From: Bdellovibrio bacteriovorus HD100
GTDB lineage: Bacteria; Bdellovibrionota; Bdellovibrionia; Bdellovibrionales; Bdellovibrionaceae
DNA: 64,000 nucleotides
Direction of reading: 5' to 3'
Assembly: GCF_000196175.1 (NCBI RefSeq)
Contig: NC_005363.1
Span: forward strand, 2,480,001-2,544,000
Under the pieces are notes generated by a model. It worked only from the letters and a program-made list of their open reading frames with translations, had not been told where the DNA came from and made no database searches. The translations under genes were made by a program, and so were the position numbers. Positions 1-64,000 of the stretch are shown here, piece by piece; positions within the stretch are counted from its first letter, which is position 1; every line of letters starts with the position of its first letter.

Positions 1-1179
1 CACGCGCCCTTGGGCATCTGTTGTCACTTTAAAATAGGATCCACTGGTTCCGACACTGGCCAAAGACAAAGTTGGTGTGGTGCTGCCATTGCTGACCACA
101 ATCTGCCCCGCAGTGCCCGACACAGTTGTTACACCCACGTTGATTGTCTGACATTGAAAATTAGCGGACACGGAATTCCAATAAGCCGCCTGATTCGCAC
201 CACAACTGGCAGAGCTGACCGCCGCATTAAATGCGGACTGAGTCAGATACGTACTCAGTGTCGCTGACAGCCCATTAACATCACTGGTATTGATCCCGGC
301 CGGAGCCCACTGAGCACCATTGTACTTGAAGTAATTTCCAGAGGCCGGCACCGAGTTCGCAACGGCAACTCCCTGCAAAGCCACCACAGAGGGCGCCGGA
401 TAGGTTCCTGAAAGATCTCCCCCGGCCGCTCCTTTCGGAGTGCGCGCATCCGTGAGCCTTGCATCGTCACCGGCCGCAACGGTCCCACTGACCGTCCCCA
501 CCTTCAGCGTCAGAAGTGGCGTTGAAGTTCCGTTGGCCACCGTCAAATAAGAGTTGGCGGAGGACACCTGGGTCACAGTACCGCCACTGGCACCACTGAC
601 ACCTTCACAAACAAGATCACTTCCATTCCAGGACAGGAAAGAACCCGAACCACACACCGGCAAAACATTTTTCAATAAAAAATCAGAAGCTGAATAGGCC
701 CCCAGTTTCGCTGCGGAAGACGCATAGGCGGCATAGGGAACTGTGCGAATCACTGAATCAGGCGTGATTGTTTTCCATCCGGTCCCGTCGTGAAATTTCA
801 CCCGCAAACGACGCCCGTCATTGAAGGCTGGCGAATAGAGGCTGCCTCCATCACAAACAAAAGGAGTCGCATTATTAAAGGTATCGAGCAAATTAAATCC
901 TGCATCCGCCGGATATTGTCGGGCTCCCGAACCGATCGCCACATCGAAAACTCCTCCGGAGTTCACCATGTTGATGCCATTAACTTGCTCACGGTAAATC
1001 ACACAAAGTCCGTCAGGATTTGTGATTTCAAAACTAAAACTGACATTTTCATATTCAAGAGGATAACCGTTATTCTTAAGCACCCGCCCCTGATAGGTCA
1101 GAAACTGCGGCGCCGCTGACAAGGTCAACGGTCCAAAAAAGAGACACGCAATCAAGTACGTTCCGAAGTGTCGCATCAT
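1..1179 (-). CDS. Fibre / tail-fibre-like surface protein, N-terminal part (cut by window edge)
   Basis: An open frame starts at 1179 (or at the adjacent ATG at 1176) and leaves the window at base 1, giving 393 codons. It begins with a signal peptide (MRHFGTYLIACLF then LTLSAAP). The next domain ([25 protein letters not shown]) matches, almost motif for motif, the N-terminus of the 1416-residue fibre at 14985-19235. Glycine/threonine-rich repeats follow (for example GGDLSGTYPAPS, GTSGSYFKVTTDAQGRV), typical of phage tail-fibre shafts. I infer an exported, probably trimeric, surface fibre like the mosaic adhesive fibres described in Bdellovibrio. The C-terminal tip and any chaperone domain lie outside the window. 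The assignment to this family is firm; the ligand is unknown. Confidence 0.85.
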   Translation of the reverse strand, partial: MMRHFGTYLIACLFFGPLTLSAAPQFLTYQGRVLKNNGYPLEYENVSFSFEITNPDGLCVIYREQVNGINMVNSGGVFDVAIGSGARQYPADAGFNLLDTFNNATPFVCDGGSLYSPAFNDGRRLRVKFHDGTGWKTITPDSVIRTVPYAAYASSAAKLGAYSASDFLLKNVLPVCGSGSFLSWNGSDLVCEGVSGASGGTVTQVSSANSYLTVANGTSTPLLTLKVGTVSGTVAAGDDARLTDARTPKGAAGGDLSGTYPAPSVVALQGVAVANSVPASGNYFKYNGAQWAPAGINTSDVNGLSATLSTYLTQSAFNAAVSSASCGANQAAYWNSVSANFQCQTINVGVTTVSGTAGQIVVSNGSTTPTLSLASVGTSGSYFKVTTDAQGRV

Positions 1180-1400
1180 AGTGCTAATTCTTTCGGCAGC
1201 CTCATCACATGCCAAAAGGGTCAAAACATGAAATCAATGTCACATTCAATTGTCTGAAGCTCCATCCGCTGGTTAATTGCTGCTCGGGCGAAAAAGCGAT
1301 CCTTACTCAAATACACGCACTTCCCTTACTTAGGAACCTAGCTACTCATTGCTATTTTTTACGGGTTGATCCCTGGGCGAAAAAAATATTCGGAAGCACC

Positions 1401-1414
1401 ATGATGCTCATCAT
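1401..1414. promoter_or_regulatory. FNR/DNR-type box upstream of pseudoazurin
   Basis: ATGATGCTCATCAT is a palindrome matching the FNR/DNR pattern TTGAT-N4-ATCAA except at the outer bases. It extends to CATGATG-CT-CATCATG at 1400-1415. Its centre is about 77 bases before the pseudoazurin ATG. The rest of the 305-base gap 1180-1484 holds promoters for the two divergent genes; I see no further gene there. Confidence 0.6.
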
Positions 1415-1484
1415 GAAAGAAAGAATACAGCTTTGACCAACTCAAAAAACAAGAGCGAAATCCCCCCTATGAAAGAGGTGTTCT

Positions 1485-1928
1485 ATGAAAAGAAATCTAA
1501 AACTTATTGCGACTGTTATCCTGCTTAATGGCGCCCTGGCGGCCAATGCCGCCACTCACGAAATCAAAATGCTCAACAACGGCAAAGAAGGCATCATGGT
1601 CTTCGAACCGGCTTACCTGAAGGCCGCCAAAGGCGACACCATCAAGTTCGTCCCCACCGACCCTGCCCATGACGTGTCTTCTGTGGTGATCCCAAAAAGC
1701 GCCAAAGCCTTCAGCGCCCCATCAAACAAACCCCTGACAATCAAAGTCAGCGAAGAGGGTGTCTATGTCTACGAATGCAAAGCCCACCTGCCCATGGCCA
1801 TGGTCGGCGTCATCCAAGTAGGCAACCCAACCAACCTCAAAGAGGCGCAAGACAAAGCCAAAGAACTGGCCAAAACCTTCGCCATGAACAAAGACCGCCT
1901 GGACAAATATTTAACGCAAGTAAAGTAA
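1485..1928 (+). CDS. Pseudoazurin (type 1 blue copper protein)
   Basis: 147 residues with a signal peptide ending near NAA (residues 20-23), so periplasmic. The mature part is a plastocyanin-like cupredoxin. The type 1 copper ligands are readable as His62 (DPAHDV), Cys98, His101 and Met106 (ECKAHLPMAM), the C-x2-H-x4-M spacing of pseudoazurins. Pseudoazurins pass electrons to copper nitrite reductase and related periplasmic enzymes, so this is the likely donor for the NirK at 44266-45681, although it lies 40 kb away. An FNR/DNR-type box precedes it, which fits co-regulation. A C-terminal helix of about 30 residues (NLKEAQDKAKELAKTF) extends past the cupredoxin core, as usual for the family. 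RBS-like GAAAGAGG lies about 10 bases upstream of the ATG. Confidence 0.88.
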   Translation: MKRNLKLIATVILLNGALAANAATHEIKMLNNGKEGIMVFEPAYLKAAKGDTIKFVPTDPAHDVSSVVIPKSAKAFSAPSNKPLTIKVSEEGVYVYECKAHLPMAMVGVIQVGNPTNLKEAQDKAKELAKTFAMNKDRLDKYLTQVK

Positions 1929-2023
1929 TCAACTGTCCGCCCCACGGACATTTGACACAAAGCTAAGTAAAAAATCACCAGGCACCTTTTTGGGGGCGTC
2001 GACAAAGTACAAGGTCTGACGCC

Positions 2024-2153
2024 CTTCTTTTAAAATAGAAAGCCCCTACCTGTCCCATCGGCAAGTTCCGCAGCAGCTCATCCCAACGGGATGGCGTCCG
2101 CGAGGACTGTTCGCAGCCGAGGGGGCAGGTAGGGGCTTTCTATTTAAAAGAAG
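2024..2153. repeat. Long structured inverted-repeat element between convergent genes
   Basis: The ends 2024-2052 and 2126-2153 are nearly perfect inverted repeats of about 28 bases with one bulged A; the core of each arm contains AGAAAGCCCCTACCTG or its complement. The stem continues inward through CCC/GGG and CGGC/GCCG. Inside are two further hairpins: CATCCC-AAC-GGGATG (2079-2093), and GTCC-GCGA-GGAC (2096-2107) with a GNRA tetraloop. It lies between the 3' ends of the pseudoazurin and pdxH genes and would serve as a two-way terminator. It is far longer and more branched than a normal terminator, so a small mobile repeat or structured RNA is possible. Confidence 0.7.
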
Positions 2154-2156
2154 GAG

Positions 2157-2747
2157 CTAAGGGCTTCGTAAGAATGTCTTCCAGCCACCGTCTTCTGTGC
2201 GCTGGTAAATGTGGCGTTCGTGCAGGCGTCCGCCCAGGCCGAACCAGAACTCGATTTCAGTGGGGATGACTCTCCACCCGCCCCAGTGTGGCGGACGTGG
2301 CACAACTTGGCCGTCGAATTGTTTTTCGTATTCTTGAACCCGGCGGGACAACCAGTCCAGTGCGGGGATCGTTTCGCTTTGATGACTTGCCCAGGCTCCG
2401 ATTTGGCTTAAGCGCGCCCGTGTCGCGAAGTAAGCGTCACTTTCTGCGGCGGATATTTTTTCAGCCTTACCAGTAATGCGGATTTGCTGCCAGATCGCGG
2501 GCCAGTGGAAATTCAGACAGACAATGGGATTAGTCTCGATGTCTTTGCCTTTATGAGAATTGTAGTTCCCATAAAAAACAAAGCCCCCCTGCGATACCTC
2601 TTTTAAATAGACGATGCGCACGGAGGGCACACCCTTTTCATCCACGGTCGCCACCGACATCGCGTTGGCTTCCGGGATCTGCTTTGCGACCGCCTCTTTC
2701 ATCAGGCGGTCAAAATGCTCAAAAGGGTCTTTGTTAATGTCGAACAT
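2157..2747 (-). CDS. pdxH: Pyridoxamine 5'-phosphate oxidase
   Basis: 196 residues, the usual length for cytosolic FMN-dependent PdxH, which oxidises pyridoxamine or pyridoxine phosphate to pyridoxal phosphate. Family motifs are in order: an N-terminal DPFEHFDRLMKEA helix, SVRIVYLKEV, the FMN-binding NSHKGKDIETNP, FHWPAIWQQIRITG, the RLSQIGAWASHQS segment, and the C-terminal WRVIPTEIEFWFG and GRLHER signature. The start lies 3 bases after the FKBP stop codon, so the two are probably co-transcribed. Its 3' end abuts the structured inverted repeat. The assignment is secure. Confidence 0.93.
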   Translation of the reverse strand: MFDINKDPFEHFDRLMKEAVAKQIPEANAMSVATVDEKGVPSVRIVYLKEVSQGGFVFYGNYNSHKGKDIETNPIVCLNFHWPAIWQQIRITGKAEKISAAESDAYFATRARLSQIGAWASHQSETIPALDWLSRRVQEYEKQFDGQVVPRPPHWGGWRVIPTEIEFWFGLGGRLHERHIYQRTEDGGWKTFLRSP

Positions 2748-2750
2748 TAA

Positions 2751-3446
2751 TTACTTTTTCTTTTTAGTGTCTTGTTTAACGATGTCGATCAACTCAACTT
2801 CGAACACAAGCACAGAGTTTGGCGGAATGCCAGGACGACCGGATGGACCGTAAGCCAGCTCAGGTGGGATGAAAAGCTTGGCTTTGCCGCCAACTTTCAT
2901 CAACTGAAGAGCTTCTGTCCAACCTGGGATCACGCCACCAACTGGGAATTCAGCCGGTTGACCACGATCGTAGGAAGAGTCGAACTGTTCACCGTTAGTC
3001 AAAGTCCCTTTGTAGTGAACTTTTACTACGTCTTCTTTTTTAGGAGAAGCGCCAGTGCCTTCTTTTTCAACGATGTACTGCAAACCGGAAGCAGTTGTCT
3101 TCACGCCCGCTGCAGATTTGTTTTTCTCCAGGAAGTCTTTACCAGCTTTAGCATTGCCTTCAGCTTGTTCCTGTTGTTTTTTCATCGCCATTTCTTGAAG
3201 TTTCATCATAGCAGCTTGCATGTCTTCTTTAGACATTTCGTTTTTACCCGCTGCTGCGTCTTTCAAAGCCATCGCCAATGCATCTGCATCGAAGTCGATG
3301 TTTTGTTGTTTCAAGTTACCACCGATTTGTTGACCGATAGCATAGCTCGCTTTTTTCATATCAGTGTCGAGCTTAACTTTCTTTTGGCAAGCTGTTGTGA
3401 AGGCCATCGCCGCAACAACCAGACCACCCAGAACCAATTTATTCAT
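2751..3446 (-). CDS. FKBP-type peptidyl-prolyl isomerase lipoprotein (FkpA/Mip-like)
   Basis: 231 residues. The N-terminus has a lipoprotein signal with Cys20 in the lipobox (FTTAC), so the mature protein is lipid-anchored. Residues about 30-105 form the helical FKBP_N dimerisation domain (MKKASYAIGQQIGGNLK, then a Lys/Gln-rich helix). Residues about 115-225 are the FKBP isomerase domain with VHYKGTLTNGEQFDSSYDRG, VIPGWTEALQLMKVGGKAK and IPPELAYG. The function is proline isomerisation and chaperoning of envelope proteins. The C-terminus ends in KKKK. The promoter should lie in 3447-3549. pdxH follows directly. Confidence 0.92.
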   Translation of the reverse strand: MNKLVLGGLVVAAMAFTTACQKKVKLDTDMKKASYAIGQQIGGNLKQQNIDFDADALAMALKDAAAGKNEMSKEDMQAAMMKLQEMAMKKQQEQAEGNAKAGKDFLEKNKSAAGVKTTASGLQYIVEKEGTGASPKKEDVVKVHYKGTLTNGEQFDSSYDRGQPAEFPVGGVIPGWTEALQLMKVGGKAKLFIPPELAYGPSGRPGIPPNSVLVFEVELIDIVKQDTKKKK

Positions 3447-3549
3447 GCTGTCTCCTCTTAAGGGGTTTTGTTTTAAATACTAAAGGCTTTATCTTGCGCT
3501 CGTTTCTATTATTTTCAAATAGATAACGCGCAGTGAAATGAGGCTAAGT

Positions 3550-4689
3550 TCACGTCAGACTGTGGACGAACTTTTCAGCCTCAAAGCGGGTTCCCTTGAA
3601 CAGCACCGTGACATGGCGACGTTCCAATGAACCCAGATACATCGGGTCGTAGTAATATTGCAGAAGCTTTTCTATCCACACCTTATTACCGGAAAGCTCC
3701 GCGTGATTTAGGTAAGCCAGCTCGGCCTTTTCCAAATCCGCCATCACTTCCTGTGCTCTCAATCCCCCCAGCTTACGCTGAATCGCCAGCAAAGACTGAC
3801 GATACCGAGCAAACAACTGCAGCGCCTGCGCGCGCAGGATGTCGTTTTCTTCCGCACAACGGGGTGCGGCCTCAAGGCTTTTGCCTATGGAGGAGTTCAG
3901 AATGTAGTCGTCAAAAACATTGTCCACACGCACGGGCAAAGGCTCATCAATCCAGATCACTGGCGAAGACCTCAGGCGAATAAAGAACGTGGCCGGTTGA
4001 GAGATTCGCCCGATCAGGCGACTTTCATCCTCCACCAGAGGTTTTATTTTTCCATGAATTTTGTCCTCAAGAAGCAGAATTTCACGGGCAAGATTGTTCT
4101 CGTAGTCCACTTGCGTGGGCTGCGGAACCTCCCAATTTCCAAAGGCCGAGCCCCGATGACGGGCCAAAGCCTCAAGATCAATCACCGGACAACCTTTCAA
4201 GCCGCGCAGAAAATGAGTCTTCCCGCTGCCCGTCGGACCCGAAACAGAAATCAGCTCCTGGCGCACCGAGAACTCTTCAATTTGTTTGATCAGATAGTTG
4301 CGGGCGGCTTTGAAACCACCAACCAGCAACGGGCGCTCAACACCGGCCTCTTTCAGCCAAGCCTGGGAAATGCGCGAACGCTGTCCGCCTCGGAAACAGT
4401 AAAACACCGCCTCGGGATGGGCTTGGACAAAGCTTTTCCAGGCCGCCACCCGCTGCTCTTTCACCAGGCCAGACACCAACTCATGCCCCAGCTTCACCGC
4501 GGCTTCATTGCCCTGGTTTTTGTAAACCGTCCCGACCTGGGCGCGTTCGTCATCATTCATGACCGGCAGGTTCACCGCACCAGGAATGGAGCCTTGCGAA
4601 AACTCCACAGGGGCACGCACATCCATCAATGGAATGTTCTGTTGAAACAGGTTTTTTAACTGATCGGGTTTGATATTCTTAAGGCTCAA
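3550..4689 (-). CDS. mnmH: tRNA 2-selenouridine synthase (SelU/MnmH)
   Basis: 379 residues. Residues 1-125 are a rhodanese domain with the active cysteine at position 98 (FYCFRGGQRS), close to the position in E. coli SelU. Residues 151-158 are a P-loop (GPTGSGKT) of the family-specific ATPase-like domain. The enzyme replaces sulfur by selenium at the wobble 2-thiouridine of tRNA, using selenophosphate and passing through a geranylated intermediate. The start overlaps the end of selD by 11 bases, a tight coupling that supports the assignment because SelD makes the selenophosphate. I see no selA, selB or selC in the window. Confidence 0.93.
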   Translation of the reverse strand: MSLKNIKPDQLKNLFQQNIPLMDVRAPVEFSQGSIPGAVNLPVMNDDERAQVGTVYKNQGNEAAVKLGHELVSGLVKEQRVAAWKSFVQAHPEAVFYCFRGGQRSRISQAWLKEAGVERPLLVGGFKAARNYLIKQIEEFSVRQELISVSGPTGSGKTHFLRGLKGCPVIDLEALARHRGSAFGNWEVPQPTQVDYENNLAREILLLEDKIHGKIKPLVEDESRLIGRISQPATFFIRLRSSPVIWIDEPLPVRVDNVFDDYILNSSIGKSLEAAPRCAEENDILRAQALQLFARYRQSLLAIQRKLGGLRAQEVMADLEKAELAYLNHAELSGNKVWIEKLLQYYYDPMYLGSLERRHVTVLFKGTRFEAEKFVHSLT

Positions 4690-5731
4690 AGATCACCGCT
4701 TTATCCTGGCGAGGCAAAACCTCTCCAATGATTTCAGCAGATTTGAATTTTGCGCGCAAGGCCTGAACCATATCCGCACTAACCTCACGGGAAACAGACA
4801 ACAAAAGTCCACCGCTGGTCTGCGGATCATGCAGCAAATGCTGCTGCAATGACTCAAGACCCGCCACAGAAATGGCTTCTTTCGTGTATTCGGCATTCGA
4901 ACGATGCGCCTTGGTCAGAAAACCTTTTTCCAGGAAGGCCAACGCCTTGGCAAAGCGCGGGATTTTACTGAAAGAAATACGCAGACTGACCTGGCTGGCA
5001 TTGGCCAGTTGCATGCCATGACCGGACAAACCAAAGCCCGTGATATCTGTGGCTGCATGGACTTCGTTTTTCAAAACCGGAGTCATATAGTCCACGGCAT
5101 TGTTCACAGTGGCCATGCTTTGCAGGGCTTCCATGATATCGGCTTCCTGCACTTCCTGACGCTTCAAGCCCGCCGTCAATGTGCCCGTACCCAGGGGCTT
5201 GGTCAGAATCAGATGATCCCCGACTTTGGCGCCGGCATTGGTCCAAACTTGTTGCGGATTTACAAAACCCGTCACCGAAAGGCCGAACTTCAACGTGTCA
5301 TCATCAATGGAATGCCCGCCCACGAAATTGGCGTCCGCTTCCGCGATTTTGTCGCTGGCCCCTTGCATGACATCGACAATCACTTCCTTGGGCAAAGTGG
5401 CCAAAGGAAACGCCAAAATACCCATGGCGGTTTTTGGTTTTCCGCCCATGGCATAGACGTCGCTCAGCGCATTGGCTGCGGCAATTTCGCCAAACAGTTT
5501 TGGGGTGTCGACAATGGGAGTGAAAAAATCAAGGGTTTGCACGAGGGCGATTTCGTCGTTGATCTTGTAAATCGCCGCATCGTCAAAAAGACCGCCATCC
5601 ACCATCAAGGCCGGATGCGCCGCCGGAAATTTCACCTGTTTCAGAATTTCGCGCAGCTCAGAGGCGGCCACCTTCGCAGCACAGCCCCCTTTTTGCACAG
5701 TCTGAGTCAGGGAAATTTTTGTGGAAGTCAT
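4679..5731 (-). CDS. selD: Selenide, water dikinase (selenophosphate synthetase)
   Basis: 350 residues, full length for SelD, which makes selenophosphate from selenide and ATP. The N-terminal GGCAAK places the catalytic Cys17 and Lys20 at the same numbers as E. coli SelD. The normal Cys is used rather than Sec. Also visible are the AIRS-like ATP/Mg motifs DDAAIYKI, GGHSIDDD and HAATDITGFGLSGHG, and the C-terminal DPQTSGGLLLSV. It lies between tatA (4-base overlap) and mnmH (11-base overlap), so selenium is probably used here mainly for tRNA. Confidence 0.95.
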   Translation of the reverse strand: MTSTKISLTQTVQKGGCAAKVAASELREILKQVKFPAAHPALMVDGGLFDDAAIYKINDEIALVQTLDFFTPIVDTPKLFGEIAAANALSDVYAMGGKPKTAMGILAFPLATLPKEVIVDVMQGASDKIAEADANFVGGHSIDDDTLKFGLSVTGFVNPQQVWTNAGAKVGDHLILTKPLGTGTLTAGLKRQEVQEADIMEALQSMATVNNAVDYMTPVLKNEVHAATDITGFGLSGHGMQLANASQVSLRISFSKIPRFAKALAFLEKGFLTKAHRSNAEYTKEAISVAGLESLQQHLLHDPQTSGGLLLSVSREVSADMVQALRAKFKSAEIIGEVLPRQDKAVIFEP

Positions 5732-5973
5732 GAGTTGTGAGTTTCTTTTTTCTCTTCAGTCTGTGGCTGCTGCTCATTCACCGGTCTTTGCGGATTCTGA
5801 GTGATCTGCTGTTTAGCTTCCTTTTCGTCCGCTGCAGGATCTTCATTCAAACCCTTCTTGAAGCCACGGATGGATTCACCCAAAGAACGTCCCAAATTGG
5901 GAAGTTTGCTTGGTCCAAAAAGAAGCAAAGCGATACCACCGATAAGCAGGATTTCTGTCCAACCCAAATTCAT
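5728..5973 (-). CDS. tatA: Twin-arginine translocase subunit TatA/E
   Basis: 81 residues with one N-terminal membrane helix (LGWTEILLIGGIALLLF), the hinge FGPSKLPNLGRSLGESIRGFKKG and a charged, Gln/Glu-rich tail, the classic TatA/TatE layout. It forms the pore for export of folded proteins carrying RR signal peptides. TatB and TatC are not in the window. The stop overlaps the selD start by 4 bases. The opposite-strand gene at 6066 begins 92 bases away, so 5974-6065 is a divergent promoter region. Confidence 0.92.
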   Translation of the reverse strand: MNLGWTEILLIGGIALLLFGPSKLPNLGRSLGESIRGFKKGLNEDPAADEKEAKQQITQNPQRPVNEQQPQTEEKKETHNS

Positions 5974-6065
5974 AAGGTCTCCTCGTTAGAACACCGAAAC
6001 CCTAGCATAAGGCCTATTGCGCGGCAACAAAAGGAGGTGCATTATATTGAGAAAGGGGAAATACG

Positions 6066-6476
6066 ATGCTGAGTTTCATCATGTTGCTGGCCCTGGCTGG
6101 TAATGCACAGGCCCAGAACCCACCTAAAGCCAAGAAAATGAACACGTCCATCTATGAACAGGAAGCGGAAGAGGAAAAATCAGAGAGTTTTTCCGCCAAA
6201 GTCCGTGTTGTCCGAGAGATTTCAGAAGAGGTCGAGGTCTTCTTTGAAGGCGAGAAAGCCAAGGGGGCCTACACCCTGCCCCGTTCCCTGCCGCAATATG
6301 GCGCACTGCTAAAGATCCTGGAAAAATCCCGCAAACCCGGGGGCCCTCCGGTACAGATCACTGCCGATGGCGATAAACGCATCAAATCCGTCGAGGCCTC
6401 GGCTGCCCCGAAATCCACGGTCATCGTGCCTGAGGACCCTAACAAGAAATGGGACTTCGGTAAAATTCCAGATTGA
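6066..6476 (+). CDS. Small exported protein of unknown function
   Basis: 136 residues. The N-terminal signal peptide (LSFIMLLALAGNAQAQ) is clear. The mature part has a Glu/Lys-rich segment (EQEAEEEKSESF), then a short mixed region ending in WDFGKIPD. I recognise no domain. It is the first gene of a plus-strand run; its stop overlaps a possible TTG start (6473) of the sulfatase-fold gene. It may be a periplasmic accessory of that enzyme, but this is only context. Confidence 0.6.
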   Translation: MLSFIMLLALAGNAQAQNPPKAKKMNTSIYEQEAEEEKSESFSAKVRVVREISEEVEVFFEGEKAKGAYTLPRSLPQYGALLKILEKSRKPGGPPVQITADGDKRIKSVEASAAPKSTVIVPEDPNKKWDFGKIPD

Positions 6477-6511
6477 TCCTGAGCCCGGGAAGTGAGATTT
6501 TCACTTCCTCA

Positions 6512-8629
6512 ATGAAAAACGCACGGGCACAGTGGTTCAATCAATCTTGGCTATACCTTAAGCGCATTCTGATCGTGAATGTCGCTTTCCTGATTATCGG
6601 CTCCATCTGGCGCTGGGCTTTTATGACGACCTTCGGGGATTCCCGGGAGCTGTCCCAACTGGGGGCCGCCGTTTTTAAAGCCTTTGTGCTGGGCTTCCGC
6701 TTTGACAGCACGGTCCTGTTTTACATCAACGCCATCCCATTGCTGATTTTGCTGTTCTTAAGCTTCTTCACTTTCTGGCAGGGGTTTGAACCCGCCCTGA
6801 CCCGCATCTATTCCCGCTTCACTGCTTTTCTGGTTCCTTACTACACGGTGATGCTGTTTATCGTGATGTTTATCACCGCGGTGGACTTTGGCTTTTACAG
6901 CTTCTATCAGGACCGCATCAACGTTCTGATTTTCGGATATTTTGAAGACGACACTGTGGCCATCACCAAAACCATCTGGCGCAACTATCCGGCCGTGTGG
7001 ATCTTCCTGGGGCTGGGGCTTTTCACCTATCTTTTGTGGAAAGGTCTTAAGATCAACTTCACCCAGGGACGAGAGTGGCTTCCTTGGCGCGTGCAAAAAA
7101 TCTCTTATCCGGTGTTTGTACTGTTCTTCTTCGTGCTGTTTGTTCTGAATGGCGTCGGCGCCCGTGGTTCTTTGGCGCTGTTTCCACTCAGCGAAATGGA
7201 CACCGGGATTTCCAAAAGTATCTTCGTGAATCATTTAAGCTTTAATGGCGTGCGCGCATTCGGTCGTGCCATCGAACTGAAAGCCCAGCAGATTTCCCAA
7301 TGGGACAGCAATCTGCGCCACTATGGTTATGGTGGCAATTACCGTCAGGCCTTTGCAGATTTCTATCAGATCCCGCTTGAACAGGTTCCAGCCGACCCGC
7401 TGGATCTGATGAAACGTCAGACTCCGAAAAACGAATGGGCTGCAAAAAACCGCCCGCATGTGCTTTTGCTGGTGATGGAATCCATGGGGGCCTACTGGTT
7501 TAACTACGACCACCCGGAGTTCAACCTGCTGGGTGACTTCAAAAAACATCTGACCGAGGACACCTATCTAACAAACTTCCTGTCCAGCACCAATGCCACA
7601 ATTGGCAGTTTAAGCTGTCTGATGATCGGCTCGCCACAAAGACCGATCGGCGAGTTTTTGACAGAAAGTGATTACCTGCAGGTGCCGTTCCGCTCCAGCA
7701 CCGCCAGAGTTTTCAAAAGTGCCGGCTACAAGGCCCGCTTCCTTTACGGCGGAAATCCCGGCTGGCGCGAAGTGAACAAGTTTGCAATCAAGCAGGGCTT
7801 TGACACCGTCGAGGGTGAAAGCGAAATGACCGAGGCCCTGGGCGGCCTGAAAGAACGCCACGACTGGGGTGTTTACGACGAGGAGCTTTTTGACTACGTC
7901 TATAAAACCCTGAACGAAAGCACCGAACCACAGTTCCTGCTGACGATGACCACGACGAATCATCCGCCCTATCAGCTGCCCGAATCTTATCAGTTGCCGG
8001 ACCTGAAAACCCCGGACGAACTGAAGTCGCGTCTGATTGGTGATGCGGCTCTGGCTGAAAAACGCTTTAGAACCTATCGCTATTCTTCAGACCAACTGGC
8101 AAAGTTCATGACAAGGCTTAAAAACTCGCCTTTGAAAGACAAAGTCATCGTCGCCATCACGGGGGATCACACCTTCTGGATTGTGAACTTCACTGAACAA
8201 GAGCTTTTGCAGAAAGGCTCTGTGCCGTTCTATCTGTATTTGCCTGAGCCTATCCGTAAAAAACTGGATCCCGAGTCCTTCGGTTCGCAGGCGGACATTG
8301 CCCCGACTCTTTACAACCTGGCCCTGTCCGAAGTTCCATACTCCGCTTTGGGACGTGATCTTTTTGATAAAAACGGTGACTTTGCGGTGAACGCTTTCAA
8401 CTTGATTGCCGACCGCACCGGCGGGGTTTTGACAGCCAGCAAGCCAGAAAATGACATCCCTTTGAACTGGGAAGGCCACTATGACCGTCTGGTCCGTGGT
8501 GAAAACACGGACCACAAAAAACAACTCGCCATAAAATACAAATCCTTGATGAGTGTCCTGGATTACTATTTCATGAAAGAAAAGCAAGATCAGAAAGGAC
8601 TCGCGGATCATGCGGATTCTAGTCGTTGA
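6512..8629 (+). CDS. LTA-synthase-like membrane phosphotransferase (sulfatase fold)
   Basis: 705 residues from the ATG at 6512; a TTG at 6473 would add 13 residues. Neither has a strong Shine-Dalgarno. The N-terminal half has about five membrane helices. The periplasmic half is an alkaline-phosphatase/sulfatase-type domain with VMESMGAYWF (metal-binding Glu), a candidate nucleophile region SSTNATIGSLS, the HDWGVYDEELF region and the metal-binding AITGDHTFW. Relatives (LtaS, MdoB, EptA-like enzymes) move phosphoglycerol or phosphoethanolamine from phospholipid to envelope glycans or lipid A. In a Gram-negative cell, glycan or lipid A decoration is likelier than lipoteichoic acid. The 3' end overlaps a two-component regulator gene by 20 bases. 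A hairpin (GGAAGTGA/TCACTTCC, 6488-6508) lies just before the ATG. Confidence 0.8.
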   Translation: MKNARAQWFNQSWLYLKRILIVNVAFLIIGSIWRWAFMTTFGDSRELSQLGAAVFKAFVLGFRFDSTVLFYINAIPLLILLFLSFFTFWQGFEPALTRIYSRFTAFLVPYYTVMLFIVMFITAVDFGFYSFYQDRINVLIFGYFEDDTVAITKTIWRNYPAVWIFLGLGLFTYLLWKGLKINFTQGREWLPWRVQKISYPVFVLFFFVLFVLNGVGARGSLALFPLSEMDTGISKSIFVNHLSFNGVRAFGRAIELKAQQISQWDSNLRHYGYGGNYRQAFADFYQIPLEQVPADPLDLMKRQTPKNEWAAKNRPHVLLLVMESMGAYWFNYDHPEFNLLGDFKKHLTEDTYLTNFLSSTNATIGSLSCLMIGSPQRPIGEFLTESDYLQVPFRSSTARVFKSAGYKARFLYGGNPGWREVNKFAIKQGFDTVEGESEMTEALGGLKERHDWGVYDEELFDYVYKTLNESTEPQFLLTMTTTNHPPYQLPESYQLPDLKTPDELKSRLIGDAALAEKRFRTYRYSSDQLAKFMTRLKNSPLKDKVIVAITGDHTFWIVNFTEQELLQKGSVPFYLYLPEPIRKKLDPESFGSQADIAPTLYNLALSEVPYSALGRDLFDKNGDFAVNAFNLIADRTGGVLTASKPENDIPLNWEGHYDRLVRGENTDHKKQLAIKYKSLMSVLDYYFMKEKQDQKGLADHADSSR

Positions 8630-9296
8630 AGATCAGATAAAAATGGCGAACTTTTTAAAAAAAGGCCTGAATGAGGTCGGCTATGCCGTGGACCTCGCCG
8701 AAAGTGGATCAGCCGCTGAATCTTACATGGCCCAGGGCGATTATGACCTGGTGATACTGGATGTGATGCTGCCCGATCAAAGCGGCATCGACACCGCCCG
8801 CCACATTCGCCGCGACGGCTATGAAGGCCCGATTCTGATGCTGACGGCCCTTTCCACCACCAAAGACAAAGTTCATGGACTGGATGCCGGCGCTGACGAC
8901 TATCTGACCAAACCCTACTCTTTTGATGAGTTGCACGCCCGTGTGCGTGCGCTGCTTCGCCGTAAAGCCCCGTCCCAAGGCGGTGCGACCAGCAATATCC
9001 TGAAGTATGCGGACCTGGAACTGGATCTGATCCAGCGCAAAGCGCGCAGAAATTCCCAGGAGATCTCTTTGACCTCCAAAGAGTTCGCCCTGCTTGAATA
9101 CTTTATGCGAAATCCGGAGCGTCCTTTGGGGCGGGTCTCGATCGCTGAACATGTCTGGGACATTCACTTTGATTCGGAAAGCAACGTGATTGACGTCTAT
9201 ATCAATCTGTTGCGCAAAAAGATCGATGTCCCGTTCCCGAAACGTCTGATTCATACGGTGGTGGGGACAGGATATGTTCTTAAAGAAAATCTATAA
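8610..9296 (+). CDS. OmpR-family response regulator
   Basis: 228 residues. The receiver domain has the acidic pair at Glu7/Asp8, phospho-acceptor Asp51 (VILDVMLP), Thr79 and Lys101 (LTKPYSF). The C-terminal winged helix shows RKARRNSQEISLTSKEFALLE-type sequence and the ending IHTVVGTGYVLK. It overlaps the upstream phosphotransferase gene by 20 bases and the downstream kinase gene by 23 bases, so all three are one transcript. It probably controls envelope modification, and perhaps its own operon, in the way PmrA acts in pmrCAB. Confidence 0.92.
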   Translation: MRILVVEDQIKMANFLKKGLNEVGYAVDLAESGSAAESYMAQGDYDLVILDVMLPDQSGIDTARHIRRDGYEGPILMLTALSTTKDKVHGLDAGADDYLTKPYSFDELHARVRALLRRKAPSQGGATSNILKYADLELDLIQRKARRNSQEISLTSKEFALLEYFMRNPERPLGRVSIAEHVWDIHFDSESNVIDVYINLLRKKIDVPFPKRLIHTVVGTGYVLKENL

Positions 9297-10731
9297 TTTC
9301 TTTCAAAGCTTCAGCATTCGTCTGCGCCTGTCGCTGATCTTCGTGCTGATCTTCGGCGCGACCACGGTCTTTTTTAACATGTTCCTGTTCCAAATGATGA
9401 TCGACACCCTTCAACAGGATTTCGACGACGCACTTTTCAACTATTGCGTGGACGTTTCGGACGGGATTGAAATCGGCATCAAGGGCGATCTCAGTTTTCC
9501 GCCTCTAAGACTGGATCACGGTAAAATCCTGCCCTTCCCGCTGGGAACAGCCCTGATTCAGGTGCGCCACAGCTCCGGCGCCGTGCTGGCGCGCGTGGGG
9601 AATTTCGGTGAATTCAATCCGCCTTACAAAAAGGATTTCGAACGCATCTGGAAGGGTGAAGAAGCCACCTACCGTACCATCGAACACATTCGCAACATTC
9701 CCTCTGCCGAGGCCGATTCCTACCGTCTGATCTCCTTCCCCCTGGATAACGCCGCCAAGCCCCAGTTGATGCTGCAGATTGCGGTGCCCATGACTTTGAT
9801 GGAAACGCAGATTCAAAAGCGCCTGACGCTGTTGCAACTGGGTATTCCGTTTGTGTTGTTCATCGCCACCCTGGGAGGAATGTTCTTGTCGGCTCGTGCG
9901 CTGAATCCGGTGAATAACATCATCAAAATTGCCAAGGAAATCAAAGTCACCGAACTTTCCAAGCGCGTCCCCGTTCCCAATGCCAACGATGAAATCAAAC
10001 AGCTGTCACTGACGCTGAATGAAATGCTGGATCGTATCCAGCAGGCCTTCCAGTCGCAGGAGCGCTTCGTTGCGGACGCCTCACACCAGTTGCTGACGCC
10101 GCTGACGATCATGCGGGGTGAAATGGAGCTGCTGCAAAAAACTGAAAAGCGCGATGTGGATCAGTTCATTAAAAGTGCGCTGCAGGAAGTGGACAATCTG
10201 TCCAGCATCGTGCAGGAGATGCTGCTGTTGGCCCGTGTGGACGCCGGGATTGGCGCATTAAATCTGGAAGATCTGGATTTTGATGAGCTGGTGTTTGAAG
10301 CCCTGGCTCGCTGTGAAAAACTGGCCAAGTCCAAGGATATCAAATTGAAAGTCACGATTAACAATGAAACCGGCGAAGAGCACAAACGCATTCGCGGTGA
10401 CAACGATCTGCTGACGAATCTGATTGTGAACATCGTGGAAAATGCCATCAAGTATTCTCCGAATCAGGAAGTGGTTTCAGTCACCGTAAATCACGGCAAT
10501 GAAAACACCGAGCTGCTGGTGGAAGACAACGGCCCCGGCATCCCGGAAGAACAGTTACCGTTCATCTTTGAACGCTTCTCACGCGGGTCCAACATGGAGA
10601 CGCGTGTTAAAGGCTTTGGTCTAGGTTTGGCGATCGCACAAAAAATCGCCATCCTTCACAATGCCAAGCTAAGTGCCCAGAATCACTCAGGGACCGGCGC
10701 GAAGTTCGGATTTGAAATTAAAAACATTTAA
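9274..10731 (+). CDS. Sensor histidine kinase, partner of the OmpR-type regulator
   Basis: 485 residues. A membrane helix (about 18-40) is followed by a periplasmic sensor of about 145 residues, a second helix (about 185-207), a HAMP linker, and a HisKA domain with the phospho-acceptor His271. The ATP-binding domain has the N box (NIVENAIKY), G1 (VEDNGPGIP), F box (FIFERFSRG) and G2 (FGLGLAIAQK). The H-box reads DASHQLLTPLT instead of the usual SHELRTPL: the acidic residue after His is Gln and the Arg is Leu. The rest is intact, so it is probably active but unusual. The ligand is unknown. Confidence 0.9.
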   Translation: MFLKKIYNFFQSFSIRLRLSLIFVLIFGATTVFFNMFLFQMMIDTLQQDFDDALFNYCVDVSDGIEIGIKGDLSFPPLRLDHGKILPFPLGTALIQVRHSSGAVLARVGNFGEFNPPYKKDFERIWKGEEATYRTIEHIRNIPSAEADSYRLISFPLDNAAKPQLMLQIAVPMTLMETQIQKRLTLLQLGIPFVLFIATLGGMFLSARALNPVNNIIKIAKEIKVTELSKRVPVPNANDEIKQLSLTLNEMLDRIQQAFQSQERFVADASHQLLTPLTIMRGEMELLQKTEKRDVDQFIKSALQEVDNLSSIVQEMLLLARVDAGIGALNLEDLDFDELVFEALARCEKLAKSKDIKLKVTINNETGEEHKRIRGDNDLLTNLIVNIVENAIKYSPNQEVVSVTVNHGNENTELLVEDNGPGIPEEQLPFIFERFSRGSNMETRVKGFGLGLAIAQKIAILHNAKLSAQNHSGTGAKFGFEIKNI

Positions 10732-10817
10732 TCTGCTTTTAATCAGAGATTTAACCCCGTTTGTTAGCCTTTTCTAGTTCGCAATTGAAGCTAACAAAGA
10801 ACCATTAGGAGGTTACT

Positions 10818-11039
10818 ATGAAATTCGCTTCTATCTTGATGACTATCGCTTTCGCAGGTGTTGTTGCTCACGCTAACGAAACTGCTCCAGCTGCTACTAC
10901 AACAACTGCTCCAGCGGCTCCTGCTGCTGAAGTTAAAGCTGAGAAAAAAGCTGCTAAGAAAAAGCACGCTAAAGAAGCTGCTCCTGCAGCGGCTGCAGCT
11001 CCAGCGGCTCCTGCTACTACAGCTCCTGCTGGTCACTAG
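10818..11039 (+). CDS. Small exported Ala/Lys-rich protein
   Basis: 73 residues after a strong Shine-Dalgarno (AGGAGG, about 10807). The signal peptide is MKFASILMTIAFAGVVAHA. The mature 54 residues are almost only Ala, Pro, Thr, Lys and Glu (TTTTAPAAPAAE, KAEKKAAKKKHAKEAA). An 18-base motif, GCTCCAGCGGCTCCTGCT, occurs twice, showing internal duplication. Low complexity prevents family assignment; small abundant envelope proteins of this kind are common. A strong terminator follows at 11065. It has its own promoter in 10732-10817. Confidence 0.75.
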   Translation: MKFASILMTIAFAGVVAHANETAPAATTTTAPAAPAAEVKAEKKAAKKKHAKEAAPAAAAAPAAPATTAPAGH

Positions 11040-11064
11040 TCTTTTGCGAAAGCAAAGATGTGAT

Positions 11065-11094
11065 AAAGGGAACCTCCGGGTTCCCTTTTTTTTT
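11065..11094 (+). terminator. Rho-independent terminator
   Basis: The stem AAAGGGAACC/GGGTTCCCTTT with loop TCC is followed by a run of nine T. It ends the transcript of the Ala/Lys-rich protein and lies 3 bases before the left repeat of the insertion sequence. Confidence 0.92.
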
Positions 11095-11096
11095 AT

Positions 11097-11118
11097 AAAC
11101 TGCCCCCTTTCTCTGTGG
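11097..11118 (+). repeat. Left terminal inverted repeat of the insertion sequence
   Basis: It pairs with 12042-12063, 18 of 22 bases. The outer six bases AAACTG and the inner TGTGG are identical in both arms. Confidence 0.8.
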
Positions 11119-11167
11119 TCTGAATCCCTGTCCCAACCAGGCCAAACAATTGCTCTTACTTAAGGGC

Positions 11168-12052
11168 ATGAATCTAAAATGCCCTTATTGCCACCTTCAA
11201 AGAGATCCCAAAGACGCCAACCGGACAATCCGCAGGCTCGGCCGATACTATCGCAAATCCGACGGCCAAACGCTTACCAGACTCTGGTGCGTTCGATGCG
11301 GAAAGAGCTTTTCAGCAGCCACCCAAAGCCGCTTAAAAGGCCAAAAAAAACGCCATCTCAATAAGCTGATCCGCGACCTACTGACCGGCGAAATGAGCCA
11401 GCGTGAAATTGCAAGGGTTCTGAAAATCAACCGCAAAACCGTCGTTCGCAAATTTCGCTTTGCCGCCGCCCAGGCAAAAGAGCAACTCAAGAAGCACAAT
11501 CAAAAATTCGCCCCCAGTGTGGAGGTTGAGTTTGATGATTTGGAGACCTTTGAGCACACCAAGTGCAAACCCCTCTCGGTGACACTGATGGTGGAATACT
11601 CCACACGAAGAATTCTGGGTTTTGAAGTGGCGCAGATGCCAGCAAAAGGCAGAATTGCCGCTTACTCGAGGAAGAAGTACGGTCCGCGCAAGGATTTTCG
11701 CCCTCAGGCAAGAGCGAAGTTGTTTACAGAAGTGCGCCAGTTTATTCATCCCAATGCCATTATCAGGTCGGACTCAAATCCGGCTTATCCAGGTGATGTG
11801 CAGAAGTACTTTCCGAAAGCAATTCATACTACAGTGCTGGGAGGAAGAGGGGCTGTGGTCGGTCAGGGAGAGTTAAAGAAGCTTCGCTGGGATCCGATTT
11901 TTTCATTGAATCACACGTTTGCGATGATGCGGGCGAATATCAATCGATTGATTCGCAAGACATGGTGTACGACGAAAAAGCCCGACCAGCTGGCCGGGCA
12001 TATTGCAATTTATGCTTTAGAGCATAACAGGAGGATAGCCGCCACACAGTGA
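11168..12052 (+). CDS. IS transposase (IS1/IS1595-like, zinc ribbon plus HTH plus DDE-type core)
   Basis: 294 residues from the ATG at 11168; a TTG at 11150 is an alternative. The N-terminus is a zinc ribbon (CPYC and CVRCGKSF). A helix-turn-helix follows (MSQREIARVLKINRKTVVRKF). The core has the acidic positions FDDLETF and IRSDSNPAY. The third catalytic position falls in SLNHTFAMMRANINRL, where many relatives have Glu or Asn, so DDN rather than DDE is possible. The frame is intact from end to end and the terminal repeats are in place, so the element may be functional. I am not sure of the IS family. Confidence 0.8.
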   Translation: MNLKCPYCHLQRDPKDANRTIRRLGRYYRKSDGQTLTRLWCVRCGKSFSAATQSRLKGQKKRHLNKLIRDLLTGEMSQREIARVLKINRKTVVRKFRFAAAQAKEQLKKHNQKFAPSVEVEFDDLETFEHTKCKPLSVTLMVEYSTRRILGFEVAQMPAKGRIAAYSRKKYGPRKDFRPQARAKLFTEVRQFIHPNAIIRSDSNPAYPGDVQKYFPKAIHTTVLGGRGAVVGQGELKKLRWDPIFSLNHTFAMMRANINRLIRKTWCTTKKPDQLAGHIAIYALEHNRRIAATQ

Positions 12053-12063
12053 GGGGCCAGTTT
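12042..12063 (-). repeat. Right terminal inverted repeat of the insertion sequence
   Basis: It is the complement of the left repeat with four mismatches. It carries the TGA stop of the transposase (12050-12052). Confidence 0.8.
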
Positions 12064-12067
12064 GTGA

Positions 12068-13534
12068 TTATTTCACCCAAAGCTCCACGCGCGGAACACC
12101 AATCGTCCCCGCCCCCGTAACCGTATCACAAGCCGGAATCCCCACCGGAGTCCCATACCCCGCCGGCGCCATCATCCCCACCGCATAGAACCAGTTCGAA
12201 TGATTGGCAGAACCGTCAGCCAACGCCGTGTTGCTGGCACCATTGTATTCCAGACCGCCCCAATAGTTCGAGGTGGATTCAATCGCCACGGCCACGTAGC
12301 CTGCCACCGGTTGTGACGTGAAGTTGCTGGTCTGAGTCCACCAGTTACGAATGGCACTTCCCGAACCGGGCCAATTGATTTTGAGCTCCAGCTTGCCAGA
12401 TCGATAGAACCCGGCCACACGACCCATGATCGAATAACGGCCCGCCAGCGGCGATCCTGAGTTGTAGCTTAAAGTCTCTGCGACGTTGGCAAACACTCCG
12501 TCTGAATAGTTATGGTTCAGAATTCGCGTCCAACCACCACCATCTGTCGTCATATCACAGTAAACCGGAATAGCTCCCCCACCACCGGGATTGATCGTGT
12601 ACAATCCCGAACCGATAGAAGCTCCGGCATCCAGGATGGCTTTACAAGAGTTGTAAGTGGTATAGGTGTCGTCCTCTTTGATCCACAGATTTACTTCCGC
12701 CACACCAACATTGCTTCCAAGCATCGAACTTGCTGCCGGAATACCCGCCGGGGTTCCATAGGCCACTGTCGATCCGATGGCGTACCACCAGTCAGAAATC
12801 TGCACCGAACCATCCAGCAAGGCCTGATTGTTATTGATAGGACCATGAGTTCCGTTTCCCAACTCCAAGCCACCCCACTTGTCCGTGATGGCCGTCGCCA
12901 TAATTGGCGTCCATCCGGCGACGACCACGTCGCTGAGCGGGTTCGTGCTCTGAAGCCAGATATTTTTATTGGAATACCCGGGCCAGGTTTGGCGGAAACG
13001 ATATTTGCCGTTCGTGGCAAAATCCGGAATCTTGGTCAGTTGAGAATACAGATTTCCCGTCGGAGCTCCTGTATTCTTAGACTGCGCATCAGCCGTGCTG
13101 GCGAAATAACCTCCAGCCACGTTGTGACGGAAGATGCGGGTCCAGCCGCCCCCGTCCGTCGTCATATCACAATAGGCCGAGTACTGCGCGTTGGCCCCGG
13201 TCCCATCGGAATCAATCGTGTAAGTCCCATCGGCCGGGCTTCCCATCAGCTCTTTGATTTCTTTGCAGGATTTTGGATAGCATTGCGTGGCTACGATAAA
13301 TGCAGGTTTGGAGGCTCCAACAAAGGACGTCCACTCGGTCGAAGTCTTCGTCGGCACGAACAAGTCACTGCTGGCGTGATTGTTGTCGATGATATAGCAA
13401 GACCCTTGAGTCGAAACGTATGGAACGTAAATACGTGTGGATCCACCAACTGGAATACGATAGCCCTCGCTGAGAGTGTTAATTCCCAGCACAAAAGGCG
13501 CCATCATGATCATCAGTGCAATTCGCAGTTTCAT
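12068..13534 (-). CDS. Exported protein with two fibrinogen-like domains
   Basis: 488 residues. There is a signal peptide (MKLRIALMIMMAPFVLG), a spacer of about 90 residues, then two related domains at about 90-290 and 295-488. Both begin with a Cys-Lys-x-Ile motif and CDMTTDGGGWTRI, the hallmark of fibrinogen C-terminal/ficolin-type lectin domains. Both also keep WGGLE, W(W/F)YA(I/V)G, GTPxGIP and a terminal VxLWxK. Such domains often bind acetylated sugars, so a role in recognising prey surfaces or in tipping the adjacent fibre is plausible. It is last in the fibre operon. The insertion sequence lies 4 bases beyond its stop but the protein end looks native. Confidence 0.75.
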   Translation of the reverse strand: MKLRIALMIMMAPFVLGINTLSEGYRIPVGGSTRIYVPYVSTQGSCYIIDNNHASSDLFVPTKTSTEWTSFVGASKPAFIVATQCYPKSCKEIKELMGSPADGTYTIDSDGTGANAQYSAYCDMTTDGGGWTRIFRHNVAGGYFASTADAQSKNTGAPTGNLYSQLTKIPDFATNGKYRFRQTWPGYSNKNIWLQSTNPLSDVVVAGWTPIMATAITDKWGGLELGNGTHGPINNNQALLDGSVQISDWWYAIGSTVAYGTPAGIPAASSMLGSNVGVAEVNLWIKEDDTYTTYNSCKAILDAGASIGSGLYTINPGGGGAIPVYCDMTTDGGGWTRILNHNYSDGVFANVAETLSYNSGSPLAGRYSIMGRVAGFYRSGKLELKINWPGSGSAIRNWWTQTSNFTSQPVAGYVAVAIESTSNYWGGLEYNGASNTALADGSANHSNWFYAVGMMAPAGYGTPVGIPACDTVTGAGTIGVPRVELWVK

Positions 13535-13552
13535 ATCTGTTCACGTCCCGTT

Positions 13553-14980
13553 TTAACGAAGATAGAATTTGAAGTTACACGCATTCCCTTTACCACTGTA
13601 GCACACTTCTGTCGCCTTGTACGTCGGCACGATCCCCTCGTTCCCGGAGTTGAATGCTATGTTAAACGCATCAGAAGAGTTATAATTATCATTGGCATTT
13701 TGCCCTGCACATCCTGCCGTTCTGCTGGTGTGGCGCAGATTCCCGGTACACTTGGTATTGTTATAGTTCCAGTTGCCGCCAGCCAGATCAATGATCGGTG
13801 CTCCGCTGTTGTAAGACGGGGAAATAAACATGGCATCCGTCGTGTTCACTGCTATCGAAAACGCTTCAGGATTCACGGAAGCCTGCTGCGTCGCCATTAT
13901 GTGCTTACCTGCCGCCGCCAGATTGTATGTATTCACAAAGAAATCATTCGGTGTTGCGCCCGTCACAGTGCCGTTGGAGTACGCCACCAGAGTCCAGCCC
14001 CCACCGGATGTGGTCATGTCGCAGAAGACCTCATAAGGCGCTGTGGCTCCGGCTCCATCAATATCAATGGTATAGATGCCATCCCCCTTGGAAGCGCCGG
14101 CCGCCAAAATCGCTTTGCAGGAACTATAGATAGTGTGCGTGTCATCTTCCTTCATCCACAAATTCACTTCCGCCACACCGTGACTGGCACCGAGCACATC
14201 GGAAGCCGGAATCCCGACCGGAGTGGTTCCCCAAGAAACATAGGCCCCAACGGAATAGAACCAGTTCACGTGATTGACCGAACCTTCCAGATACGACGAA
14301 GTCTGCGCTGGGCCATGAGCGCCGTTCCCCAATTCAAGTCCACCCCAATAGTTGGTGTAGCCCTGCACAAAGACGGTCTTGTATCCGGCAACACTCACGT
14401 CGGCCGTGGGATTGGTGGTTTGAAACCAGATGTTTTTCAAGTCTTCTCCGGGCCAGGTCAGACGGAACTGATATTTGTTCCCCGGAGTTTTAAAGTGATC
14501 GATTTTATTAAGAATGGAATACAGATCCGCTGTCGGAGTGGTGGTATTTTTACTGCTGGCATCCGTCGCATCGGCAAAATATCCGCCGGCGATATTGTGT
14601 TTGAAAACACGCGTCCACCCGCCACCATCGGTGGTCATGTCACAGTAGACCGGATAAGGAGAACTGCCCGTGGGATCAATATAGTAAATTCCATCCCCTT
14701 CAGAACCATTGTTGTTCAAAATATCCAGACAGGAACCACACTTGGTCAAAGAGACATTGGTGATCGTGGCGGCCCGAAACGCCGTCCACTCTGCTGCCGT
14801 TTTGGTGGGAACAAAAAAGTCCTTGTCGGCCGTCGCATTGACCACTTTCTTACAGACGTTATGGGCATGGATGGCTTTGGTGGTGCCACGATTCACCCTG
14901 TGACCTGTGTCCTGGGTGTTCAGTGCCACCAGCAAAGGTGACACAGCTAGAATGAAGGCGATCTTTCCGATGATCTTCAC
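13553..14980 (-). CDS. Exported protein with two fibrinogen-like domains (paralogue)
   Basis: 475 residues with a signal peptide (MKIIGKIAFILAVSPLLVA). The first domain (about 85-285) is very close to those of the next gene: CDMTTDGGGWTRV, YWGGLELG, WFYSVG, GIPASDVLG and VNLWMKEDD. The second (from about 290) starts the same way (SCKAILAAG, CDMTTSGGGWTL) but then diverges to a different C-terminal half with several Cys (KCTGN, AGCAGQ, EVCYSGKGNACNF). It probably resulted from domain duplication and shuffling. It starts 4 bases after the fibre gene stop, so it is in the same operon; it may bind to or cap the fibre. Confidence 0.75.
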   Translation of the reverse strand: MKIIGKIAFILAVSPLLVALNTQDTGHRVNRGTTKAIHAHNVCKKVVNATADKDFFVPTKTAAEWTAFRAATITNVSLTKCGSCLDILNNNGSEGDGIYYIDPTGSSPYPVYCDMTTDGGGWTRVFKHNIAGGYFADATDASSKNTTTPTADLYSILNKIDHFKTPGNKYQFRLTWPGEDLKNIWFQTTNPTADVSVAGYKTVFVQGYTNYWGGLELGNGAHGPAQTSSYLEGSVNHVNWFYSVGAYVSWGTTPVGIPASDVLGASHGVAEVNLWMKEDDTHTIYSSCKAILAAGASKGDGIYTIDIDGAGATAPYEVFCDMTTSGGGWTLVAYSNGTVTGATPNDFFVNTYNLAAAGKHIMATQQASVNPEAFSIAVNTTDAMFISPSYNSGAPIIDLAGGNWNYNNTKCTGNLRHTSRTAGCAGQNANDNYNSSDAFNIAFNSGNEGIVPTYKATEVCYSGKGNACNFKFYLR

Positions 14981-14984
14981 AGTC

Positions 14985-17900
14985 TTATTTTCCGTTCAGC
15001 AGAGCTTTTTCAAGACGTTCCAGACGTGCTTTCAGCTCCTGATTTTCCTGCTCCAGTTTTTTCAAACGGCTGTCGGAAGATTCATTCACACTGGCCAGAC
15101 CACGGGACACCTGGGCAATCTGCCCTTGACACAGGGCTTTGTCCTGCAGGCGCTCGGCGTGCTCTTGCTTCAGCGCTTCAACCAGAATCGCCACGATATT
15201 GCCGTACTGAACGGACTTGAAGCCGGAAACTTTGTCGGTGCGAACCAATTCAGGATAAACGGCTTCCACTTCCTGGGCAATGAAACCCACGGTTTTTTCG
15301 CCGTTGTTTTTCCAGACGAAATTCACCCCGCGAAGCTTCAGCAGATTTTCCAAAGCCATCGGCAAAGTCACAACATCTTTCTTCAGACGCGCATCGGAAG
15401 TATACAGATAAGACGCGGCTTTCACGTTGCCGTTGACTTCCAATGCCTCACTTGGTGCCGTGGTGTTAATTCCAAATCGACCCGTAGACAGGATTGTCAT
15501 CTTGGCGGTGTCACTCAACCCCACCTGCATGGTGCCCATCAGACTGTTGGTGATACTCTGCCCGATAGTGATACTATTGCCAGCCGAAACAGTATTACTT
15601 CTGCCGACCACAAGCGAGTTTCCGGAATTGGATACTGAATTGGACCTTCCGAATACATCCAAACTGTAGGAGAAGTTCATCGCCGTCGTTGATATCGCGT
15701 TGCTGGAACCAATAATATTCATGACGCTGGCGTTACCACCACCCGAATTCGTGATCGAGTTCGAAGAACCAATCACCCAGTTGGAGGCATTGGTGAAGGT
15801 CGTATTCCCGCTCCCGATGATGGCTGAGCCATTCACATGCAGAGGCGTGATTGGAGCTGTGGTTCCCACCCCCAAATTCCCGGCTGCACTGATTCTTACT
15901 TTTTCAACATTGCTGGTGTCAAAGATGATATTCCCCGCGACACCATTGCTGATAAACAGGTCGTCGGAACCACCACTGCTAAAACCTATGGTGCCCTTCC
16001 AGGTTCCATTACGAAGCATGTCGATGGAAGGAATGCCTGATGCAACTGTATCCAGAATCAAAGAAGCCTGCGCAGCACTGGTGGTTTTAATCGCCACTTT
16101 GGCATTGGCATCCGTCGCCTGACCAATGCCCACGTTTCCGGAAGTGTCCACTGTCATGCGTACAACGTTGCCAGTCTCTAACTGCAGACTCTGAGCATCG
16201 TTTGTTCCCACCGTCGCCGCGGCCCCGAAGCTGTTACCGCCGTTGACGAACACATCCGTCAAACCGTAACCACTGGCTGTGGTTGGATTTGTTCCCGCAG
16301 TCACGCGGCCATAGGCATCCACCGTCACGGAACGATAGGTTCCTGCGGTGCCCACAGTCGGAAGATCCGCAGCCGCAATGGTGCGGAAGGCTGGCGCCCC
16401 TGCACCACCTGAAGAAGGACCCGCGAAGAATGAGTTCTGCGCCTGATTGGCAAAGTTAGCCGCCGTTACAGAAATCGACTGACACAGGAATGTGTCGGTC
16501 GCGGCATTGTAATACATCGTCTGCGAAGTCGAACACGCCGTGCTGGCGAACACGCCACCAAACGGAGTGATGGTCGAGCGCAAATCCCCCAGCTGCAAGA
16601 AGGCTGGAGCATACTGAGTGGTCCCATTATAGCGCAGCACCTGGCCCGCGGCCGTCGGCGCTGTGGCACTGACAGCTGTGCCCTGCACTTTTGTCACAGT
16701 GAAGGCCCCCGCATTGGTCATGGTCACATCACCGGAAGGCGCCACCGCCGTTGCCACACTGGAGCCATTACCCACACGGATATTGCCCGGAGCCAGAGTC
16801 GCAGAAAGTTTATTGTTGAACGTCGTCCAGTCAGCAGAAGACAGATAACCGTTCTGAGAACCGTTAGCCACCTGAATGCCGATGTTCGGTGCGCTGGCTG
16901 TCCCGGAATTCACAATCGGAGAAGTCACGGCCACACCACTTGTCACCGCAGGGGATGTCCAGGAAAGGTTTCCGGAAGCATCTGTGGTCAGCACCTGATT
17001 GGCAGCACCGACAGCCGTTGGGAATCTCAAAACATAAGAAGTTGAAACCGCGGTTGGCGCCTGCAGGGTCACCGTGTTGGATCCACTGTCACGCAGAACC
17101 ACAGAACCCGCACTGACTGCTCCCGCAGCAAAATTGCCGGAAGCATCACGTCTGACGATCGCACTGGCCGTATTCAAATTCGTCGCCGCGTTCGCCGCCA
17201 CCGTCGCGGTATTGACATTCGCCGCCGTCGAGCCGCCAACAGAGTTGACGGTCGCACTGACCGTGCCGTTCCCGGAAGCGGTCACATCACCGGTCAATGC
17301 CGTGATCGTACCACCGGCGCCAGCGGAAGAAGCAATCGCCACCCAGGCACCAGAATTATACTGATAAATGACTTTTGTATCCGATGCGAAATAAATCGCC
17401 CCCGCCGCCGGGCTGGCCGGCTTCGCAGCGTCAGTTCCAGACTGAATGCTTGGAGAACCACCGGCATTGGAAACCAGGGCATCCGTGATCCCGTACCCCG
17501 ACAGCGTCGTCGGTTTGCCCGAGGTGATTTTAGACCAATCCAGATTCGGAATGTCTCCCGCGGCAAGACCGGTCGAAGCTGTCACACGCCCTTTGGCATC
17601 GTAAGTGATTTTCGTGCCAGTTCCCGCAGTGACTACCGTCGCCAGCGTCGGGCTTGGATAAGTGCCCGTCAGATCGCCACCTGCAGCCCCTGATGGAGCC
17701 CGGGAATTTGTCAGACGCGAATCATTCCCAAGAACCACCTGCGCCGCAGTTGCATCACCCGCAGCCGGAGCATCTTTCACCGCCGCCGTTCCCAAACCCA
17801 AATTGGTGCGGGCGGTGGCCGCAGTCGCCGTCAGCTCACTTAAATTATTGGCAGGATTCAGCGGAGTGAAACCCAGGGCATTTTGTTTGCCATTAAAGGT

Positions 17901-19235
17901 GTTCCAGTCCACAGAAGAAAGATAACCGTTGGTCGTCGTGTTGGCCTGAGAAATCGAAATCACCGGAGTTGTCGTCCCCGTCGCCACGGAAATTGGCGAC
18001 GTCCCCGTCACATTCGTCACGGTTCCACCGGCATTGCTGTCAGCCGCGGCATACCAGCTGGTGCCATTGAATTTCAACACCTGTCCCGTTGTCGGAACCA
18101 CGGTGAAGTCCAGAGGATAACCTTTGATCTGCCCCACAACCGTTGCACCTTGGGTGCCGGTCACGTCCCCTGCAAGACTTCCTGTGAAGTTTGCAGACAC
18201 CGAAGCTGAACCCACCGCCAAAGAAGTCTGATTCGTACACTGCCAGCCCAAAGCCACTGACCAGGTCAGCAGTTGATTGGCGCCGCAAGAAAGCGGAGCC
18301 AACGTCGCCCCCGTGGAAGAATCCGTCATCACCAGACGACTGATACCAGGGTTGGCAAAAAGTTTTTCTGTCGAAACCGCACCTGCCGCCAGTTTTGGCG
18401 TGGTCACGGCATTGTCAGCAAGGCCCGGATTCGGATAAGTCCCTGTCAAAACTCCGCCGGCTGCTCCTGTCGGAGTACGGGCATCACTGAAGCGCGCATC
18501 ATTTCCGGCCGCAACAGTGCCGGCCACGGTGCCCACATTCAGAGTGATCACCGGATTCACATTGTCAGCTGAAACAGTCAAATAAGGGTTGCTGCCCGCC
18601 GACGCGGCCACGGACTGAACCGTACCACCACTGGCACCGGAAACACCGGCACAGCCAAATTCCTTAGTTGCCGCATTCCAGGTCAGGAAGCTGCCTGCGC
18701 CGCAATCTGCTCCGGCATTGACTTCGGTTTTCATCACAAAGTCAGTGGCCACATGCGACCCCAAGGTCGCCGCAGAGGAAGCAAATCCAGCAAAAGGAAC
18801 TGTGCGGATTTCATTGTCCGGAGAGATCGTCTGCCACTGAGAACCATCATGGAATTTTACACGAAGGAAGCGACCATCCGTCAGACCCGGATTGTAAGGA
18901 GAGCCCCCGTCGCACGTGAATGGGTTGCCGTTGTTAAAAGCATCCAGAATCGTAAATGTCGGCGCAGCAGGATAACTGTGCGAAGCCCCGATCTTAACAT
19001 CGAAGACCCCGCCAGAATTTGTCATGTCGATGTGATTCAGCTGCTCACGATAAAGAACGCAGACTTTGTTCGGCGCCAGGATTTCAAACTGAAAGGCCAC
19101 CGCGCTGTATTCCAGCGGAGCTCCGCTGCTTTTAACGATGCGCCCCTGATAAGTCAGAGCCGCGGGGCTGGCTTGGGCCACCGTAGTTAAGAGGCTGACA
19201 AAGAAAAGTGCCGTTAACGTTCCGTAGTTTTTCAT
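14985..19235 (-). CDS. Large trimeric fibre protein with S74-type intramolecular chaperone
   Basis: 1416 residues. It opens with a signal peptide (ending TVAQA) and an N-terminal domain shared with the protein at 1-1179 ([28 protein letters not shown]). A long shaft of tail-fibre repeats follows ([54 protein letters not shown] types). Near the C-terminus come YadA-head-like repeats ([21 protein letters not shown]). Residues from about 1280 are the peptidase S74 chaperone ([25 protein letters not shown]), with a closing coiled coil. In phage spikes this domain folds the trimer and then cuts itself off before the Ser-Asp. I infer a surface adhesive fibre; the receptor is unknown. Confidence 0.88.
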
Positions 19236-19403
19236 ACGTTATATATCGGCATGATAAACCCGACTCTAAATTACATTCACAAAATCCTTTTGAGATTTCA
19301 CTATTTACGAACCATTGTTCGCTTTTTAAGCAGGCTTTCATCCCGTTTTGATCCAACTTCCCCGACTTAAATTGAGAAACCAACGGGACCATCGACGGGC
19401 CCG

Positions 19404-19439
19404 CAAAAGAAAACCCCCGGACTTTCGAAGCCCAGGGGT
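19404..19439 (-). terminator. Rho-independent terminator of the ABC exporter gene
   Basis: On the minus strand the hairpin ACCCCTGG-GCTT-CGA-AAGT-CCGGGGGT (19413-19439, with G-T wobbles) is followed by TTTTCTTTTG. It lies 27 bases past the exporter stop and before the fibre operon, whose promoter must then be in about 19236-19400. Confidence 0.8.
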
Positions 19440-19465
19440 CCTGCAAATACACATTCGGAGAAATT

Positions 19466-22400
19466 TTAAACAAGACTTTCTTCGATCTCTTCCTGCGAAA
19501 ACTCGGTCGGACGGCGAATGGATTTCACTTCGCCGGCCGAGATTTCAACGATCTGATCGCAGTCCGCGATCGTTCCCAGTCGATGGGCAATGATCAACAT
19601 CGTCACACCCGCAAAAGAGGTGCGAATGACCTTTTGCAAAAGCGCATCCGTCTGCACATCCACGCTGGCGGTGGCTTCATCCATCACGATCACCCGCGCC
19701 TTGGTCAGCAAAGCTCTGGCCAGACACAGCAACTGACGCTGTCCCTGACTTAAGTTCAACCCACCTTCAGACACCGCCGAGTTCATTCCATCCGGCAAAC
19801 TTTGCACATAATCCCACATGGAAGCATGTTTCAATGCCCCCATCACCTCGTCATCTGAATACTCGTTATAACGATCCAGATTATTGCGAATGGTGCCCAT
19901 AAACAATGTCGGGTCCTGTGGAATGATCGCAAGGCTGCGACGCAGTTTTTCCAGCGGCACACTGGCAGTGTTCACACCGTCAATGCTGATGCTGCCTTCT
20001 TCCGCCTCAATAAAGCGGAACAAGGATTGGAAGAACGTGCTTTTTCCAGAACCCGTGCGACCGATGATACCCACGCGGCTTCCCGCCTCGACTTTGAAAG
20101 TGATTCCTTTCAAAACCTGTGGCAGATGGCTCGCATAGCGCACCTTCAGACCTTCCACTGAAATCTCACCAAACTCCGGCCATGTCGGGCGCAGTGGTTC
20201 TGGAAGAGGTTTCAGTACCGACACTTCCCCTGGCAGATTCGAGAAGAACTTCAGTCGTTCAATCGAAGTCATGCGCGATTCAATATCCGCAAAGATACGA
20301 ACACCCCAATTCAGGAATCCCCAGAACGACAGCGAATACAACGTCACAAGCCCCGCGGTCCCGGCATCCATCACGCCGTAATAGGCCGACAAGCTGACCC
20401 CCACGGCCGTCGCCATGGAAATCAGGCCCCCGACCAGCGGAATGCGGGACGAGAACCAGCGGTTGATCATAACGTGCGAATAGAACATGCGGTTGCTGTG
20501 CGAAAGTTTCGCATAGAAATTCTGCATGAACCATGGCCCTTTGTTAAAGCTGCGAATGACCACCAACCCCTGCAGGCTTTCCTTGAAGTGGGCATAACGT
20601 GGCGATCTGGCGACACTGTCAAAGCGCTTCACTTCACGAGCCGGACGGCGATAATCCCGTTGCAGCACATAGTAAAGCGCCATCACCGGAGCGATCACAA
20701 ACACCATCAAAGGCATCAGACCCAGAATCAAGACAATCGACACAATCACCTGCAGCGCACAGTGAACCGCCGAATCAAAGCTCCATTGCAGGTACACATC
20801 CACCGACTCCACATCACGCGAGAAGCGCTGAATAATACGCCCCACCGGAGTTGAATCAAAGAAGCGCACCGGGGAACTCAAAACACTTTTCAGCATTTTG
20901 TCGTGCATGTTTTTACCGGCGCGAATACCACGATCCAGCCAGAACAGGTGATTCAGCAATGAACCTACCAGCACCAGCACGCCAATCAGTCCGTAAATCC
21001 CGATGGCCGTCAACGCCACCCACTCGGTCTGATGACCGGAATAATAAGAAAGCCAGGCTTTCTGCGCCAAAGGCAGAAGTGTTGCTGCCGTTGCTCCCAG
21101 AAGCAGCGTCGCCAAAATCAAAGGTTTGGTAAATTTACCGTCACCACCCAAGGAACTGATATAATCCCAATACACCGAACCCTTCACCGCCCCGACTTCG
21201 CGATCCTCGTCTTCGGTCACACGGGTCGTTTTGGCTTCAAGCTCGGTGTTGATGGACGCGGCTTCCTGAGCGGTTTCGGCCGGGCGCACTTCGTGCCCTT
21301 CACCTTGAGTTTTGCCGTGTTCTTTATAGAACTCTGCAAATGGTGCACATGTCTTCACCAGCTCACTGAAAGTGCCCTGCCCCTGCACTCGTCCGTGCTG
21401 GATATAAATCACCTGATCAAACTGCGCCAAATGCTCCAGTCGGTGCGTGACCACAATGCGGGTCACGTCTTTCCAGGCGCCAAAAATCAGGCGCTCACAA
21501 AGCAGGTTTTCCGTATCCGCATCCACTGCAGACAACGGATCATCCAAAAGCACGATCTGCGGTTTGCGCAAGAAGGCCCGGGCCAGGGCCACACGCTGTT
21601 TCTGCCCGCCGGACAGGTTCACACCCTTTTCACCGATCTCGGTGCGAAGTCCCCCGGACCATTCTTTCAAGTCGCGGCTCAGGCAGCTGTTGTGCAAAGC
21701 CCGACGCAGCTCTTCTTTGGAAACCTCTTCACCGAACTGCAGGTTTTCCAGCAGTGAAGTGTTTACGATGTATGCTTCCTGCGGCACATAGGCCATGCGC
21801 GGACGTCCCGGCATTTCAGGCACAAACTGCAAAGAACCTTCACGCGGAGCCACCTCGCCCAGTAAGGACATCAAAAGCGAGCTTTTTCCCGCCCCCACAG
21901 GTCCGACAATGGCCAGTGAACTTCCCGCCGGCACATGAACGTTCACATCGTGAAGCACATCAGAAACAGCCCCGTCATGACGAAGGCTGAAGTGCTGCAT
22001 CTGCAGACCCACGGCCGCGCCATCGGTGCGCTCTTCAGTCGAGATTTCAACTTCGTCCTCGTTCAGATAGTCCAAAATACGACGAGCACCGACTTTGGCA
22101 TTCGTTGCACGGGAGATCAGTCGGGACAAATCACCAAATGGACCTTCCAAAAGACCGAACAAAGAAATACAGGTGAAGATCACCGCCGCATCCAGCTTTT
22201 CCCCGCGCCAGGCATGCACCGCCAAGGCCACAAACAAGACCAGCGTGGACACCGCCAGGTAGCCCAGACTTGAAACCACTTCGGCTTTGGCCAAACGACG
22301 ACGGCTGGTCAGTTCCTTTTCACGGACTTCGGTGACTTCCTTGGCAACACTCTTTTCCCAGGCAAAGTACTTCACCACGCGGATCGCATTCATCGCCTGA

Positions 22401-23152
22401 GTCATCAGGGTCACCCGGCGGTCCCGGTGTTCCATCATCTCTTCATCCAGATGCGTGAATTTTTTCGCCACGTAATTGGTTAATGGCGCCAGGATGAACA
22501 GCACAGCCAATGCCGCCAGTGCGGACCAGCCAATATAATAGAACAGCATCGCCACGACCCCGATGATCAGGAAACTTGCGGAAATCAAGTCACCAAACAC
22601 CATCGGGAAGTCAGACACATTGTCACTGTCCGAACTCATGTGATTGACGATATCACCGACCTGATTTTTCTGGCGCGACTTTTGACTGAGCTTCAAACTG
22701 TGCTTGAACAGACGCTCATTCAAAATATTGGTCGTAACCTGGTAGGCCTTCAAAGAATTGAAGAAATAGTGCTGCATGCACAGGCCCGACAAAAAGCCGC
22801 AAAGACCCAGCGCCACACCATAAATCAATGCCGTCGGCAAAGTCTCTGCCGTCACACCGGCGGAAATAGTCCCGATAAAACGATTCACGAACACCGGTGA
22901 CAGCAGCGCCAAAACGGAGCTGGCCAGATACCAGATATAAGCAGGTCGGGTGAAATCACGCAAAGCGCGGATCAAAGAAAACAGCAGAGCCCGTGGGGAC
23001 TTCCAGCTGATTTCCTGCATATCTACCTTAATATGCTGAGGATTCAGTTCCTGCGGCAGTGCCAGCAGATCACTTTCCTCGATATTTTTCGTTTTCGCCA
23101 ACTTCACCAATGGCGTGACATCAGTGAACAACAAACGTCTGAAAAAATTCAT
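19466..23152 (-). CDS. Fused ABC exporter with ABCC/MRP-like asymmetric nucleotide sites
   Basis: 1228 residues, a full transporter in one chain: TMD1 (about 50-340), NBD1 (Walker A GPVGAGKSS near 420), TMD2 (about 680-950) and NBD2 (Walker A GRTGSGKST near 1035). NBD1 has a canonical signature (LSGGQKQR) but Asp in place of the catalytic Glu (VLLDDPLSAVDA). NBD2 has the catalytic Glu (VIVMDEATASVD) but a non-canonical signature (LSQGQRQ). That pattern, one degenerate and one consensus ATP site, is the hallmark of eukaryotic ABCC/MRP proteins. The substrate is unknown; export of drugs, lipids or conjugates is possible. A 17-codon frame with a strong RBS precedes it. Confidence 0.88.
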   Translation of the reverse strand: MNFFRRLLFTDVTPLVKLAKTKNIEESDLLALPQELNPQHIKVDMQEISWKSPRALLFSLIRALRDFTRPAYIWYLASSVLALLSPVFVNRFIGTISAGVTAETLPTALIYGVALGLCGFLSGLCMQHYFFNSLKAYQVTTNILNERLFKHSLKLSQKSRQKNQVGDIVNHMSSDSDNVSDFPMVFGDLISASFLIIGVVAMLFYYIGWSALAALAVLFILAPLTNYVAKKFTHLDEEMMEHRDRRVTLMTQAMNAIRVVKYFAWEKSVAKEVTEVREKELTSRRRLAKAEVVSSLGYLAVSTLVLFVALAVHAWRGEKLDAAVIFTCISLFGLLEGPFGDLSRLISRATNAKVGARRILDYLNEDEVEISTEERTDGAAVGLQMQHFSLRHDGAVSDVLHDVNVHVPAGSSLAIVGPVGAGKSSLLMSLLGEVAPREGSLQFVPEMPGRPRMAYVPQEAYIVNTSLLENLQFGEEVSKEELRRALHNSCLSRDLKEWSGGLRTEIGEKGVNLSGGQKQRVALARAFLRKPQIVLLDDPLSAVDADTENLLCERLIFGAWKDVTRIVVTHRLEHLAQFDQVIYIQHGRVQGQGTFSELVKTCAPFAEFYKEHGKTQGEGHEVRPAETAQEAASINTELEAKTTRVTEDEDREVGAVKGSVYWDYISSLGGDGKFTKPLILATLLLGATAATLLPLAQKAWLSYYSGHQTEWVALTAIGIYGLIGVLVLVGSLLNHLFWLDRGIRAGKNMHDKMLKSVLSSPVRFFDSTPVGRIIQRFSRDVESVDVYLQWSFDSAVHCALQVIVSIVLILGLMPLMVFVIAPVMALYYVLQRDYRRPAREVKRFDSVARSPRYAHFKESLQGLVVIRSFNKGPWFMQNFYAKLSHSNRMFYSHVMINRWFSSRIPLVGGLISMATAVGVSLSAYYGVMDAGTAGLVTLYSLSFWGFLNWGVRIFADIESRMTSIERLKFFSNLPGEVSVLKPLPEPLRPTWPEFGEISVEGLKVRYASHLPQVLKGITFKVEAGSRVGIIGRTGSGKSTFFQSLFRFIEAEEGSISIDGVNTASVPLEKLRRSLAIIPQDPTLFMGTIRNNLDRYNEYSDDEVMGALKHASMWDYVQSLPDGMNSAVSEGGLNLSQGQRQLLCLARALLTKARVIVMDEATASVDVQTDALLQKVIRTSFAGVTMLIIAHRLGTIADCDQIVEISAGEVKSIRRPTEFSQEEIEESLV

Positions 23153-23246
23153 AACGAATCCATAACTGCCCCAAACGGGCGTAAAAAACAGTCCAATATT
23201 TAATTGTGCAGAAGAATAAGATCAGTTCTTAAATGAACAAATGACC

Positions 23247-23300
23247 TTAGAACTGTGACAGAAGAAGGCCCATCAGTGAGCTGATATTCATCATAATCAT
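23247..23300 (-). CDS. Possible 17-residue hydrophobic leader peptide
   Basis: An ATG at 23300 with a strong Shine-Dalgarno (GAGGAGGACCAC just upstream) opens a frame translating to MIMMNISSLMGLLLSQF, then TAA. It ends 94 bases before the ABC exporter start on the same strand. The very good RBS argues for translation; its size allows a leader or a small membrane-active peptide. No attenuator hairpin is obvious in the gap 23153-23246. Confidence 0.4.
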   Translation of the reverse strand: MIMMNISSLMGLLLSQF

Positions 23301-23390
23301 GTGGTCCTCCTCTCTTGTGTGAGATGTTCAAAGCCTATCCAAAGAAAAAGGGCTTGTCTAGCCCCCTCCTAAAATAAAAACCAAAGACTC

Positions 23391-25202
23391 TTATTTTGAT
23401 CCCAGAGGTAGCGTAAAGTAGAAAACCGACCCCTGGCCGATTTCACTGGTAACACCAATAGTTCCGCCCATTTTCTCGACCAGCTGCTTGCTGATACTCA
23501 AGCCCAGGCCCGTGCCACCGAAGCGGCGCGTGATCGAGGAATCCCCTTGTGAAAAACGTGTAAAGAGCCCCTGCATTTGCTCTGGTGCCATGCCAATGCC
23601 CGTGTCCTTAACCCCAACCCACAACTGATGGCCGTTCACCTTCAATTGCACCCGCACCTCGCCGTGAGTGGTGAATTTCAGGCCGTTGCCAATCAGATTG
23701 ATCAGCACCTGCTGAAAGCGCGTGGCATCGCCAAGAATCTTTTCGGGCACCTGAGGATCGATTTCCAGCTTCAGATCCAGCTTCTTTTCCACGGCACGGA
23801 TCATCAAAAGCTCCAAAGCCCGGCGCACGGATTCCCGCACGCTGAACGGAACTTTTTCAATCACCATCAAACCCGACTCAATCTTGGACAGATCCAGAAT
23901 ATCGTTAATCAGGTTCAAAAGACTTGAAGAGGCCCGGGTCAGAATTGTCACAAACTGGCGCTGATCAGGACTGAGCTCCGTGTCCAGCAAAAGCTCCGAC
24001 ATACCCATGATCGAGTTCATCGGCGTGCGAATTTCGTGACTCATGTTGGCCAGGAACTCCGACTTGGCACGAGTGCCGGCTTCGGCCGCCTCTTTGGCAC
24101 GCTCCAACTCCTGCTGGTAGCGGTGCAGCTCGGTGATATCGGTGGAAACCCCGGCGATCGCAATTAGATGACCATCTTCGTCCCGCAACGGAAACTTTTC
24201 TGACAGATAATATTTTTGTGAGCCATCATGGAAGGTCAGCTTTTCTTCGTAGCTGCGCGGCTGCTGCTCTTGAATCAACTGGTTGTCTGAATCGGAAAAC
24301 CTGCGTGCGTCCTCGACACCGAAGATCTGCGCATCTGTTTTGCCAACCAGCTCAACACTTCTTTTGCCGACCAGATTTTCAAAAGTTGGACTGACCAACA
24401 GGTAACGTCCCTGCAAATCCTTGACGTAAACAATGGCCGGAGACGACTGCAAAAACATCCTCAGCAAAAACTGCTGATAGCGCAGCTCTTTTTCAACATG
24501 CCGCCGTTGGGCGACGTCGTACATCAGACCATAGATCTGCACGATGCGCCCCTCTTGCCGCAGCGCTGTCCCCATCACACGGGCCGGGAACACCCGCCCC
24601 TTGCCGGAACAAACCGTCACTTCCACGTCATAGTCCGTCCCCTGCTCCATCAGACGGCGATGAGTTTCCATCATCAAGGAACGGTCTTTTTCGGCGATCA
24701 TTTCAAATCCACGCAGACGGTCCAAATCATAGGTGTCCGGATCCACCTCGAAAATATCATACAGAGCACGGGACCAGAAATGTTTGCCTGTAGTCAGATC
24801 CATGCTCCAGGTCCCGATCGGCGCCTCGGCGTTGGCCTGACCCAAAATCTCAGTGAAGATTTTCTGCGGAGTCGTATCCTTCACAACACACAGAGCCTCG
24901 TTGGTGACCGGATCAAACTGATAGTTCCAGGACAGGAATTTATAGTGACCATCCTTGCAGCGATAGCGCAGCAGGAAGTTGCGGAGCACATCCCCTTTTC
25001 TGATTTTTTCATAACGACTGACAATGTTTTTGACGTCTTCGGGATGAATCAACTCATTGAAAGGAATTTGCATCAACTCTTCATGGGACCATCCCAAAAC
25101 TTCCGACCAAACATGATTCAGTTTTGCCGGACGCCAGTCTTCGCCAAAGACACCAATCATGTCATTGGACAATTCAAAGAGGGCTTCGTAACGAGATTCC
25201 AT
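23391..25202 (-). CDS. Multi-PAS sensor histidine kinase
   Basis: 603 residues, no membrane helix, so probably cytosolic. Three PAS regions are visible: about 5-115 (IGVFGEDWRPAKLN, WNYQFDPVTNEALCVVKD), about 125-240, and about 245-365 (PAIVYVKDLQGRYLLVSP, IAGVSTDITEL). A HisKA domain follows with the H-box NMSHEIRTPMNSIMG (His near 390), then a HATPase domain with LINLIGNGLKFT, VKDTGIGMAPEQ, GTGLGLSISKQL. There is no receiver domain and no adjacent regulator, so it is an orphan kinase. No haem- or flavin-binding signature that I can name is evident. Confidence 0.9.
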   Translation of the reverse strand: MESRYEALFELSNDMIGVFGEDWRPAKLNHVWSEVLGWSHEELMQIPFNELIHPEDVKNIVSRYEKIRKGDVLRNFLLRYRCKDGHYKFLSWNYQFDPVTNEALCVVKDTTPQKIFTEILGQANAEAPIGTWSMDLTTGKHFWSRALYDIFEVDPDTYDLDRLRGFEMIAEKDRSLMMETHRRLMEQGTDYDVEVTVCSGKGRVFPARVMGTALRQEGRIVQIYGLMYDVAQRRHVEKELRYQQFLLRMFLQSSPAIVYVKDLQGRYLLVSPTFENLVGKRSVELVGKTDAQIFGVEDARRFSDSDNQLIQEQQPRSYEEKLTFHDGSQKYYLSEKFPLRDEDGHLIAIAGVSTDITELHRYQQELERAKEAAEAGTRAKSEFLANMSHEIRTPMNSIMGMSELLLDTELSPDQRQFVTILTRASSSLLNLINDILDLSKIESGLMVIEKVPFSVRESVRRALELLMIRAVEKKLDLKLEIDPQVPEKILGDATRFQQVLINLIGNGLKFTTHGEVRVQLKVNGHQLWVGVKDTGIGMAPEQMQGLFTRFSQGDSSITRRFGGTGLGLSISKQLVEKMGGTIGVTSEIGQGSVFYFTLPLGSK

Positions 25203-25286
25203 TGAGAAATCTTAACAGGGTAAAAATCAAAAAAGCCACCTGATAATCAGATGGCTTCCAAGTTAGGACCTCAGTTTACAAATGTC

Positions 25287-26576
25287 TTACAACAGCCATA
25301 AACAAACAACGGCCACAGTTGTGGGCACCAAAGCAGCAACAAGAAGATTCAAAGGCTTGATCCCACCCGGGAATTTGTGGCTTAGAATAGAATAACCGGC
25401 CGCATTCGGCGCGTTGGCTATGATCGTCAATCCCCCCCCAGCGATTGCCCCGGCCACCAGCGCGTATTTGCTGGAATCACTCAATCCTTCCACCTGGGAC
25501 CCGAGATAAGTCAAAGCCGCGTTGTCGGTGATCGCTGTCAATCCCACAGCACCTTTAAACAACAAAAGATCACTCATGCTGCCCAGCAAGGGCGCCAGCC
25601 ACCACTTCTGGAAAGCGCCAAACTGAATGATACCGCCCAGGAACATGGCCACCAGCAGACTTTCTTTCAAACGCAAAGAATCCTGATAGCGCTGGGTCAC
25701 CGCAGCCACCCCCAGGAACAAAAGGAAGATCCCCATAAAGGCATTCTGATAGTGCGCAGTCACCACAATCCCTGTCAGGAACAACAAGTGCACCAAGGTC
25801 ACCGGCACAGGAATCGCCGCCTGCGAACCCGCCAGACGAGTTTCCACCTCACGCAAAGTGATACACCCCTCGCTCAACTGCTTGCGGAAGACCGCAATCA
25901 AAAGAGCGGTGTTGATCACAACCGCGATCGCACTCTTCCAGCCAAAGTTACTCATGACAAAGGTAAAGTCCCAGTTCCATTTCCCCGCCACCATCAGAAT
26001 CGGAGGCGCGGCAAACGGAGTCAGCGCCCCGCCGATGGAAATATTCACGAACAAGACGGCAATCAGGCCATAAATCAACTTGCTGCTTTCTTTCTGCAGC
26101 ATCGAATTCAGCATAAACGCCGTCACTGTCATTGCCGCAGGCTCAGTGATAAAACTGCCACTGAGCGGCCCCAGAATCAGCACGACAAATATATCTGTCA
26201 AAACCGCCGGTGTGCGGAAGACTTTTTGAATCAGGGAAGAAATGAACAAAATCCCCTTGCGTCCCGCCGCCAGCACCGGGCGCGTCGAGCACACCACCAT
26301 GATGGCAAAAATAAAGAACGGTTCAATAAAGTTCAGATTGCTCTGATAATCCATAGCCGATGTCCAGCCCTCCAGGCTGATAAAGATGGCCATGAACAAG
26401 GCGGCCCAGATGGCAAAAACCGCCTCAATCTCCCCCAGCAGGTGCAGGAAGTTGCTCCATAGTGAATCTTTGGGGAAGTGATGAGACCAGGCTAAAATTC
26501 GCCCCACCATAAAGGTGTGAATGACTGCCAAACCAAATAGAATTGTTCCGATGAGTTCAATCGTTGTGTATGTCAT
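25287..26576 (-). CDS. Putative Na+/H+ antiporter-like membrane protein
   Basis: 429 residues with about 11-12 membrane helices. The sequence resembles the Pfam Na_H_antiport_3 group of the ion-transporter superfamily: conserved GPLSGSFITEPAAMTVTAFML and ISIGGALTPFAAPPILMVAGKWNWD in one half and TAITDNAALTYLGSQ and IIANAPNAAGYSIL in the other. The paired Pro/Asn-rich half-helices suggest a two-fold pseudosymmetric ion path. The transported ion is inferred only. It is a single gene between the PAS kinase and small secreted proteins. Confidence 0.75.
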   Translation of the reverse strand: MTYTTIELIGTILFGLAVIHTFMVGRILAWSHHFPKDSLWSNFLHLLGEIEAVFAIWAALFMAIFISLEGWTSAMDYQSNLNFIEPFFIFAIMVVCSTRPVLAAGRKGILFISSLIQKVFRTPAVLTDIFVVLILGPLSGSFITEPAAMTVTAFMLNSMLQKESSKLIYGLIAVLFVNISIGGALTPFAAPPILMVAGKWNWDFTFVMSNFGWKSAIAVVINTALLIAVFRKQLSEGCITLREVETRLAGSQAAIPVPVTLVHLLFLTGIVVTAHYQNAFMGIFLLFLGVAAVTQRYQDSLRLKESLLVAMFLGGIIQFGAFQKWWLAPLLGSMSDLLLFKGAVGLTAITDNAALTYLGSQVEGLSDSSKYALVAGAIAGGGLTIIANAPNAAGYSILSHKFPGGIKPLNLLVAALVPTTVAVVCLWLL

Positions 26577-26658
26577 TCGGACATATTACACAGAGACAAA
26601 AACCCCTGCCAAACAGAACCGGAAAAACCCGTGCGATTTTGCCCCGAGTCCAAGTCCG

Positions 26659-26952
26659 CTACTTCTTGACACAAGCGCCTTGGCGGCAGGCTTGATCGGG
26701 CGCGCAGAGGATTTCTTTTTCCATGATTTCCCCCTGCTGACAGGCAAACTCCAAAAGCTTTTGCGAATCCAGACAGCGGTCAAACTCTTTCACCACCTGA
26801 CGATAGCAGCTGTCCCCCAGGCAATTCTCATCACCCAAAGAATAAATGACTTTGCCCGCGGCCTCCGGGATCAACCCCTGATCGGAGTCCTTGCAGACGC
26901 CGGCGTGAACCACGGATGTCGACATCACCAACACAATCAAAAGGGTTCTCAT
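26659..26952 (-). CDS. Small secreted cysteine-rich protein
   Basis: 97 residues with a signal peptide (MRTLLIVLVMSTSVVHA). The mature part has eight Cys (VCKDSD, ENCLGDSCYR, DRCLDS, FACQQG, ILCAPDQACRQGACVKK), consistent with disulfide bonds. I recognise no family. It overlaps the preceding gene by 4 bases (ATGA), so the two are translated together and may act together. Confidence 0.65.
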   Translation of the reverse strand: MRTLLIVLVMSTSVVHAGVCKDSDQGLIPEAAGKVIYSLGDENCLGDSCYRQVVKEFDRCLDSQKLLEFACQQGEIMEKEILCAPDQACRQGACVKK

Positions 26953-27680
26953 TGTGCCACCTCACAGCTGAATGTTTTGGTCAACTTGGCTTGAGTCTGC
27001 CACTCGCGGTCTTTTTTCGGAGAACCGCACTGCACAGCCAGCTCCAGATCCACAGCACACTCGCCTTTGCCAGCGCTGCGGGTTTTCAGACGAATGACGG
27101 ATGAATACGAGCACGGCGACTTGCATTTTGAGTCCTCAAGGAATGAGCCCAGTTCATTTTCACCCATCAGGGTTTCTTGCGCGTAGGTCGTGGCCGCTTC
27201 CTGGCATTTTTTTGAATCCGCACGCAGGCGGAATGATTTTTTGAAATAGTCGCCGCTTTGGCCGATGGCAAAGCGCTGTTGTTCCTGGGAGCTGAGTTTC
27301 AGCGCCGTGTATTGATCCGGGCAGGAAGCGTGTTTAACCACGGCAGTGGGTTGCGTGGATATCTCAACCACCGGAGCATTGATGCGCGAACAGCCCCCGG
27401 GACACCCTCCGGCTTCCGCCAGAAAGGCTTTTTGCATGCCTTCCATTTTCTCAAACAGAGACTTCATTTTTCCGGAGGCACTTAAAAGCCCATAAGTGAT
27501 TGCCGGCACCGACTCGGTTTTCGCCGGCGCATTGACTTTACAGTGGGTCTGATTGGATTTATTAAGCTCATCGCAAAGACTTTGCAGATCCTTGACAGTG
27601 CTTTTGGAGTTGGGACAGGTTTCCTGTGCTCCCGCCCCGAGGGCTCCGAATAGGCCGAATAAGAAAAGAACTGTTTTCAT
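26949..27680 (-). CDS. Secreted protein of unknown function
   Basis: 243 residues with a signal peptide (MKTVLFLFGLFGALGAGA). Several Cys are spread along it (ETCPNSK, LCDEL, GGCPGGCSR, ASCPDQY, DSKCKSPCSY, GECAVDL, VQCGSP, FSCEVAQ). No domain recognised. It forms a two-gene unit with the downstream small Cys-rich protein and lies next to a secreted nuclease gene, so a role in the extracellular or prey-lumen phase is possible but unproven. Confidence 0.65.
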   Translation of the reverse strand: MKTVLFLFGLFGALGAGAQETCPNSKSTVKDLQSLCDELNKSNQTHCKVNAPAKTESVPAITYGLLSASGKMKSLFEKMEGMQKAFLAEAGGCPGGCSRINAPVVEISTQPTAVVKHASCPDQYTALKLSSQEQQRFAIGQSGDYFKKSFRLRADSKKCQEAATTYAQETLMGENELGSFLEDSKCKSPCSYSSVIRLKTRSAGKGECAVDLELAVQCGSPKKDREWQTQAKLTKTFSCEVAQ

Positions 27681-27778
27681 GAGGCTCTTATCGGCACCCG
27701 GAGCGGGGATTTGAGGGGGATCAGGAGAAAATCCGCTCCTTATTTGTTTCTTAATCTTTCCATATTCTCAGAGTGAAC

Positions 27779-28624
27779 CTATTCGCACAGAGCCATATTC
27801 TCATTCATAAAACGGCGCTGATTCTGCAAGTCCCCTTCGCTATAGACAAAATCATTCAAGTCACAGCGGTTTTCACTGGCCAGTCGCAAAACCGTGTCCT
27901 TTTCCGGCGGTGTCAGCCCCAGCGACCAGATCATTTTCACCTTCAACCACTGCACCAGATACTGACAACGATAGCCCGGATTCGGCGGCATGTATCCTTC
28001 CGGAGTTTTGTCACTCTTGGAAGCGTTCTCTTTTCCGAAAACAGACAGAAGATGGAATTCATTCCCCAGATAATTGGAGTAAAGACAGCGTTTGGTGCGG
28101 CTCCACTTGTGAGCGCCGCTGATATAGGCATTTTTCAACGGCACAAAGTGATCAATCTGAATATCGCTGGCGCGGGAATACTGGCGATCACCATACGGAT
28201 CCTGCCACTGCCCCGTGGAAACTGTGCAGCCGTTGGAGGCAAAGCCCACAGGCACCTCTGAATCACGCATCAGAACTTTGGCGCGCGTATTGTAGCAGTC
28301 TTCATCACGGTGATCATTCAACCAGCCACCAAAATGTTTGGCGCGGTTGTAGCGCTCCCCGACATTTCCGTATCCGTCGGTGTGATGATCAAAGCGCACC
28401 AGAGAATAAAAACGAGTGCGAAGCTCGGTGAAAAATTCTTCATTTTGCTGCAGCAGGTTTTGAGCCGCGTCCCAAGGACCGGTGAAGTTTTCGGCAGGAG
28501 AGGAAATGGATTCCCTGACTGTGTAATAGTCATCGAAACGGGGGTTGGCGAGATTTTCTTCTGCCAGGGCCTTTGAAGTTCCCGAGGTGGCCACCAACAT
28601 CATCACAAGAAGCGTTTTCTTCAT
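27779..28624 (-). CDS. Secreted HNH-type nuclease (DUF1524-like)
   Basis: 281 residues with a signal peptide (MKKTLLVMMLVATSGTSKALA). The catalytic region is an HNH (beta-beta-alpha metal) motif: IQIDHFVPLKNAY near residue 156, GAHKWS, then NEFHLLSVFGKENASKSDK near 178-196. This matches extracellular nucleases of the DUF1524/GmrSD C-terminal type. An N-terminal part with HFGGWLNDHRDEDCYNTRA and a GCTVSTGQW segment precedes it, as in that family. In a predator this would degrade prey or extracellular DNA. The gene stands alone, divergent from 28741. Confidence 0.82.
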   Translation of the reverse strand: MKKTLLVMMLVATSGTSKALAEENLANPRFDDYYTVRESISSPAENFTGPWDAAQNLLQQNEEFFTELRTRFYSLVRFDHHTDGYGNVGERYNRAKHFGGWLNDHRDEDCYNTRAKVLMRDSEVPVGFASNGCTVSTGQWQDPYGDRQYSRASDIQIDHFVPLKNAYISGAHKWSRTKRCLYSNYLGNEFHLLSVFGKENASKSDKTPEGYMPPNPGYRCQYLVQWLKVKMIWSLGLTPPEKDTVLRLASENRCDLNDFVYSEGDLQNQRRFMNENMALCE

Positions 28625-28740
28625 GAAGTCTCCAAATCCTTTTAGAGCATCGTTGTTTCCTTATTAGAAAAGGATATTAGGGCCTTGGCAAAGAGTTTAT
28701 TTGTTAGACTTCTGTTAACGGCTCCGCTACAAATCCGATT

Positions 28741-29733
28741 ATGTTACGCGTCGGCCGATTCCGTCATCGTCTTCTGGAGGACGAATTCCTGAAAAACACA
28801 AGCCCGCTGGCCCACAAGTGCCTGCAGGTTTTTATGCGTCTGTGGCAGAGCAAATCCTTGTCTGATGCGGAAATCGCGGCAATTTACATTTTGGTGTTCA
28901 GCTTTTTACGCCGCCCCAAAGACTTTCTTGGAGGCCCGCACAACAAACCCCTGGCCCACCTTCCGGCACATTCGCGAATGAGCTGCCAGAGCTTTTACGA
29001 ATTGTTGCAAAAAGAGCTCCCTGAAGACCTGCGTCAGGCAAAGTCCCTGCTCCGCTTTCAGCGCCCCGATGATCTTTTAACCTATTTCTGCTCCCACAGC
29101 TGGCGCTCTATTCCGCTGTCCGTGGCTCAATCCCTGATGGCCTGGGAAAGCGGGCTTTATCCCTTGCGCCTGCTGTCTTATGTGCCCACACCCAAAGAGG
29201 TATTGAGCATGCAGACCGAAGGCCAACGCTGTGTTTCGATGCTTCAGGACCTGACGGAAATGCAGGAATTTGTTGAGGAAGGGCGCGATGTCCTGGGTTT
29301 TATCGTGCATGACTTGATTCACGCGGACCATTTCTTTGCCGACCCGGCCAAAGCCCGTGCGCAAATTGAATTCAGCCGTCATTTGCTGGTGGTCTTTGGC
29401 TTCAGAGAAATTCAGACCATGTTGCAGACAGATCCGGTTTTCAAAAAAGAATTTGAATATCTGATGTCCGATATGAACTCTTTCCCACTGCATCTGCTGA
29501 AAACCTTCAAGGCCGTCCTTTTGGGTTACTTCAAACGGCGGGAGGGCCTGGCCATGACTGCAGCCCTGCCTGAAGCCTCAGAGGCCGAATTCCAGCGTTT
29601 GTTTGAGTCCAGCTTAAAAACCTGGAAACTGCCGGACGAAGCTCACCATGCGGCCCTGCGCCTGAATACGCCCCTATTCCAAGGTCTCGACGACAGTCTT
29701 TTGTTGCACTCAGCCTTACTGCAGTATCAATAA
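28741..29733 (+). CDS. Conserved-looking protein of unknown function
   Basis: 330 residues, mostly helical, with no signal peptide or membrane segment. It contains a His/Asp-rich stretch (IVHDLIHADHFF, about 187-198) that could bind metal, in an HD-like arrangement, but it does not match an HD-domain pattern convincingly. The end is LNTPLFQGLDDSLLLHSALLQYQ. A CRP/FNR regulator gene starts 41 bases downstream on the same strand. I do not recognise it. Confidence 0.6.
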   Translation: MLRVGRFRHRLLEDEFLKNTSPLAHKCLQVFMRLWQSKSLSDAEIAAIYILVFSFLRRPKDFLGGPHNKPLAHLPAHSRMSCQSFYELLQKELPEDLRQAKSLLRFQRPDDLLTYFCSHSWRSIPLSVAQSLMAWESGLYPLRLLSYVPTPKEVLSMQTEGQRCVSMLQDLTEMQEFVEEGRDVLGFIVHDLIHADHFFADPAKARAQIEFSRHLLVVFGFREIQTMLQTDPVFKKEFEYLMSDMNSFPLHLLKTFKAVLLGYFKRREGLAMTAALPEASEAEFQRLFESSLKTWKLPDEAHHAALRLNTPLFQGLDDSLLLHSALLQYQ

Positions 29734-29774
29734 ACTTTCATGACGAAAATGGGTTTTTCTGATAGACTGCCTCT

Positions 29775-30476
29775 ATGTCGATCAAAAAAGAATGCGGCCC
29801 TCAGCCCAACCTTGAATCCTGCAAAACCTGTGGCAACCGCTTGGACAGCATTTTGTGCTCCAATCCGGATGTACTGCTGATGGTTGAAAAAGCCCGTGTT
29901 TCCTGCCGCTTCAAAGCCGGCCAGATCATTTTTTATTCCGGCAATGATCCTTTGGGTATTTTCACCATCCAGTCTGGTCTGGTTAAATTGGAAGTGATCT
30001 CAGCATCCGGCGCGGCTCACACCCTGCGTCTGGTCGGACCGGGCGGCACCCTGGGCTATCGCTCTATGTTTGCCAATGAGCCTTACCACGCTTCGGCTGT
30101 GGCGGTGGAAGACTGCGAACTGTGCTTCGTTCCCAAAGCCGAAATCATGAACATCTTCAAAAGTTATCCTGAACTGGCCATGAAGCTTCTGTCTCATATT
30201 TCCAAGGACCTGCGAATGGCCGAGGAAAAATGGATGGACCAAATGGATAAGGGCGCTTCCGAGCGCATCGCCGAAGCCCTGATCTTCCTGCAAGATCACT
30301 TCGCACATCAGAACTGGACACGCCGGGAAATCGCCCAGTGGGCCGGCACAACTCCAGAAACCGTGATTCGCACCTTGTCTCAGTTTGAAAAAGACGGCCT
30401 GATTGACCAGACAGATGGGCGCAGCATTCGCATTCTTTCCCGCGACCGTCTGAAAGACCGCGCGGAGATTCGCTAA
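29775..30476 (+). CDS. CRP/FNR-family regulator with FNR-like N-terminal cysteines
   Basis: 233 residues. The N-terminus has Cys7, Cys16, Cys19 and Cys28. A further pair (EDCELC) near residue 115 recalls the fourth ligand position of FNR, so an oxygen-sensitive iron-sulfur cluster is plausible. Residues about 40-150 are a cyclic-nucleotide-fold domain (FKAGQIIFYSGN, GIFTIQSGLVKL). The C-terminal helix-turn-helix is TRREIAQWAGTTPETVIRTLSQFEKDGLI, with the Glu-x2-x2-Arg contact pattern that reads TTGAT-type sites. It starts a tandem with the next regulator and the anaerobic nrdGD operon. Confidence 0.85.
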   Translation: MSIKKECGPQPNLESCKTCGNRLDSILCSNPDVLLMVEKARVSCRFKAGQIIFYSGNDPLGIFTIQSGLVKLEVISASGAAHTLRLVGPGGTLGYRSMFANEPYHASAVAVEDCELCFVPKAEIMNIFKSYPELAMKLLSHISKDLRMAEEKWMDQMDKGASERIAEALIFLQDHFAHQNWTRREIAQWAGTTPETVIRTLSQFEKDGLIDQTDGRSIRILSRDRLKDRAEIR

Positions 30477-30486
30477 GGCGGCCTTT

Positions 30487-31131
30487 ATGGAAAAACGCTT
30501 CATCGACAACTGCCCGATCTGCTCCACCCAGGAAGAAGACGTCACTGAACAGATTCTTTCCGTCATTCAGAAAAAAACCTATCCTAAGAACGCCCTGCTG
30601 TTTGAACAGGAGGACGAATCCAAAGGTTTGTTCCTGATCACCAAGGGCACTGTGAAAATCTCAAAGATCTCTCCGAATGGGAAAGAGATCGTGCTGGGTC
30701 TTCTGGGCGCCGGAAAAACTTTTGGTGAAGGCAGTCTATTGGGACAGGATCGCCAGGCTGACACCGCAGCGACCACCGAACCCACAGAAGTGTTCTATCT
30801 GCCAAAAAAAGAACTGCAAAACATTCTGCAGAAAAACCCTCTGCTCTATCAATCTGTGGTGGCCTCTTTGGTGCGCTGGATGGCAAACCTCAACAACGTC
30901 ATTGAAAACATCAACACACCTTCTGCAAAAGAGCGTGTGTGGTCCTATCTGTGCCGCCTGCAAAGCGAGCAAAACAAACCACTGCTGCAGCTGAGTGGAA
31001 AAAAACACGAAGTCGCGCTGATGCTGGGTCTCAGACCCGAAACCTTTTCGCGCGCACTGGCTGAACTCGAAAACGAAGGCCAGATCAAAATGAATCACAA
31101 ACAAATTCAGATTCTGCAAAGTCCCAAATAA
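30487..31131 (+). CDS. CRP/FNR-family regulator
   Basis: 214 residues, 10 bases after the previous regulator, probably the same transcript. The N-terminus has only one Cys pair (NCPICS, Cys9 and Cys12). The sensor domain shows KNALLFEQEDESKGLFLITKG and LGAGKTFGEGSLLG. The helix-turn-helix is HEVALMLGLRPETFSRALAELENEG; the recognition helix keeps ETxSR, close to CRP/DNR types. The lack of a full cysteine set suggests a signal other than an iron-sulfur cluster. It is a candidate regulator of nrdGD or the nitrogen-oxide genes. Confidence 0.85.
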   Translation: MEKRFIDNCPICSTQEEDVTEQILSVIQKKTYPKNALLFEQEDESKGLFLITKGTVKISKISPNGKEIVLGLLGAGKTFGEGSLLGQDRQADTAATTEPTEVFYLPKKELQNILQKNPLLYQSVVASLVRWMANLNNVIENINTPSAKERVWSYLCRLQSEQNKPLLQLSGKKHEVALMLGLRPETFSRALAELENEGQIKMNHKQIQILQSPK

Positions 31132-31201
31132 TCCCCGTTGATTCTCTGGACCCTACAATTCAGCTCTCTTCTTTTGATTTTTTTTAAAAATCTTTTGTGA
31201 T

Positions 31202-31215
31202 GTGATCTCGATCAT
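31202..31215. promoter_or_regulatory. FNR/DNR-type box upstream of nrdG
   Basis: GTGATCTCGATCAT fits TTGAT-N4-ATCAA at the eight core bases. It is centred about 75 bases before the nrdG start. Confidence 0.65.
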
Positions 31216-31283
31216 GCTTTCGCCACTATAGGGGTGTCACCGGGTTTTGCGCCGCTATCCTATATCTAGTGGTGGAGACCAGC

Positions 31284-31751
31284 ATGAACATCTATAAGCA
31301 CGACATCGTCTTCCAGGAAGTCCCAAATCATATCTCATTGGCGTTTTATGTTTGTGGCTGCCCGTTGAAATGTCCGGGGTGTCATTCTCCGGAACTTTGG
31401 ACCGAAAAGACCGGCACTCCCCTGACGCCGATCATGTTTCTTGAACTGGTGCGACGCTACCGCCAGCGAATCTCCTGCGTCCTCTTCCTGGGTGGAGAAT
31501 GGCGCCAGGACGAACTCCTTGAATTTTTAAAACTCGCGCATCAGGAAGATCTCCTCACCGCTCTTTATACGGGGCTGGATCACATCCCGCATGAACTGCA
31601 ACAACACCTCGACTTTTTAAAAACCGGCCCGTGGATCACTGCCCGCGGAGGCCTGTGGTCGCCCACCACCAATCAGATCTTCAGGGATCTGCGTAGCGGT
31701 GAAACTTTAAATCATCTTTTTCAACACAACACAAAGGAGCCCTCCCTATGA
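31284..31751 (+). CDS. nrdG: Anaerobic ribonucleotide reductase activating protein
   Basis: 155 residues from the ATG at 31284, chosen because GGTGGAG lies 6 bases upstream; a GTG at 31269 is less likely. It is a radical-SAM activase: CGCPLKCPGCH provides the Cys-x3-Cys-x2-Cys ligands of the 4Fe-4S cluster. It generates the glycyl radical on NrdD under anoxia. The stop overlaps the nrdD start by 4 bases. The short length is normal for NrdG. Confidence 0.92.
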   Translation: MNIYKHDIVFQEVPNHISLAFYVCGCPLKCPGCHSPELWTEKTGTPLTPIMFLELVRRYRQRISCVLFLGGEWRQDELLEFLKLAHQEDLLTALYTGLDHIPHELQQHLDFLKTGPWITARGGLWSPTTNQIFRDLRSGETLNHLFQHNTKEPSL

Positions 31752-33646
31752 TCCGTCTCACAGAAGAGCAGATACAGAAAAAAATCGAATTTGTTCAGCA
31801 ATACAAAGCCGCCAGCAATGCCGCTGAAGGCTCCAAGCTGGATGCCAACGCCAACGTCACTCTGAAAAACATCGCCACACTGGAGGCCGAGATCAACAAG
31901 GACATCAACATCCAGATCAACCGCAGTCTGGTCGCCGGAAAGATCGCCGATCTCTTTGGTCCGGATCTGGCAAAAGAATATGTGCGCCAAATTGAAAGTC
32001 ATGAAATTTATGTGCATGATGAAACATCTTTAAAGCCCTACTGCGCTTCGATCTCCATGTACCCCCTGCTGTTGCAGGGACTTAAAGATCTGGGTGGCGA
32101 ATCCAAAGCTCCGCAGCACCTGGAAAGTTTCTGCGGCTGTTTTGTGAATCTGGTTTTTGCCGTGTCAGCGCAGTTTGCCGGCGCCGTGGCCACCGTCGAA
32201 TGGCTGATGTATTTTGACCACTTTGCACGTCTGGATTATGGCGACGATTACCTGAAAACGCATCGACGCATTATCAACAATCACCTGCAGCACGTGGTTT
32301 ATGCCCTCAATCAGCCCGCCGCGGCCAGAGGCTATCAGTCAGTGTTCTGGAACATCTCGGCCTATGATGAATACTATTTCAAATCCCTGTTCGGCGATTT
32401 TGTTTTCCCGGACGGCGATCTTCCCCGCTGGGACAGCGTCAAGAAACTGCAATCTCATTTCATGAGCTGGTTCAATGACGAACGCAAGAAGGCGATTCTG
32501 ACTTTCCCGGTGGTCACAGCCGCCATGCTTGTTGATGACAAGGGCCCGCGGGACCTGGATTTTGCCACGATGTGCGCCGACGAACTGAGCCGCGGCAACA
32601 GCTTCTTTATGTACATGAGCGATTCCGCCGACAGTCTGGCCAGCTGCTGCCGTCTGCGCAATGAAATCTCGGACAATACGTTCAGCTATTCTCTGGGGGC
32701 CGGGGGCGTCGCGACGGGATCCATTAATGTGATCACCATCAACATGAACCGCCTGGTGCAAAAAAATCTGGATCTGGCCGAGATGGTGGACAAAGTGCAA
32801 AAGTATCAGGTCGCTTATCGCCAGCTGATGCAGGAATATTTCGAGGCCGGCTTGTTAAGTGCCTATTCCGCAGGCTTTATCACCCTGACAAAACAGTTCC
32901 TGACCATCGGGATCAACGGCATGGTGGAAGCGGCCGAGTTTTCCGGCCTAAGCGTGGAAAACAGCGCAGCCTACAAGGACTTCGTGCGGGAAAAACTGAA
33001 AGTCATCTATGATGCCAACCGCAAAGCGCGGGAAAAATACGGTTTCATGTTCAACACCGAATTTGTTCCGGCGGAAAATCTTGGGGTGAAAAATGCCCAG
33101 TGGGATCGCAAAGACGGATTGTTCGTACCAAGGGACTGCTACAATTCCTATTTCTATGTGGTGGAAAACGACGGCGTCAATCCGCTGGACAAAATGGATC
33201 TGCACGGCAAGGAAATGATGCAATATCTGGATGGCGGCTCCGCCCTGCACTTGAATCTGGAGGAAAGACTGACTTCCGACGGATTCCTGAAACTGATCCG
33301 TGCGGCGGCTTTGTCAGGCTGTAATTACTGGTGTGTGAACATTAAGATCACGATCTGCAACGTTTGTGAACACATCGACAAAAGAACTCTGTACAAATGC
33401 AGCGAGTGCGGCAGTCAGGACATTGACCACGCCACCCGGGTCATAGGCTATCTGAAGCGGGTCTCAGCCTTCAGTAAGTCCCGCCAGATCGAAGCGGCGA
33501 AAAGGTTCTATCACCCTACGCCTTCACCCGTATCATCTTTGGCAGGAACAACCAGCCCCAGACGATCAAACCCAGAATCCAGGTATACGCCGCATAGACC
33601 AGATGGGACTGATAGATGTGCGGAGCAAATCCCGCTGACAACCTAG
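31748..33646 (+). CDS. nrdD: Anaerobic ribonucleoside-triphosphate reductase with abnormal C-terminal tail
   Basis: 632 residues. Class III ribonucleotide reductase with the finger-loop and substrate regions CGCFVNLVFAVSAQFAGA, SFFMYMSDSADSLASCCRL and GAGGVATGSINVITINMNR. It has a C-terminal zinc site (CNVC and CSEC) and the glycyl-radical motif RVIGYL. It makes deoxynucleotides without oxygen. The family normally ends soon after AAKRFYH. Here the frame runs about 43 more residues (33515-33643) through DNA that is antisense to the end of nnrS, with Pro/Ser/Arg-rich, unstructured sequence. This suggests loss of the native stop by a small indel or deletion; the catalytic parts are intact. Confidence 0.92.
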   Translation: MIRLTEEQIQKKIEFVQQYKAASNAAEGSKLDANANVTLKNIATLEAEINKDINIQINRSLVAGKIADLFGPDLAKEYVRQIESHEIYVHDETSLKPYCASISMYPLLLQGLKDLGGESKAPQHLESFCGCFVNLVFAVSAQFAGAVATVEWLMYFDHFARLDYGDDYLKTHRRIINNHLQHVVYALNQPAAARGYQSVFWNISAYDEYYFKSLFGDFVFPDGDLPRWDSVKKLQSHFMSWFNDERKKAILTFPVVTAAMLVDDKGPRDLDFATMCADELSRGNSFFMYMSDSADSLASCCRLRNEISDNTFSYSLGAGGVATGSINVITINMNRLVQKNLDLAEMVDKVQKYQVAYRQLMQEYFEAGLLSAYSAGFITLTKQFLTIGINGMVEAAEFSGLSVENSAAYKDFVREKLKVIYDANRKAREKYGFMFNTEFVPAENLGVKNAQWDRKDGLFVPRDCYNSYFYVVENDGVNPLDKMDLHGKEMMQYLDGGSALHLNLEERLTSDGFLKLIRAAALSGCNYWCVNIKITICNVCEHIDKRTLYKCSECGSQDIDHATRVIGYLKRVSAFSKSRQIEAAKRFYHPTPSPVSSLAGTTSPRRSNPESRYTPHRPDGTDRCAEQIPLTT

Positions 33647-34649
33647 TCAGTCCGGCAAATCCCATCAGAAGGGCTCCAAGGAACAACCCCTTGGAGTTCT
33701 TCTCCCAGATCATGTCATGCTTTCCGTGGGACAAAGTCACACGCGTCGCAATCATGAAAGTCATCAACCCCAATCCCGAGACCAGAATCACATGCAGCAG
33801 ATGCACGCGAAAATCCAAAAAGGCCACAGTGCCCCACTGTCCCAGCAGCAGCATCCACGCTGAACCCCACAGCCACCAGCTTTGGAAGGCACGACGCTGC
33901 GGCAGGTGGTGCAGCTTCCAGAATTTAAACACGATAAAGCTCATCACCAGGGCGCGCAGAATCTGACCGGACAGCGGCTGCACCAGGACTTCAAGCACAA
34001 AACTTCCCAGGAAAGCCACGGCCAGAGCCGAATACAATTTGATCTGCGGAGTGTACTTGGAAGACTCGGTTGGCAGCGGAGCCCAGCCCAGCAGGGCCGG
34101 AATCAAACGGCTTCCCACACCCATTACCAGACACAGTACATACGCCTGCAGGAAGAACGTGCGCGCCAGTTGATACAACTCACTGGGCACATTCACAAAC
34201 TGCCCCAGCAGCAAAGTAAGGCTGCCCACCAACCCGGCTCCAAGGCCGACACCGACAAACAGAAATGAATCCGGCGGATTGTTTTTACGATTCAAAAACC
34301 GACGGGCCATATAAGTAATCAGGAAAACAAATAACGCTGTGACGGTGAAATAAAAGAAAGTTTTGCTGCCTGGAATCAGGCTTGCGAACAATAGACCAAT
34401 CAACACCAGCGACGCCCGCTGCTCATTTTTAGTGGGACCAAAGCTTGCGGTGAATTTCGGGGCCGCGGTCATTAAAAAGCCCGCGACAAAACACAGAAAG
34501 AAGCCACCCGACATGATTTCAGGATGATGCAGTCCCGGATAGGTCACCAGATTCCACGGAAACAGAATCCACAGCAACACACCCCACACAGCCATCACCC
34601 AGCCCGCTGGGAAGAAGTATCGGTATGCATCCATTGAAGTCGTATTCAT
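33516..34649 (-). CDS. nnrS: NnrS-family haem-copper membrane protein
   Basis: 377 residues with about 12 membrane helices. It fits NnrS: the N-terminal FFPAGWVMAVWGVLLW, HPEIMSGGFFLCFVAGFLMTA, GVGSRLIPALLGW, HLLHVILVSGLGLMTFMIATRVTLSHGKH and the closing HLVYAAYTWILGLIVWGW, with many conserved His for haem and copper. NnrS proteins protect against nitrosative stress and accompany nitrite and nitric oxide reductases. An FNR/DNR-type box lies 65 bases upstream. The 3' end overlaps the nrdD tail by 131 bases in convergent orientation; the NnrS side looks like the genuine coding strand there. Confidence 0.9.
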   Translation of the reverse strand: MNTTSMDAYRYFFPAGWVMAVWGVLLWILFPWNLVTYPGLHHPEIMSGGFFLCFVAGFLMTAAPKFTASFGPTKNEQRASLVLIGLLFASLIPGSKTFFYFTVTALFVFLITYMARRFLNRKNNPPDSFLFVGVGLGAGLVGSLTLLLGQFVNVPSELYQLARTFFLQAYVLCLVMGVGSRLIPALLGWAPLPTESSKYTPQIKLYSALAVAFLGSFVLEVLVQPLSGQILRALVMSFIVFKFWKLHHLPQRRAFQSWWLWGSAWMLLLGQWGTVAFLDFRVHLLHVILVSGLGLMTFMIATRVTLSHGKHDMIWEKNSKGLFLGALLMGFAGLTRLSAGFAPHIYQSHLVYAAYTWILGLIVWGWLFLPKMIRVKA

Positions 34650-34713
34650 ATTAGCCTCGCTCCACCCTCTTGAGGGGTTGATTCGACACTAACACTCTTT
34701 CCCGGCTCGAAAC

Positions 34714-34727
34714 ATGATCGGGATCAA
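34714..34727. promoter_or_regulatory. FNR/DNR-type box upstream of nnrS
   Basis: ATGATCGGGATCAA differs from TTGAT-N4-ATCAA at one base. It lies between the small gene at 34735 and the nnrS start. Confidence 0.75.
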
Positions 34728-34734
34728 TAATGCA

Positions 34735-34872
34735 CTAGCCCCCGGCCAGCCATAAGCCTATCAGGGAGGCGCCACAGATCACCATGGAACCACCCACGAT
34801 GCCCACGCTGGCACCGACAACCATTAAGCTTCCAACAACACCGCCCACGAAAATATTCTTTGCCAATTCCAT
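34735..34872 (-). CDS. Small glycine-rich membrane protein, 45 residues
   Basis: ATG at 34872 with GGAG about 9 bases upstream; the frame ends with TAG at 34735. The protein is MELAKNIFVGGVVGSLMV continuing as VGASVGIVGG, then SMVICGASLIGLWLAGG. It is one or two Gly/Val/Ile-rich membrane segments with GxxxG-like spacing, suited to helix packing. It sits between a chemoreceptor gene and nnrS in the nitrogen-oxide island and right after another tiny membrane-protein frame. It is too short for ordinary gene callers. Function unknown. Confidence 0.6.
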   Translation of the reverse strand: MELAKNIFVGGVVGSLMVVGASVGIVGGSMVICGASLIGLWLAGG

Positions 34873-34875
34873 TTT

Positions 34876-34956
34876 TTATTCTCCGATGAATAATCCGAGA
34901 ATAATGGCGGCCAGCGTGGCAAAAACATGACCGAAATCAAGAGCCGCCGGTTTCAC
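34876..34956 (-). CDS. Possible 26-residue membrane peptide
   Basis: A GTG at 34956 opens a frame ending in TAA at 34876, giving MKPAALDFGHVFATLAAI followed by ILGLFIGE: one membrane helix containing a His and ending in an acidic residue. It lies 30 bases after the chemoreceptor stop and 3 bases before the 45-residue gene, so all three could be one transcript. The start has only a weak RBS. The clear helix character argues for a real product. Confidence 0.42.
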   Translation of the reverse strand: MKPAALDFGHVFATLAAIILGLFIGE

Positions 34957-34986
34957 CCGGGAAATCAGCAGCCCTGCTGATGGGGA

Positions 34987-36435
34987 TCATGCCCCCAGAA
35001 CCATCGTGTTAAGATCCACGGTCAGCTGCTGGGTTACGCCGGCAAGCCCCCCGATCTCTCCACTGCTGGCGGCGACTTCTTCCGCGGACGCGGCATTGGA
35101 CTGCGATGCCTGATCCAGCTGATTCATGGCTTTGCCAATCTGTGCGATCCCGGCACTTTGTTCGACAGAGGCCGCGGCAATTTCATTGTTCAAATCCGCG
35201 ACCTTCTTGACTGATTCAACGATGTTTTTCAAAACCACACCGCTGTTGTCAGCAACAACACTGCCTTGTTCAACCTGTTCCACCGAGGCTTTGATCAGCA
35301 CGGTGATGTCCTTGGCGGCCACCGCACTTCTCTGCGCCAGCGAGCGCACGGCCTCTGCCACCACGGCAAAACCCTTGCCCTGCTCCCCGGCGCGCGCAGC
35401 CTCCACGGCAGCGTTCAAGGCCAGCAAGTTTGTCTGAAAGGCGATGTCATCAATGACCGAAATGATCTCTTCAATCTTCTTGGATGACTTGCTGATTTCA
35501 CTCATGGATTCAATCAGGCCCCGGATCTCGCGCTCCCCGGCCTCGGCGGATTCACGCGAGCTTGCCGACATGGCCGCGGCCTGTCTTGCATTGTCAGCAT
35601 TGACCTGCACCATGGACGTCAACTCCTCCAACGAAGCCACCGTCTCCTCCAAAGAGGCAGCCGCTTCCGTCGAGGACTGCGACAGCGTGATGCCCGCTTC
35701 ACTGAGCTGGGACACAGAGGAAGTCACATCCCCGCTGGCTGAAGACAGACGGTCGGCAATCAAAGAAATGCCCCTGGCAATACGGTTTGAAATCAAAAGA
35801 ATAATTGAGATGATCACGATGCTTGCCGTGGTGTTGATGATCCCGGTCCACAGGTACACGGATTTCTGCAGGCTCTCGGACTCAAGCCCCTCCTGACGCG
35901 CCCGTTCCTCATAGGTCCTGGCAATGGTCTGGTTGTTTTTACCAATCAAAGTGCCCAGCTGCCAGACCTCACCCAAAAGAAGGGCGCGCGCCTCGGTCAG
36001 TTCCTCGGGTTTGCCACTTTCCACCAACGCGATGGCTTTTTCAAGAAGCCCCAGATAGTGATCTTTGTTCTGTTCAATAAACTGACGACTCTCTTTTTCC
36101 TGTTCAGAATGAATCGGATTCTTTTGGTAAATTTCAAAGTTCGTGCGCCAGTCACGGATCGCTTCCCGGGCAATTTCCAAGCGCTCTTTCTTCAGTTCGG
36201 GATTGTCGGTGGAACTCAATGCCACAAAGATGCTGTAGCCGTATCTGTTCCGGGCAATTATCAGACGATCCAAGGCCGTGGTGCTGGGAATGATCTGATC
36301 ATGGGCCGAATCAAGCAGACTTCCGACGCGACTGATGCCATCAAAGGACACCCACGAAGCGACTGAAAAACCCACAACCGGCAAAAGCGCCACCGCCAAC
36401 AACCTGCCCCGAATACCCTTGAACCACGCCTTCAT
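34987..36435 (-). CDS. Methyl-accepting chemotaxis protein
   Basis: 482 residues from the ATG at 36435, chosen for the strong GGAGGAAG just upstream. A membrane helix (about 10-28) is followed by a helical-bundle periplasmic sensor of about 165 residues ([45 protein letters not shown]), a second helix near 200, and the cytosolic signalling coil with the conserved hairpin tip [23 protein letters not shown] and [15 protein letters not shown]. It is placed between norD and nnrS, so it may steer cells relative to nitrogen oxides or a linked redox signal. No CheR-docking pentapeptide is present. Confidence 0.9.
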
Positions 36436-36564
36436 CTCTTCCTCCGTTTTTAGTGCGTGCAATAAGTCGGTCCGATTTATGGGTAGCTTTACGTTTTTCT
36501 GATCTACCCCGGGGGATGAAAAAAACAACTCGACCACACGGATGTTACAGCACCATGGGGCAGG

Positions 36565-38394
36565 TTAACTGCGAATCTTCAGAAGGAACTGGATCAAACT
36601 CTCGGGTAACCGGGAAGGATCCGGTAATATTTCAAAGGAATAAAACATCTGGGGGAAGTAGTGCTTGGCGGCCTTTTCAATCGCAAAGGCCCGCGTGCTG
36701 ATTTGTGCGCTTTCCGCCTCCATGCACGCCTTGCGCATATCTTCGATGCCGTAGCGGCCTTCATAGCCATCATAGTCTGTAGGTTTGCCATCGGTCAGAA
36801 TAATGAGCACTTTTTGCCGTGCCGAGCATTCCCTCAGGATCCGTGTGGCGTGACGGAGGGCCGGGCCCAAACGTGTATAACCCCGGGGCACAATCTGCTG
36901 CGCCCGGGAAAAATACGCGCTCCAGTCCTCGCCCTGATCCTTTAAAATTTCAAAGGCGCATTTGTGTCGGGTTTCGGAAAATGCCCCCGCCACCAAGGTG
37001 TTGTCCGGGCCTGAGGGCTGCAACAGACCCCACAGGCCGACCGCCTCCAGCTCAGTATCGAGCACGCGCCGGTCACTGACATAAGAATCCGTGGAAAGGC
37101 TCAGATCCAAAACTATCACGATCTGCAGATCACGTTCGCGCTTCACCTGAGTCTGGTACAACCGGCCGGGGGAAGGGATTTTATTCTGCACATCTCCCAC
37201 ATGCCGAACCAATGCATCCAGATCCAGCTCCGGTCCATCCAGCTGACCTTTGCGCCATCTGCGCTGGTTGCGAACGGCCGCAAGCTGCTGCTGGCAACGA
37301 CTGATCAGACCACTGTGCTGTTCTTTCAACTGCCCGGCCAAATCTCCTCCCACAGTCACTTCGGGATGACTGACCAGAAGTTTACAATAGTCCTTCAGAT
37401 ACTGCTTCTTTTTAAAATGCCATTCCGGGTAATGGACTTCTTCGGTGGATGTGATCACCTCGCTCAGGTCCTCACGCACAGAACCTCCGGCGAAATCCGA
37501 TTTGAAAAACGAAGCCGCCGATTCTCCAGAGCGGGTCACCTTGCGCGGCATGATCTCTTGCAGAGCTTCAGCGTGTTCCTGTAGCTGATCGGAACCGTCA
37601 GCCACCCGGCTCCCGCCCTGATAGTCATCCACCGTTTCCATCTTTTCAAAGGAATGTGTCACCGGATTGTGCTCTTCCTTGTCCAGATCCACTTCTTCTT
37701 TTTCAAAGTGGGTCTGCATCACAAGTTCAGATTCTTTCTGCGATGTTCGTGGCTGGAGGGAGCTTTCCCCCTCCCGTGAAAAGTGGCTCGGCCCCCGGCT
37801 GGCCAGCCCACCCCACAACAGCCAAACGTCGTCAGGAAACGGTTCATTGCGCTTGATTTTTTGAACATCCAACGAAGGTTTCAAACCCTGCGGATGCAGC
37901 GGGTTCAGCAAAACCAATGCCTCGGTTCCGGCCCGCGTGACCGGGGTGTTTTTTAAATGAAAAAAGAAATCCTTCGTCAGTTCCCGGTGAAATTCGGCAA
38001 AAGCCGGATAGATCTTTTCAATAATTTGCGACAACGGCTGGCGCATTTTGGAAAAATGCACCGCGCGGGCATAACCATTCATGTCGGCGTCAGGCCAGCA
38101 CAAACCAAGTCTTTGCGCCGCAGCCAGATGCAGCGCCTGATGAATGTATAAATCACGATTGCGTTTTTTTTCCGGAAAAAATCCGATGGACTCGGGAAGA
38201 TACAAGACCCGATCGCTCACCCCGCTTTGGCGTGAGGCATGGATCTCGAAACTTTCCTCAAAGAATGGCTGCACCACCAGGGCCAGGGCCTTGTCGCAGT
38301 CCTGCAGCCCATAGCGACTGGATTGCGAAGCCCTTGTCTGTCTTCGCCGATTCCAGCGCACCGCCATTTCAAAAAGCTTCTCGGTTAAATCCAT
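36565..38394 (-). CDS. norD: Nitric oxide reductase activation protein NorD (VWA domain)
   Basis: 609 residues. The C-terminal 200 residues are a von Willebrand factor A domain with the MIDAS sequence DLSLSTDS and ILTDGKPTDYDG. The N-terminal half is the variable NorD region with an acidic/Glu-rich middle. NorD works with the AAA+ ATPase NorQ to insert the non-haem iron into NorB. It follows norQ by 1 base in the order norC-norB-norQ-norD, the standard arrangement. An imperfect inverted repeat (CCCCGGGG core, about 36494-36530) beyond its stop may end the transcript. Confidence 0.92.
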   Translation of the reverse strand: MDLTEKLFEMAVRWNRRRQTRASQSSRYGLQDCDKALALVVQPFFEESFEIHASRQSGVSDRVLYLPESIGFFPEKKRNRDLYIHQALHLAAAQRLGLCWPDADMNGYARAVHFSKMRQPLSQIIEKIYPAFAEFHRELTKDFFFHLKNTPVTRAGTEALVLLNPLHPQGLKPSLDVQKIKRNEPFPDDVWLLWGGLASRGPSHFSREGESSLQPRTSQKESELVMQTHFEKEEVDLDKEEHNPVTHSFEKMETVDDYQGGSRVADGSDQLQEHAEALQEIMPRKVTRSGESAASFFKSDFAGGSVREDLSEVITSTEEVHYPEWHFKKKQYLKDYCKLLVSHPEVTVGGDLAGQLKEQHSGLISRCQQQLAAVRNQRRWRKGQLDGPELDLDALVRHVGDVQNKIPSPGRLYQTQVKRERDLQIVIVLDLSLSTDSYVSDRRVLDTELEAVGLWGLLQPSGPDNTLVAGAFSETRHKCAFEILKDQGEDWSAYFSRAQQIVPRGYTRLGPALRHATRILRECSARQKVLIILTDGKPTDYDGYEGRYGIEDMRKACMEAESAQISTRAFAIEKAAKHYFPQMFYSFEILPDPSRLPESLIQFLLKIRS

Positions 38395-38395
38395 A

Positions 38396-39166
38396 TCACA
38401 TGCTCAAATGAATTAGATCCTTCAGGCCTTCCAGCACCTGAACGTCATCAGACAGGCACTGACCAACACCAAACAAGCAAGCCTGGCGCAGAGACATCCC
38501 GGACTTGAACAGACGGGCCGCATGCACCAGCAGGCGCGTGGACACGGTCTCTTTCAACTCAAGGTGTCTCTGCCCGCGGATCTTATTCCCCAATTCAACC
38601 AGACGCTGACAGGTTTTCAGATCAACCTCGGTCACCCGATGCAGAATTTCAGTTTCCAATTCCGGCATTGGGTAAGACAGACTTAAAGTGACAAATCTTT
38701 GACGAGTGGACGGTTTTAATTCCTTAAAGCCCCGCTGGTAGCCGGGATTGAAACTGGCCACACACATGAATCCGGCAGGCGCCACCAGTTCTTCGTTGGT
38801 GCGATCCACATACAGTTCGCGACGGTGATCCGTCAGCGGATGCAAAGCCACAATCACGTCTTCCCGGGCTTCGGCGACTTCATCCAGATATAAAATCGCC
38901 CCTTCACGCACGGCGCGTGTGACCGGCCCATCCTGCCACACAGTTTCATTGCCTTTGATCAGAAAGCGCCCCAGCAAGTCAGCACTGCTGGTGTCTTCAT
39001 TGCAGGCCACTTTCACCAAAGGACGTTTCAGTTTTTCGGCCATGTGGGCGACCAGCTGACTTTTTCCACAACCGGTGGGTCCCTTGATCAACAGCGGCAG
39101 CTGCTGCTCATAACAGCGTGTGAACAGATCCACTTCGTTGGCGACTTCCCGGTAATAGACACTCAT
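38396..39166 (-). CDS. norQ: Nitric oxide reductase AAA+ ATPase NorQ (MoxR/CbbQ type)
   Basis: 256 residues. Walker A GPTGCGKSQLVAHMA (about 29-43), Walker B ILYLDEVAEA, sensor-1 region MCVASFNPGYQRGFKELKPSTRQRF. This is the CbbQ/NorQ group of MoxR ATPases that remodel a partner enzyme together with a VWA protein. It overlaps norB by 4 bases and abuts norD, giving a complete NorQ-NorD chaperone pair for iron insertion in NorB. Confidence 0.93.
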   Translation of the reverse strand: MSVYYREVANEVDLFTRCYEQQLPLLIKGPTGCGKSQLVAHMAEKLKRPLVKVACNEDTSSADLLGRFLIKGNETVWQDGPVTRAVREGAILYLDEVAEAREDVIVALHPLTDHRRELYVDRTNEELVAPAGFMCVASFNPGYQRGFKELKPSTRQRFVTLSLSYPMPELETEILHRVTEVDLKTCQRLVELGNKIRGQRHLELKETVSTRLLVHAARLFKSGMSLRQACLFGVGQCLSDDVQVLEGLKDLIHLSM

Positions 39167-40488
39167 TTGACTTCACCTGCAGGTTTCCCGAAGCGGATGA
39201 AGTTCCAGACATAGGCAACAATCCCCACTGAAAACAGCGATGCGGCCAGCACCAGTCCCAGGAAGTGAACTTCGACCTCTTTTTGCACGGTCAAAAAATC
39301 CATGCCCAATTTTCTTTCCAGGTACACCTGCGCGATCCCCGCCACTCCAAAAGCCAGCGTCATCGCAATCATGCCGATGTTGGAGGTCCAGAAAGCGAAC
39401 ACATTCATACGGGAATCCTGCAAGTTCCGACCGGTCAGTTTTGGCATCGCATAGGCGATCAGCGCCAGCACCAGACAGGCATACGCTCCCCAAAATGCCA
39501 GATGTCCGTGCATCGCTGTCACCAGAGTTCCATGCGTGTACAGGTTCACCTGCGGCAGAGTGTGGGCAAAGCCCAGGAAGCCCGCACCGACAAAGGAAAG
39601 AATCGCGGTTGCCATTGTCCAGGCCATCGCCATTTTGTTGTCAGGATTTTTCCCGCCTTTGCGGGCCATGGCCACGGCATAGATAGCAAAACCCAAAAAT
39701 GCCAGCGGCTCCAAAGCCCCGAACAAACCACCCACCAGCAGCCAGTATCTGGGTGTACCGATGTAATAGTAATGGTGCCCGGTTCCCAGAATCCCGGACA
39801 GGAAGGTGAAACCGACAATGATATAAAGCCATTTCTCGATAACTTCCCGGTCCACGCCGGTCATTTTGATCAGCAGGAAGGACATGATCGCCCCCATGAT
39901 CAGCTCCCACACACCTTCCACCCACAGATGCACCACCCACCAGCGCCAGTAAGAATCCAGCGTCTGGTGATCCGTGTTGATCATGCCCGGCAGATACAGC
40001 AGTGCCGCCATCAACAGGCCCAGGAACAAAACCATGCTTGTTGTGGTGTAGCGTTTGCCCTTCCAGATCGTGCCACCGATCAGATAAATAAACAGCAGCA
40101 CATCGGCCACCACCAGATAGTCCAAAGGACGTGGGATTTCCAGGAACTTACGTCCCTCCCACCAGTTCATGTGAAAACCGATAATGGCAACCACACCCAC
40201 GGCCACCAAAGCCCCCAGCTGCACATACGCCAGCTTCGGGTGAATCAGTTCGCGGTCCGCCTCTTCAGGAATGATGTAGTAGGCCGCCCCCATAAAGCCC
40301 GTCAACAGCCACACCACCAGCAAATTCGTGTGCGTGGCGCGCGCGGCATTGAAAGGAATGATGTTATGCAAACCATCGAAACCCATATGGGCAAAGCCCA
40401 TGATGAATCCATAAACCAGCTGCAGCGAAAACAGCAGCATGCAGGTGGCGAAAAACCAGTACGCTATTTTTTGTGTTTGATACTTCAT
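39163..40488 (-). CDS. norB: Nitric oxide reductase large subunit (cNOR type)
   Basis: 441 residues with 12 membrane helices, the length of cNOR and without the N-terminal quinol-oxidase extension of qNOR. Haem and iron ligands lie in recognisable contexts: ARATHTNLLVVWLL, LWVEGVWELIMG (Glu near the His), GTGHHYYYIG, and HGTLVTAMHGHLAFWGAY. It reduces NO to nitrous oxide using electrons from NorC. The 7-base gap after norC shows co-translation. Confidence 0.94.
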   Translation of the reverse strand: MKYQTQKIAYWFFATCMLLFSLQLVYGFIMGFAHMGFDGLHNIIPFNAARATHTNLLVVWLLTGFMGAAYYIIPEEADRELIHPKLAYVQLGALVAVGVVAIIGFHMNWWEGRKFLEIPRPLDYLVVADVLLFIYLIGGTIWKGKRYTTTSMVLFLGLLMAALLYLPGMINTDHQTLDSYWRWWVVHLWVEGVWELIMGAIMSFLLIKMTGVDREVIEKWLYIIVGFTFLSGILGTGHHYYYIGTPRYWLLVGGLFGALEPLAFLGFAIYAVAMARKGGKNPDNKMAMAWTMATAILSFVGAGFLGFAHTLPQVNLYTHGTLVTAMHGHLAFWGAYACLVLALIAYAMPKLTGRNLQDSRMNVFAFWTSNIGMIAMTLAFGVAGIAQVYLERKLGMDFLTVQKEVEVHFLGLVLAASLFSVGIVAYVWNFIRFGKPAGEVK

Positions 40489-40495
40489 GATGTCC

Positions 40496-41179
40496 TCATT
40501 TTATCTGTGACAGGTAAGTCACAAGTTCCTGGATCTGCTCGTCTGTCAGGGGCAGTTTTGGCATCTTGGAATCCGCCTTCACCGCCGCAGGATCTTTCAG
40601 CCAGTGAGTCAGGTATTCACCGTCACGACGACTGCCGATCCCATCCAGCGTTGGTCCGGTGTTGCCGCCAGTGCCATTCATCGTGTGGCAGGCTACGCAA
40701 ACCTGACCGTAAATCTGCGGCTGGGCCACAGTCGCCTGCACGGCAGCGGCACTGACCGGCTGAGCCAGATCGGGTTTCGGAGGGAAGCCATTCAAATCCA
40801 TCGTGCCGATCCATTTCAAGAAGGCCGTCAGATCATTGATCTCTTCTTCGGTGAAGTGATAGTTGGTCATCTTGCGGTCATTGGGATACATGGCCTGCGG
40901 GTCGCGCAGCATGGATTTGATAAAGATCTCTCCGCGCCGTTCCCACACTTTGGTCAACTCCGGCGCGTAATACGCGCCCTCTCCCAGGATGGTGTGACAC
41001 CCCATGCAGTTGTTGCGATCGAAAAGATGTTTACCGCGCACAACTGCGTCGGTCATTTCGATCTGATTGGTCTGTTTGGGAATCCGGCGGAAGGTGTCTA
41101 TGGTCAGCAACACGAAGGCCGCTGAGCAAAGAACCGTTCCCACTACAAAAAACTTCTTTGCCTGTGATTTGGTTAACAT
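40496..41179 (-). CDS. norC: Nitric oxide reductase cytochrome c subunit with an extra C-terminal cytochrome domain
   Basis: 227 residues from the ATG at 41179 (CAGGAGCAAC RBS). It has an N-terminal membrane anchor, then the NorC haem motif Cys58-x2-Cys61-His62 (CMGCH) with the family sequence LGEGAYYAPEL and Met104 as likely axial ligand. After about 140 residues, where normal NorC ends, a Pro/Ala linker leads to a second cytochrome c domain (Cys161-x2-Cys164-His165, CVACH; SKMPKLPLTDEQ). The extra domain may take electrons from pseudoazurin or other cytochromes. An FNR box lies 60 bases upstream. Confidence 0.93.
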   Translation of the reverse strand: MLTKSQAKKFFVVGTVLCSAAFVLLTIDTFRRIPKQTNQIEMTDAVVRGKHLFDRNNCMGCHTILGEGAYYAPELTKVWERRGEIFIKSMLRDPQAMYPNDRKMTNYHFTEEEINDLTAFLKWIGTMDLNGFPPKPDLAQPVSAAAVQATVAQPQIYGQVCVACHTMNGTGGNTGPTLDGIGSRRDGEYLTHWLKDPAAVKADSKMPKLPLTDEQIQELVTYLSQIK

Positions 41180-41239
41180 GTTGCTCCTGTGCTGTGGGCA
41201 TTTTTCAGAAGAAATAACACTGCACCCGCCCGCCAATCT

Positions 41240-41253
41240 TTGATCCAGATCAA
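41240..41253. promoter_or_regulatory. Perfect FNR/DNR box between norC and the dnr-like gene
   Basis: TTGATCCAGATCAA matches TTGAT-N4-ATCAA exactly. It is centred about 67 bases before the norC start and is a strong candidate for norCBQD activation. Confidence 0.85.
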
Positions 41254-41284
41254 GAATGATCACTAAATGATAAAAATCCCAGAG

Positions 41285-41298
41285 TTGATCCGGATCAT
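41285..41298. promoter_or_regulatory. FNR/DNR-type box upstream of the dnr-like gene
   Basis: TTGATCCGGATCAT has one mismatch to the consensus. It is 44 bases before the ATG at 41342, so it may serve for autoregulation. Because it lies inside the longer open frame, it argues for the downstream start. Confidence 0.75.
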
Positions 41299-41341
41299 GT
41301 TTTGGCCCTTAAAGTCTTGGCATTCTGTGCAAGAGGACCTT

Positions 41342-42070
41342 ATGTCAGACAAGATCAGCGTACTTAAAAAACAGGATTTTCTTCGCCAGTTCACCGAAAA
41401 GGAATTGCGCGAGATCGCACCCTATTTCGAGCTTATACACTGCACTCAGCGGGACACGTTGTTTGAAAAAGGCCAGCCGATCGAACACATCTATCTGGTG
41501 CTGTACGGGTCTTTTAAGATTCAGGAGTCCATTGACCGGGATGCAGTGAAAATATTCAACTTCCTCAGTCAGGGTGAGTTCCTGGGCGTAGCCATGGCCG
41601 GACTTCCGAACCCCCGCTATCCGACTTCCGCCGTCTGTAACGAGGACAGCACTTTACTGAAAATACCGGTGGGGTTGTTCTTTGATCATCTGATGCAGAT
41701 CCCGGAACTGCGCCGGCGTGTGAACCGCCAGATCTCCGAGCGTTTTCTGGAGTTCCAGAACGACATCTGCAAGTCCCATAAACTGGCACCCCACCGGGTG
41801 GCGGACTTTCTGCTGCGCCTGCTGGCTCGGCAGGGATCACAAAGCGGTTATATCAACATCCCGCTGACCCGAAATGATATTGCCGAACGGATCGGCAGCC
41901 AGAGTGAAACCGTGATTCGTATCCTGAGCCAGTGGACCAAGAACGGCTGGATTCAAACAACCGACAGGCATATTGAAATTTTAAACCGACAGGCGTTGAT
42001 GGAGGTGGAAAGTGAACGACCTTCTAAAAAAGCTTCGCGAGGAGCATCAGACCATCTTGAAAATGTTTGA
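41342..42070 (+). CDS. DNR-like CRP/FNR-family regulator
   Basis: 242 residues from the ATG at 41342; the frame stays open to 41267 but that stretch contains an FNR box. The effector domain shows RDTLFEKGQPIEHIYLVLYGSFKI and LSQGEFLG. The helix-turn-helix is LTRNDIAERIGSQSETVIRILSQWTKNGWI, with the ETVIR recognition helix of FNR/DNR. There is no N-terminal cysteine cluster, as in the haem-dependent NO sensors of the DNR group. Divergent from norCBQD and overlapping a hemerythrin-like gene, it is the best candidate for the NO-responsive activator of the island. Confidence 0.87.
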   Translation: MSDKISVLKKQDFLRQFTEKELREIAPYFELIHCTQRDTLFEKGQPIEHIYLVLYGSFKIQESIDRDAVKIFNFLSQGEFLGVAMAGLPNPRYPTSAVCNEDSTLLKIPVGLFFDHLMQIPELRRRVNRQISERFLEFQNDICKSHKLAPHRVADFLLRLLARQGSQSGYINIPLTRNDIAERIGSQSETVIRILSQWTKNGWIQTTDRHIEILNRQALMEVESERPSKKASRGASDHLENV

Positions 42071-42527
42071 GCAAAAAGCACCGATCCTGGAGATCCTGCA
42101 TTTTGTGGAGGCGGTTCATCACCCCCTGGAGGAACAGGAGCTGTTTCCGAAAATCGCAGCGCACCCCCTGCTCAGCCAGGGCGGACCGCTGTGCACCTAC
42201 TTCCGGGGCATGGAGCTGGATCTGGCCCCGCAAAGCGAACCTCGTCGACGCCTGAAGCTGCTGCATGAACAGGGCCTGCCCCAGGCCTCAGCCTATCCGT
42301 CGTTTGAATGGCTGAACGCGCAGAACCCGCTCAGCCTGCCCATGGATGAACATGAACTGGGTCATCACCTGGCCGAGGCCATTAAAATTTTATTAAAACC
42401 CGAAATGCGGGAAAAATATCCCGGGGCTTTGGACGCTTTAAAGTCCGACTATGAACAGCTGTTGCGCCGGCATATTGCGAAAGAGGATGGATGTCTGTTC
42501 GTGTTATGTGAGAAACTGCTGGCGTAA
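42012..42527 (+). CDS. Hemerythrin-like HHE-domain protein
   Basis: 171 residues starting with GTG at 42012, supported by GGAGGTGG at 42001-42008; this gives a 59-base overlap with the regulator gene in another frame. Metal-ligand positions typical of hemerythrin-like domains are seen: EEHQTIL, EAVHHPLEEQELFPKI, MDEHELGHHLAEAI and RRHIAKEDGCLF. Such proteins bind a di-iron centre and handle oxygen or NO or repair iron clusters. Its coupling with a DNR-like regulator favours an NO- or oxygen-related role. Confidence 0.82.
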   Translation: MNDLLKKLREEHQTILKMFEQKAPILEILHFVEAVHHPLEEQELFPKIAAHPLLSQGGPLCTYFRGMELDLAPQSEPRRRLKLLHEQGLPQASAYPSFEWLNAQNPLSLPMDEHELGHHLAEAIKILLKPEMREKYPGALDALKSDYEQLLRRHIAKEDGCLFVLCEKLLA

Positions 42528-42557
42528 GCCCTGTCGCAGATTTTCCGCAACAGGGGC
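42528..42557. terminator. Hairpin between convergent genes, likely two-way terminator
   Basis: GCCCTGTCGCAGA and TGCGGA/ACAGGGGC form a stem (CCCTGT/ACAGGG plus GC/GC across one mismatch) directly after the hemerythrin-like stop and before the DUF2249 stop on the other strand. It lacks a long T run. Confidence 0.5.
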
Positions 42558-42569
42558 TTGCAATTGGGG

Positions 42570-42827
42570 CTACTCGCAGAATCCGCAGCAGCCTTCTTTT
42601 TTCTTTTTGGTCAGGCGCAGTTTCCAAACGTTCGGACCTTTTTCCAGATACTCGTCGACAAACTGGTTGGGGCGGGATTCCCCGAACTGGCGAAGCAGTG
42701 GCAGTGGATCGTGGTTGTTCACGATCACCAGGCTGTCACCGCCCTCCAGATTATCAAAGCTTTCAAAAATATAGGAATGTCTGTGCATAGGCTCGATCTT
42801 TTGTGCCTCGATTACGAACTCTTTCAT
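42570..42827 (-). CDS. DUF2249 protein with cysteine-rich tail
   Basis: 85 residues. It has the DUF2249 pattern: an MHRHSYIFESFDNL segment, LVIVNNHDPLPLLRQF with the conserved His-Asp-Pro, and KGPNVWKLRLTKK. The C-terminus is KKKKEGCCGFCE, a Cys-rich metal-binding-like end. DUF2249 proteins recur next to nitrite and nitric oxide reductase genes and hemerythrin-like proteins; the molecular role is not settled. A perfect FNR box is 55 bases upstream. Confidence 0.82.
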   Translation of the reverse strand: MKEFVIEAQKIEPMHRHSYIFESFDNLEGGDSLVIVNNHDPLPLLRQFGESRPNQFVDEYLEKGPNVWKLRLTKKKKEGCCGFCE

Positions 42828-42881
42828 ACTAGTTCCTCCTTGTTGGTAAGACCACTTTAAGCCGTCTCACCCCCATTGGCC

Positions 42882-42895
42882 TTGATTCAAATCAA
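42882..42895. promoter_or_regulatory. Perfect FNR/DNR box upstream of the DUF2249 gene
   Basis: TTGATTCAAATCAA, extended to the 18-base palindrome CCTTGATTCAAATCAAGG (42880-42897). It overlaps the last codon and stop of the Sco gene, whose operon reads the same way, so the box sits inside a coding end. Confidence 0.88.
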
Positions 42896-43494
42896 GGGAT
42901 GAACTTTATCAGGTCTTTTGGGTTTCCTGCCGCGCCGACTTGGCGGCCGCGTGGTACACCTTCAGCATCCAGCACAGTAATAATAAAGGAGTGGTCATAG
43001 TCACCGCCTTCGACTTTGCTGTATTTGATGCCCAGAACGCTGGCGATTTCGCGGGGTTCTTTGTCAGACTTGGATGTCAGCAGATTCCACTGTGTGCTCA
43101 GTTTCTTTTTCTTCGCATAGTCCTTCAGAACCTTCGGAGTGTCCTTGGCCGGATCAAAGCTGACCAGCACAAAGCGCACATCTTTCTTACCCTGTTCGGC
43201 CAGGGCTTTTTCCAGTTGCTGCATTTGCGCCAGGATCAGTGGGCAAGTATAAACACAGCTGGTGTAAGCCATGGAGATGACCACAGGCTTGCCACGGTAC
43301 TTTTCCAGTTGAAAGACTTTTCCGTCTTCGTCCAGCAAAGAGGAATTCAGATTGTAAATGGATTCATCATGCAGCGGTTTTGATTTTTCCGCTGCGGGTG
43401 CGGCTTGATGATGGTGATGATCATGATCCCCTGCCTGAACCGGGCCCGCCATCAAAAAAGCTATCGCCACAAAGTGAACTTTTGAAAGTTTCAT
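42892..43494 (-). CDS. Sco1/SenC-family copper chaperone
   Basis: 200 residues with a signal peptide (ending GPVQAG) and a His-rich stretch (DHDHHHHQAA) just after it. The copper-binding Cys-x3-Cys is CVYTCPLI and the distal His is in GDYDHSFII, as in Sco proteins with a thioredoxin fold. It probably delivers or reduces copper for NirK, encoded two genes upstream, or for the cbb3 oxidase; the operon position favours NirK. A perfect FNR box overlaps its stop codon. Confidence 0.9.
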   Translation of the reverse strand: MKLSKVHFVAIAFLMAGPVQAGDHDHHHHQAAPAAEKSKPLHDESIYNLNSSLLDEDGKVFQLEKYRGKPVVISMAYTSCVYTCPLILAQMQQLEKALAEQGKKDVRFVLVSFDPAKDTPKVLKDYAKKKKLSTQWNLLTSKSDKEPREIASVLGIKYSKVEGGDYDHSFIITVLDAEGVPRGRQVGAAGNPKDLIKFIP

Positions 43495-43506
43495 AACGTC
43501 TCCTCG

Positions 43507-44250
43507 TTATTTAGCGCAGCGAAAGCCCAGGTTTTGCACTGTGTACCGGGCTTGCAAACTGCTGCGAAAAGCAAATCTCATAAATGCGGCATAATCGCCG
43601 GGATCCGCAGCGCCGGAAGCCCCCGCGCCACAAAACAGGTTTTTATCCAGTCCACCATCGGCCCGGGATTCCCCGGTGACCAGCGCGGTGTTAAAGTCCT
43701 CGACCCACTCCCAGATCAGGCCGTGCATATCATGCACGCCAAACCGGTTGGCACTGCCCTTTTCGACGGAAGCCAACGGCCATTCTGCGCCGCGACCATA
43801 CCATTCCAATATCAATTCACGGATTTCGGTGCGATTTTTATAGGGGGATTGTGCAACGTATTCCCATTCGTTGGTGAAAGGAAGTCTGCGCCCTTTCCAG
43901 GCGCAGTATTCCCGGGCGGCAAACCAGCTCACCCGCACCACCGGGGAATTCGCCATTGATTTATCACCGAACTCCAGATCCGCCGGCCAATAGCTCAGAT
44001 AGCTGCTGTCGGCAAAGATCTTTTTCACCCCGGCTTTGCGCCACTGGGGATTCTGGCGCACAAATTCCAGGTACTCGGCATTGGTGACCGGACGCATGTC
44101 GATCTTAAATTCCGCCACCTTGATGCTTTTCTGATTCAGCTTGGCTGGCATTTTGTATTCACCAGCCGGGATCAGCACCTCGGGGGCGGCTTGTCCAGCA
44201 CAGGAAAGAAGGACGGCTGTCAGCATTATCCAATTTTTAAGACCGTCCAT
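43507..44250 (-). CDS. nirV: NirV-like exported protein (formylglycine-generating-enzyme fold)
   Basis: 247 residues with a signal peptide carrying a possible lipobox (VLLSCAG). The SUMF1/FGE-sulfatase fold is visible: EYLEFV, SPVVRVSWFAAREYCAWKGRRLPFTNEWEYVA, FGVHDMHGLIWEWVEDF and the closing NLGFRC. The paired catalytic cysteines of true formylglycine enzymes are not apparent, so it is probably not an FGE. Genes of this type (nirV) are often next to nirK, as here with 15 bases between; the role is unknown. Confidence 0.83.
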   Translation of the reverse strand: MDGLKNWIMLTAVLLSCAGQAAPEVLIPAGEYKMPAKLNQKSIKVAEFKIDMRPVTNAEYLEFVRQNPQWRKAGVKKIFADSSYLSYWPADLEFGDKSMANSPVVRVSWFAAREYCAWKGRRLPFTNEWEYVAQSPYKNRTEIRELILEWYGRGAEWPLASVEKGSANRFGVHDMHGLIWEWVEDFNTALVTGESRADGGLDKNLFCGAGASGAADPGDYAAFMRFAFRSSLQARYTVQNLGFRCAK

Positions 44251-44265
44251 TCTGAACCTCCGTAG

Positions 44266-45681
44266 TTACTTTTTACCCGCAGCCCGAACTGCTTTGACAT
44301 CAGCCGGAGTCACAACTTTTTTGGAGTTGCCCCACATGCTGTAGATGTAAGTCAGTACGTTCGCAGCATCTTCATCCGACAGAATCTGCGCCGGCATCAC
44401 TGAGTTGTACTCTTTGCCGTTGACCTTGATCGGGCCCTCAAGACCGTGAATCACCGCAGAAATCGCCTTATCCTTGTTTTTCAGGAAGTCCGACTTCGCC
44501 AGTGGAGGGAACGCACCCGGCAGCCCCTGACCATTGCTCTGGTGACAGGCAAAGCAAGAGGATTCATAGATACGTTTACCGCCAGACAGTCGTTCTTCCA
44601 GAGTTTTGGCTGGGATCTGTTTCGGAGCTTCCGCACCAATTTCCTGGATCACACCACCCTCAGGCAGATAGATACCGTCTTTGGTTTTTCCGGAATAGAC
44701 TTCATGGTCTTCTTTGCCTTCCACTTTCAGCATCCCGATGGCGCCTTTATTGAAGGCACGGAAGATCGAGTGATCCACCAGAATGAAAGTGCCTGTAGTA
44801 TCCAGTTTGAATTCCACAATGGCAGATCCACCCGCCGGAATCAAAGTAGTCTGGACGTTTTCATTCACCAGCTTGCCACCTTCAACATAGACCTTGTCAA
44901 AGATCTCACCAATCACGTGGAAAGAGGACACCAGATTCGGCCCCCCGTTACCCACAAACAAGCGGACCTTTTCACCAGTTTTGGCTTTCATGGCGTTATC
45001 GCCCACCAAAGACCCGACGCTACCGTTAAAGACCACATAGTCGGCTTTTTCCTCGACCGCTTTAGTCATGCTGAACGGCTGCAAACCCGGAGCTCCATAT
45101 TTACCCTTAGTATAGAACTCACTCTGCAACACATAGAATTCACGGTCCACTTTAGGCAGACCTTCTTTGGGTTCAACCAGAATCAGACCATACATCCCGT
45201 TGGCGATATGCATGCCCACCGGCGCAGTTGCACAGTGATACACATACAGCCCCGGATTCAGTGCCTTGAAACTGAAAGTGGAGCTGTGACCGGGAGCAGT
45301 GAAGGATCCCTCCGCACCACCACCCTGTCCAGTCACAGCGTGCAAGTCGATATTATGAGGCAGCTTGCTGGAAGGGTGATTGTGCAGATGGAACTCCACC
45401 TGATCCCCTTCACGGATACGGATGAATTTACCGGGAACCTTGCCCCCGAAAGTCCAGAAAGTATAGTCCACCCCATCGGCCAGGCGGAGCTTCACTTCCT
45501 TGGTTTCAAGGTTTACGATGACCTTGGTTGCATGTTTGCGAGTGATTGGCGGTGGCACTTCAGGTGCATCAGTCAGCACCGCCACCTCTTCACCCTTGAT
45601 ATTGTCAGCCAGGACCGGCATGGGAGCCAGGCAGGCGATCGCTCCAGTTAGCAGTAGTCTTTTGTAGTTCCAGTCTTTCAT
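44266..45681 (-). CDS. nirK: Copper nitrite reductase fused to C-terminal cytochrome c
   Basis: 471 residues with a signal peptide (ending PVLADN). Two cupredoxin domains carry readable ligands: type 1 copper His109, Cys150, His158, Met163; type 2 copper His114 and His149 plus the His in FILVDHSIF. Catalytic Asp112 is in HNIDLHA. Residues about 360-460 form a cytochrome c domain ([19 protein letters not shown]; distal Met in NSVMPAQ). It reduces nitrite to NO in the periplasm; the tethered haem is an internal electron relay, as in the three-domain NirK class. It heads a minus-strand operon with nirV and sco. An FNR-like box lies about 55 bases upstream. Confidence 0.95.
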
Positions 45682-45735
45682 CTTTTTTCTCCTTGATGAA
45701 TACAGTCATTCTCGGAGAAATTCCGGGTGAAGTAC

Positions 45736-45749
45736 ATGACGGCCGTCAA
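45736..45749. promoter_or_regulatory. FNR/DNR-like box for nirK
   Basis: Read on the minus strand, TTGACGGCCGTCAT keeps the symmetric TTGAC/GTCAT version of the motif. It is centred about 62 bases before the nirK ATG. Confidence 0.6.
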
Positions 45750-45826
45750 CCATTGCCCAATCTTGACCGATTTTTTTCAGAAAGTTCACCCGCCGCTGGA
45801 CCACCGCAGAATAAAACAACCAAAAA

Positions 45827-45840
45827 TTGACAAGGATCAA
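45827..45840. promoter_or_regulatory. FNR/DNR-type box in the nirK-ccoI gap
   Basis: TTGACAAGGATCAA has one mismatch to TTGAT-N4-ATCAA. It is nearly central and may act on either gene. Confidence 0.72.
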
Positions 45841-45973
45841 GGTGACCCGGACCAATTTCTAATATAGTGAGAAGTTTCAGGTTTCATTAGGAATCGAAAA
45901 ATCAAGACAATGCAACGATTTACAGCACCTGTTCCGCTTGCGGAAAACAGATTCCCCGACTATTTTCTGGAAC

Positions 45974-45987
45974 ATGATCCCGATCAT
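45974..45987. promoter_or_regulatory. FNR/DNR-type box upstream of ccoI
   Basis: ATGATCCCGATCAT has only the outer bases changed. It lies 48 bases before the ccoI ATG at 46036. Confidence 0.72.
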
Positions 45988-46035
45988 ATCGGGGTGGGCA
46001 TGCTGATGGCACACTTGAGACATCCTGGAGACACC

Positions 46036-48306
46036 ATGAACACAGCAAATCTACACGAATGCGCCTACTGCAGAGCCGGAACCACCGAGCCCGTGTACTG
46101 CTGTTCGGCGTGCGAGACTCTGGATCTGCATGTGCGACAAATTCCGGTGCTTTCCGAACAACAGAATCCTTATGCTTATCTGGATCAGCCCGAGTTCCGT
46201 CGCCTTTACAGCCACGACAAACAGGATTTCAACTTCCTGTTCTTTGCCGAAGGACTGCACTGCTCCTCGTGCGTGCATCTGCTGGAGAAACTACCCGAAT
46301 TTTATGATCGCATTGCCATGGCCCGAGTGAACTTCGGTCAAAGCACTGTTGCGGTGAAACTGGCCGAAGGCGGTTCTTTGGCGCAAGTGGCCCATGTCAT
46401 TGCGGAACTGGGATACAAACCTTCACCGCTGGCCGCCCAGGACAATCTGGCCGCCCGCTATCAATCCGAAAACCGCAGCTTTTTAAAAAGAATCGCGGTG
46501 GCGGGCTTCTGTGCCGGGAACACCATGCTGTTTGTGATTCCGGTGTACTCAGGGCTTGCTGGCACCTGGGCGACAGTATTTAACTGGCTCAGCTTTGCCC
46601 TGTTCCTGCCGATCCTGCTTTACTCTGCCCAGCCCTTTTACAAAGGCGCCTGGAATTCCCTGAAATACAAAGTCATCAATGTCGATCTGCCGATCGCAAT
46701 TGCGATGCTGTCCGGCTTTGCCCTTTCCACCGCCAACCTGGTTCGTGGTGACGGCGACATCTATTTCGACAGCACCGCCAGCTTCATGTTCTTTATCCTT
46801 TCAGCGCGTTATCTGCTCAAACGCGTGCAGCAGAACTATCTTTCCCCGTCCCGCATGAAGTCCTTTTTCCAGATGGAAAAATACGAGCGCATCAGCGGTG
46901 ATACCTCCGCTGTGATCCCGTGGTCCTCTGTGAACGCCGGCGACGTCCTGAAACTAAAACAGGGCCAGAGCCTGCCCTCGGATGCCACGTTGCTGTCTTC
47001 CCACGCCACGCTGGACATGTCCTTATTTAACGGCGAGTCCCTGCCCAAGGTGTTTTCTTCCGGGATGACATTGTTCGCCGGAACCAAAATTCTGGATGAC
47101 GGAGTTCTGGTGCGCATGAACCTGCAGTTTTCTGAATCCAAACTGGGTCAGCTGCTGCAGCAGCTGGATCACGGGGCCTTGAAAAAAAGCCGCTTTATCG
47201 CCCTCACCGACCGTCTGGCCCAGTGGTTGATAATCACGGTGTTTTCTATCGCGGTGCTGTTCTTTATTGCTTACGCCAGCATCGATATATCCGAGGCCTT
47301 CAACCGCTCTTTGGCTCTGATCGTCCTGGCCTGCCCTTGTGCACTGGCTTTTGGTTCGCCACTGACTTTCGGACTGGCCCTGAAAAAATCCCAGCGTCTG
47401 GGGATTTTATTGAAAGATGCCACCAGTCTGGAACGCATGCTCGAAGTAAAAAACATCTTCTTTGACAAAACCGGCACTTTGACTGAAGGCCACCTGTCTT
47501 TGTCTCACTCCGAGCCGGCGATAATCTCTCCGCGCCTGCAGGCCAATATTCTGGCGCTGGAAGCCACCTCTTACCACCCACTGGCCTTTGCCCTGCGCCA
47601 GGCATGGCCGCATCCTGAATTTATGCCCGCGGTGCAAAATGCCCAGGAGATCCTGGGTAAAGGGGTCAAGGGACTGATCGACGGAAAACTTTACGAGATC
47701 CGCCATCTTTCAGAAAGCACTCACGAGGACGAAACCGCCATCGAGGTTCTGTGTGACGGCCAAAGCCTGTGCCGCCTTTATTTCCTGGATGAGCTTCGCC
47801 AGGACTCTGCCCAGGCGGTGCAAGAGCTGAATAAACGCGGCATGAACTGCTTCCTTCTTTCCGGCGACAAAAAAAGTCGCGTGTACCAGGCCGCAAACCA
47901 GTGTGGTATTGCCCGTGAGAACGCCCACGGCGAACTATTCCCGGAAGATAAAAAAGACATTCTCATTCGCCACAAAAACACCTGCATGATCGGCGATGGC
48001 GCCAACGATTCACTCAGCCTGCAGGCGGCGGACGTCGGTATCGCCGTGAAAGGCAGCGTGGACTTGAGCCTGAACAGTGCGGATGTGTACTTCACTCGCG
48101 GGGGACTTTCCCCGTTCTTTGATCTTTTGAAAATCTCGGAACAAACCCAGAACGTTTTGAAACGCAATCTGGGAATTTCACTGACTTACAACACCATCGG
48201 TGGAATCCTGGCCCTGGCCGGATTCATCGATCCGCTGATGGCGGCGATTCTGATGCCCATCAGTTCCGTGGTCATCATTCTTTCATCCTTGTGGGGGTTC
48301 CGATGA
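46036..48306 (+). CDS. ccoI: cbb3-oxidase copper-exporting P-type ATPase
   Basis: 756 residues from the ATG at 46036, chosen for GGAG 6 bases upstream and because a FNR box precedes it. The N-terminus has a Cys-rich treble-clef-like motif (CAYCRAG, CCSAC), then a metal-binding domain (GLHCSSCVHLLE). Transmembrane copper site VLACPCALAFGSP, phosphorylation site DKTGTLTEG, hinge GDGANDSLS. This is the CcoI/FixI type that exports copper for cbb3 assembly. Its stop overlaps ccoS by 4 bases. Confidence 0.93.
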   Translation: MNTANLHECAYCRAGTTEPVYCCSACETLDLHVRQIPVLSEQQNPYAYLDQPEFRRLYSHDKQDFNFLFFAEGLHCSSCVHLLEKLPEFYDRIAMARVNFGQSTVAVKLAEGGSLAQVAHVIAELGYKPSPLAAQDNLAARYQSENRSFLKRIAVAGFCAGNTMLFVIPVYSGLAGTWATVFNWLSFALFLPILLYSAQPFYKGAWNSLKYKVINVDLPIAIAMLSGFALSTANLVRGDGDIYFDSTASFMFFILSARYLLKRVQQNYLSPSRMKSFFQMEKYERISGDTSAVIPWSSVNAGDVLKLKQGQSLPSDATLLSSHATLDMSLFNGESLPKVFSSGMTLFAGTKILDDGVLVRMNLQFSESKLGQLLQQLDHGALKKSRFIALTDRLAQWLIITVFSIAVLFFIAYASIDISEAFNRSLALIVLACPCALAFGSPLTFGLALKKSQRLGILLKDATSLERMLEVKNIFFDKTGTLTEGHLSLSHSEPAIISPRLQANILALEATSYHPLAFALRQAWPHPEFMPAVQNAQEILGKGVKGLIDGKLYEIRHLSESTHEDETAIEVLCDGQSLCRLYFLDELRQDSAQAVQELNKRGMNCFLLSGDKKSRVYQAANQCGIARENAHGELFPEDKKDILIRHKNTCMIGDGANDSLSLQAADVGIAVKGSVDLSLNSADVYFTRGGLSPFFDLLKISEQTQNVLKRNLGISLTYNTIGGILALAGFIDPLMAAILMPISSVVIILSSLWGFR

Positions 48307-48458
48307 ACATCATCATGATCATGATCCCCATGGCGTTAATTCTGGGAATTGGCTTTGTCTCCGCCTTTCTCTGGGCCACCTCCAAAGGTCAGTTTGATGA
48401 CCTCGAGACACCAGCACACCGTATTTTAGATGACGAAAACGAAAGGAAAAAATCGTGA
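48303..48458 (+). CDS. ccoS: cbb3-oxidase maturation protein CcoS
   Basis: 51 residues: MNIIMIMIPMALILGIGF then VSAFLWATSKGQFDDLE and a charged tail, i.e. one membrane helix followed by WATSKGQFDDLETP, the CcoS signature (AFxWAxxxGQFDDLExP). It overlaps ccoI (ATGA) and ccoNO (GTGA) by 4 bases each. CcoS is needed for cofactor insertion into the oxidase. Confidence 0.93.
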   Translation: MNIIMIMIPMALILGIGFVSAFLWATSKGQFDDLETPAHRILDDENERKKS

Positions 48459-50575
48459 ACACATCGGGAAATCTCATCGAGAAAATTTATTACGATGACG
48501 ATATTGTCAAAAAGTTCGTCCTGGCGACCATGATCTGGGCCGGGGCTGCGTTTCTTTTTGGCTTGATCGCAGCATTGCAGCTGGCCTACTGGCCAATGAA
48601 CGCCAATCTGGAATGGATCACATTCGGGCGCCTGAGACCGCTGCACACCAATGCGGCGATCTTCGCTTTTGCCGGGAATGCGATCTTTGCCGGGATCTAT
48701 CATTCCAGCCAAAGACTGCTGAAAACCCGCATGTTCTCAAATCTGCTTTCCAAGATGCACTTCTGGGGCTGGCAGCTGATCATTCTTTCTGCCGCCATCA
48801 CTTTGCCTCTGGGGTACTCCCAGTCCAAGGAATATGCAGAGCTTGAATGGCCGATCGACATCGCCATCACTGTGGTGTGGGTGATCTTCGCCATCAACTT
48901 CTTCATGACCATCCGTCAACGCCGTGAAAAACACATGTATGTGGCGATCTGGTTCTATATTTCCACAATCATCACTGTGGCAGTCCTGCATATCGTGAAC
49001 TCCATCGAGATTCCGGTGACATTCCTGCAGTCCTATCCGGTCTATGCCGGGATTCAGGACGCCCTGGTGCAATGGTGGTACGGACACAACGCGGTGGCCT
49101 TCTTCCTGACCACGCCGTTCCTGGGTCTGATGTACTACTACGTGCCGAAAGCGGCGAACCGTCCGGTGTACTCTTACCGCCTCAGTATCATTCACTTCTG
49201 GGCTTTGGTATTCATCTATATCTGGGCCGGTCCACATCACCTGCTTTACACATCCCTTCCTGAATGGGCACAGACTTTGGGAATGATCTTCTCCATCATG
49301 CTGTGGGCGCCTTCTTGGGGTGGCATGATCAATGGTCTTTTGACTTTGAAAGGCTCCTGGCACCTGCTGAAAACCGAACCACTGATCAAGTTCTTTGTTG
49401 CGGCTTTGACTTTCTATGGGATGTCGACTTTCGAAGGACCGCTGCTGTCCATCAAATCCATCTCTGCAGTCGGTCACTACACTGACTGGATCGTGGGTCA
49501 CGTTCACTCCGGTGCCCTGGGCTGGAACGGGTTCCTGACTTTCGGTATGATTTATTATCTGGTTCCACGCTTGTGGAGAACTGAACTGTATTCCAAAAAA
49601 CTTCTGGAAAACCATTTCTGGATCGGCCTGACCGGCGTGCTTCTGTACTACACTTCCATGGTTGTGGCCGGCATCACTCAAGGTTTGATGTGGCTGGCTG
49701 TCGGTGAAGACGGTACCTTGGTGTATCCGGACTTTATCGAAACTGTCGTTCGTATCGTGCCTCTGTACTGGGTTCGTGCCCTGGGTGGATTCCTGTTCAT
49801 CGTGGGCTTTGCGATGATGTGTTACAACATCTTCAAAACCATCCAGAAAGCTCCAAAAGAGCAGTACGACGCTTCTGTCGAAGTTCAGAAATCCGGTTAT
49901 GACGAACTGACCAAGGGTCACCGCAAACTGGAAGGCATGGGCTTTGTGTTCTCGGTTCTTGCCTTCCTGGCAATCGCTGTGGGCTCTGTAATTGAGATCT
50001 ACCCGACTCTGTCCCTGCATCGATATGTGAATCCGAACAATATCGTGGATCCGTATTCTCCACTGGAGCTTGCAGGCCGTGATATTTACATCAAAGAAGG
50101 CTGCTACGTCTGCCACTCCCAGCAGATCCGTCCGATTGCTTCTGAAGTACTACGCTATGGTCCGGCATCTACCGTGGAAGAATCCATGTACGACCGTCCA
50201 TTCCAGTGGGGCTCCAAACGCACCGGTCCGGACATTTCCCGTCTGGGCAAGAAATATCCGAATCTGTGGCACTACAGTCACATGATCGATCCACGCGCGG
50301 TGACTCCGAAGAGCATCATGCCGGCCTATCCATGGCTGGCTGAAAAGAAAACCGACTTCCTGGTTCTGCGCAAGAAGCTGTCCGTGATGAAACAACTGGA
50401 CGTGCCTTACGAAGAGGATGTGATTGCCAATGCCGACATCCACGCCCAGAAGCAAGCCAAGGAAATCGCGGCGGATCTGGAAGCCAACGGCGCGCCTAAA
50501 GGTCTTGAAGACAAGGAAATTGTGGCCCTGATTGCTTACCTGCAGTCCCTGGGGCAGAAAGGAAAAGCCCAATGA
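48455..50575 (+). CDS. ccoNO: Fused cbb3 cytochrome oxidase subunits I and II (CcoN-CcoO)
   Basis: 706 residues starting with GTG. Residues 1 to about 480 are CcoN: 12 membrane helices with RPLHTNAAIFAFAGN, QWWYGHNAVAFFLTTPFLGLMYYYVPK (CuB His and neighbouring Tyr), AGPHHLLYTSLP and GHVHSGALGWNGFLTFGMIYY. After a linker of about 20 residues (GHRKLEGMGF) comes CcoO, from about 490: membrane anchor, GCYVCHSQQIRPI (haem c), GPDISRLGKKY and SIMPAYPWL. In most proteobacteria these are two proteins. No stop or frameshift separates them here, so it is a genuine fusion. Confidence 0.94.
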   Translation: MNTSGNLIEKIYYDDDIVKKFVLATMIWAGAAFLFGLIAALQLAYWPMNANLEWITFGRLRPLHTNAAIFAFAGNAIFAGIYHSSQRLLKTRMFSNLLSKMHFWGWQLIILSAAITLPLGYSQSKEYAELEWPIDIAITVVWVIFAINFFMTIRQRREKHMYVAIWFYISTIITVAVLHIVNSIEIPVTFLQSYPVYAGIQDALVQWWYGHNAVAFFLTTPFLGLMYYYVPKAANRPVYSYRLSIIHFWALVFIYIWAGPHHLLYTSLPEWAQTLGMIFSIMLWAPSWGGMINGLLTLKGSWHLLKTEPLIKFFVAALTFYGMSTFEGPLLSIKSISAVGHYTDWIVGHVHSGALGWNGFLTFGMIYYLVPRLWRTELYSKKLLENHFWIGLTGVLLYYTSMVVAGITQGLMWLAVGEDGTLVYPDFIETVVRIVPLYWVRALGGFLFIVGFAMMCYNIFKTIQKAPKEQYDASVEVQKSGYDELTKGHRKLEGMGFVFSVLAFLAIAVGSVIEIYPTLSLHRYVNPNNIVDPYSPLELAGRDIYIKEGCYVCHSQQIRPIASEVLRYGPASTVEESMYDRPFQWGSKRTGPDISRLGKKYPNLWHYSHMIDPRAVTPKSIMPAYPWLAEKKTDFLVLRKKLSVMKQLDVPYEEDVIANADIHAQKQAKEIAADLEANGAPKGLEDKEIVALIAYLQSLGQKGKAQ

Positions 50576-50736
50576 AATCCGAAGGACTGAAGTATTTCAC
50601 TGACACGCACCTGACTGCGATGGGCCTTTTGATCTTTTTCCTCTTTTTTGTGGGTGTGCTGATCTGGGTTTACCGCAAACACAGCACAGAGATTTACAGC
50701 CATATGGAACAGATTCCATTGAAAGACGGAGAGTAA
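50572..50736 (+). CDS. ccoQ: cbb3-oxidase small subunit CcoQ
   Basis: 54 residues with one membrane helix (MGLLIFFLFFVGVLIWVYRK) and a short polar tail, the CcoQ layout. It overlaps ccoNO by 4 bases and is followed by ccoP after 1 base. CcoQ-type subunits stabilise the oxidase. Confidence 0.87.
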   Translation: MKSEGLKYFTDTHLTAMGLLIFFLFFVGVLIWVYRKHSTEIYSHMEQIPLKDGE

Positions 50737-50737
50737 C

Positions 50738-51295
50738 ATGAGCGACAACAAGGAAAATTTCCACGAATACGACGGGATTATCGAACACGACAATCCCCTG
50801 CCAACCTGGTGGCTGTGGACCTTCTTCCTCACCATCATTTTCGCCTTCATCTACTTCATCCACTATCAACTGGGTGGCGGTCCGACTTTGCAGGACGAAC
50901 TGAAGGTGGCGATGCAGGAGATTGAGAAAACCCAGGCCGCTGCGGCCACAGCCTCACCGATGGAAACCGAGGAGTCTTTGCAGGCCGCCTTTGACAAAGA
51001 CGGCGTGCTGGCCCTGGGTGCCGCACAGTACACTGCAAAGTGTGCCTCCTGCCACGGCCAGGAGCTTCAGGGTTTGATCGGACCGAATCTGACTGATAAG
51101 TTCTGGTTGCATGGCAAAGCCACCCGCATGGACATCGTGAAAGTTGTCCGTGACGGTGTTCCTGAAAAAGGGATGCCGCCGTGGGGCCCGGTCATGAAAA
51201 AAGATGAAATCTATGCTGTGTCGGCGTTTATTCTGTCCAAAAAAGACAGCAACCCAGCTGGCGCGAAAGAGCCTCAAGGCGAGGCCGTGGAGTAA
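50738..51295 (+). CDS. ccoP: cbb3-oxidase subunit III (CcoP), single-haem form
   Basis: 185 residues. The N-terminal DGIIEHDNPLPTWWLWTFF is the CcoP signature and membrane anchor. Only one cytochrome c motif is present (KCASCHG, residues about 101-106; distal Met in KGMPPWG), while the usual CcoP has two haems and about 290-310 residues. The second haem domain is absent rather than degraded. The C-terminus ends in a Lys/Glu/Pro tail. Confidence 0.93.
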   Translation: MSDNKENFHEYDGIIEHDNPLPTWWLWTFFLTIIFAFIYFIHYQLGGGPTLQDELKVAMQEIEKTQAAAATASPMETEESLQAAFDKDGVLALGAAQYTAKCASCHGQELQGLIGPNLTDKFWLHGKATRMDIVKVVRDGVPEKGMPPWGPVMKKDEIYAVSAFILSKKDSNPAGAKEPQGEAVE

Positions 51296-51298
51296 ATC

Positions 51299-52705
51299 AT
51301 GTCGGGACTGGATGCCGGAAAACTGACAAGTGTGGACGAACATGGTGATCGGTTGAATATCATCCCCGCAGAAGTGCGGGGCCGGTTCCGCCGTCACCGT
51401 GACTGGACTCAAATCGTTCTGTTGATTATTTTCCTGATCCTGCCCTGGACGACCTTCAACGGGCATCAGACCATTTTGATGGACATCCCCAAACGGGAAT
51501 TCGCCCTGTTTGGGATTTTGTTCAAAGCCCACGATGCCCCGCTGTTGTTTTATATTGTCGGCACTTTGACATTGGGTCTGGCCTTTGTGACCTCGATCTG
51601 GGGTCGAGTGTGGTGTGGCTGGGCATGCCCTCAGACGGTATTTATTGATGCCGTTTACCGCCGCATCGAAAAATGGGTCGAAGGCACCTACATCCAGCGC
51701 CGTCAACTGCGCGACGGTCCGATGAACTTCACCAAAGTTCGAAAACTTTCTTTAAAATGGTTCCTGTTTTTTGCCGTGTCTTCTGTGATTGCCCACAGCT
51801 TTATCGCCTACTTCGTCGGCGCACAAGAGCTGCTGGCAATGACCCAAGGCTCACCGGCCCAGAATATGACCTATTTCGTTCTGGTTTTGTTCTTCACCTC
51901 TGTGATCCTTTTTGACTTCGGCTGGTTCCGCGAACAGTTCTGCGTGATCATGTGCCCTTACGGACGCATCCAGTCCGTACTGCTGGATCAAAAATCGCTG
52001 GCTGTCGTTTACGATGTCAACCGCGGCGAACCCCGCAAAGGCACCACTGAGCCCAACCAAAAAGCCGGCGACTGCGTGTCTTGCAACCGCTGCGTGCAGG
52101 TCTGCCCTACAGGCATCGACATCCGCAATGGGCTGCAGATGGAATGCATCACCTGCACCGCGTGCATTGATGCCTGCGATGAGATCATGGAAAAAGTGAA
52201 AAAGCCCAAAGGCTTGATCCGCTATGACACCCTTGATGGCAGCAAAATTTCTTTGGCTAAACCGCGTTCGATCATTTACATCCTGGCGATTGTCGCCTTG
52301 ATTGGCGGCCTGGCCTACGCCGTCAGCACCCGTGAACCTGTGCACATCGCCGTCTTGCGGGGCGCGGGACTGCCGTACTCGTACGTAAAAAACAGCGACG
52401 GACAAGAGGTGCTGCTGAATCAGTTCCGTCTGCACATTCAAAACCAGGGGGCCTTGCGCGCCCGCTATATGCTGACACTGCCCCAGGAACTTCTCGATCA
52501 AGGGGTGCAGGTGCAGGTTGCGGAAAATCCCATCCATCTGGCGCCGGGTGAATCTCGTGAATGGTATTTCTTTGTCCGAATTCCAACCGTACAGATCCCC
52601 GCGTCCGGCCAGTTGAAAACCGAAGTCCGTGTCCAGGATGAACTGGCTCCGGAAGGCTTCAGCACCCGCCGCGAACTGATCCTGGTCGGACCGAGGTCCC
52701 AATGA
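51299..52705 (+). CDS. ccoG: cbb3-oxidase accessory ferredoxin CcoG (FixG/RdxA)
   Basis: 468 residues. Membrane helices surround WGRVWCGWACPQTVF and FREQFCVIMCPYGRIQS; two 4Fe-4S motifs follow (CVSCNRCVQVCPTG and CITCTACIDACDEI); then another helix and an Ig-like periplasmic domain (IHLAPGESREWYFFV). CcoG reduces copper for oxidase maturation. It starts 3 bases after ccoP and overlaps the next gene by 4 bases. A ccoH gene, often found here, is missing. Confidence 0.93.
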   Translation: MSGLDAGKLTSVDEHGDRLNIIPAEVRGRFRRHRDWTQIVLLIIFLILPWTTFNGHQTILMDIPKREFALFGILFKAHDAPLLFYIVGTLTLGLAFVTSIWGRVWCGWACPQTVFIDAVYRRIEKWVEGTYIQRRQLRDGPMNFTKVRKLSLKWFLFFAVSSVIAHSFIAYFVGAQELLAMTQGSPAQNMTYFVLVLFFTSVILFDFGWFREQFCVIMCPYGRIQSVLLDQKSLAVVYDVNRGEPRKGTTEPNQKAGDCVSCNRCVQVCPTGIDIRNGLQMECITCTACIDACDEIMEKVKKPKGLIRYDTLDGSKISLAKPRSIIYILAIVALIGGLAYAVSTREPVHIAVLRGAGLPYSYVKNSDGQEVLLNQFRLHIQNQGALRARYMLTLPQELLDQGVQVQVAENPIHLAPGESREWYFFVRIPTVQIPASGQLKTEVRVQDELAPEGFSTRRELILVGPRSQ

Positions 52706-53343
52706 TGTCTGCTGCACTTCTGGCATTGGGAATTGTCTCTTCCAGCTTCTTCGGCAGCTGGCATTGTGCCGGAATGTGCGGTCCTGTCGCCACCTTGATG
52801 AGCGCCCGCAACAGTTTACTCAGCTATCACCTGGGCCGTCTTGTTTCCTATGTCACTCTGGGGGTTCTTGCCGGGGCTCTGGGGCAGATTTTCCTGAACA
52901 GTCAGTTTGTGACCCTGCGCTGGATCTCGGCGATACTCCTGGCTCTGGTGTTGGTGGGTTCGGGGGCACGACTGATTCTACCGCCCTCCTGGCAGCAACG
53001 TCTTTCAGGAAATAAAATCTCTCACTCCATTCTTGGTGTGATCAAACGTCTGCAAGCCTTCCATGTTGGCAAATCCGGTTTTGTCGTGGGCCTGCTGACA
53101 GCTCTGCTTCCCTGCGGCTGGTTGTACACTTACGTCACAGCCGCCATCGCCACCCAAAGTCCCTGGGCTGGAGGTTTAACTCTGGGCCTGTTTTGGCTGG
53201 GCGGCTTGCCGGCACTCAGTGCTGTTCCAATGATGGTTCGCCAGGGAATTCAACACGCCGGTCTTCTCCAGCAGCGCATCGCTGGTGTTGTGCTGATTGT
53301 GGCCGGATTGTATTCTCTGGGCAGCTTCATGCTGATGCATTGA
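52702..53343 (+). CDS. UreH_2/TauE-SafE-type membrane protein of the cco cluster
   Basis: 213 residues with six membrane helices. The motif GSWHCAGMCGPVATLM and the second-half GLLTALLPCGWLYTYV are typical of the UreH_2 (sulfite exporter TauE/SafE-like) proteins that are commonly encoded after ccoG or ccoS. The Cys/His/Met residues in the membrane suggest metal handling, probably copper for the oxidase. Two ATGs overlap at 52702 and 52705; the first was taken. It is last in the cco operon. Confidence 0.85.
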   Translation: MMSAALLALGIVSSSFFGSWHCAGMCGPVATLMSARNSLLSYHLGRLVSYVTLGVLAGALGQIFLNSQFVTLRWISAILLALVLVGSGARLILPPSWQQRLSGNKISHSILGVIKRLQAFHVGKSGFVVGLLTALLPCGWLYTYVTAAIATQSPWAGGLTLGLFWLGGLPALSAVPMMVRQGIQHAGLLQQRIAGVVLIVAGLYSLGSFMLMH

Positions 53344-53518
53344 TCCTTTCAAATTTCCGTTTAGCAACAAACACGACCTTTCTTTGGGCGAGACCGCTTG
53401 TTAGTACGCAGCGATTCGGCCGTTCCCGGTTGTTTTCCTTGAAAGCCTTCCTTCCGCGGGATTAGCGTTAAATCAAGAATTAAAACCCATTCGTTTACAT
53501 CTCTGAAGGAGGCGTTCT

Positions 53519-54841
53519 ATGGTTTCCCGGACTCATAAGATACTAGCATCTGTGGCTGTTGCCGGATTCATTGCGGGCTGTGCCAGCAAACCACCCAACG
53601 TGCAGTCGATCTCTTCCAGTGCCAATCCCACGGCCGAGATTGAAAAAACCGAAGCCATGATCAACGAGGCCCGATCCAAACAGATCGATGTGCTGTCGCC
53701 AGAGAATTTCACCGACGCCACCAAAGCACTGGACAAAGCAAAACAGAAAAAAGACAAAGACAAGCCGAATGCTGAAATTCTGGAACAGGTGGCCTACTCA
53801 CGCGCGTGGTTGAACGAAGCCAACACCCGTGCCGAGATCGCCCGTACATCGATGCACCAAATCACTGATGCCCGCGAAGGTGCCATGAAAGCCGGCGCCC
53901 CTAAACTGTATCCTAAAGAATGGGAAAAGGCCGGCAAGGATCTGGAAAAAATCACAGTGGCAATTGAAAAAGGCAACCTGAGTCCCGCTGACAAACGCGG
54001 TGAAGAAATCGTCAGTCGCTATCGTGACCTTGAACTCAAATCTGTGACCAAAGCCTATCTGGGAACAGCCAAAGACAATCTGGACACGGCGAAAAAGGCC
54101 GGTGCCGACAAAAGTGCACCGAAGTCCTTTGGCATGGCTGCGATGAAGTATGAAAATGCGGAAAAGCTGATCAAAGCAGATCCCCGCAATGCACCCGTGA
54201 TCGCACGGGCTTCACAGGATGCCACCCGGGAATCCCAACATCTGATGGAGGTCACCCGCAAAGTCAACGCCGGGAACTCTGAAGAACTGGTGCTGATGGC
54301 TGAACGTCAGCAGCGCACGATCTCCAACTTGCGCAGCGAATACTCCAGCACTGAACAAGAATTGCAAACGGTGCAATCCGAAGCGGAACGGCAGCGCATG
54401 GAGCTGGAAAAGCAGCAGACACTGCTGAACCGCGCCCAGGCCCTGCGCAGTCAGTTGAAACCCAATGAAGCGGAAGTCTTCACGGAAAACGGCAAGCTGA
54501 TGGTGCGCCTGAAAGGCCTGCAATTCCCTACCGCCCAATCCAATCTGGGACCTAAAAACCAGGCTTTGCTGAAAAAGGTGGAAGGCGCTTTAGCCGGAGT
54601 GACTCCGAAGAAAGTGATCATCGAGGGCCACACTGATAATGTCGGCAGCGCAGAAGCCAACCGCATATTGTCTGAAAAACGTGCGCAATCCGTTGAAAAC
54701 TTCCTGGTTTCCCAGGGAACTCTGCCAGCAGAAAAAGTGGAGTCCGTGGGAATGGGTTATGACAATCCTGTTGGCAACAACAACACGGCCGCAGGACGAG
54801 CACAAAATCGTCGTATTGATCTTGTGATCGAAACCGAGTAG
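53519..54841 (+). CDS. OmpA-family lipoprotein with DUF4398-like helical region
   Basis: 440 residues. Lipobox GCAS follows a short signal (Cys21). The middle 280 residues are helical with repeated Asp/Ala/Lys-rich coiled coils (DATKALDKAKQKKDKDK; EQQRTISNLR-like region before QLKPNEAE), resembling DUF4398. The C-terminal 120 residues are an OmpA peptidoglycan-binding domain: FPTAQSNLGPKNQALLKKV, VIIEGHTDNVGSAEANRILSEKRAQSVENFLV and NRRIDLVIE. It anchors the outer membrane to the wall. RBS GAAGGAGGCG is close to the start; a small CsbD-like gene follows 9 bases later. Confidence 0.9.
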   Translation: MVSRTHKILASVAVAGFIAGCASKPPNVQSISSSANPTAEIEKTEAMINEARSKQIDVLSPENFTDATKALDKAKQKKDKDKPNAEILEQVAYSRAWLNEANTRAEIARTSMHQITDAREGAMKAGAPKLYPKEWEKAGKDLEKITVAIEKGNLSPADKRGEEIVSRYRDLELKSVTKAYLGTAKDNLDTAKKAGADKSAPKSFGMAAMKYENAEKLIKADPRNAPVIARASQDATRESQHLMEVTRKVNAGNSEELVLMAERQQRTISNLRSEYSSTEQELQTVQSEAERQRMELEKQQTLLNRAQALRSQLKPNEAEVFTENGKLMVRLKGLQFPTAQSNLGPKNQALLKKVEGALAGVTPKKVIIEGHTDNVGSAEANRILSEKRAQSVENFLVSQGTLPAEKVESVGMGYDNPVGNNNTAAGRAQNRRIDLVIETE

Positions 54842-54850
54842 GAGGTGCAT

Positions 54851-55174
54851 ATGGCATCACAAATTCCTGGTCAAGGCTGGCAGGAACTGAAACGGGAGCT
54901 CATGCAAAAATGGCGTGAGCTTTCGGAGAATGACCTTGAAAACACCAAGGGCAATGCCCAGTCTATCGTCGATCTTCTGGAACGCAAAGTGGGAATGGCC
55001 ATCGACGAAGCCAGCGAAAAGTTCGCTGAAATCGCATCGCACTATCACCTGTACGATGAACCCGAGGAAAAGCCCGTGAAGGCTGACGCAGAAAAGAAAG
55101 AGCGTGTGATGGAGCTTAAACCAAAAGCTCCGGCGAACCGTGACCGCAAACCAAAAGATGATTTCCTGGGATGA
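54851..55174 (+). CDS. CsbD-like small protein
   Basis: 107 residues from the ATG at 54851 (GGAGG 5 bases upstream; a GTG at 54845 is inside that RBS). The N-terminal half, GQGWQELKRELMQKWRELSENDLENTKG and LLERKVGMAID, resembles the CsbD family of stress-linked small proteins. The C-terminal half is charged and disordered (PEEKPVKADAEKKERV). It follows the OmpA lipoprotein and is presumably co-transcribed. Confidence 0.75.
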   Translation: MASQIPGQGWQELKRELMQKWRELSENDLENTKGNAQSIVDLLERKVGMAIDEASEKFAEIASHYHLYDEPEEKPVKADAEKKERVMELKPKAPANRDRKPKDDFLG

Positions 55175-55202
55175 GACCCTGCTCACCCACCGGAGGCTTG
55201 AT

Positions 55203-55880
55203 TCAAAGACTTTGTTCTTTCGAATCAGGCCCCGCTTTTTCCCGCACCACATTGACAAAAGAGCATGGCACCGAAGTCACCACATGAGGCTCGGACTGCA
55301 CCTTGTGAATCAGCTCCAGCATATCCGGTGAACCGCGGTTTTTTCGCACAAACACCATCCATCCAGATTCTTTTAACTGTTCAAAAACCTTCTGCGGAAA
55401 CTCGGAAGACCCAGCGGTGAAAATGACCCGGTCGTAGGGGGCATTGGCCGCATCCCCCTCAAAGCCGTCTCCGGCCTTGACAAGCACCTGAGGCAAATTG
55501 CGTTCACGCAGAATCTTTTGGGCCCGCTCTGCCAGTTCAGCAATCACTTCAACGGAAACCACCTTGCCTGCGGCCCCGACAATTTCAGCCATCATAGCCG
55601 TGTTCCATCCACTGCCGGTTCCCAGCTCGAACACCTTTTGACCAGGACCCAGCTTCAAAAGATCCAGAATGCGCAGAACAAAACTGGGTTGTGAGATGGT
55701 GGACACATAAGGAGGATTGTTGAAAAGCACCAGCGGATGATCTTCGTAGGCTTCTTCCACTGTGTATTCCGGCACGAATAAATGGCGGGGTTGACTGTAA
55801 AAAGCCTCCACCACTTTTTCAGACAGTGGCAGTGCGCGCTTCAAGACACTTTGTTGATAGTGTTCCAATGACAAGCCCAT
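55203..55880 (-). CDS. pcm: Protein-L-isoaspartate O-methyltransferase
   Basis: 225 residues from the ATG at 55880; the frame extends to 55925 but the added 15 residues look non-native. Pcm motifs: YSQPRHLFVPEY, the active-site segment STISQPSFVLRIL, the SAM-binding VFELGTGSGWNTAMMAE and YDRVIFTAGSSEFP. It repairs isoaspartyl damage in proteins. It is divergent from oxyR with only 43 bases between, sharing a control region that contains the palindrome AAGCTTGCAAGCTT. Confidence 0.87.
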   Translation of the reverse strand: MGLSLEHYQQSVLKRALPLSEKVVEAFYSQPRHLFVPEYTVEEAYEDHPLVLFNNPPYVSTISQPSFVLRILDLLKLGPGQKVFELGTGSGWNTAMMAEIVGAAGKVVSVEVIAELAERAQKILRERNLPQVLVKAGDGFEGDAANAPYDRVIFTAGSSEFPQKVFEQLKESGWMVFVRKNRGSPDMLELIHKVQSEPHVVTSVPCSFVNVVREKAGPDSKEQSL

Positions 55881-55884
55881 GATT

Positions 55885-55898
55885 AAGCTTGCAAGCTT
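55885..55898. promoter_or_regulatory. Palindrome between pcm and oxyR
   Basis: AAGCTTGCAAGCTT is a perfect 14-base palindrome, and GCAAGCTT recurs at 55911-55918. It lies just before the pcm start. It could be an operator or part of a hairpin; the regulator is unknown. Confidence 0.4.
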
Positions 55899-55923
55899 TT
55901 TTCCTGAACGGCAAGCTTGTATC

Positions 55924-56880
55924 ATGACACTGACTCAACTCGAATACATTCTTGCCGTCGCCGACACAGGCAGCTTCAGCCACGCTGCCCGCCAATGCCA
56001 TGTCACTCAACCCACGCTGAGCATGCAAATTCAAAAGCTGGAAGAGGAACTGGGTGTGATTCTTTTTGATCGCACCAAACAACCCATCCGCCCCACCTCG
56101 GTCGGCGAAGAGGTCCTGCAGCAGGCCCGCCTGGTGGTCAAAGGTTCGCAGCACTTGAAAGAGATTGTGGATGATGCCAAGGGATCTCTGCGCGGCGAAC
56201 TGCGCATTGGAATCATCCCAACACTGGCACCATATTTGTTGCCGCTGTTTTTAAAAAAAATCAAGGACGCCCACAGCCGCCTGCATCTGACTTTCGAAGA
56301 GCTGCAGACCGAGGTGATGATTGAGAAGATCCGCAATCACAGTCTGGATCTTGGCATCGTCGTCACCCCGATTGATGATCTGAACATTGCCAATCACGTT
56401 TTGTTCTATGAGCCGTTCAATGTCTATCTGTCCAAGGGCCATCCGCTGCTGACACAGAAAACTCTCGACGAAAAAGACCTGTCTTCGGAAGACGTGCTGT
56501 TGCTGAATGAAGGCCACTGCTTCCGCGAGCAAAGCCTGTCCCTGTGCCGCAACAAAAAAGTCCCGGCGGCGATGGAGCGCAGTTTTTCTTTTGAAAGCGG
56601 CAGTCTTGAGACACTGAAAAAACTTGTCGATCAGGGCGAAAGCTTCACCCTGCTGCCTTATCTTGCCGCGATGGATGTCCAGGACAAAAAACGCCTTAGA
56701 CCCTTCTCCGACCCTGTCCCAACCCGGGAAGTGAGCCTGGTGCATGGGCCTCACTTCCAACGAAAGGCTCTTTTAAAAGCCCTCATTGAAACCATAAAGA
56801 GAAACCTGCCCGAAGGACTGTCCTCCACGCGAAGTAAAAACCAGTTGAAAATCGACAACCCTTTAGGTTATCTCAAATAG
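55924..56880 (+). CDS. oxyR: Hydrogen-peroxide-sensing LysR-type regulator OxyR
   Basis: 318 residues from the ATG at 55924. N-terminal winged HTH (MTLTQLEYILAVADTGSFSHAARQCHVTQPTLSMQIQKLE) and the LysR effector domain. The two redox cysteines fall exactly at Cys199 and Cys208 (EGHCFREQSLSLCR), as in E. coli OxyR, so peroxide sensing by disulfide formation is very likely. An OxyR-type site lies directly after the gene, upstream of dps. Confidence 0.94.
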   Translation: MTLTQLEYILAVADTGSFSHAARQCHVTQPTLSMQIQKLEEELGVILFDRTKQPIRPTSVGEEVLQQARLVVKGSQHLKEIVDDAKGSLRGELRIGIIPTLAPYLLPLFLKKIKDAHSRLHLTFEELQTEVMIEKIRNHSLDLGIVVTPIDDLNIANHVLFYEPFNVYLSKGHPLLTQKTLDEKDLSSEDVLLLNEGHCFREQSLSLCRNKKVPAAMERSFSFESGSLETLKKLVDQGESFTLLPYLAAMDVQDKKRLRPFSDPVPTREVSLVHGPHFQRKALLKALIETIKRNLPEGLSSTRSKNQLKIDNPLGYLK

Positions 56881-56895
56881 TTTTCATCTATGCCT

Positions 56896-56932
56896 CTAGA
56901 CAGCATATAGACATTATCTATAGGTCCTATAG
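56896..56932. promoter_or_regulatory. OxyR binding site upstream of dps
   Basis: Four tetranucleotides with strict 7-base spacing: CTAG (56896), ATAG (56907), CTAT (56918), ATAG (56929). This is the OxyR pattern ATAG-N7-CTAT-N7-ATAG-N7-CTAT in shifted register, with one base off. It is about 100 bases before the dps start. Confidence 0.75.
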
Positions 56933-57034
56933 AAAAAGAGAACTGTTCACCTCCCCCCTGCAGGCTTATCCTGAAGTCAGGCAAGAGCGGGGTTCCCCCC
57001 AGGGACCCCTCTGACAGTGACAAGGAGGAATATT

Positions 57035-57541
57035 ATGAGATCACAAAACGCCCATTCCCTGAACGAAAGCAAATCCACAACCAATCTGAAATCCGTTGAA
57101 ACCAGTTCGGACGCAGTGATTGAGACTTTGAAAAAATCTTTGGCCGATGAATATCTGCTGCAACTTAAGACCCAGAACTTCCACTGGAACGTGGAAGGAC
57201 CTTTGTTCTTTTCTTTGCACAAATTGTTTGAAGAACAATACGGTCAGCTGGCCGAGTACGTCGATCGCACGGCGGAAGTCCTCCGCGCTTTGAAAACCAA
57301 AGCTCCGGGCAGCTTCAAAGAATTCCGCGAGTTGTCCTCCATCCAGGAGGCTTCTGACAAAATGAGCGCGAACCAGATGATCGAAATGCTCAGCCAGGAT
57401 CACACAAACCTGGCCATCGCTCTGAAATCCCGACTGGAAACAGCCGAGGACGCGGAAGAAACCAGTGCCGTGACTTTGTACGAGGATCTGATCGGCTTCC
57501 ACGAAAAAGCCGCTTGGATGATCCGCAGTCATAAATCCTGA
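57035..57541 (+). CDS. dps: Dps-family ferritin-like DNA-protection protein
   Basis: 168 residues from the ATG at 57035 (AAGGAGG 7 bases upstream). The ferroxidase-centre motif LKTQNFHWNVEGPLFFSLHKLFEEQYGQLAEYVDRTAE is intact (His, Asp and Glu positions). The N-terminus is polar and basic, suited to DNA binding. Dps oxidises iron with peroxide and shields DNA. Its position after oxyR and the OxyR site indicates peroxide induction. A ZIP transporter gene follows. Confidence 0.93.
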   Translation: MRSQNAHSLNESKSTTNLKSVETSSDAVIETLKKSLADEYLLQLKTQNFHWNVEGPLFFSLHKLFEEQYGQLAEYVDRTAEVLRALKTKAPGSFKEFRELSSIQEASDKMSANQMIEMLSQDHTNLAIALKSRLETAEDAEETSAVTLYEDLIGFHEKAAWMIRSHKS

Positions 57542-57575
57542 TCCCGATTGATATTATCGAGAAAGGATGCAGAAC

Positions 57576-58322
57576 ATGGGCAGCGCACTGATGGGACTAC
57601 TGGCAGGAGGAATCACCGGGCTTTCAACGATGCTCGGTGCTCTTCCCATTTTGAAAAACAAAACCACCGGCTGGAATCCTTGGCGCAGTCTGAATCTGGA
57701 TTTCGCCATCGGGATGATGCTGGCGGCGGCCGCCTTTAATCTGATCGGGCCTGCTTACTCAAGCACACACAGCTCCTTCGGGGTGTCTCTTGCCCTGGCG
57801 CTCGGTGTGGCTTCCATCTATGGACTGAGCCATCTGATTCATAGAGTGTCGCCCTCCGAATGGTCTGTTCATCGAAGAGCCTGGCTATTCGTGACAGCCA
57901 TGATGCTGCACAATCTCCCCGAAGGTTTGGCTTCGGGAGCTGCGCTGAGCGCTGATACCATTTCCGCCGCCAACGGCTGGACCGTGGTGGGTGCCATCGT
58001 CTTTCAAAACTTCCCTGAAGGTCTGGCCACCGCTGCGGCTTTCCTTTCTATCGGCATGTCCCGCAAAGTGGCCTTTTTTGGCGCGGCCCTGACCGGCGTG
58101 ATGGAGATTCTGGGTGGTGCCTTGGGAGGCATCTTCACCGGCATCACTTCCGCATCCCTGCCTTTCATTCTGGCCTTTGCCGGTGGTGCGATGATCAGCG
58201 TGACCCTGGAAGAGATCTTCGCCAAGATGAAAGAAACCCGCATGACTTATTTGTGGCAAAAACAGTTCGTCGCCGGCGCCCTGTCCGTCATTGTAATGAA
58301 CTGGATCATCAGTCAGTCTTAA
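57576..58322 (+). CDS. ZIP-family metal transporter
   Basis: 248 residues from the ATG at 57576; the ATG at 57567 touches the GAAAGG RBS and is less likely. About eight membrane helices. The ZIP metal path is readable: MLHNLPEGLASGAAL in helix 4 and FQNFPEGLATAAAFL in helix 5, with the Glu in GVMEILGG. ZupT-like importers take up zinc, iron or manganese. After oxyR and dps, iron or manganese homeostasis under oxidative stress is a reasonable guess. Confidence 0.88.
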   Translation: MGSALMGLLAGGITGLSTMLGALPILKNKTTGWNPWRSLNLDFAIGMMLAAAAFNLIGPAYSSTHSSFGVSLALALGVASIYGLSHLIHRVSPSEWSVHRRAWLFVTAMMLHNLPEGLASGAALSADTISAANGWTVVGAIVFQNFPEGLATAAAFLSIGMSRKVAFFGAALTGVMEILGGALGGIFTGITSASLPFILAFAGGAMISVTLEEIFAKMKETRMTYLWQKQFVAGALSVIVMNWIISQS

Positions 58323-58344
58323 GATGTTTCAAGTTGAAACATCT
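58322..58344. promoter_or_regulatory. Perfect 23-base palindrome, NsrR-like operator candidate
   Basis: Arms AGATGTTTCAA and TTGAAACATCT flank a central G. The half-site AAGATGTTTC resembles the NsrR half-site AAGATGYTTT, but the spacing is 12-1-12 rather than 11-1-11. No T run follows, so it is not a good terminator, although it touches the ZIP stop codon. It lies 88 bases before the chemoreceptor start. Confidence 0.5.
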
Positions 58345-58366
58345 CATATGAATAATAATTTATTTT

Positions 58367-58380
58367 ATGATCTGCATCAT
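58367..58380. promoter_or_regulatory. FNR/DNR-type box upstream of the haem chemoreceptor
   Basis: ATGATCTGCATCAT keeps the TGAT-N4-ATCA core. It is 52 bases before the TTG start at 58433. Confidence 0.7.
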
Positions 58381-58432
58381 CATTCCTGCCCGCCCCCCCT
58401 GCTTACACTGAAGGGGCACAGGAGGTGTGTGC

Positions 58433-59965
58433 TTGAAGCTGATAACAAAAATTATTGCGATCGTTTCTCTTGCGGCAGTTGTCTCAGTCATCGCAGCCAC
58501 CCAGGTTTCCCGAACGGAAGTCCACGACCAGGGTGAAAGGGATCTTGTCGACAAGAGCCGTGCCATTCTGGATCAGCTCGAGGGCACACGCGACTATGTG
58601 GCGTCGCAAGGCGGACTGGCTGATTACATCAATGATATCGGCCGCCGTCACCCCGATGGAAATGTGCCCAAAGAACTCAAAATGAACATTCTGCGCCGGG
58701 TGCCCATCTTTGCCTCTATCAAAGTGGGCCAGGAACAGTCCGAACGAAGTGGTTACAACTTCCGGGTCTTTTCACCAGAACCCCGCCGCGAGGAAAACCA
58801 GGCCAAGACGGATGAAATGCTGATCTACAACCGCTTTCTTAACGAACCCGGCCTGAAAGAGATCGTGTCCAGCACCGATGACTCGGTGATCGTCTATCGC
58901 CCCGTGCGCCTCTCGGAAAAACAAGGATGCCTGATCTGCCACGGCCACCCTTCACAAAGCCCCTTTGGCAATGGCAAAGATGTGCTCGGCTACGACATGG
59001 AAAACTGGGGGGATGGAAAACTTCATGGGGTCTTTGCCATTACCAGCAGCATGGCTTCGGCCAATGCCGCCAGCAGTGATTCTGTGAACAAAATTCTGCT
59101 GTATTCTTTCGCCGGCCTGATTCTGAGTGTTCTCCTGGCCTGGACCGTACTGCGAAAACCACTGGAAAATCTGCGCACCGCAGTTTCCAACATTAAAACA
59201 TCCAGCTCTCACCTTTCAGCCACCAGCTCTGAAATCTCCAACGCCTCTCAAGGACTGAGTTCTTCCGCCACCGAAGCGGCGGCAGCCCTGGAGGAAACAT
59301 CAGCCTCAATTGAAGAGCTGACAAGCATGGTAAAGATGAATTCTGACAACGCCCAAAATGCCCGCCTGCTGTCCACGTCTGCCATGGAGGCTGCGGCCCG
59401 GGGTGAACAAAACATGCAGGAACTGATCTCCTCAATGCAGACCGTCTCGGTCACCGCCAAAAAAGTGCAGGAGATCACCGGCCTGATTGACGACATTGCC
59501 TTCCAGACAAACTTACTGGCCTTGAACGCCGCCGTGGAGGCCGCCCGCGCTGGAGAAAACGGACGGGGCTTCTCGGTGGTGGCCGAAGCCGTGCGCCAGC
59601 TGGCCCTGAAGTCAGCGCAATCAGCCAAAGAAATCTCGACTCTGATTTCTGATAGCGTCAGCCAGATCGAAGTCAGCTATAAAACAGCTCTGCAGGGCGG
59701 AAAAACTTTGCAGGTGATTTTACAGGAGTCACAGAAAGTTTCGGCACTGAACAATGAAATTGCCCAAGCCAGCGCCGAACAATCCACTGGCATCGACCAG
59801 ATTTCCCGGGCGCTGCACGATCTGGACAAAGTCACTCAGAACAATGCCGCCTCCTCCGAAGAGACGGCCGCGGCCTCGGTGGAGTTGTCAAATCAGTCCC
59901 AGCAGCTCGACAGCATGGTGGAGTCCGTTGAAGTCGTGCTGAACGGACACCCCAAAGCCAGCTAA
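58433..59965 (+). CDS. Methyl-accepting chemotaxis protein with haem-binding (Tll0287/DUF3365-like) sensor
   Basis: 510 residues with a TTG start at 58433, chosen because GGAGG at 58421-58425 lies 7 bases upstream; a GTG at 58427 is too close. A membrane helix (about 3-22) precedes a periplasmic domain with the c-type haem motif [12 protein letters not shown] near residue 165, after [12 protein letters not shown], as in Tll0287-like sensor domains. A second helix near 220, then the signalling coil with [23 protein letters not shown] and [15 protein letters not shown]. It probably senses oxygen, NO or redox state. The FNR box upstream ties it to the respiration island. Confidence 0.9.
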
Positions 59966-60004
59966 AGGATGGACAGGGGCGACGGGTCACGCTAGGCTTT
60001 TGGC

Positions 60005-61189
60005 ATGACACTAACAGCATTTCAAACCGTCGCCCTGGCAGCTCTGGTCGTTTATTTCGGCCGGTACATTAAAAGCAAGATCCATGTTCTGGATAAATAC
60101 AATCTTCCGTCTCCGGTGATTGGCGGCTTTCTTGTCGCTGTGGTGATTTCAGTCCTGAAGGCCCAAGGCCTTTTTGTGCTGCAGTTCAACAAAGCATTTG
60201 AAGAAGCCCTGATGATCACCTTCTTCACTTCAGTTGGTTATTCGGCGTCTGTTCGGCTGCTGAAGGAAGGCGGTCGCGCCGTTGTGTTCTTCCTGCTTCT
60301 GACCATCGGCGGACTGCTGGTGCAGATCGTGGCCGGAATCGGTCTGGCAAAAATGATGGGCGAACATCCTTTGATGGGGGTTCTGACCGGAGCCGTCTCT
60401 TTAACCGGAGGCCCGGGCACGGCCTTGGCATTCGGTCCGGTCTTTGAGGCCGCTGGAGTCGAAGGGGCTTCTGTGATTGGTGTGACCACCGCCATGGGTG
60501 GCATTGTGCTGGGAGGACTGATCGGGACACCACTGGCGACCTATCTTATCAACAAAAAGAAACTCAAACACCCGGTCGACCACGACCGCGGAGCACAACA
60601 CGAGTCCATGATGCTGAAGTCCTTCGCGGGTCGCGATCTGCTGATGCATCTTTTGGCACTGACCCTGATTATGGGAATCGGCACCACGATCAGTTCATGG
60701 ATCAGCTCCCTGCAGATCACACTGCCCATCTATATTGGTTCGATGGTGGTGGCGGCCCTCTTCCGCAATATCGAGGACATCAAACCGGTCTTTAAAATCT
60801 CTCCGGAATGGATTGAAGAAATCGGCTCTGTCGCCCTGACCCTTTTCATTGCCATGGCCATCATGAGTCTGCGCCTGGAGGAACTGAAAAACGCCGCCCT
60901 GCCTATTCTGGTATTCCTGACCGTGCAGGCGATCCTGGTGGCGGTCACGGCCCTGGGGCCTGTGTTCTGGGTTGGAGGCAAGGACTATGAAGCGTCCGTG
61001 ATGAGTGCCGGATACGTCGGTTTTATGATGGGAACCACTGCCAATGCCATGGCCAACATGCATTCACTCAGTCAGCGCTACGGCCACGCTTACAAAGCCT
61101 TCCTGGTCGTGCCACTGGTGGGATCCTGCTTTATTGACTTCATAAATGCAGCCCTGGTCACTTTCTGCATCAATATGTTTGGAAATTAA
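60005..61189 (+). CDS. gltS: Sodium/glutamate symporter
   Basis: 394 residues, the usual GltS length, with about 10 membrane helices in two inverted halves. Typical sequences: TLTAFQTVALAALVVYFGRYIK, LPSPVIGGFLVA, GVLTGAVSLTGGPGTALAFGPVFE, and AGYVGFMMGTTANAMANMHSL in the second half. It imports glutamate with sodium. It follows the haem chemoreceptor by 39 bases and ends in a strong terminator. Confidence 0.94.
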   Translation: MTLTAFQTVALAALVVYFGRYIKSKIHVLDKYNLPSPVIGGFLVAVVISVLKAQGLFVLQFNKAFEEALMITFFTSVGYSASVRLLKEGGRAVVFFLLLTIGGLLVQIVAGIGLAKMMGEHPLMGVLTGAVSLTGGPGTALAFGPVFEAAGVEGASVIGVTTAMGGIVLGGLIGTPLATYLINKKKLKHPVDHDRGAQHESMMLKSFAGRDLLMHLLALTLIMGIGTTISSWISSLQITLPIYIGSMVVAALFRNIEDIKPVFKISPEWIEEIGSVALTLFIAMAIMSLRLEELKNAALPILVFLTVQAILVAVTALGPVFWVGGKDYEASVMSAGYVGFMMGTTANAMANMHSLSQRYGHAYKAFLVVPLVGSCFIDFINAALVTFCINMFGN

Positions 61190-61215
61190 GTCAGCTATTG
61201 TCCCGTTTAAAAACA

Positions 61216-61250
61216 AAAAAAGCCCGCTGTTTGCAGCGGGCTTTTTTTTG
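61216..61250. terminator. Two-way Rho-independent terminator
   Basis: Stem GCCCGCTG/CAGCGGGC with loop TTTG, flanked by A7 on the left and T8 on the right. It ends gltS on the plus strand and the 61264 gene on the minus strand. Confidence 0.95.
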
Positions 61251-61263
61251 ATCTTCTTAAAAC

Positions 61264-62529
61264 CTACTGGGGAAATCCGCAGCGGGACTTCAAGGACTCA
61301 TAGATGCGACCGTCCAAAGCTAAACCAAAGGTGTCATGTCCGGACTGAGCCACAATAACCCCTTCACCAGTGGAATCACGGATCCAGCTGCGCTGATGAT
61401 CCGCATAGTAGTTGCCGATGCAAACCTGGGAAGGTTCTCCGCTTTGATAGAAGGTGACGTAGCCACCAGGACGAGTCGAGCGCAAACTGTAATCAACATG
61501 ATTCAATTCAAGCTGCAGGGTTTTAATCTGACTTAGCAGGCCCTGTTCATTATAAATCAATTCAGACGCCGTCGCCTGACCAATGGCTTCCTTCGAACGT
61601 AAAACAAATCCAGCGGAAGTGCAGCTCATCAAAATGTGCTTCACCTTCCCACTAGGCCAGAAAGTGATGACTCCGCCCCCACGCTCGGGAGCGTTTTCCT
61701 GGGCGGTTCCACAATGAACTGGCATGGGCCTCCCGCCCGGCCCATATAGATAGAAGGATCGCGCCAGAGTCGCCAACGTGACAATACCCATGTCATTGAA
61801 TGCAACTCTGTAGGACTGACCACGGCCCGCCTCCTGCCCGGAGTGCAGCAGAATGTGGTAACCATTTGCATCTGCCAACTGCAGACCGGATCTTTGCAAC
61901 AGATCAATGTACTGAGGCAAAGTCACATCACGCATCATGGTCGAATGCAGGAATCCGTTCATCAGACGAACCCCATTGGACGTCTGGAAGTTGTTTTCAG
62001 GCTGCAGACCTTCACGATAGATGAACTCATGCAACACCAGCGCCGAGCGCTGTGTGTTGGTCATGCGATCCCAAACATCCTTATTGAAATAATAGCGATG
62101 TCCCTTGATGCTGGGGCGTTTGTACTGAACGGCGCCCTGAACCAGAGTGCAACCCTTCGGCAAAGCCCCCCAACCGCGATCCGGGATGTCGGTAAACTCT
62201 GTGCCTTTCAGGAACAAAGCTTCACGATCAAAAGTCTCCAGGAACGAGTAGTACAAACTTGCACGGGTGGGATTGATATCCGCCAGACGGGCAATCATCT
62301 CGCGCAGGATTTTTTTGTACTCAATACCTTCAATGACATCCATTTCGAAAGTCTGAATCTCGCGGGCTTCAAACAGATCCAGCACTTCATACCGCTGACT
62401 TTCGAAGCGGTTTTCGCAATAGATCACACTGCCGCCGTTGCCCTTTTCATCGCCGCCGATAAATCCGGCATGGGCCAGCGACCCCGCGAAAGAAAAAAGA
62501 ATCAGAGGTAACAGGGACTTTTTGATCAT
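61264..62529 (-). CDS. Secreted protein of unknown function
   Basis: 421 residues with a signal peptide (MIKKSLLPLILFSFAGSLAHA). The mature start GNGGSVIYCENRFES and the later SALVLHEFIYREGL look like a recurrent pattern of Bdellovibrio secreted proteins; the His-Glu pair there recalls a zinc-peptidase but the HExxH motif is incomplete. C-terminal Cys (VHCGTA, SCTSAG, VCIGNY, SRCGFPQ) suggest disulfides. It overlaps the TIGR02147 regulator gene by 4 bases, which suggests a regulator-effector pair. Confidence 0.7.
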   Translation of the reverse strand: MIKKSLLPLILFSFAGSLAHAGFIGGDEKGNGGSVIYCENRFESQRYEVLDLFEAREIQTFEMDVIEGIEYKKILREMIARLADINPTRASLYYSFLETFDREALFLKGTEFTDIPDRGWGALPKGCTLVQGAVQYKRPSIKGHRYYFNKDVWDRMTNTQRSALVLHEFIYREGLQPENNFQTSNGVRLMNGFLHSTMMRDVTLPQYIDLLQRSGLQLADANGYHILLHSGQEAGRGQSYRVAFNDMGIVTLATLARSFYLYGPGGRPMPVHCGTAQENAPERGGGVITFWPSGKVKHILMSCTSAGFVLRSKEAIGQATASELIYNEQGLLSQIKTLQLELNHVDYSLRSTRPGGYVTFYQSGEPSQVCIGNYYADHQRSWIRDSTGEGVIVAQSGHDTFGLALDGRIYESLKSRCGFPQ

Positions 62530-63281
62530 AGCGGCTTCTCACTTTCAGTAACAGTCAGAGGGAAAAACTGAATATTCAGGTTGTAAACTTCCGTCATATC
62601 ACCTTCCTCCACCAGCATGGAAAATTTGCGGCGGAATTTTTTAATCAAATTCTTCGCTTCTTCCATCTTGTGCGGATTGATAGCCATGGTGATGGCGGAA
62701 TAATCACGACGATCGATCGGGGTTCTTTTCAGAACCTCGATGGCTTTATGCATATCAGAAACGTGAGCCTGGACCAGGGCTTCACTTGGAATATCAGTGG
62801 TCGTGGCCAGACTGGCCACGGAACGTGCGATGGAGTTTCCTTTGCGTTTGATAAAACCCAGATCCAAAAGCAGTTCCAGACTTTGCTGAACTTTTTCCAG
62901 AGGCAGCGCCAGACGCTCGGCAATCCATTCCGGCTCGGGCTTGAAGGTTTTCATGCGGATCAGGTTCAGGATGGCGAAATGCTCCCAGCTGGCGATCAGT
63001 TCCAGCTCTTTTTCCGCCAAAGTTTTTTGTGCAGCAAATTTGCGGGAACGCGTGGAGATCAAAGAATAAACTTCGTTGCGCTCCTCAGCACCCAGCTCCA
63101 GACCCAGAACAATTTTGTTGGCGTAAAATTCACTCAAAGGGCGCTTGCCGTGCATCAGCTCGTTCAAACATCCTGGCGAGATGCCAACTTTCTTGGCCAA
63201 AGAGCGAAAAGAAAACCGAGGGTTCTTTTTTTGAATTTCCTCGAGCTTATTTTTTAACAGGGCACCGAATTGATTAGACAC
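62526..63281 (-). CDS. TIGR02147-family regulator
   Basis: 251 residues from the GTG at 63281, preceded by GGGGGA; a GTG at 63293 would add 4 residues. The N-terminal HTH is FSFRSLAKKVGISPGCLNELMHGKRPLS, followed by the family core (ELIASWEHFAILNLIRMK, EWIAERLALPLEKVQQSLELLLDLGFI and RRDYSAITMAINPHKMEEAKNLIKKFRRKF). This family is characteristic of Bdellovibrio and Fibrobacter. Its stop overlaps the secreted-protein start by 4 bases. A hairpin covers its RBS. Confidence 0.88.
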   Translation of the reverse strand: MSNQFGALLKNKLEEIQKKNPRFSFRSLAKKVGISPGCLNELMHGKRPLSEFYANKIVLGLELGAEERNEVYSLISTRSRKFAAQKTLAEKELELIASWEHFAILNLIRMKTFKPEPEWIAERLALPLEKVQQSLELLLDLGFIKRKGNSIARSVASLATTTDIPSEALVQAHVSDMHKAIEVLKRTPIDRRDYSAITMAINPHKMEEAKNLIKKFRRKFSMLVEEGDMTEVYNLNIQFFPLTVTESEKPL

Positions 63282-63309
63282 AAAATCCCCCACCGACCTG
63301 AGGGATTTT
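63282..63309 (-). promoter_or_regulatory. Hairpin covering the RBS of the TIGR02147 gene
   Basis: Perfect 8-base arms AAAATCCC (63282-63289) and GGGATTTT (63302-63309) with a 12-base loop. On the minus strand the 3' arm contains the likely Shine-Dalgarno, so the structure could block translation. Read on the plus strand it ends in T6 and would also look like a terminator. Confidence 0.5.
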
Positions 63310-63388
63310 TTACATTTAATACCAAAGTTGCAAGGTTAAAATAGACGAAGAGTTCCGTACCCTAAACAAAGGGAACGCTGCAATAAAA

Positions 63389-63664
63389 CTAGATGACAAG
63401 TTCGATGATCGCGCGAAATCCGTGATTGCCGGCCATGGCACCAATAATGTTACGAAGCGACGTGATATTCTTTCCTTGGGAACCGATCAATTTACCACGA
63501 AACTCCTGCGGCAATGTCACCTTGTACACCGTGGTTTTGTCGCCTGCGGCAAAGGTTACTTCCACCTGTTCATAGCAGGAGGTCATCTCTTGAATCACAC
63601 TTTCAAGAACCTTCGCCAAACGATCTCTGATATCCGCATCCTGAGTCATAGTCTCCGCCAACAT
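63389..63664 (-). CDS. KH-domain RNA-binding protein (KhpA-like)
   Basis: 91 residues. The C-terminal half is a KH domain with the GxxG loop in GKLIGSQGKNITSLRNIIGA; the N-terminal half has IRDRLAKVLESVIQEMTS. This matches small KhpA-type RNA-binding proteins, though the N-terminal part is a little longer than usual. It is a single gene; the upstream gap 63665-63888 contains its promoter and that of the next gene, and nothing else I can recognise. Confidence 0.8.
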   Translation of the reverse strand: MLAETMTQDADIRDRLAKVLESVIQEMTSCYEQVEVTFAAGDKTTVYKVTLPQEFRGKLIGSQGKNITSLRNIIGAMAGNHGFRAIIELVI

Positions 63665-63888
63665 GTTACGATCTCCGTCCTCTCATTCTGTTGATCCCCC
63701 GGCCCAAGAGCAACCCTGTCGCATCAACCCTAGGCCGGAAAGTGTTCCACCAAGAATATAGGAATGCTCAAGTTTCCCTCTGGTAAGACCTAAAAAAGTG
63801 GCAATCGGGTTAACCTTTTTTTGTTTCTGCAGCGTCATTCAATACCGGGACAAGGTCGTCCCCCAATCCCATCAAAGGAAGATAACGG

Positions 63889-64000
63889 ATGCAAAAAACA
63901 GTTTTATGTTTCTCTTTATTCGTGCTCTTAAGTGCCTGCGAAAACAGCACTCCGGACAAAAGCGCGGCGGGAACGCCCCAAGAAACCCCGCAGCTGCAGG
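63889..64000 (+). CDS. Lipoprotein, N-terminal part (cut by window edge)
   Basis: ATG at 63889 with AAGGAAG upstream. The first 37 codons give a lipoprotein signal (MQKTVLCFSLFVLLSAC, Cys17 in the lipobox LSAC) and the start of a Ser/Thr/Pro-rich mature part (ENSTPDKSAAGTPQE). The rest is outside the window. Confidence 0.7.
   Translation, partial: MQKTVLCFSLFVLLSACENSTPDKSAAGTPQETPQLQ

Follow-up and report, generated by a model that had tools for sequence, protein, structure and literature searches.

The window analysed here is a stretch of 64,000 nucleotides, bases 2,480,001–2,544,000 of the single-contig, 3,782,950-base genome of Bdellovibrio bacteriovorus HD100. On its minus strand, between positions 12068 and 19235, three open reading frames lie at the expected coordinates, those of a fibre and of two partners, which we call A and B (table 1). 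The GTG start codon of A stands 4 bases beyond the TAA stop codon of the fibre; 18 bases separate A from B. A preliminary description of this DNA had claimed a 1416-residue fibre with an S74 chaperone, directly followed by two exported proteins with fibrinogen domains. The reading frames, the gap and the profile matches given below bear out both claims.

Table 1. Features of the fibre–partner locus of HD100 (positions are those of the window).
Feature	Position	Strand	Evidence
Gene of trimeric fibre (1416 aa), MAT family, ending in S74	14985..19235	-	NF053851 E 4.1e-65; Peptidase_S74 E 2.2e-15
MAT N-terminal domain, residues 12–170, presumed base on predator surface	18726..19202	-	NF053851 match 12–170
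Beta-rich shaft, residues 171–1160	15756..18725	-	matches other MATs and chains 8ond (Bd2133), 8ojn
Head, residues 1161–1279, between shaft and S74 site	15399..15755	-	terminal-position head search, genus
S74 self-cleaving chaperone, catalytic Ser1280 (SDARLK), predicted	15240..15398	-	PF13884 residues 1280–1332
C-terminal coiled-coil tail (1341–1416) and stop codon	14985..15215	-	sequence; G007 tail remnant before partner genes
4-base gap, fibre stop TAA to partner A start GTG	14981..14984	-	
Partner A (475 aa) with signal peptide, N-module and two fibrinogen-like domains	13553..14980	-	
Partner A N-module, residues 20–80, candidate docking module	14741..14923	-	alignments A1–A3; pLDDT about 91–98
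Partner A fibrinogen-like domain 1	14138..14740	-	AlphaFold2 model; Foldseek; Z about 15
Partner A fibrinogen-like domain 2	13556..14128	-	GGGWT match 287–332
Partner B (488 aa) with signal peptide, N-module and two fibrinogen-like domains	12068..13534	-	
Partner B N-module, residues 18–84	13283..13483	-	alignments

What kind of fibre is this? Behind a signal-peptide-like N-terminus it carries the conserved N-terminal domain of approximately 130 residues by which mosaic adhesive trimers (MATs) are recognized, and it scores 218 bits against the NCBIfam model NF053851 (Bdello_MAT_N), the cut-off of which is 60. It further belongs to the S74 subgroup, matching PF13884 (Peptidase_S74) and carrying the SDxxxK motif as SDARLK at residue 1280. 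On sequence grounds we assign the fibre to the published MAT family. The HD100 genome has 21 MAT_N matches and 13 S74 matches, the same numbers as those given by Caulton et al. 2024 (PMC10769870). In other members of the family both surface display and S74 self-cleavage have been demonstrated, and in Bd3182 the part before S74 is the free end after cleavage (PMC10769870). By analogy, residues 1161–1279 of the HD100 fibre would become its exposed end. This head contains three copies of [IVLF][IVLF]GxxNx[VI], as against a mean of 0.014 in shuffled sequence. The ‘YadA-like head repeats’ of the preliminary description thus survive as a resemblance only: the three VIGxxN-type copies are there, but no Pfam model of YadA, whether of the head repeats or of the membrane anchor, matches the fibre at E ≤ 1.

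The HD100 genome holds several MAT clusters. Positions 1–1143 of the window, on the minus strand, fall inside another S74 MAT gene (a 1167-aa frame, genome 2477937–2481143) about 14 kb from the fibre described here. Small lipoprotein-like reading frames with a similar post-cysteine start (CxMxAxLxxL) lie beside MAT genes in HD100 (L085, 13020–13370) and in G001 (L045, 7112–7393); they are possible anchors of MAT fibres. On the plus strand of the window, an 809-aa open frame (12512–14941) runs antisense to both partner genes and is probably a shadow frame due to codon bias. Converging on partner B is an IS1-like transposase frame (11150–12052, likewise on the plus strand; 46.6 bits against transpos_IS1, cut-off 100), which is not seen at the corresponding place in G003, G006 and G007. 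A small exported Ala/Lys/Pro-rich protein (10820–11038, plus strand) is followed by a strong terminator-like hairpin.

Both A and B match Fibrinogen_C above the Pfam cut-off at two places, and both pass the curated cut-offs for GGGWT_bact (E 1e-39 and 1e-35, respectively). At E ≤ 1 there is no other Fibrinogen_C domain in the HD100 genome; all four reside in A and B. An AlphaFold2 model of residues 20–281 of A, comprising the N-module and domain 1 and built on a 75-sequence alignment of these two parts, has a pLDDT of 95.7 and a pTM of 0.92. A model of the whole partner from 17 close sequences (pLDDT 41) was discarded. Domain 1 of the model resembles the fibrinogen domains of tenascin, angiopoietins, FIBCD1, ficolins and tachylectin 5A (Foldseek E 9e-8, Z about 14–15), and in structure comparison it also matches phage proteins that carry fibrinogen-type domains. 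We are confident, on the strength of this prediction, that domain 1 has the fibrinogen fold. Domain 2 of A (KCTGNLRHTSRTAGC) is of the type that stands last in the partners from Bacteriovoracia. The DxDND calcium motif is present in the Bacteriovoracia partners and absent from A and B of HD100. A canonical calcium site is thus unsupported in A and B, and we count this against reading them as receptor-binding subunits of the fibre. In the phage collection, relatives of A are weak; they cover 15–19% of A and occur in Vibrio phage tail connector proteins.

The mature N-terminus of A, LNTQDTGHRV...FFVPTKTAAEWTAF, constitutes the N-module (residues 20–80). Its pattern, INTxxxGYRxxxGTxxxI...C...N...F(V/I)PTKT..EW..F, is common to A, to B and to the Bacteriovoracia partners. 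No Pfam family covers the module of A and B, and no PDB chain matches it by sequence.

Is the order of fibre and partner kept elsewhere in the genus? We examined 24 Bdellovibrio genomes and annotated the loci of the 15 that have a Fibrinogen_C match. In nine (HD100, G002, G003, G005, G006, G008, G009, G012 and G023) an S74 MAT gene is immediately followed by A, B or both. These nine represent five distinct neighbourhoods, as set by the flanking genes once paralogous matches of less than about 55% identity are set aside as weak. By sequence comparison the partners sort into type A and type B. Some genomes keep both; behind the fibre, A stands alone in G002, G005, G008 and G009, and B alone in G012 and G023. 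In G008 the fibre lies in two parts at contig ends, and the reading frames of the parts are one base out of register where they meet. Shaft modules are exchanged between strains, and the flanks change too. In G007 (strain kdesi) the fibre is missing. There, a frame for a TIGR02147-type regulator ahead of the pair (L052, 8806–9510) carries at its end what is left of the fibre, the coiled-coil tail, and is directly followed by the intact partner pair. From this remnant we infer that the link of fibre and partner is ancestral in that strain.

There are exceptions. In G001 the pair lies away from any MAT, and a single-domain protein is encoded two genes ahead of an S74 MAT; G008 has a second copy, of type B; G019 and G021 have triple-domain proteins. 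Nor do S74 MATs have partners as a rule: none of the other 20 MATs of HD100 is followed by an N-module gene or a fibrinogen-like gene. Behind a few of them lie small abutting frames, which we do not count as partners. Elsewhere, a 993-aa protein of OmpL47-type repeats with a C-terminal fibrinogen-like domain (L047, 6762–9743; L050, 8676–11657) is encoded on the strand opposite to that of a MAT gene, which lies a few kb away.

A scan of species genomes extended the arrangement to a second class of Bdellovibrionota. In MAGs of Bacteriovoracaceae and Halobacteriovoraceae the gene of an S74 fibre is directly followed by that of a protein of 1187–1194 residues, in which the N-module precedes four to five fibrinogen-like domains. 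In Bacteriovoracia (family f12) an S74 fibre comes immediately before every one of the 17 loci that encode an N-module with fibrinogen-like domains; these loci are from 13 genomes and ten neighbourhoods, giving 15 neighbourhoods over Bdellovibrionia and Bacteriovoracia. The rough chance expectation, calculated with estimated gene numbers and for relatives that are not independent, is 0.06 of 15 loci and, for Bacteriovoracia, 0.03 of 17. At 33 loci the gap between fibre and partner has a median of 0 bp and mostly lies between -17 and +11, which suggests translational coupling. In one Bacteriovoracaceae MAG, multi-domain partners stand in tandem behind one S74 fibre (L105, 2270–9398; L221, 3600–10728), as do A and B in HD100.

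Do the fibres that have partners differ from those that do not? Within the genus, a head at least 65% identical and directly before S74 occurs only in eight partner-linked fibres. Two further copies (50–53% identity) lie about 900 bases before S74. Across the 24 genomes, presence or absence of this head and of a fibrinogen partner with N-module distribute as 9/0/4/11 (p 5e-4, uncorrected for relatedness). Two observations count against reading the partners as subunits of the fibre. In the ninth linked fibre, that of G012, the head is only 37% identical. HD100 and G003 share 76% identity in the head and 97% in partners A and B. One would not expect this of a conserved docking site, unless the partners make contact with some other part.

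The shared N-module, which is paired with other C-terminal domains as well, is probably the important part of the partners. Searched with the A3 alignment, it was found in 55 of 369 genomes of the phylum, and it heads many exported Bdellovibrionota proteins (L229, L230, L234–L249, L252–L259). Seven proteins that have the N-module but no fibrinogen-like domain also adjoin S74 fibres (L229, L237, L245, L247, L248, L249 and L259); they end in glycine-rich, TIG or unknown domains. The module is thus a frequent companion of S74 fibres. It is not an exclusive one. N-module genes lie away from S74 fibres in G001 (A and B), G008 (B), G019 and G021, with many weaker or partial cases, and the proteins away from fibres combine it with LamG, TSP1, glycine-rich or unknown domains. 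The draft genomes G128 and G134 have N-module matches and no S74 match, so that a strictly fibre-bound module was rejected in part. The N-module therefore need not be an adaptor for fibres only, and may bind something else.

Might A and B then be independent exported lectins, with a transcript and a prey-handling task in common with the fibre but no binding to it? A predator-surface lectin that merely sits in the same operon is the main rival to a fibre subunit, and the occurrence of the N-module away from fibres, together with the two genomes that lack S74, strengthens it. The pair of G007, which persists without its fibre, fits it as well. On this view the N-module would anchor A and B to the predator envelope or to the prey. 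We nevertheless consider such lectins unlikely, and an anchoring role of this kind equally so, given that at about 33 loci the gene comes right behind an S74 fibre with a near-zero gap, and given the specific head of the linked fibres. Fused proteins weigh in the same direction. Three MAT fibres (L058, L059 and L083) end in a fibrinogen-like domain of their own and have neither S74 nor an N-module; in them, the same class of domain is placed on the fibre tip itself. L058 and L059 (MAT_N E 3e-67 and 9e-69; GGGWT E 4e-20 and 5e-20) are nearly identical in layout and were counted as one event, while L083, at 30.3 bits against a GGGWT cut-off of 30, is at the limit of the model.

A partner could also be an assembly factor that folds or caps the fibre without being an adhesin, as is gp38 of T4 (PMC12892980). 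Gene order and translational coupling would fit that role, yet S74 fibres bring their own folding chaperone, and two to five lectin-fold domains per partner, like the fused tips, point to binding; we regard an assembly factor as improbable. That the adjacency is a mere accident of a hitch-hiking cassette with no common function, as the variable shaft modules and flanks might be taken to indicate, is very unlikely, since the order is kept between Bdellovibrionia and Bacteriovoracia with the genes intact and their domain contents different.

We conclude that the fibre and A and B are functionally linked. The gene order over two classes, the near-zero gaps, the swappable types, the fusions and the head of the linked fibres together make this very likely. 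That A and B are physical subunits of the fibre, at its tip or on its shaft, is a less certain step, which we judge somewhat probable. With the same reserve, we favour a two-part adhesion unit at this locus, A and B being separate, exchangeable receptor-binding subunits of the fibre. The preliminary description had suggested here a multi-part adhesion system of a kind that its author had not seen described. Recurrence in 15 neighbourhoods and two classes, and the fusions, speak for the multi-part unit; its novelty must be narrowed, as the fibre belongs to a published family and the N-module is not confined to fibres. The fibre class is known (Caulton 2024). The separate partner is new as far as the readable literature shows: we found no description of it there, the papers on Bdellovibrio and fibrinogen treating other matters to judge from their titles and abstracts, and the main text of Caulton et al. 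2024 makes no mention of fibrinogen domains, operons or accessory proteins (PMC10769870).

How might a two-part adhesion unit work? The most economical mechanism, by analogy with T2-type phages, would be a fibre with separate receptor-binding subunits. After export, the N-terminal domain of the MAT fibre would keep it attached to the predator. The C-terminal S74 domain would help trimerization and then cut itself off before Ser1280, leaving the head as the free end. Once the fibre is complete, the N-module of A or B would dock on it, most probably at the head exposed by cleavage; the fibrinogen-like domains would bind glycans or other groups of the prey surface. Separate encoding would permit exchange of the binding domain behind the same N-module, be it that of A or of B, two to five fibrinogen-like domains, or glycine-rich, TIG or unknown domains. 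Some MATs present an alternative, with the fibrinogen-like domain fused to the shaft and the N-module absent. The pairing in distant predatory relatives, with occasional fusion, suggests that the partners are probably detachable tips that aid prey recognition. A wider generalization, in which the N-module plugs exchangeable binding domains onto self-cleaving S74 fibres throughout Bdellovibrionota, we put forward tentatively, as slightly less than an even prospect.

MAT fibres were the first molecules to be connected with prey recognition in predatory bacteria, and each is regarded as one polypeptide that carries its own tip. With a conserved partner encoded separately, recognition would gain a second layer. 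It would give a lectin to the S74 fibres, whose own ends looked plain, and A and B would become candidate prey-binding proteins in HD100.

How does this arrangement compare with known systems? The HD100 fibre has the MAT N-terminal domain and the S74 end of the fibres described by Caulton et al. (2024). The tips of known MATs include lectin-like folds, C-type lectin or TNF-like, fused at the C-terminus (PMC10769870); here, in contrast, A and B carry the lectin-like domains as proteins of their own, and their genes come directly behind that of an S74-type fibre. With the YadA-type trimeric autotransporters the fibre has in common the trimeric concept and the short VIGxxN-type head repeats, but it ends in S74 and has no C-terminal barrel. 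Domain 1 of A has the predicted fold of the fibrinogen-related lectins (ficolins, tachylectin 5A and FIBCD1; Z about 14–15), although identity is about 15% and A and B lack the DxDND motif of the calcium-dependent, ficolin type. A functional parallel may be found in phages. In S16 and PP01, gp38 of the T2 type joins an N-terminal fibre-binding part to a variable C-terminal receptor-binding part and sits on the trimeric gp37 fibre (PMC12892980). Like it, A and B are encoded next to the gene of a trimeric fibre. The analogy is one of working only: we found no sequence relation, and A has a predicted fibrinogen fold in place of a polyglycine-II sandwich, although some N-module partners (L237 and L247) do have glycine-rich C-termini. 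If the wider, phylum-level reading is true, these fibres and their tips would be a cellular counterpart of phage gp37–gp38, in which prey recognition could be changed by swapping a small, separate gene.
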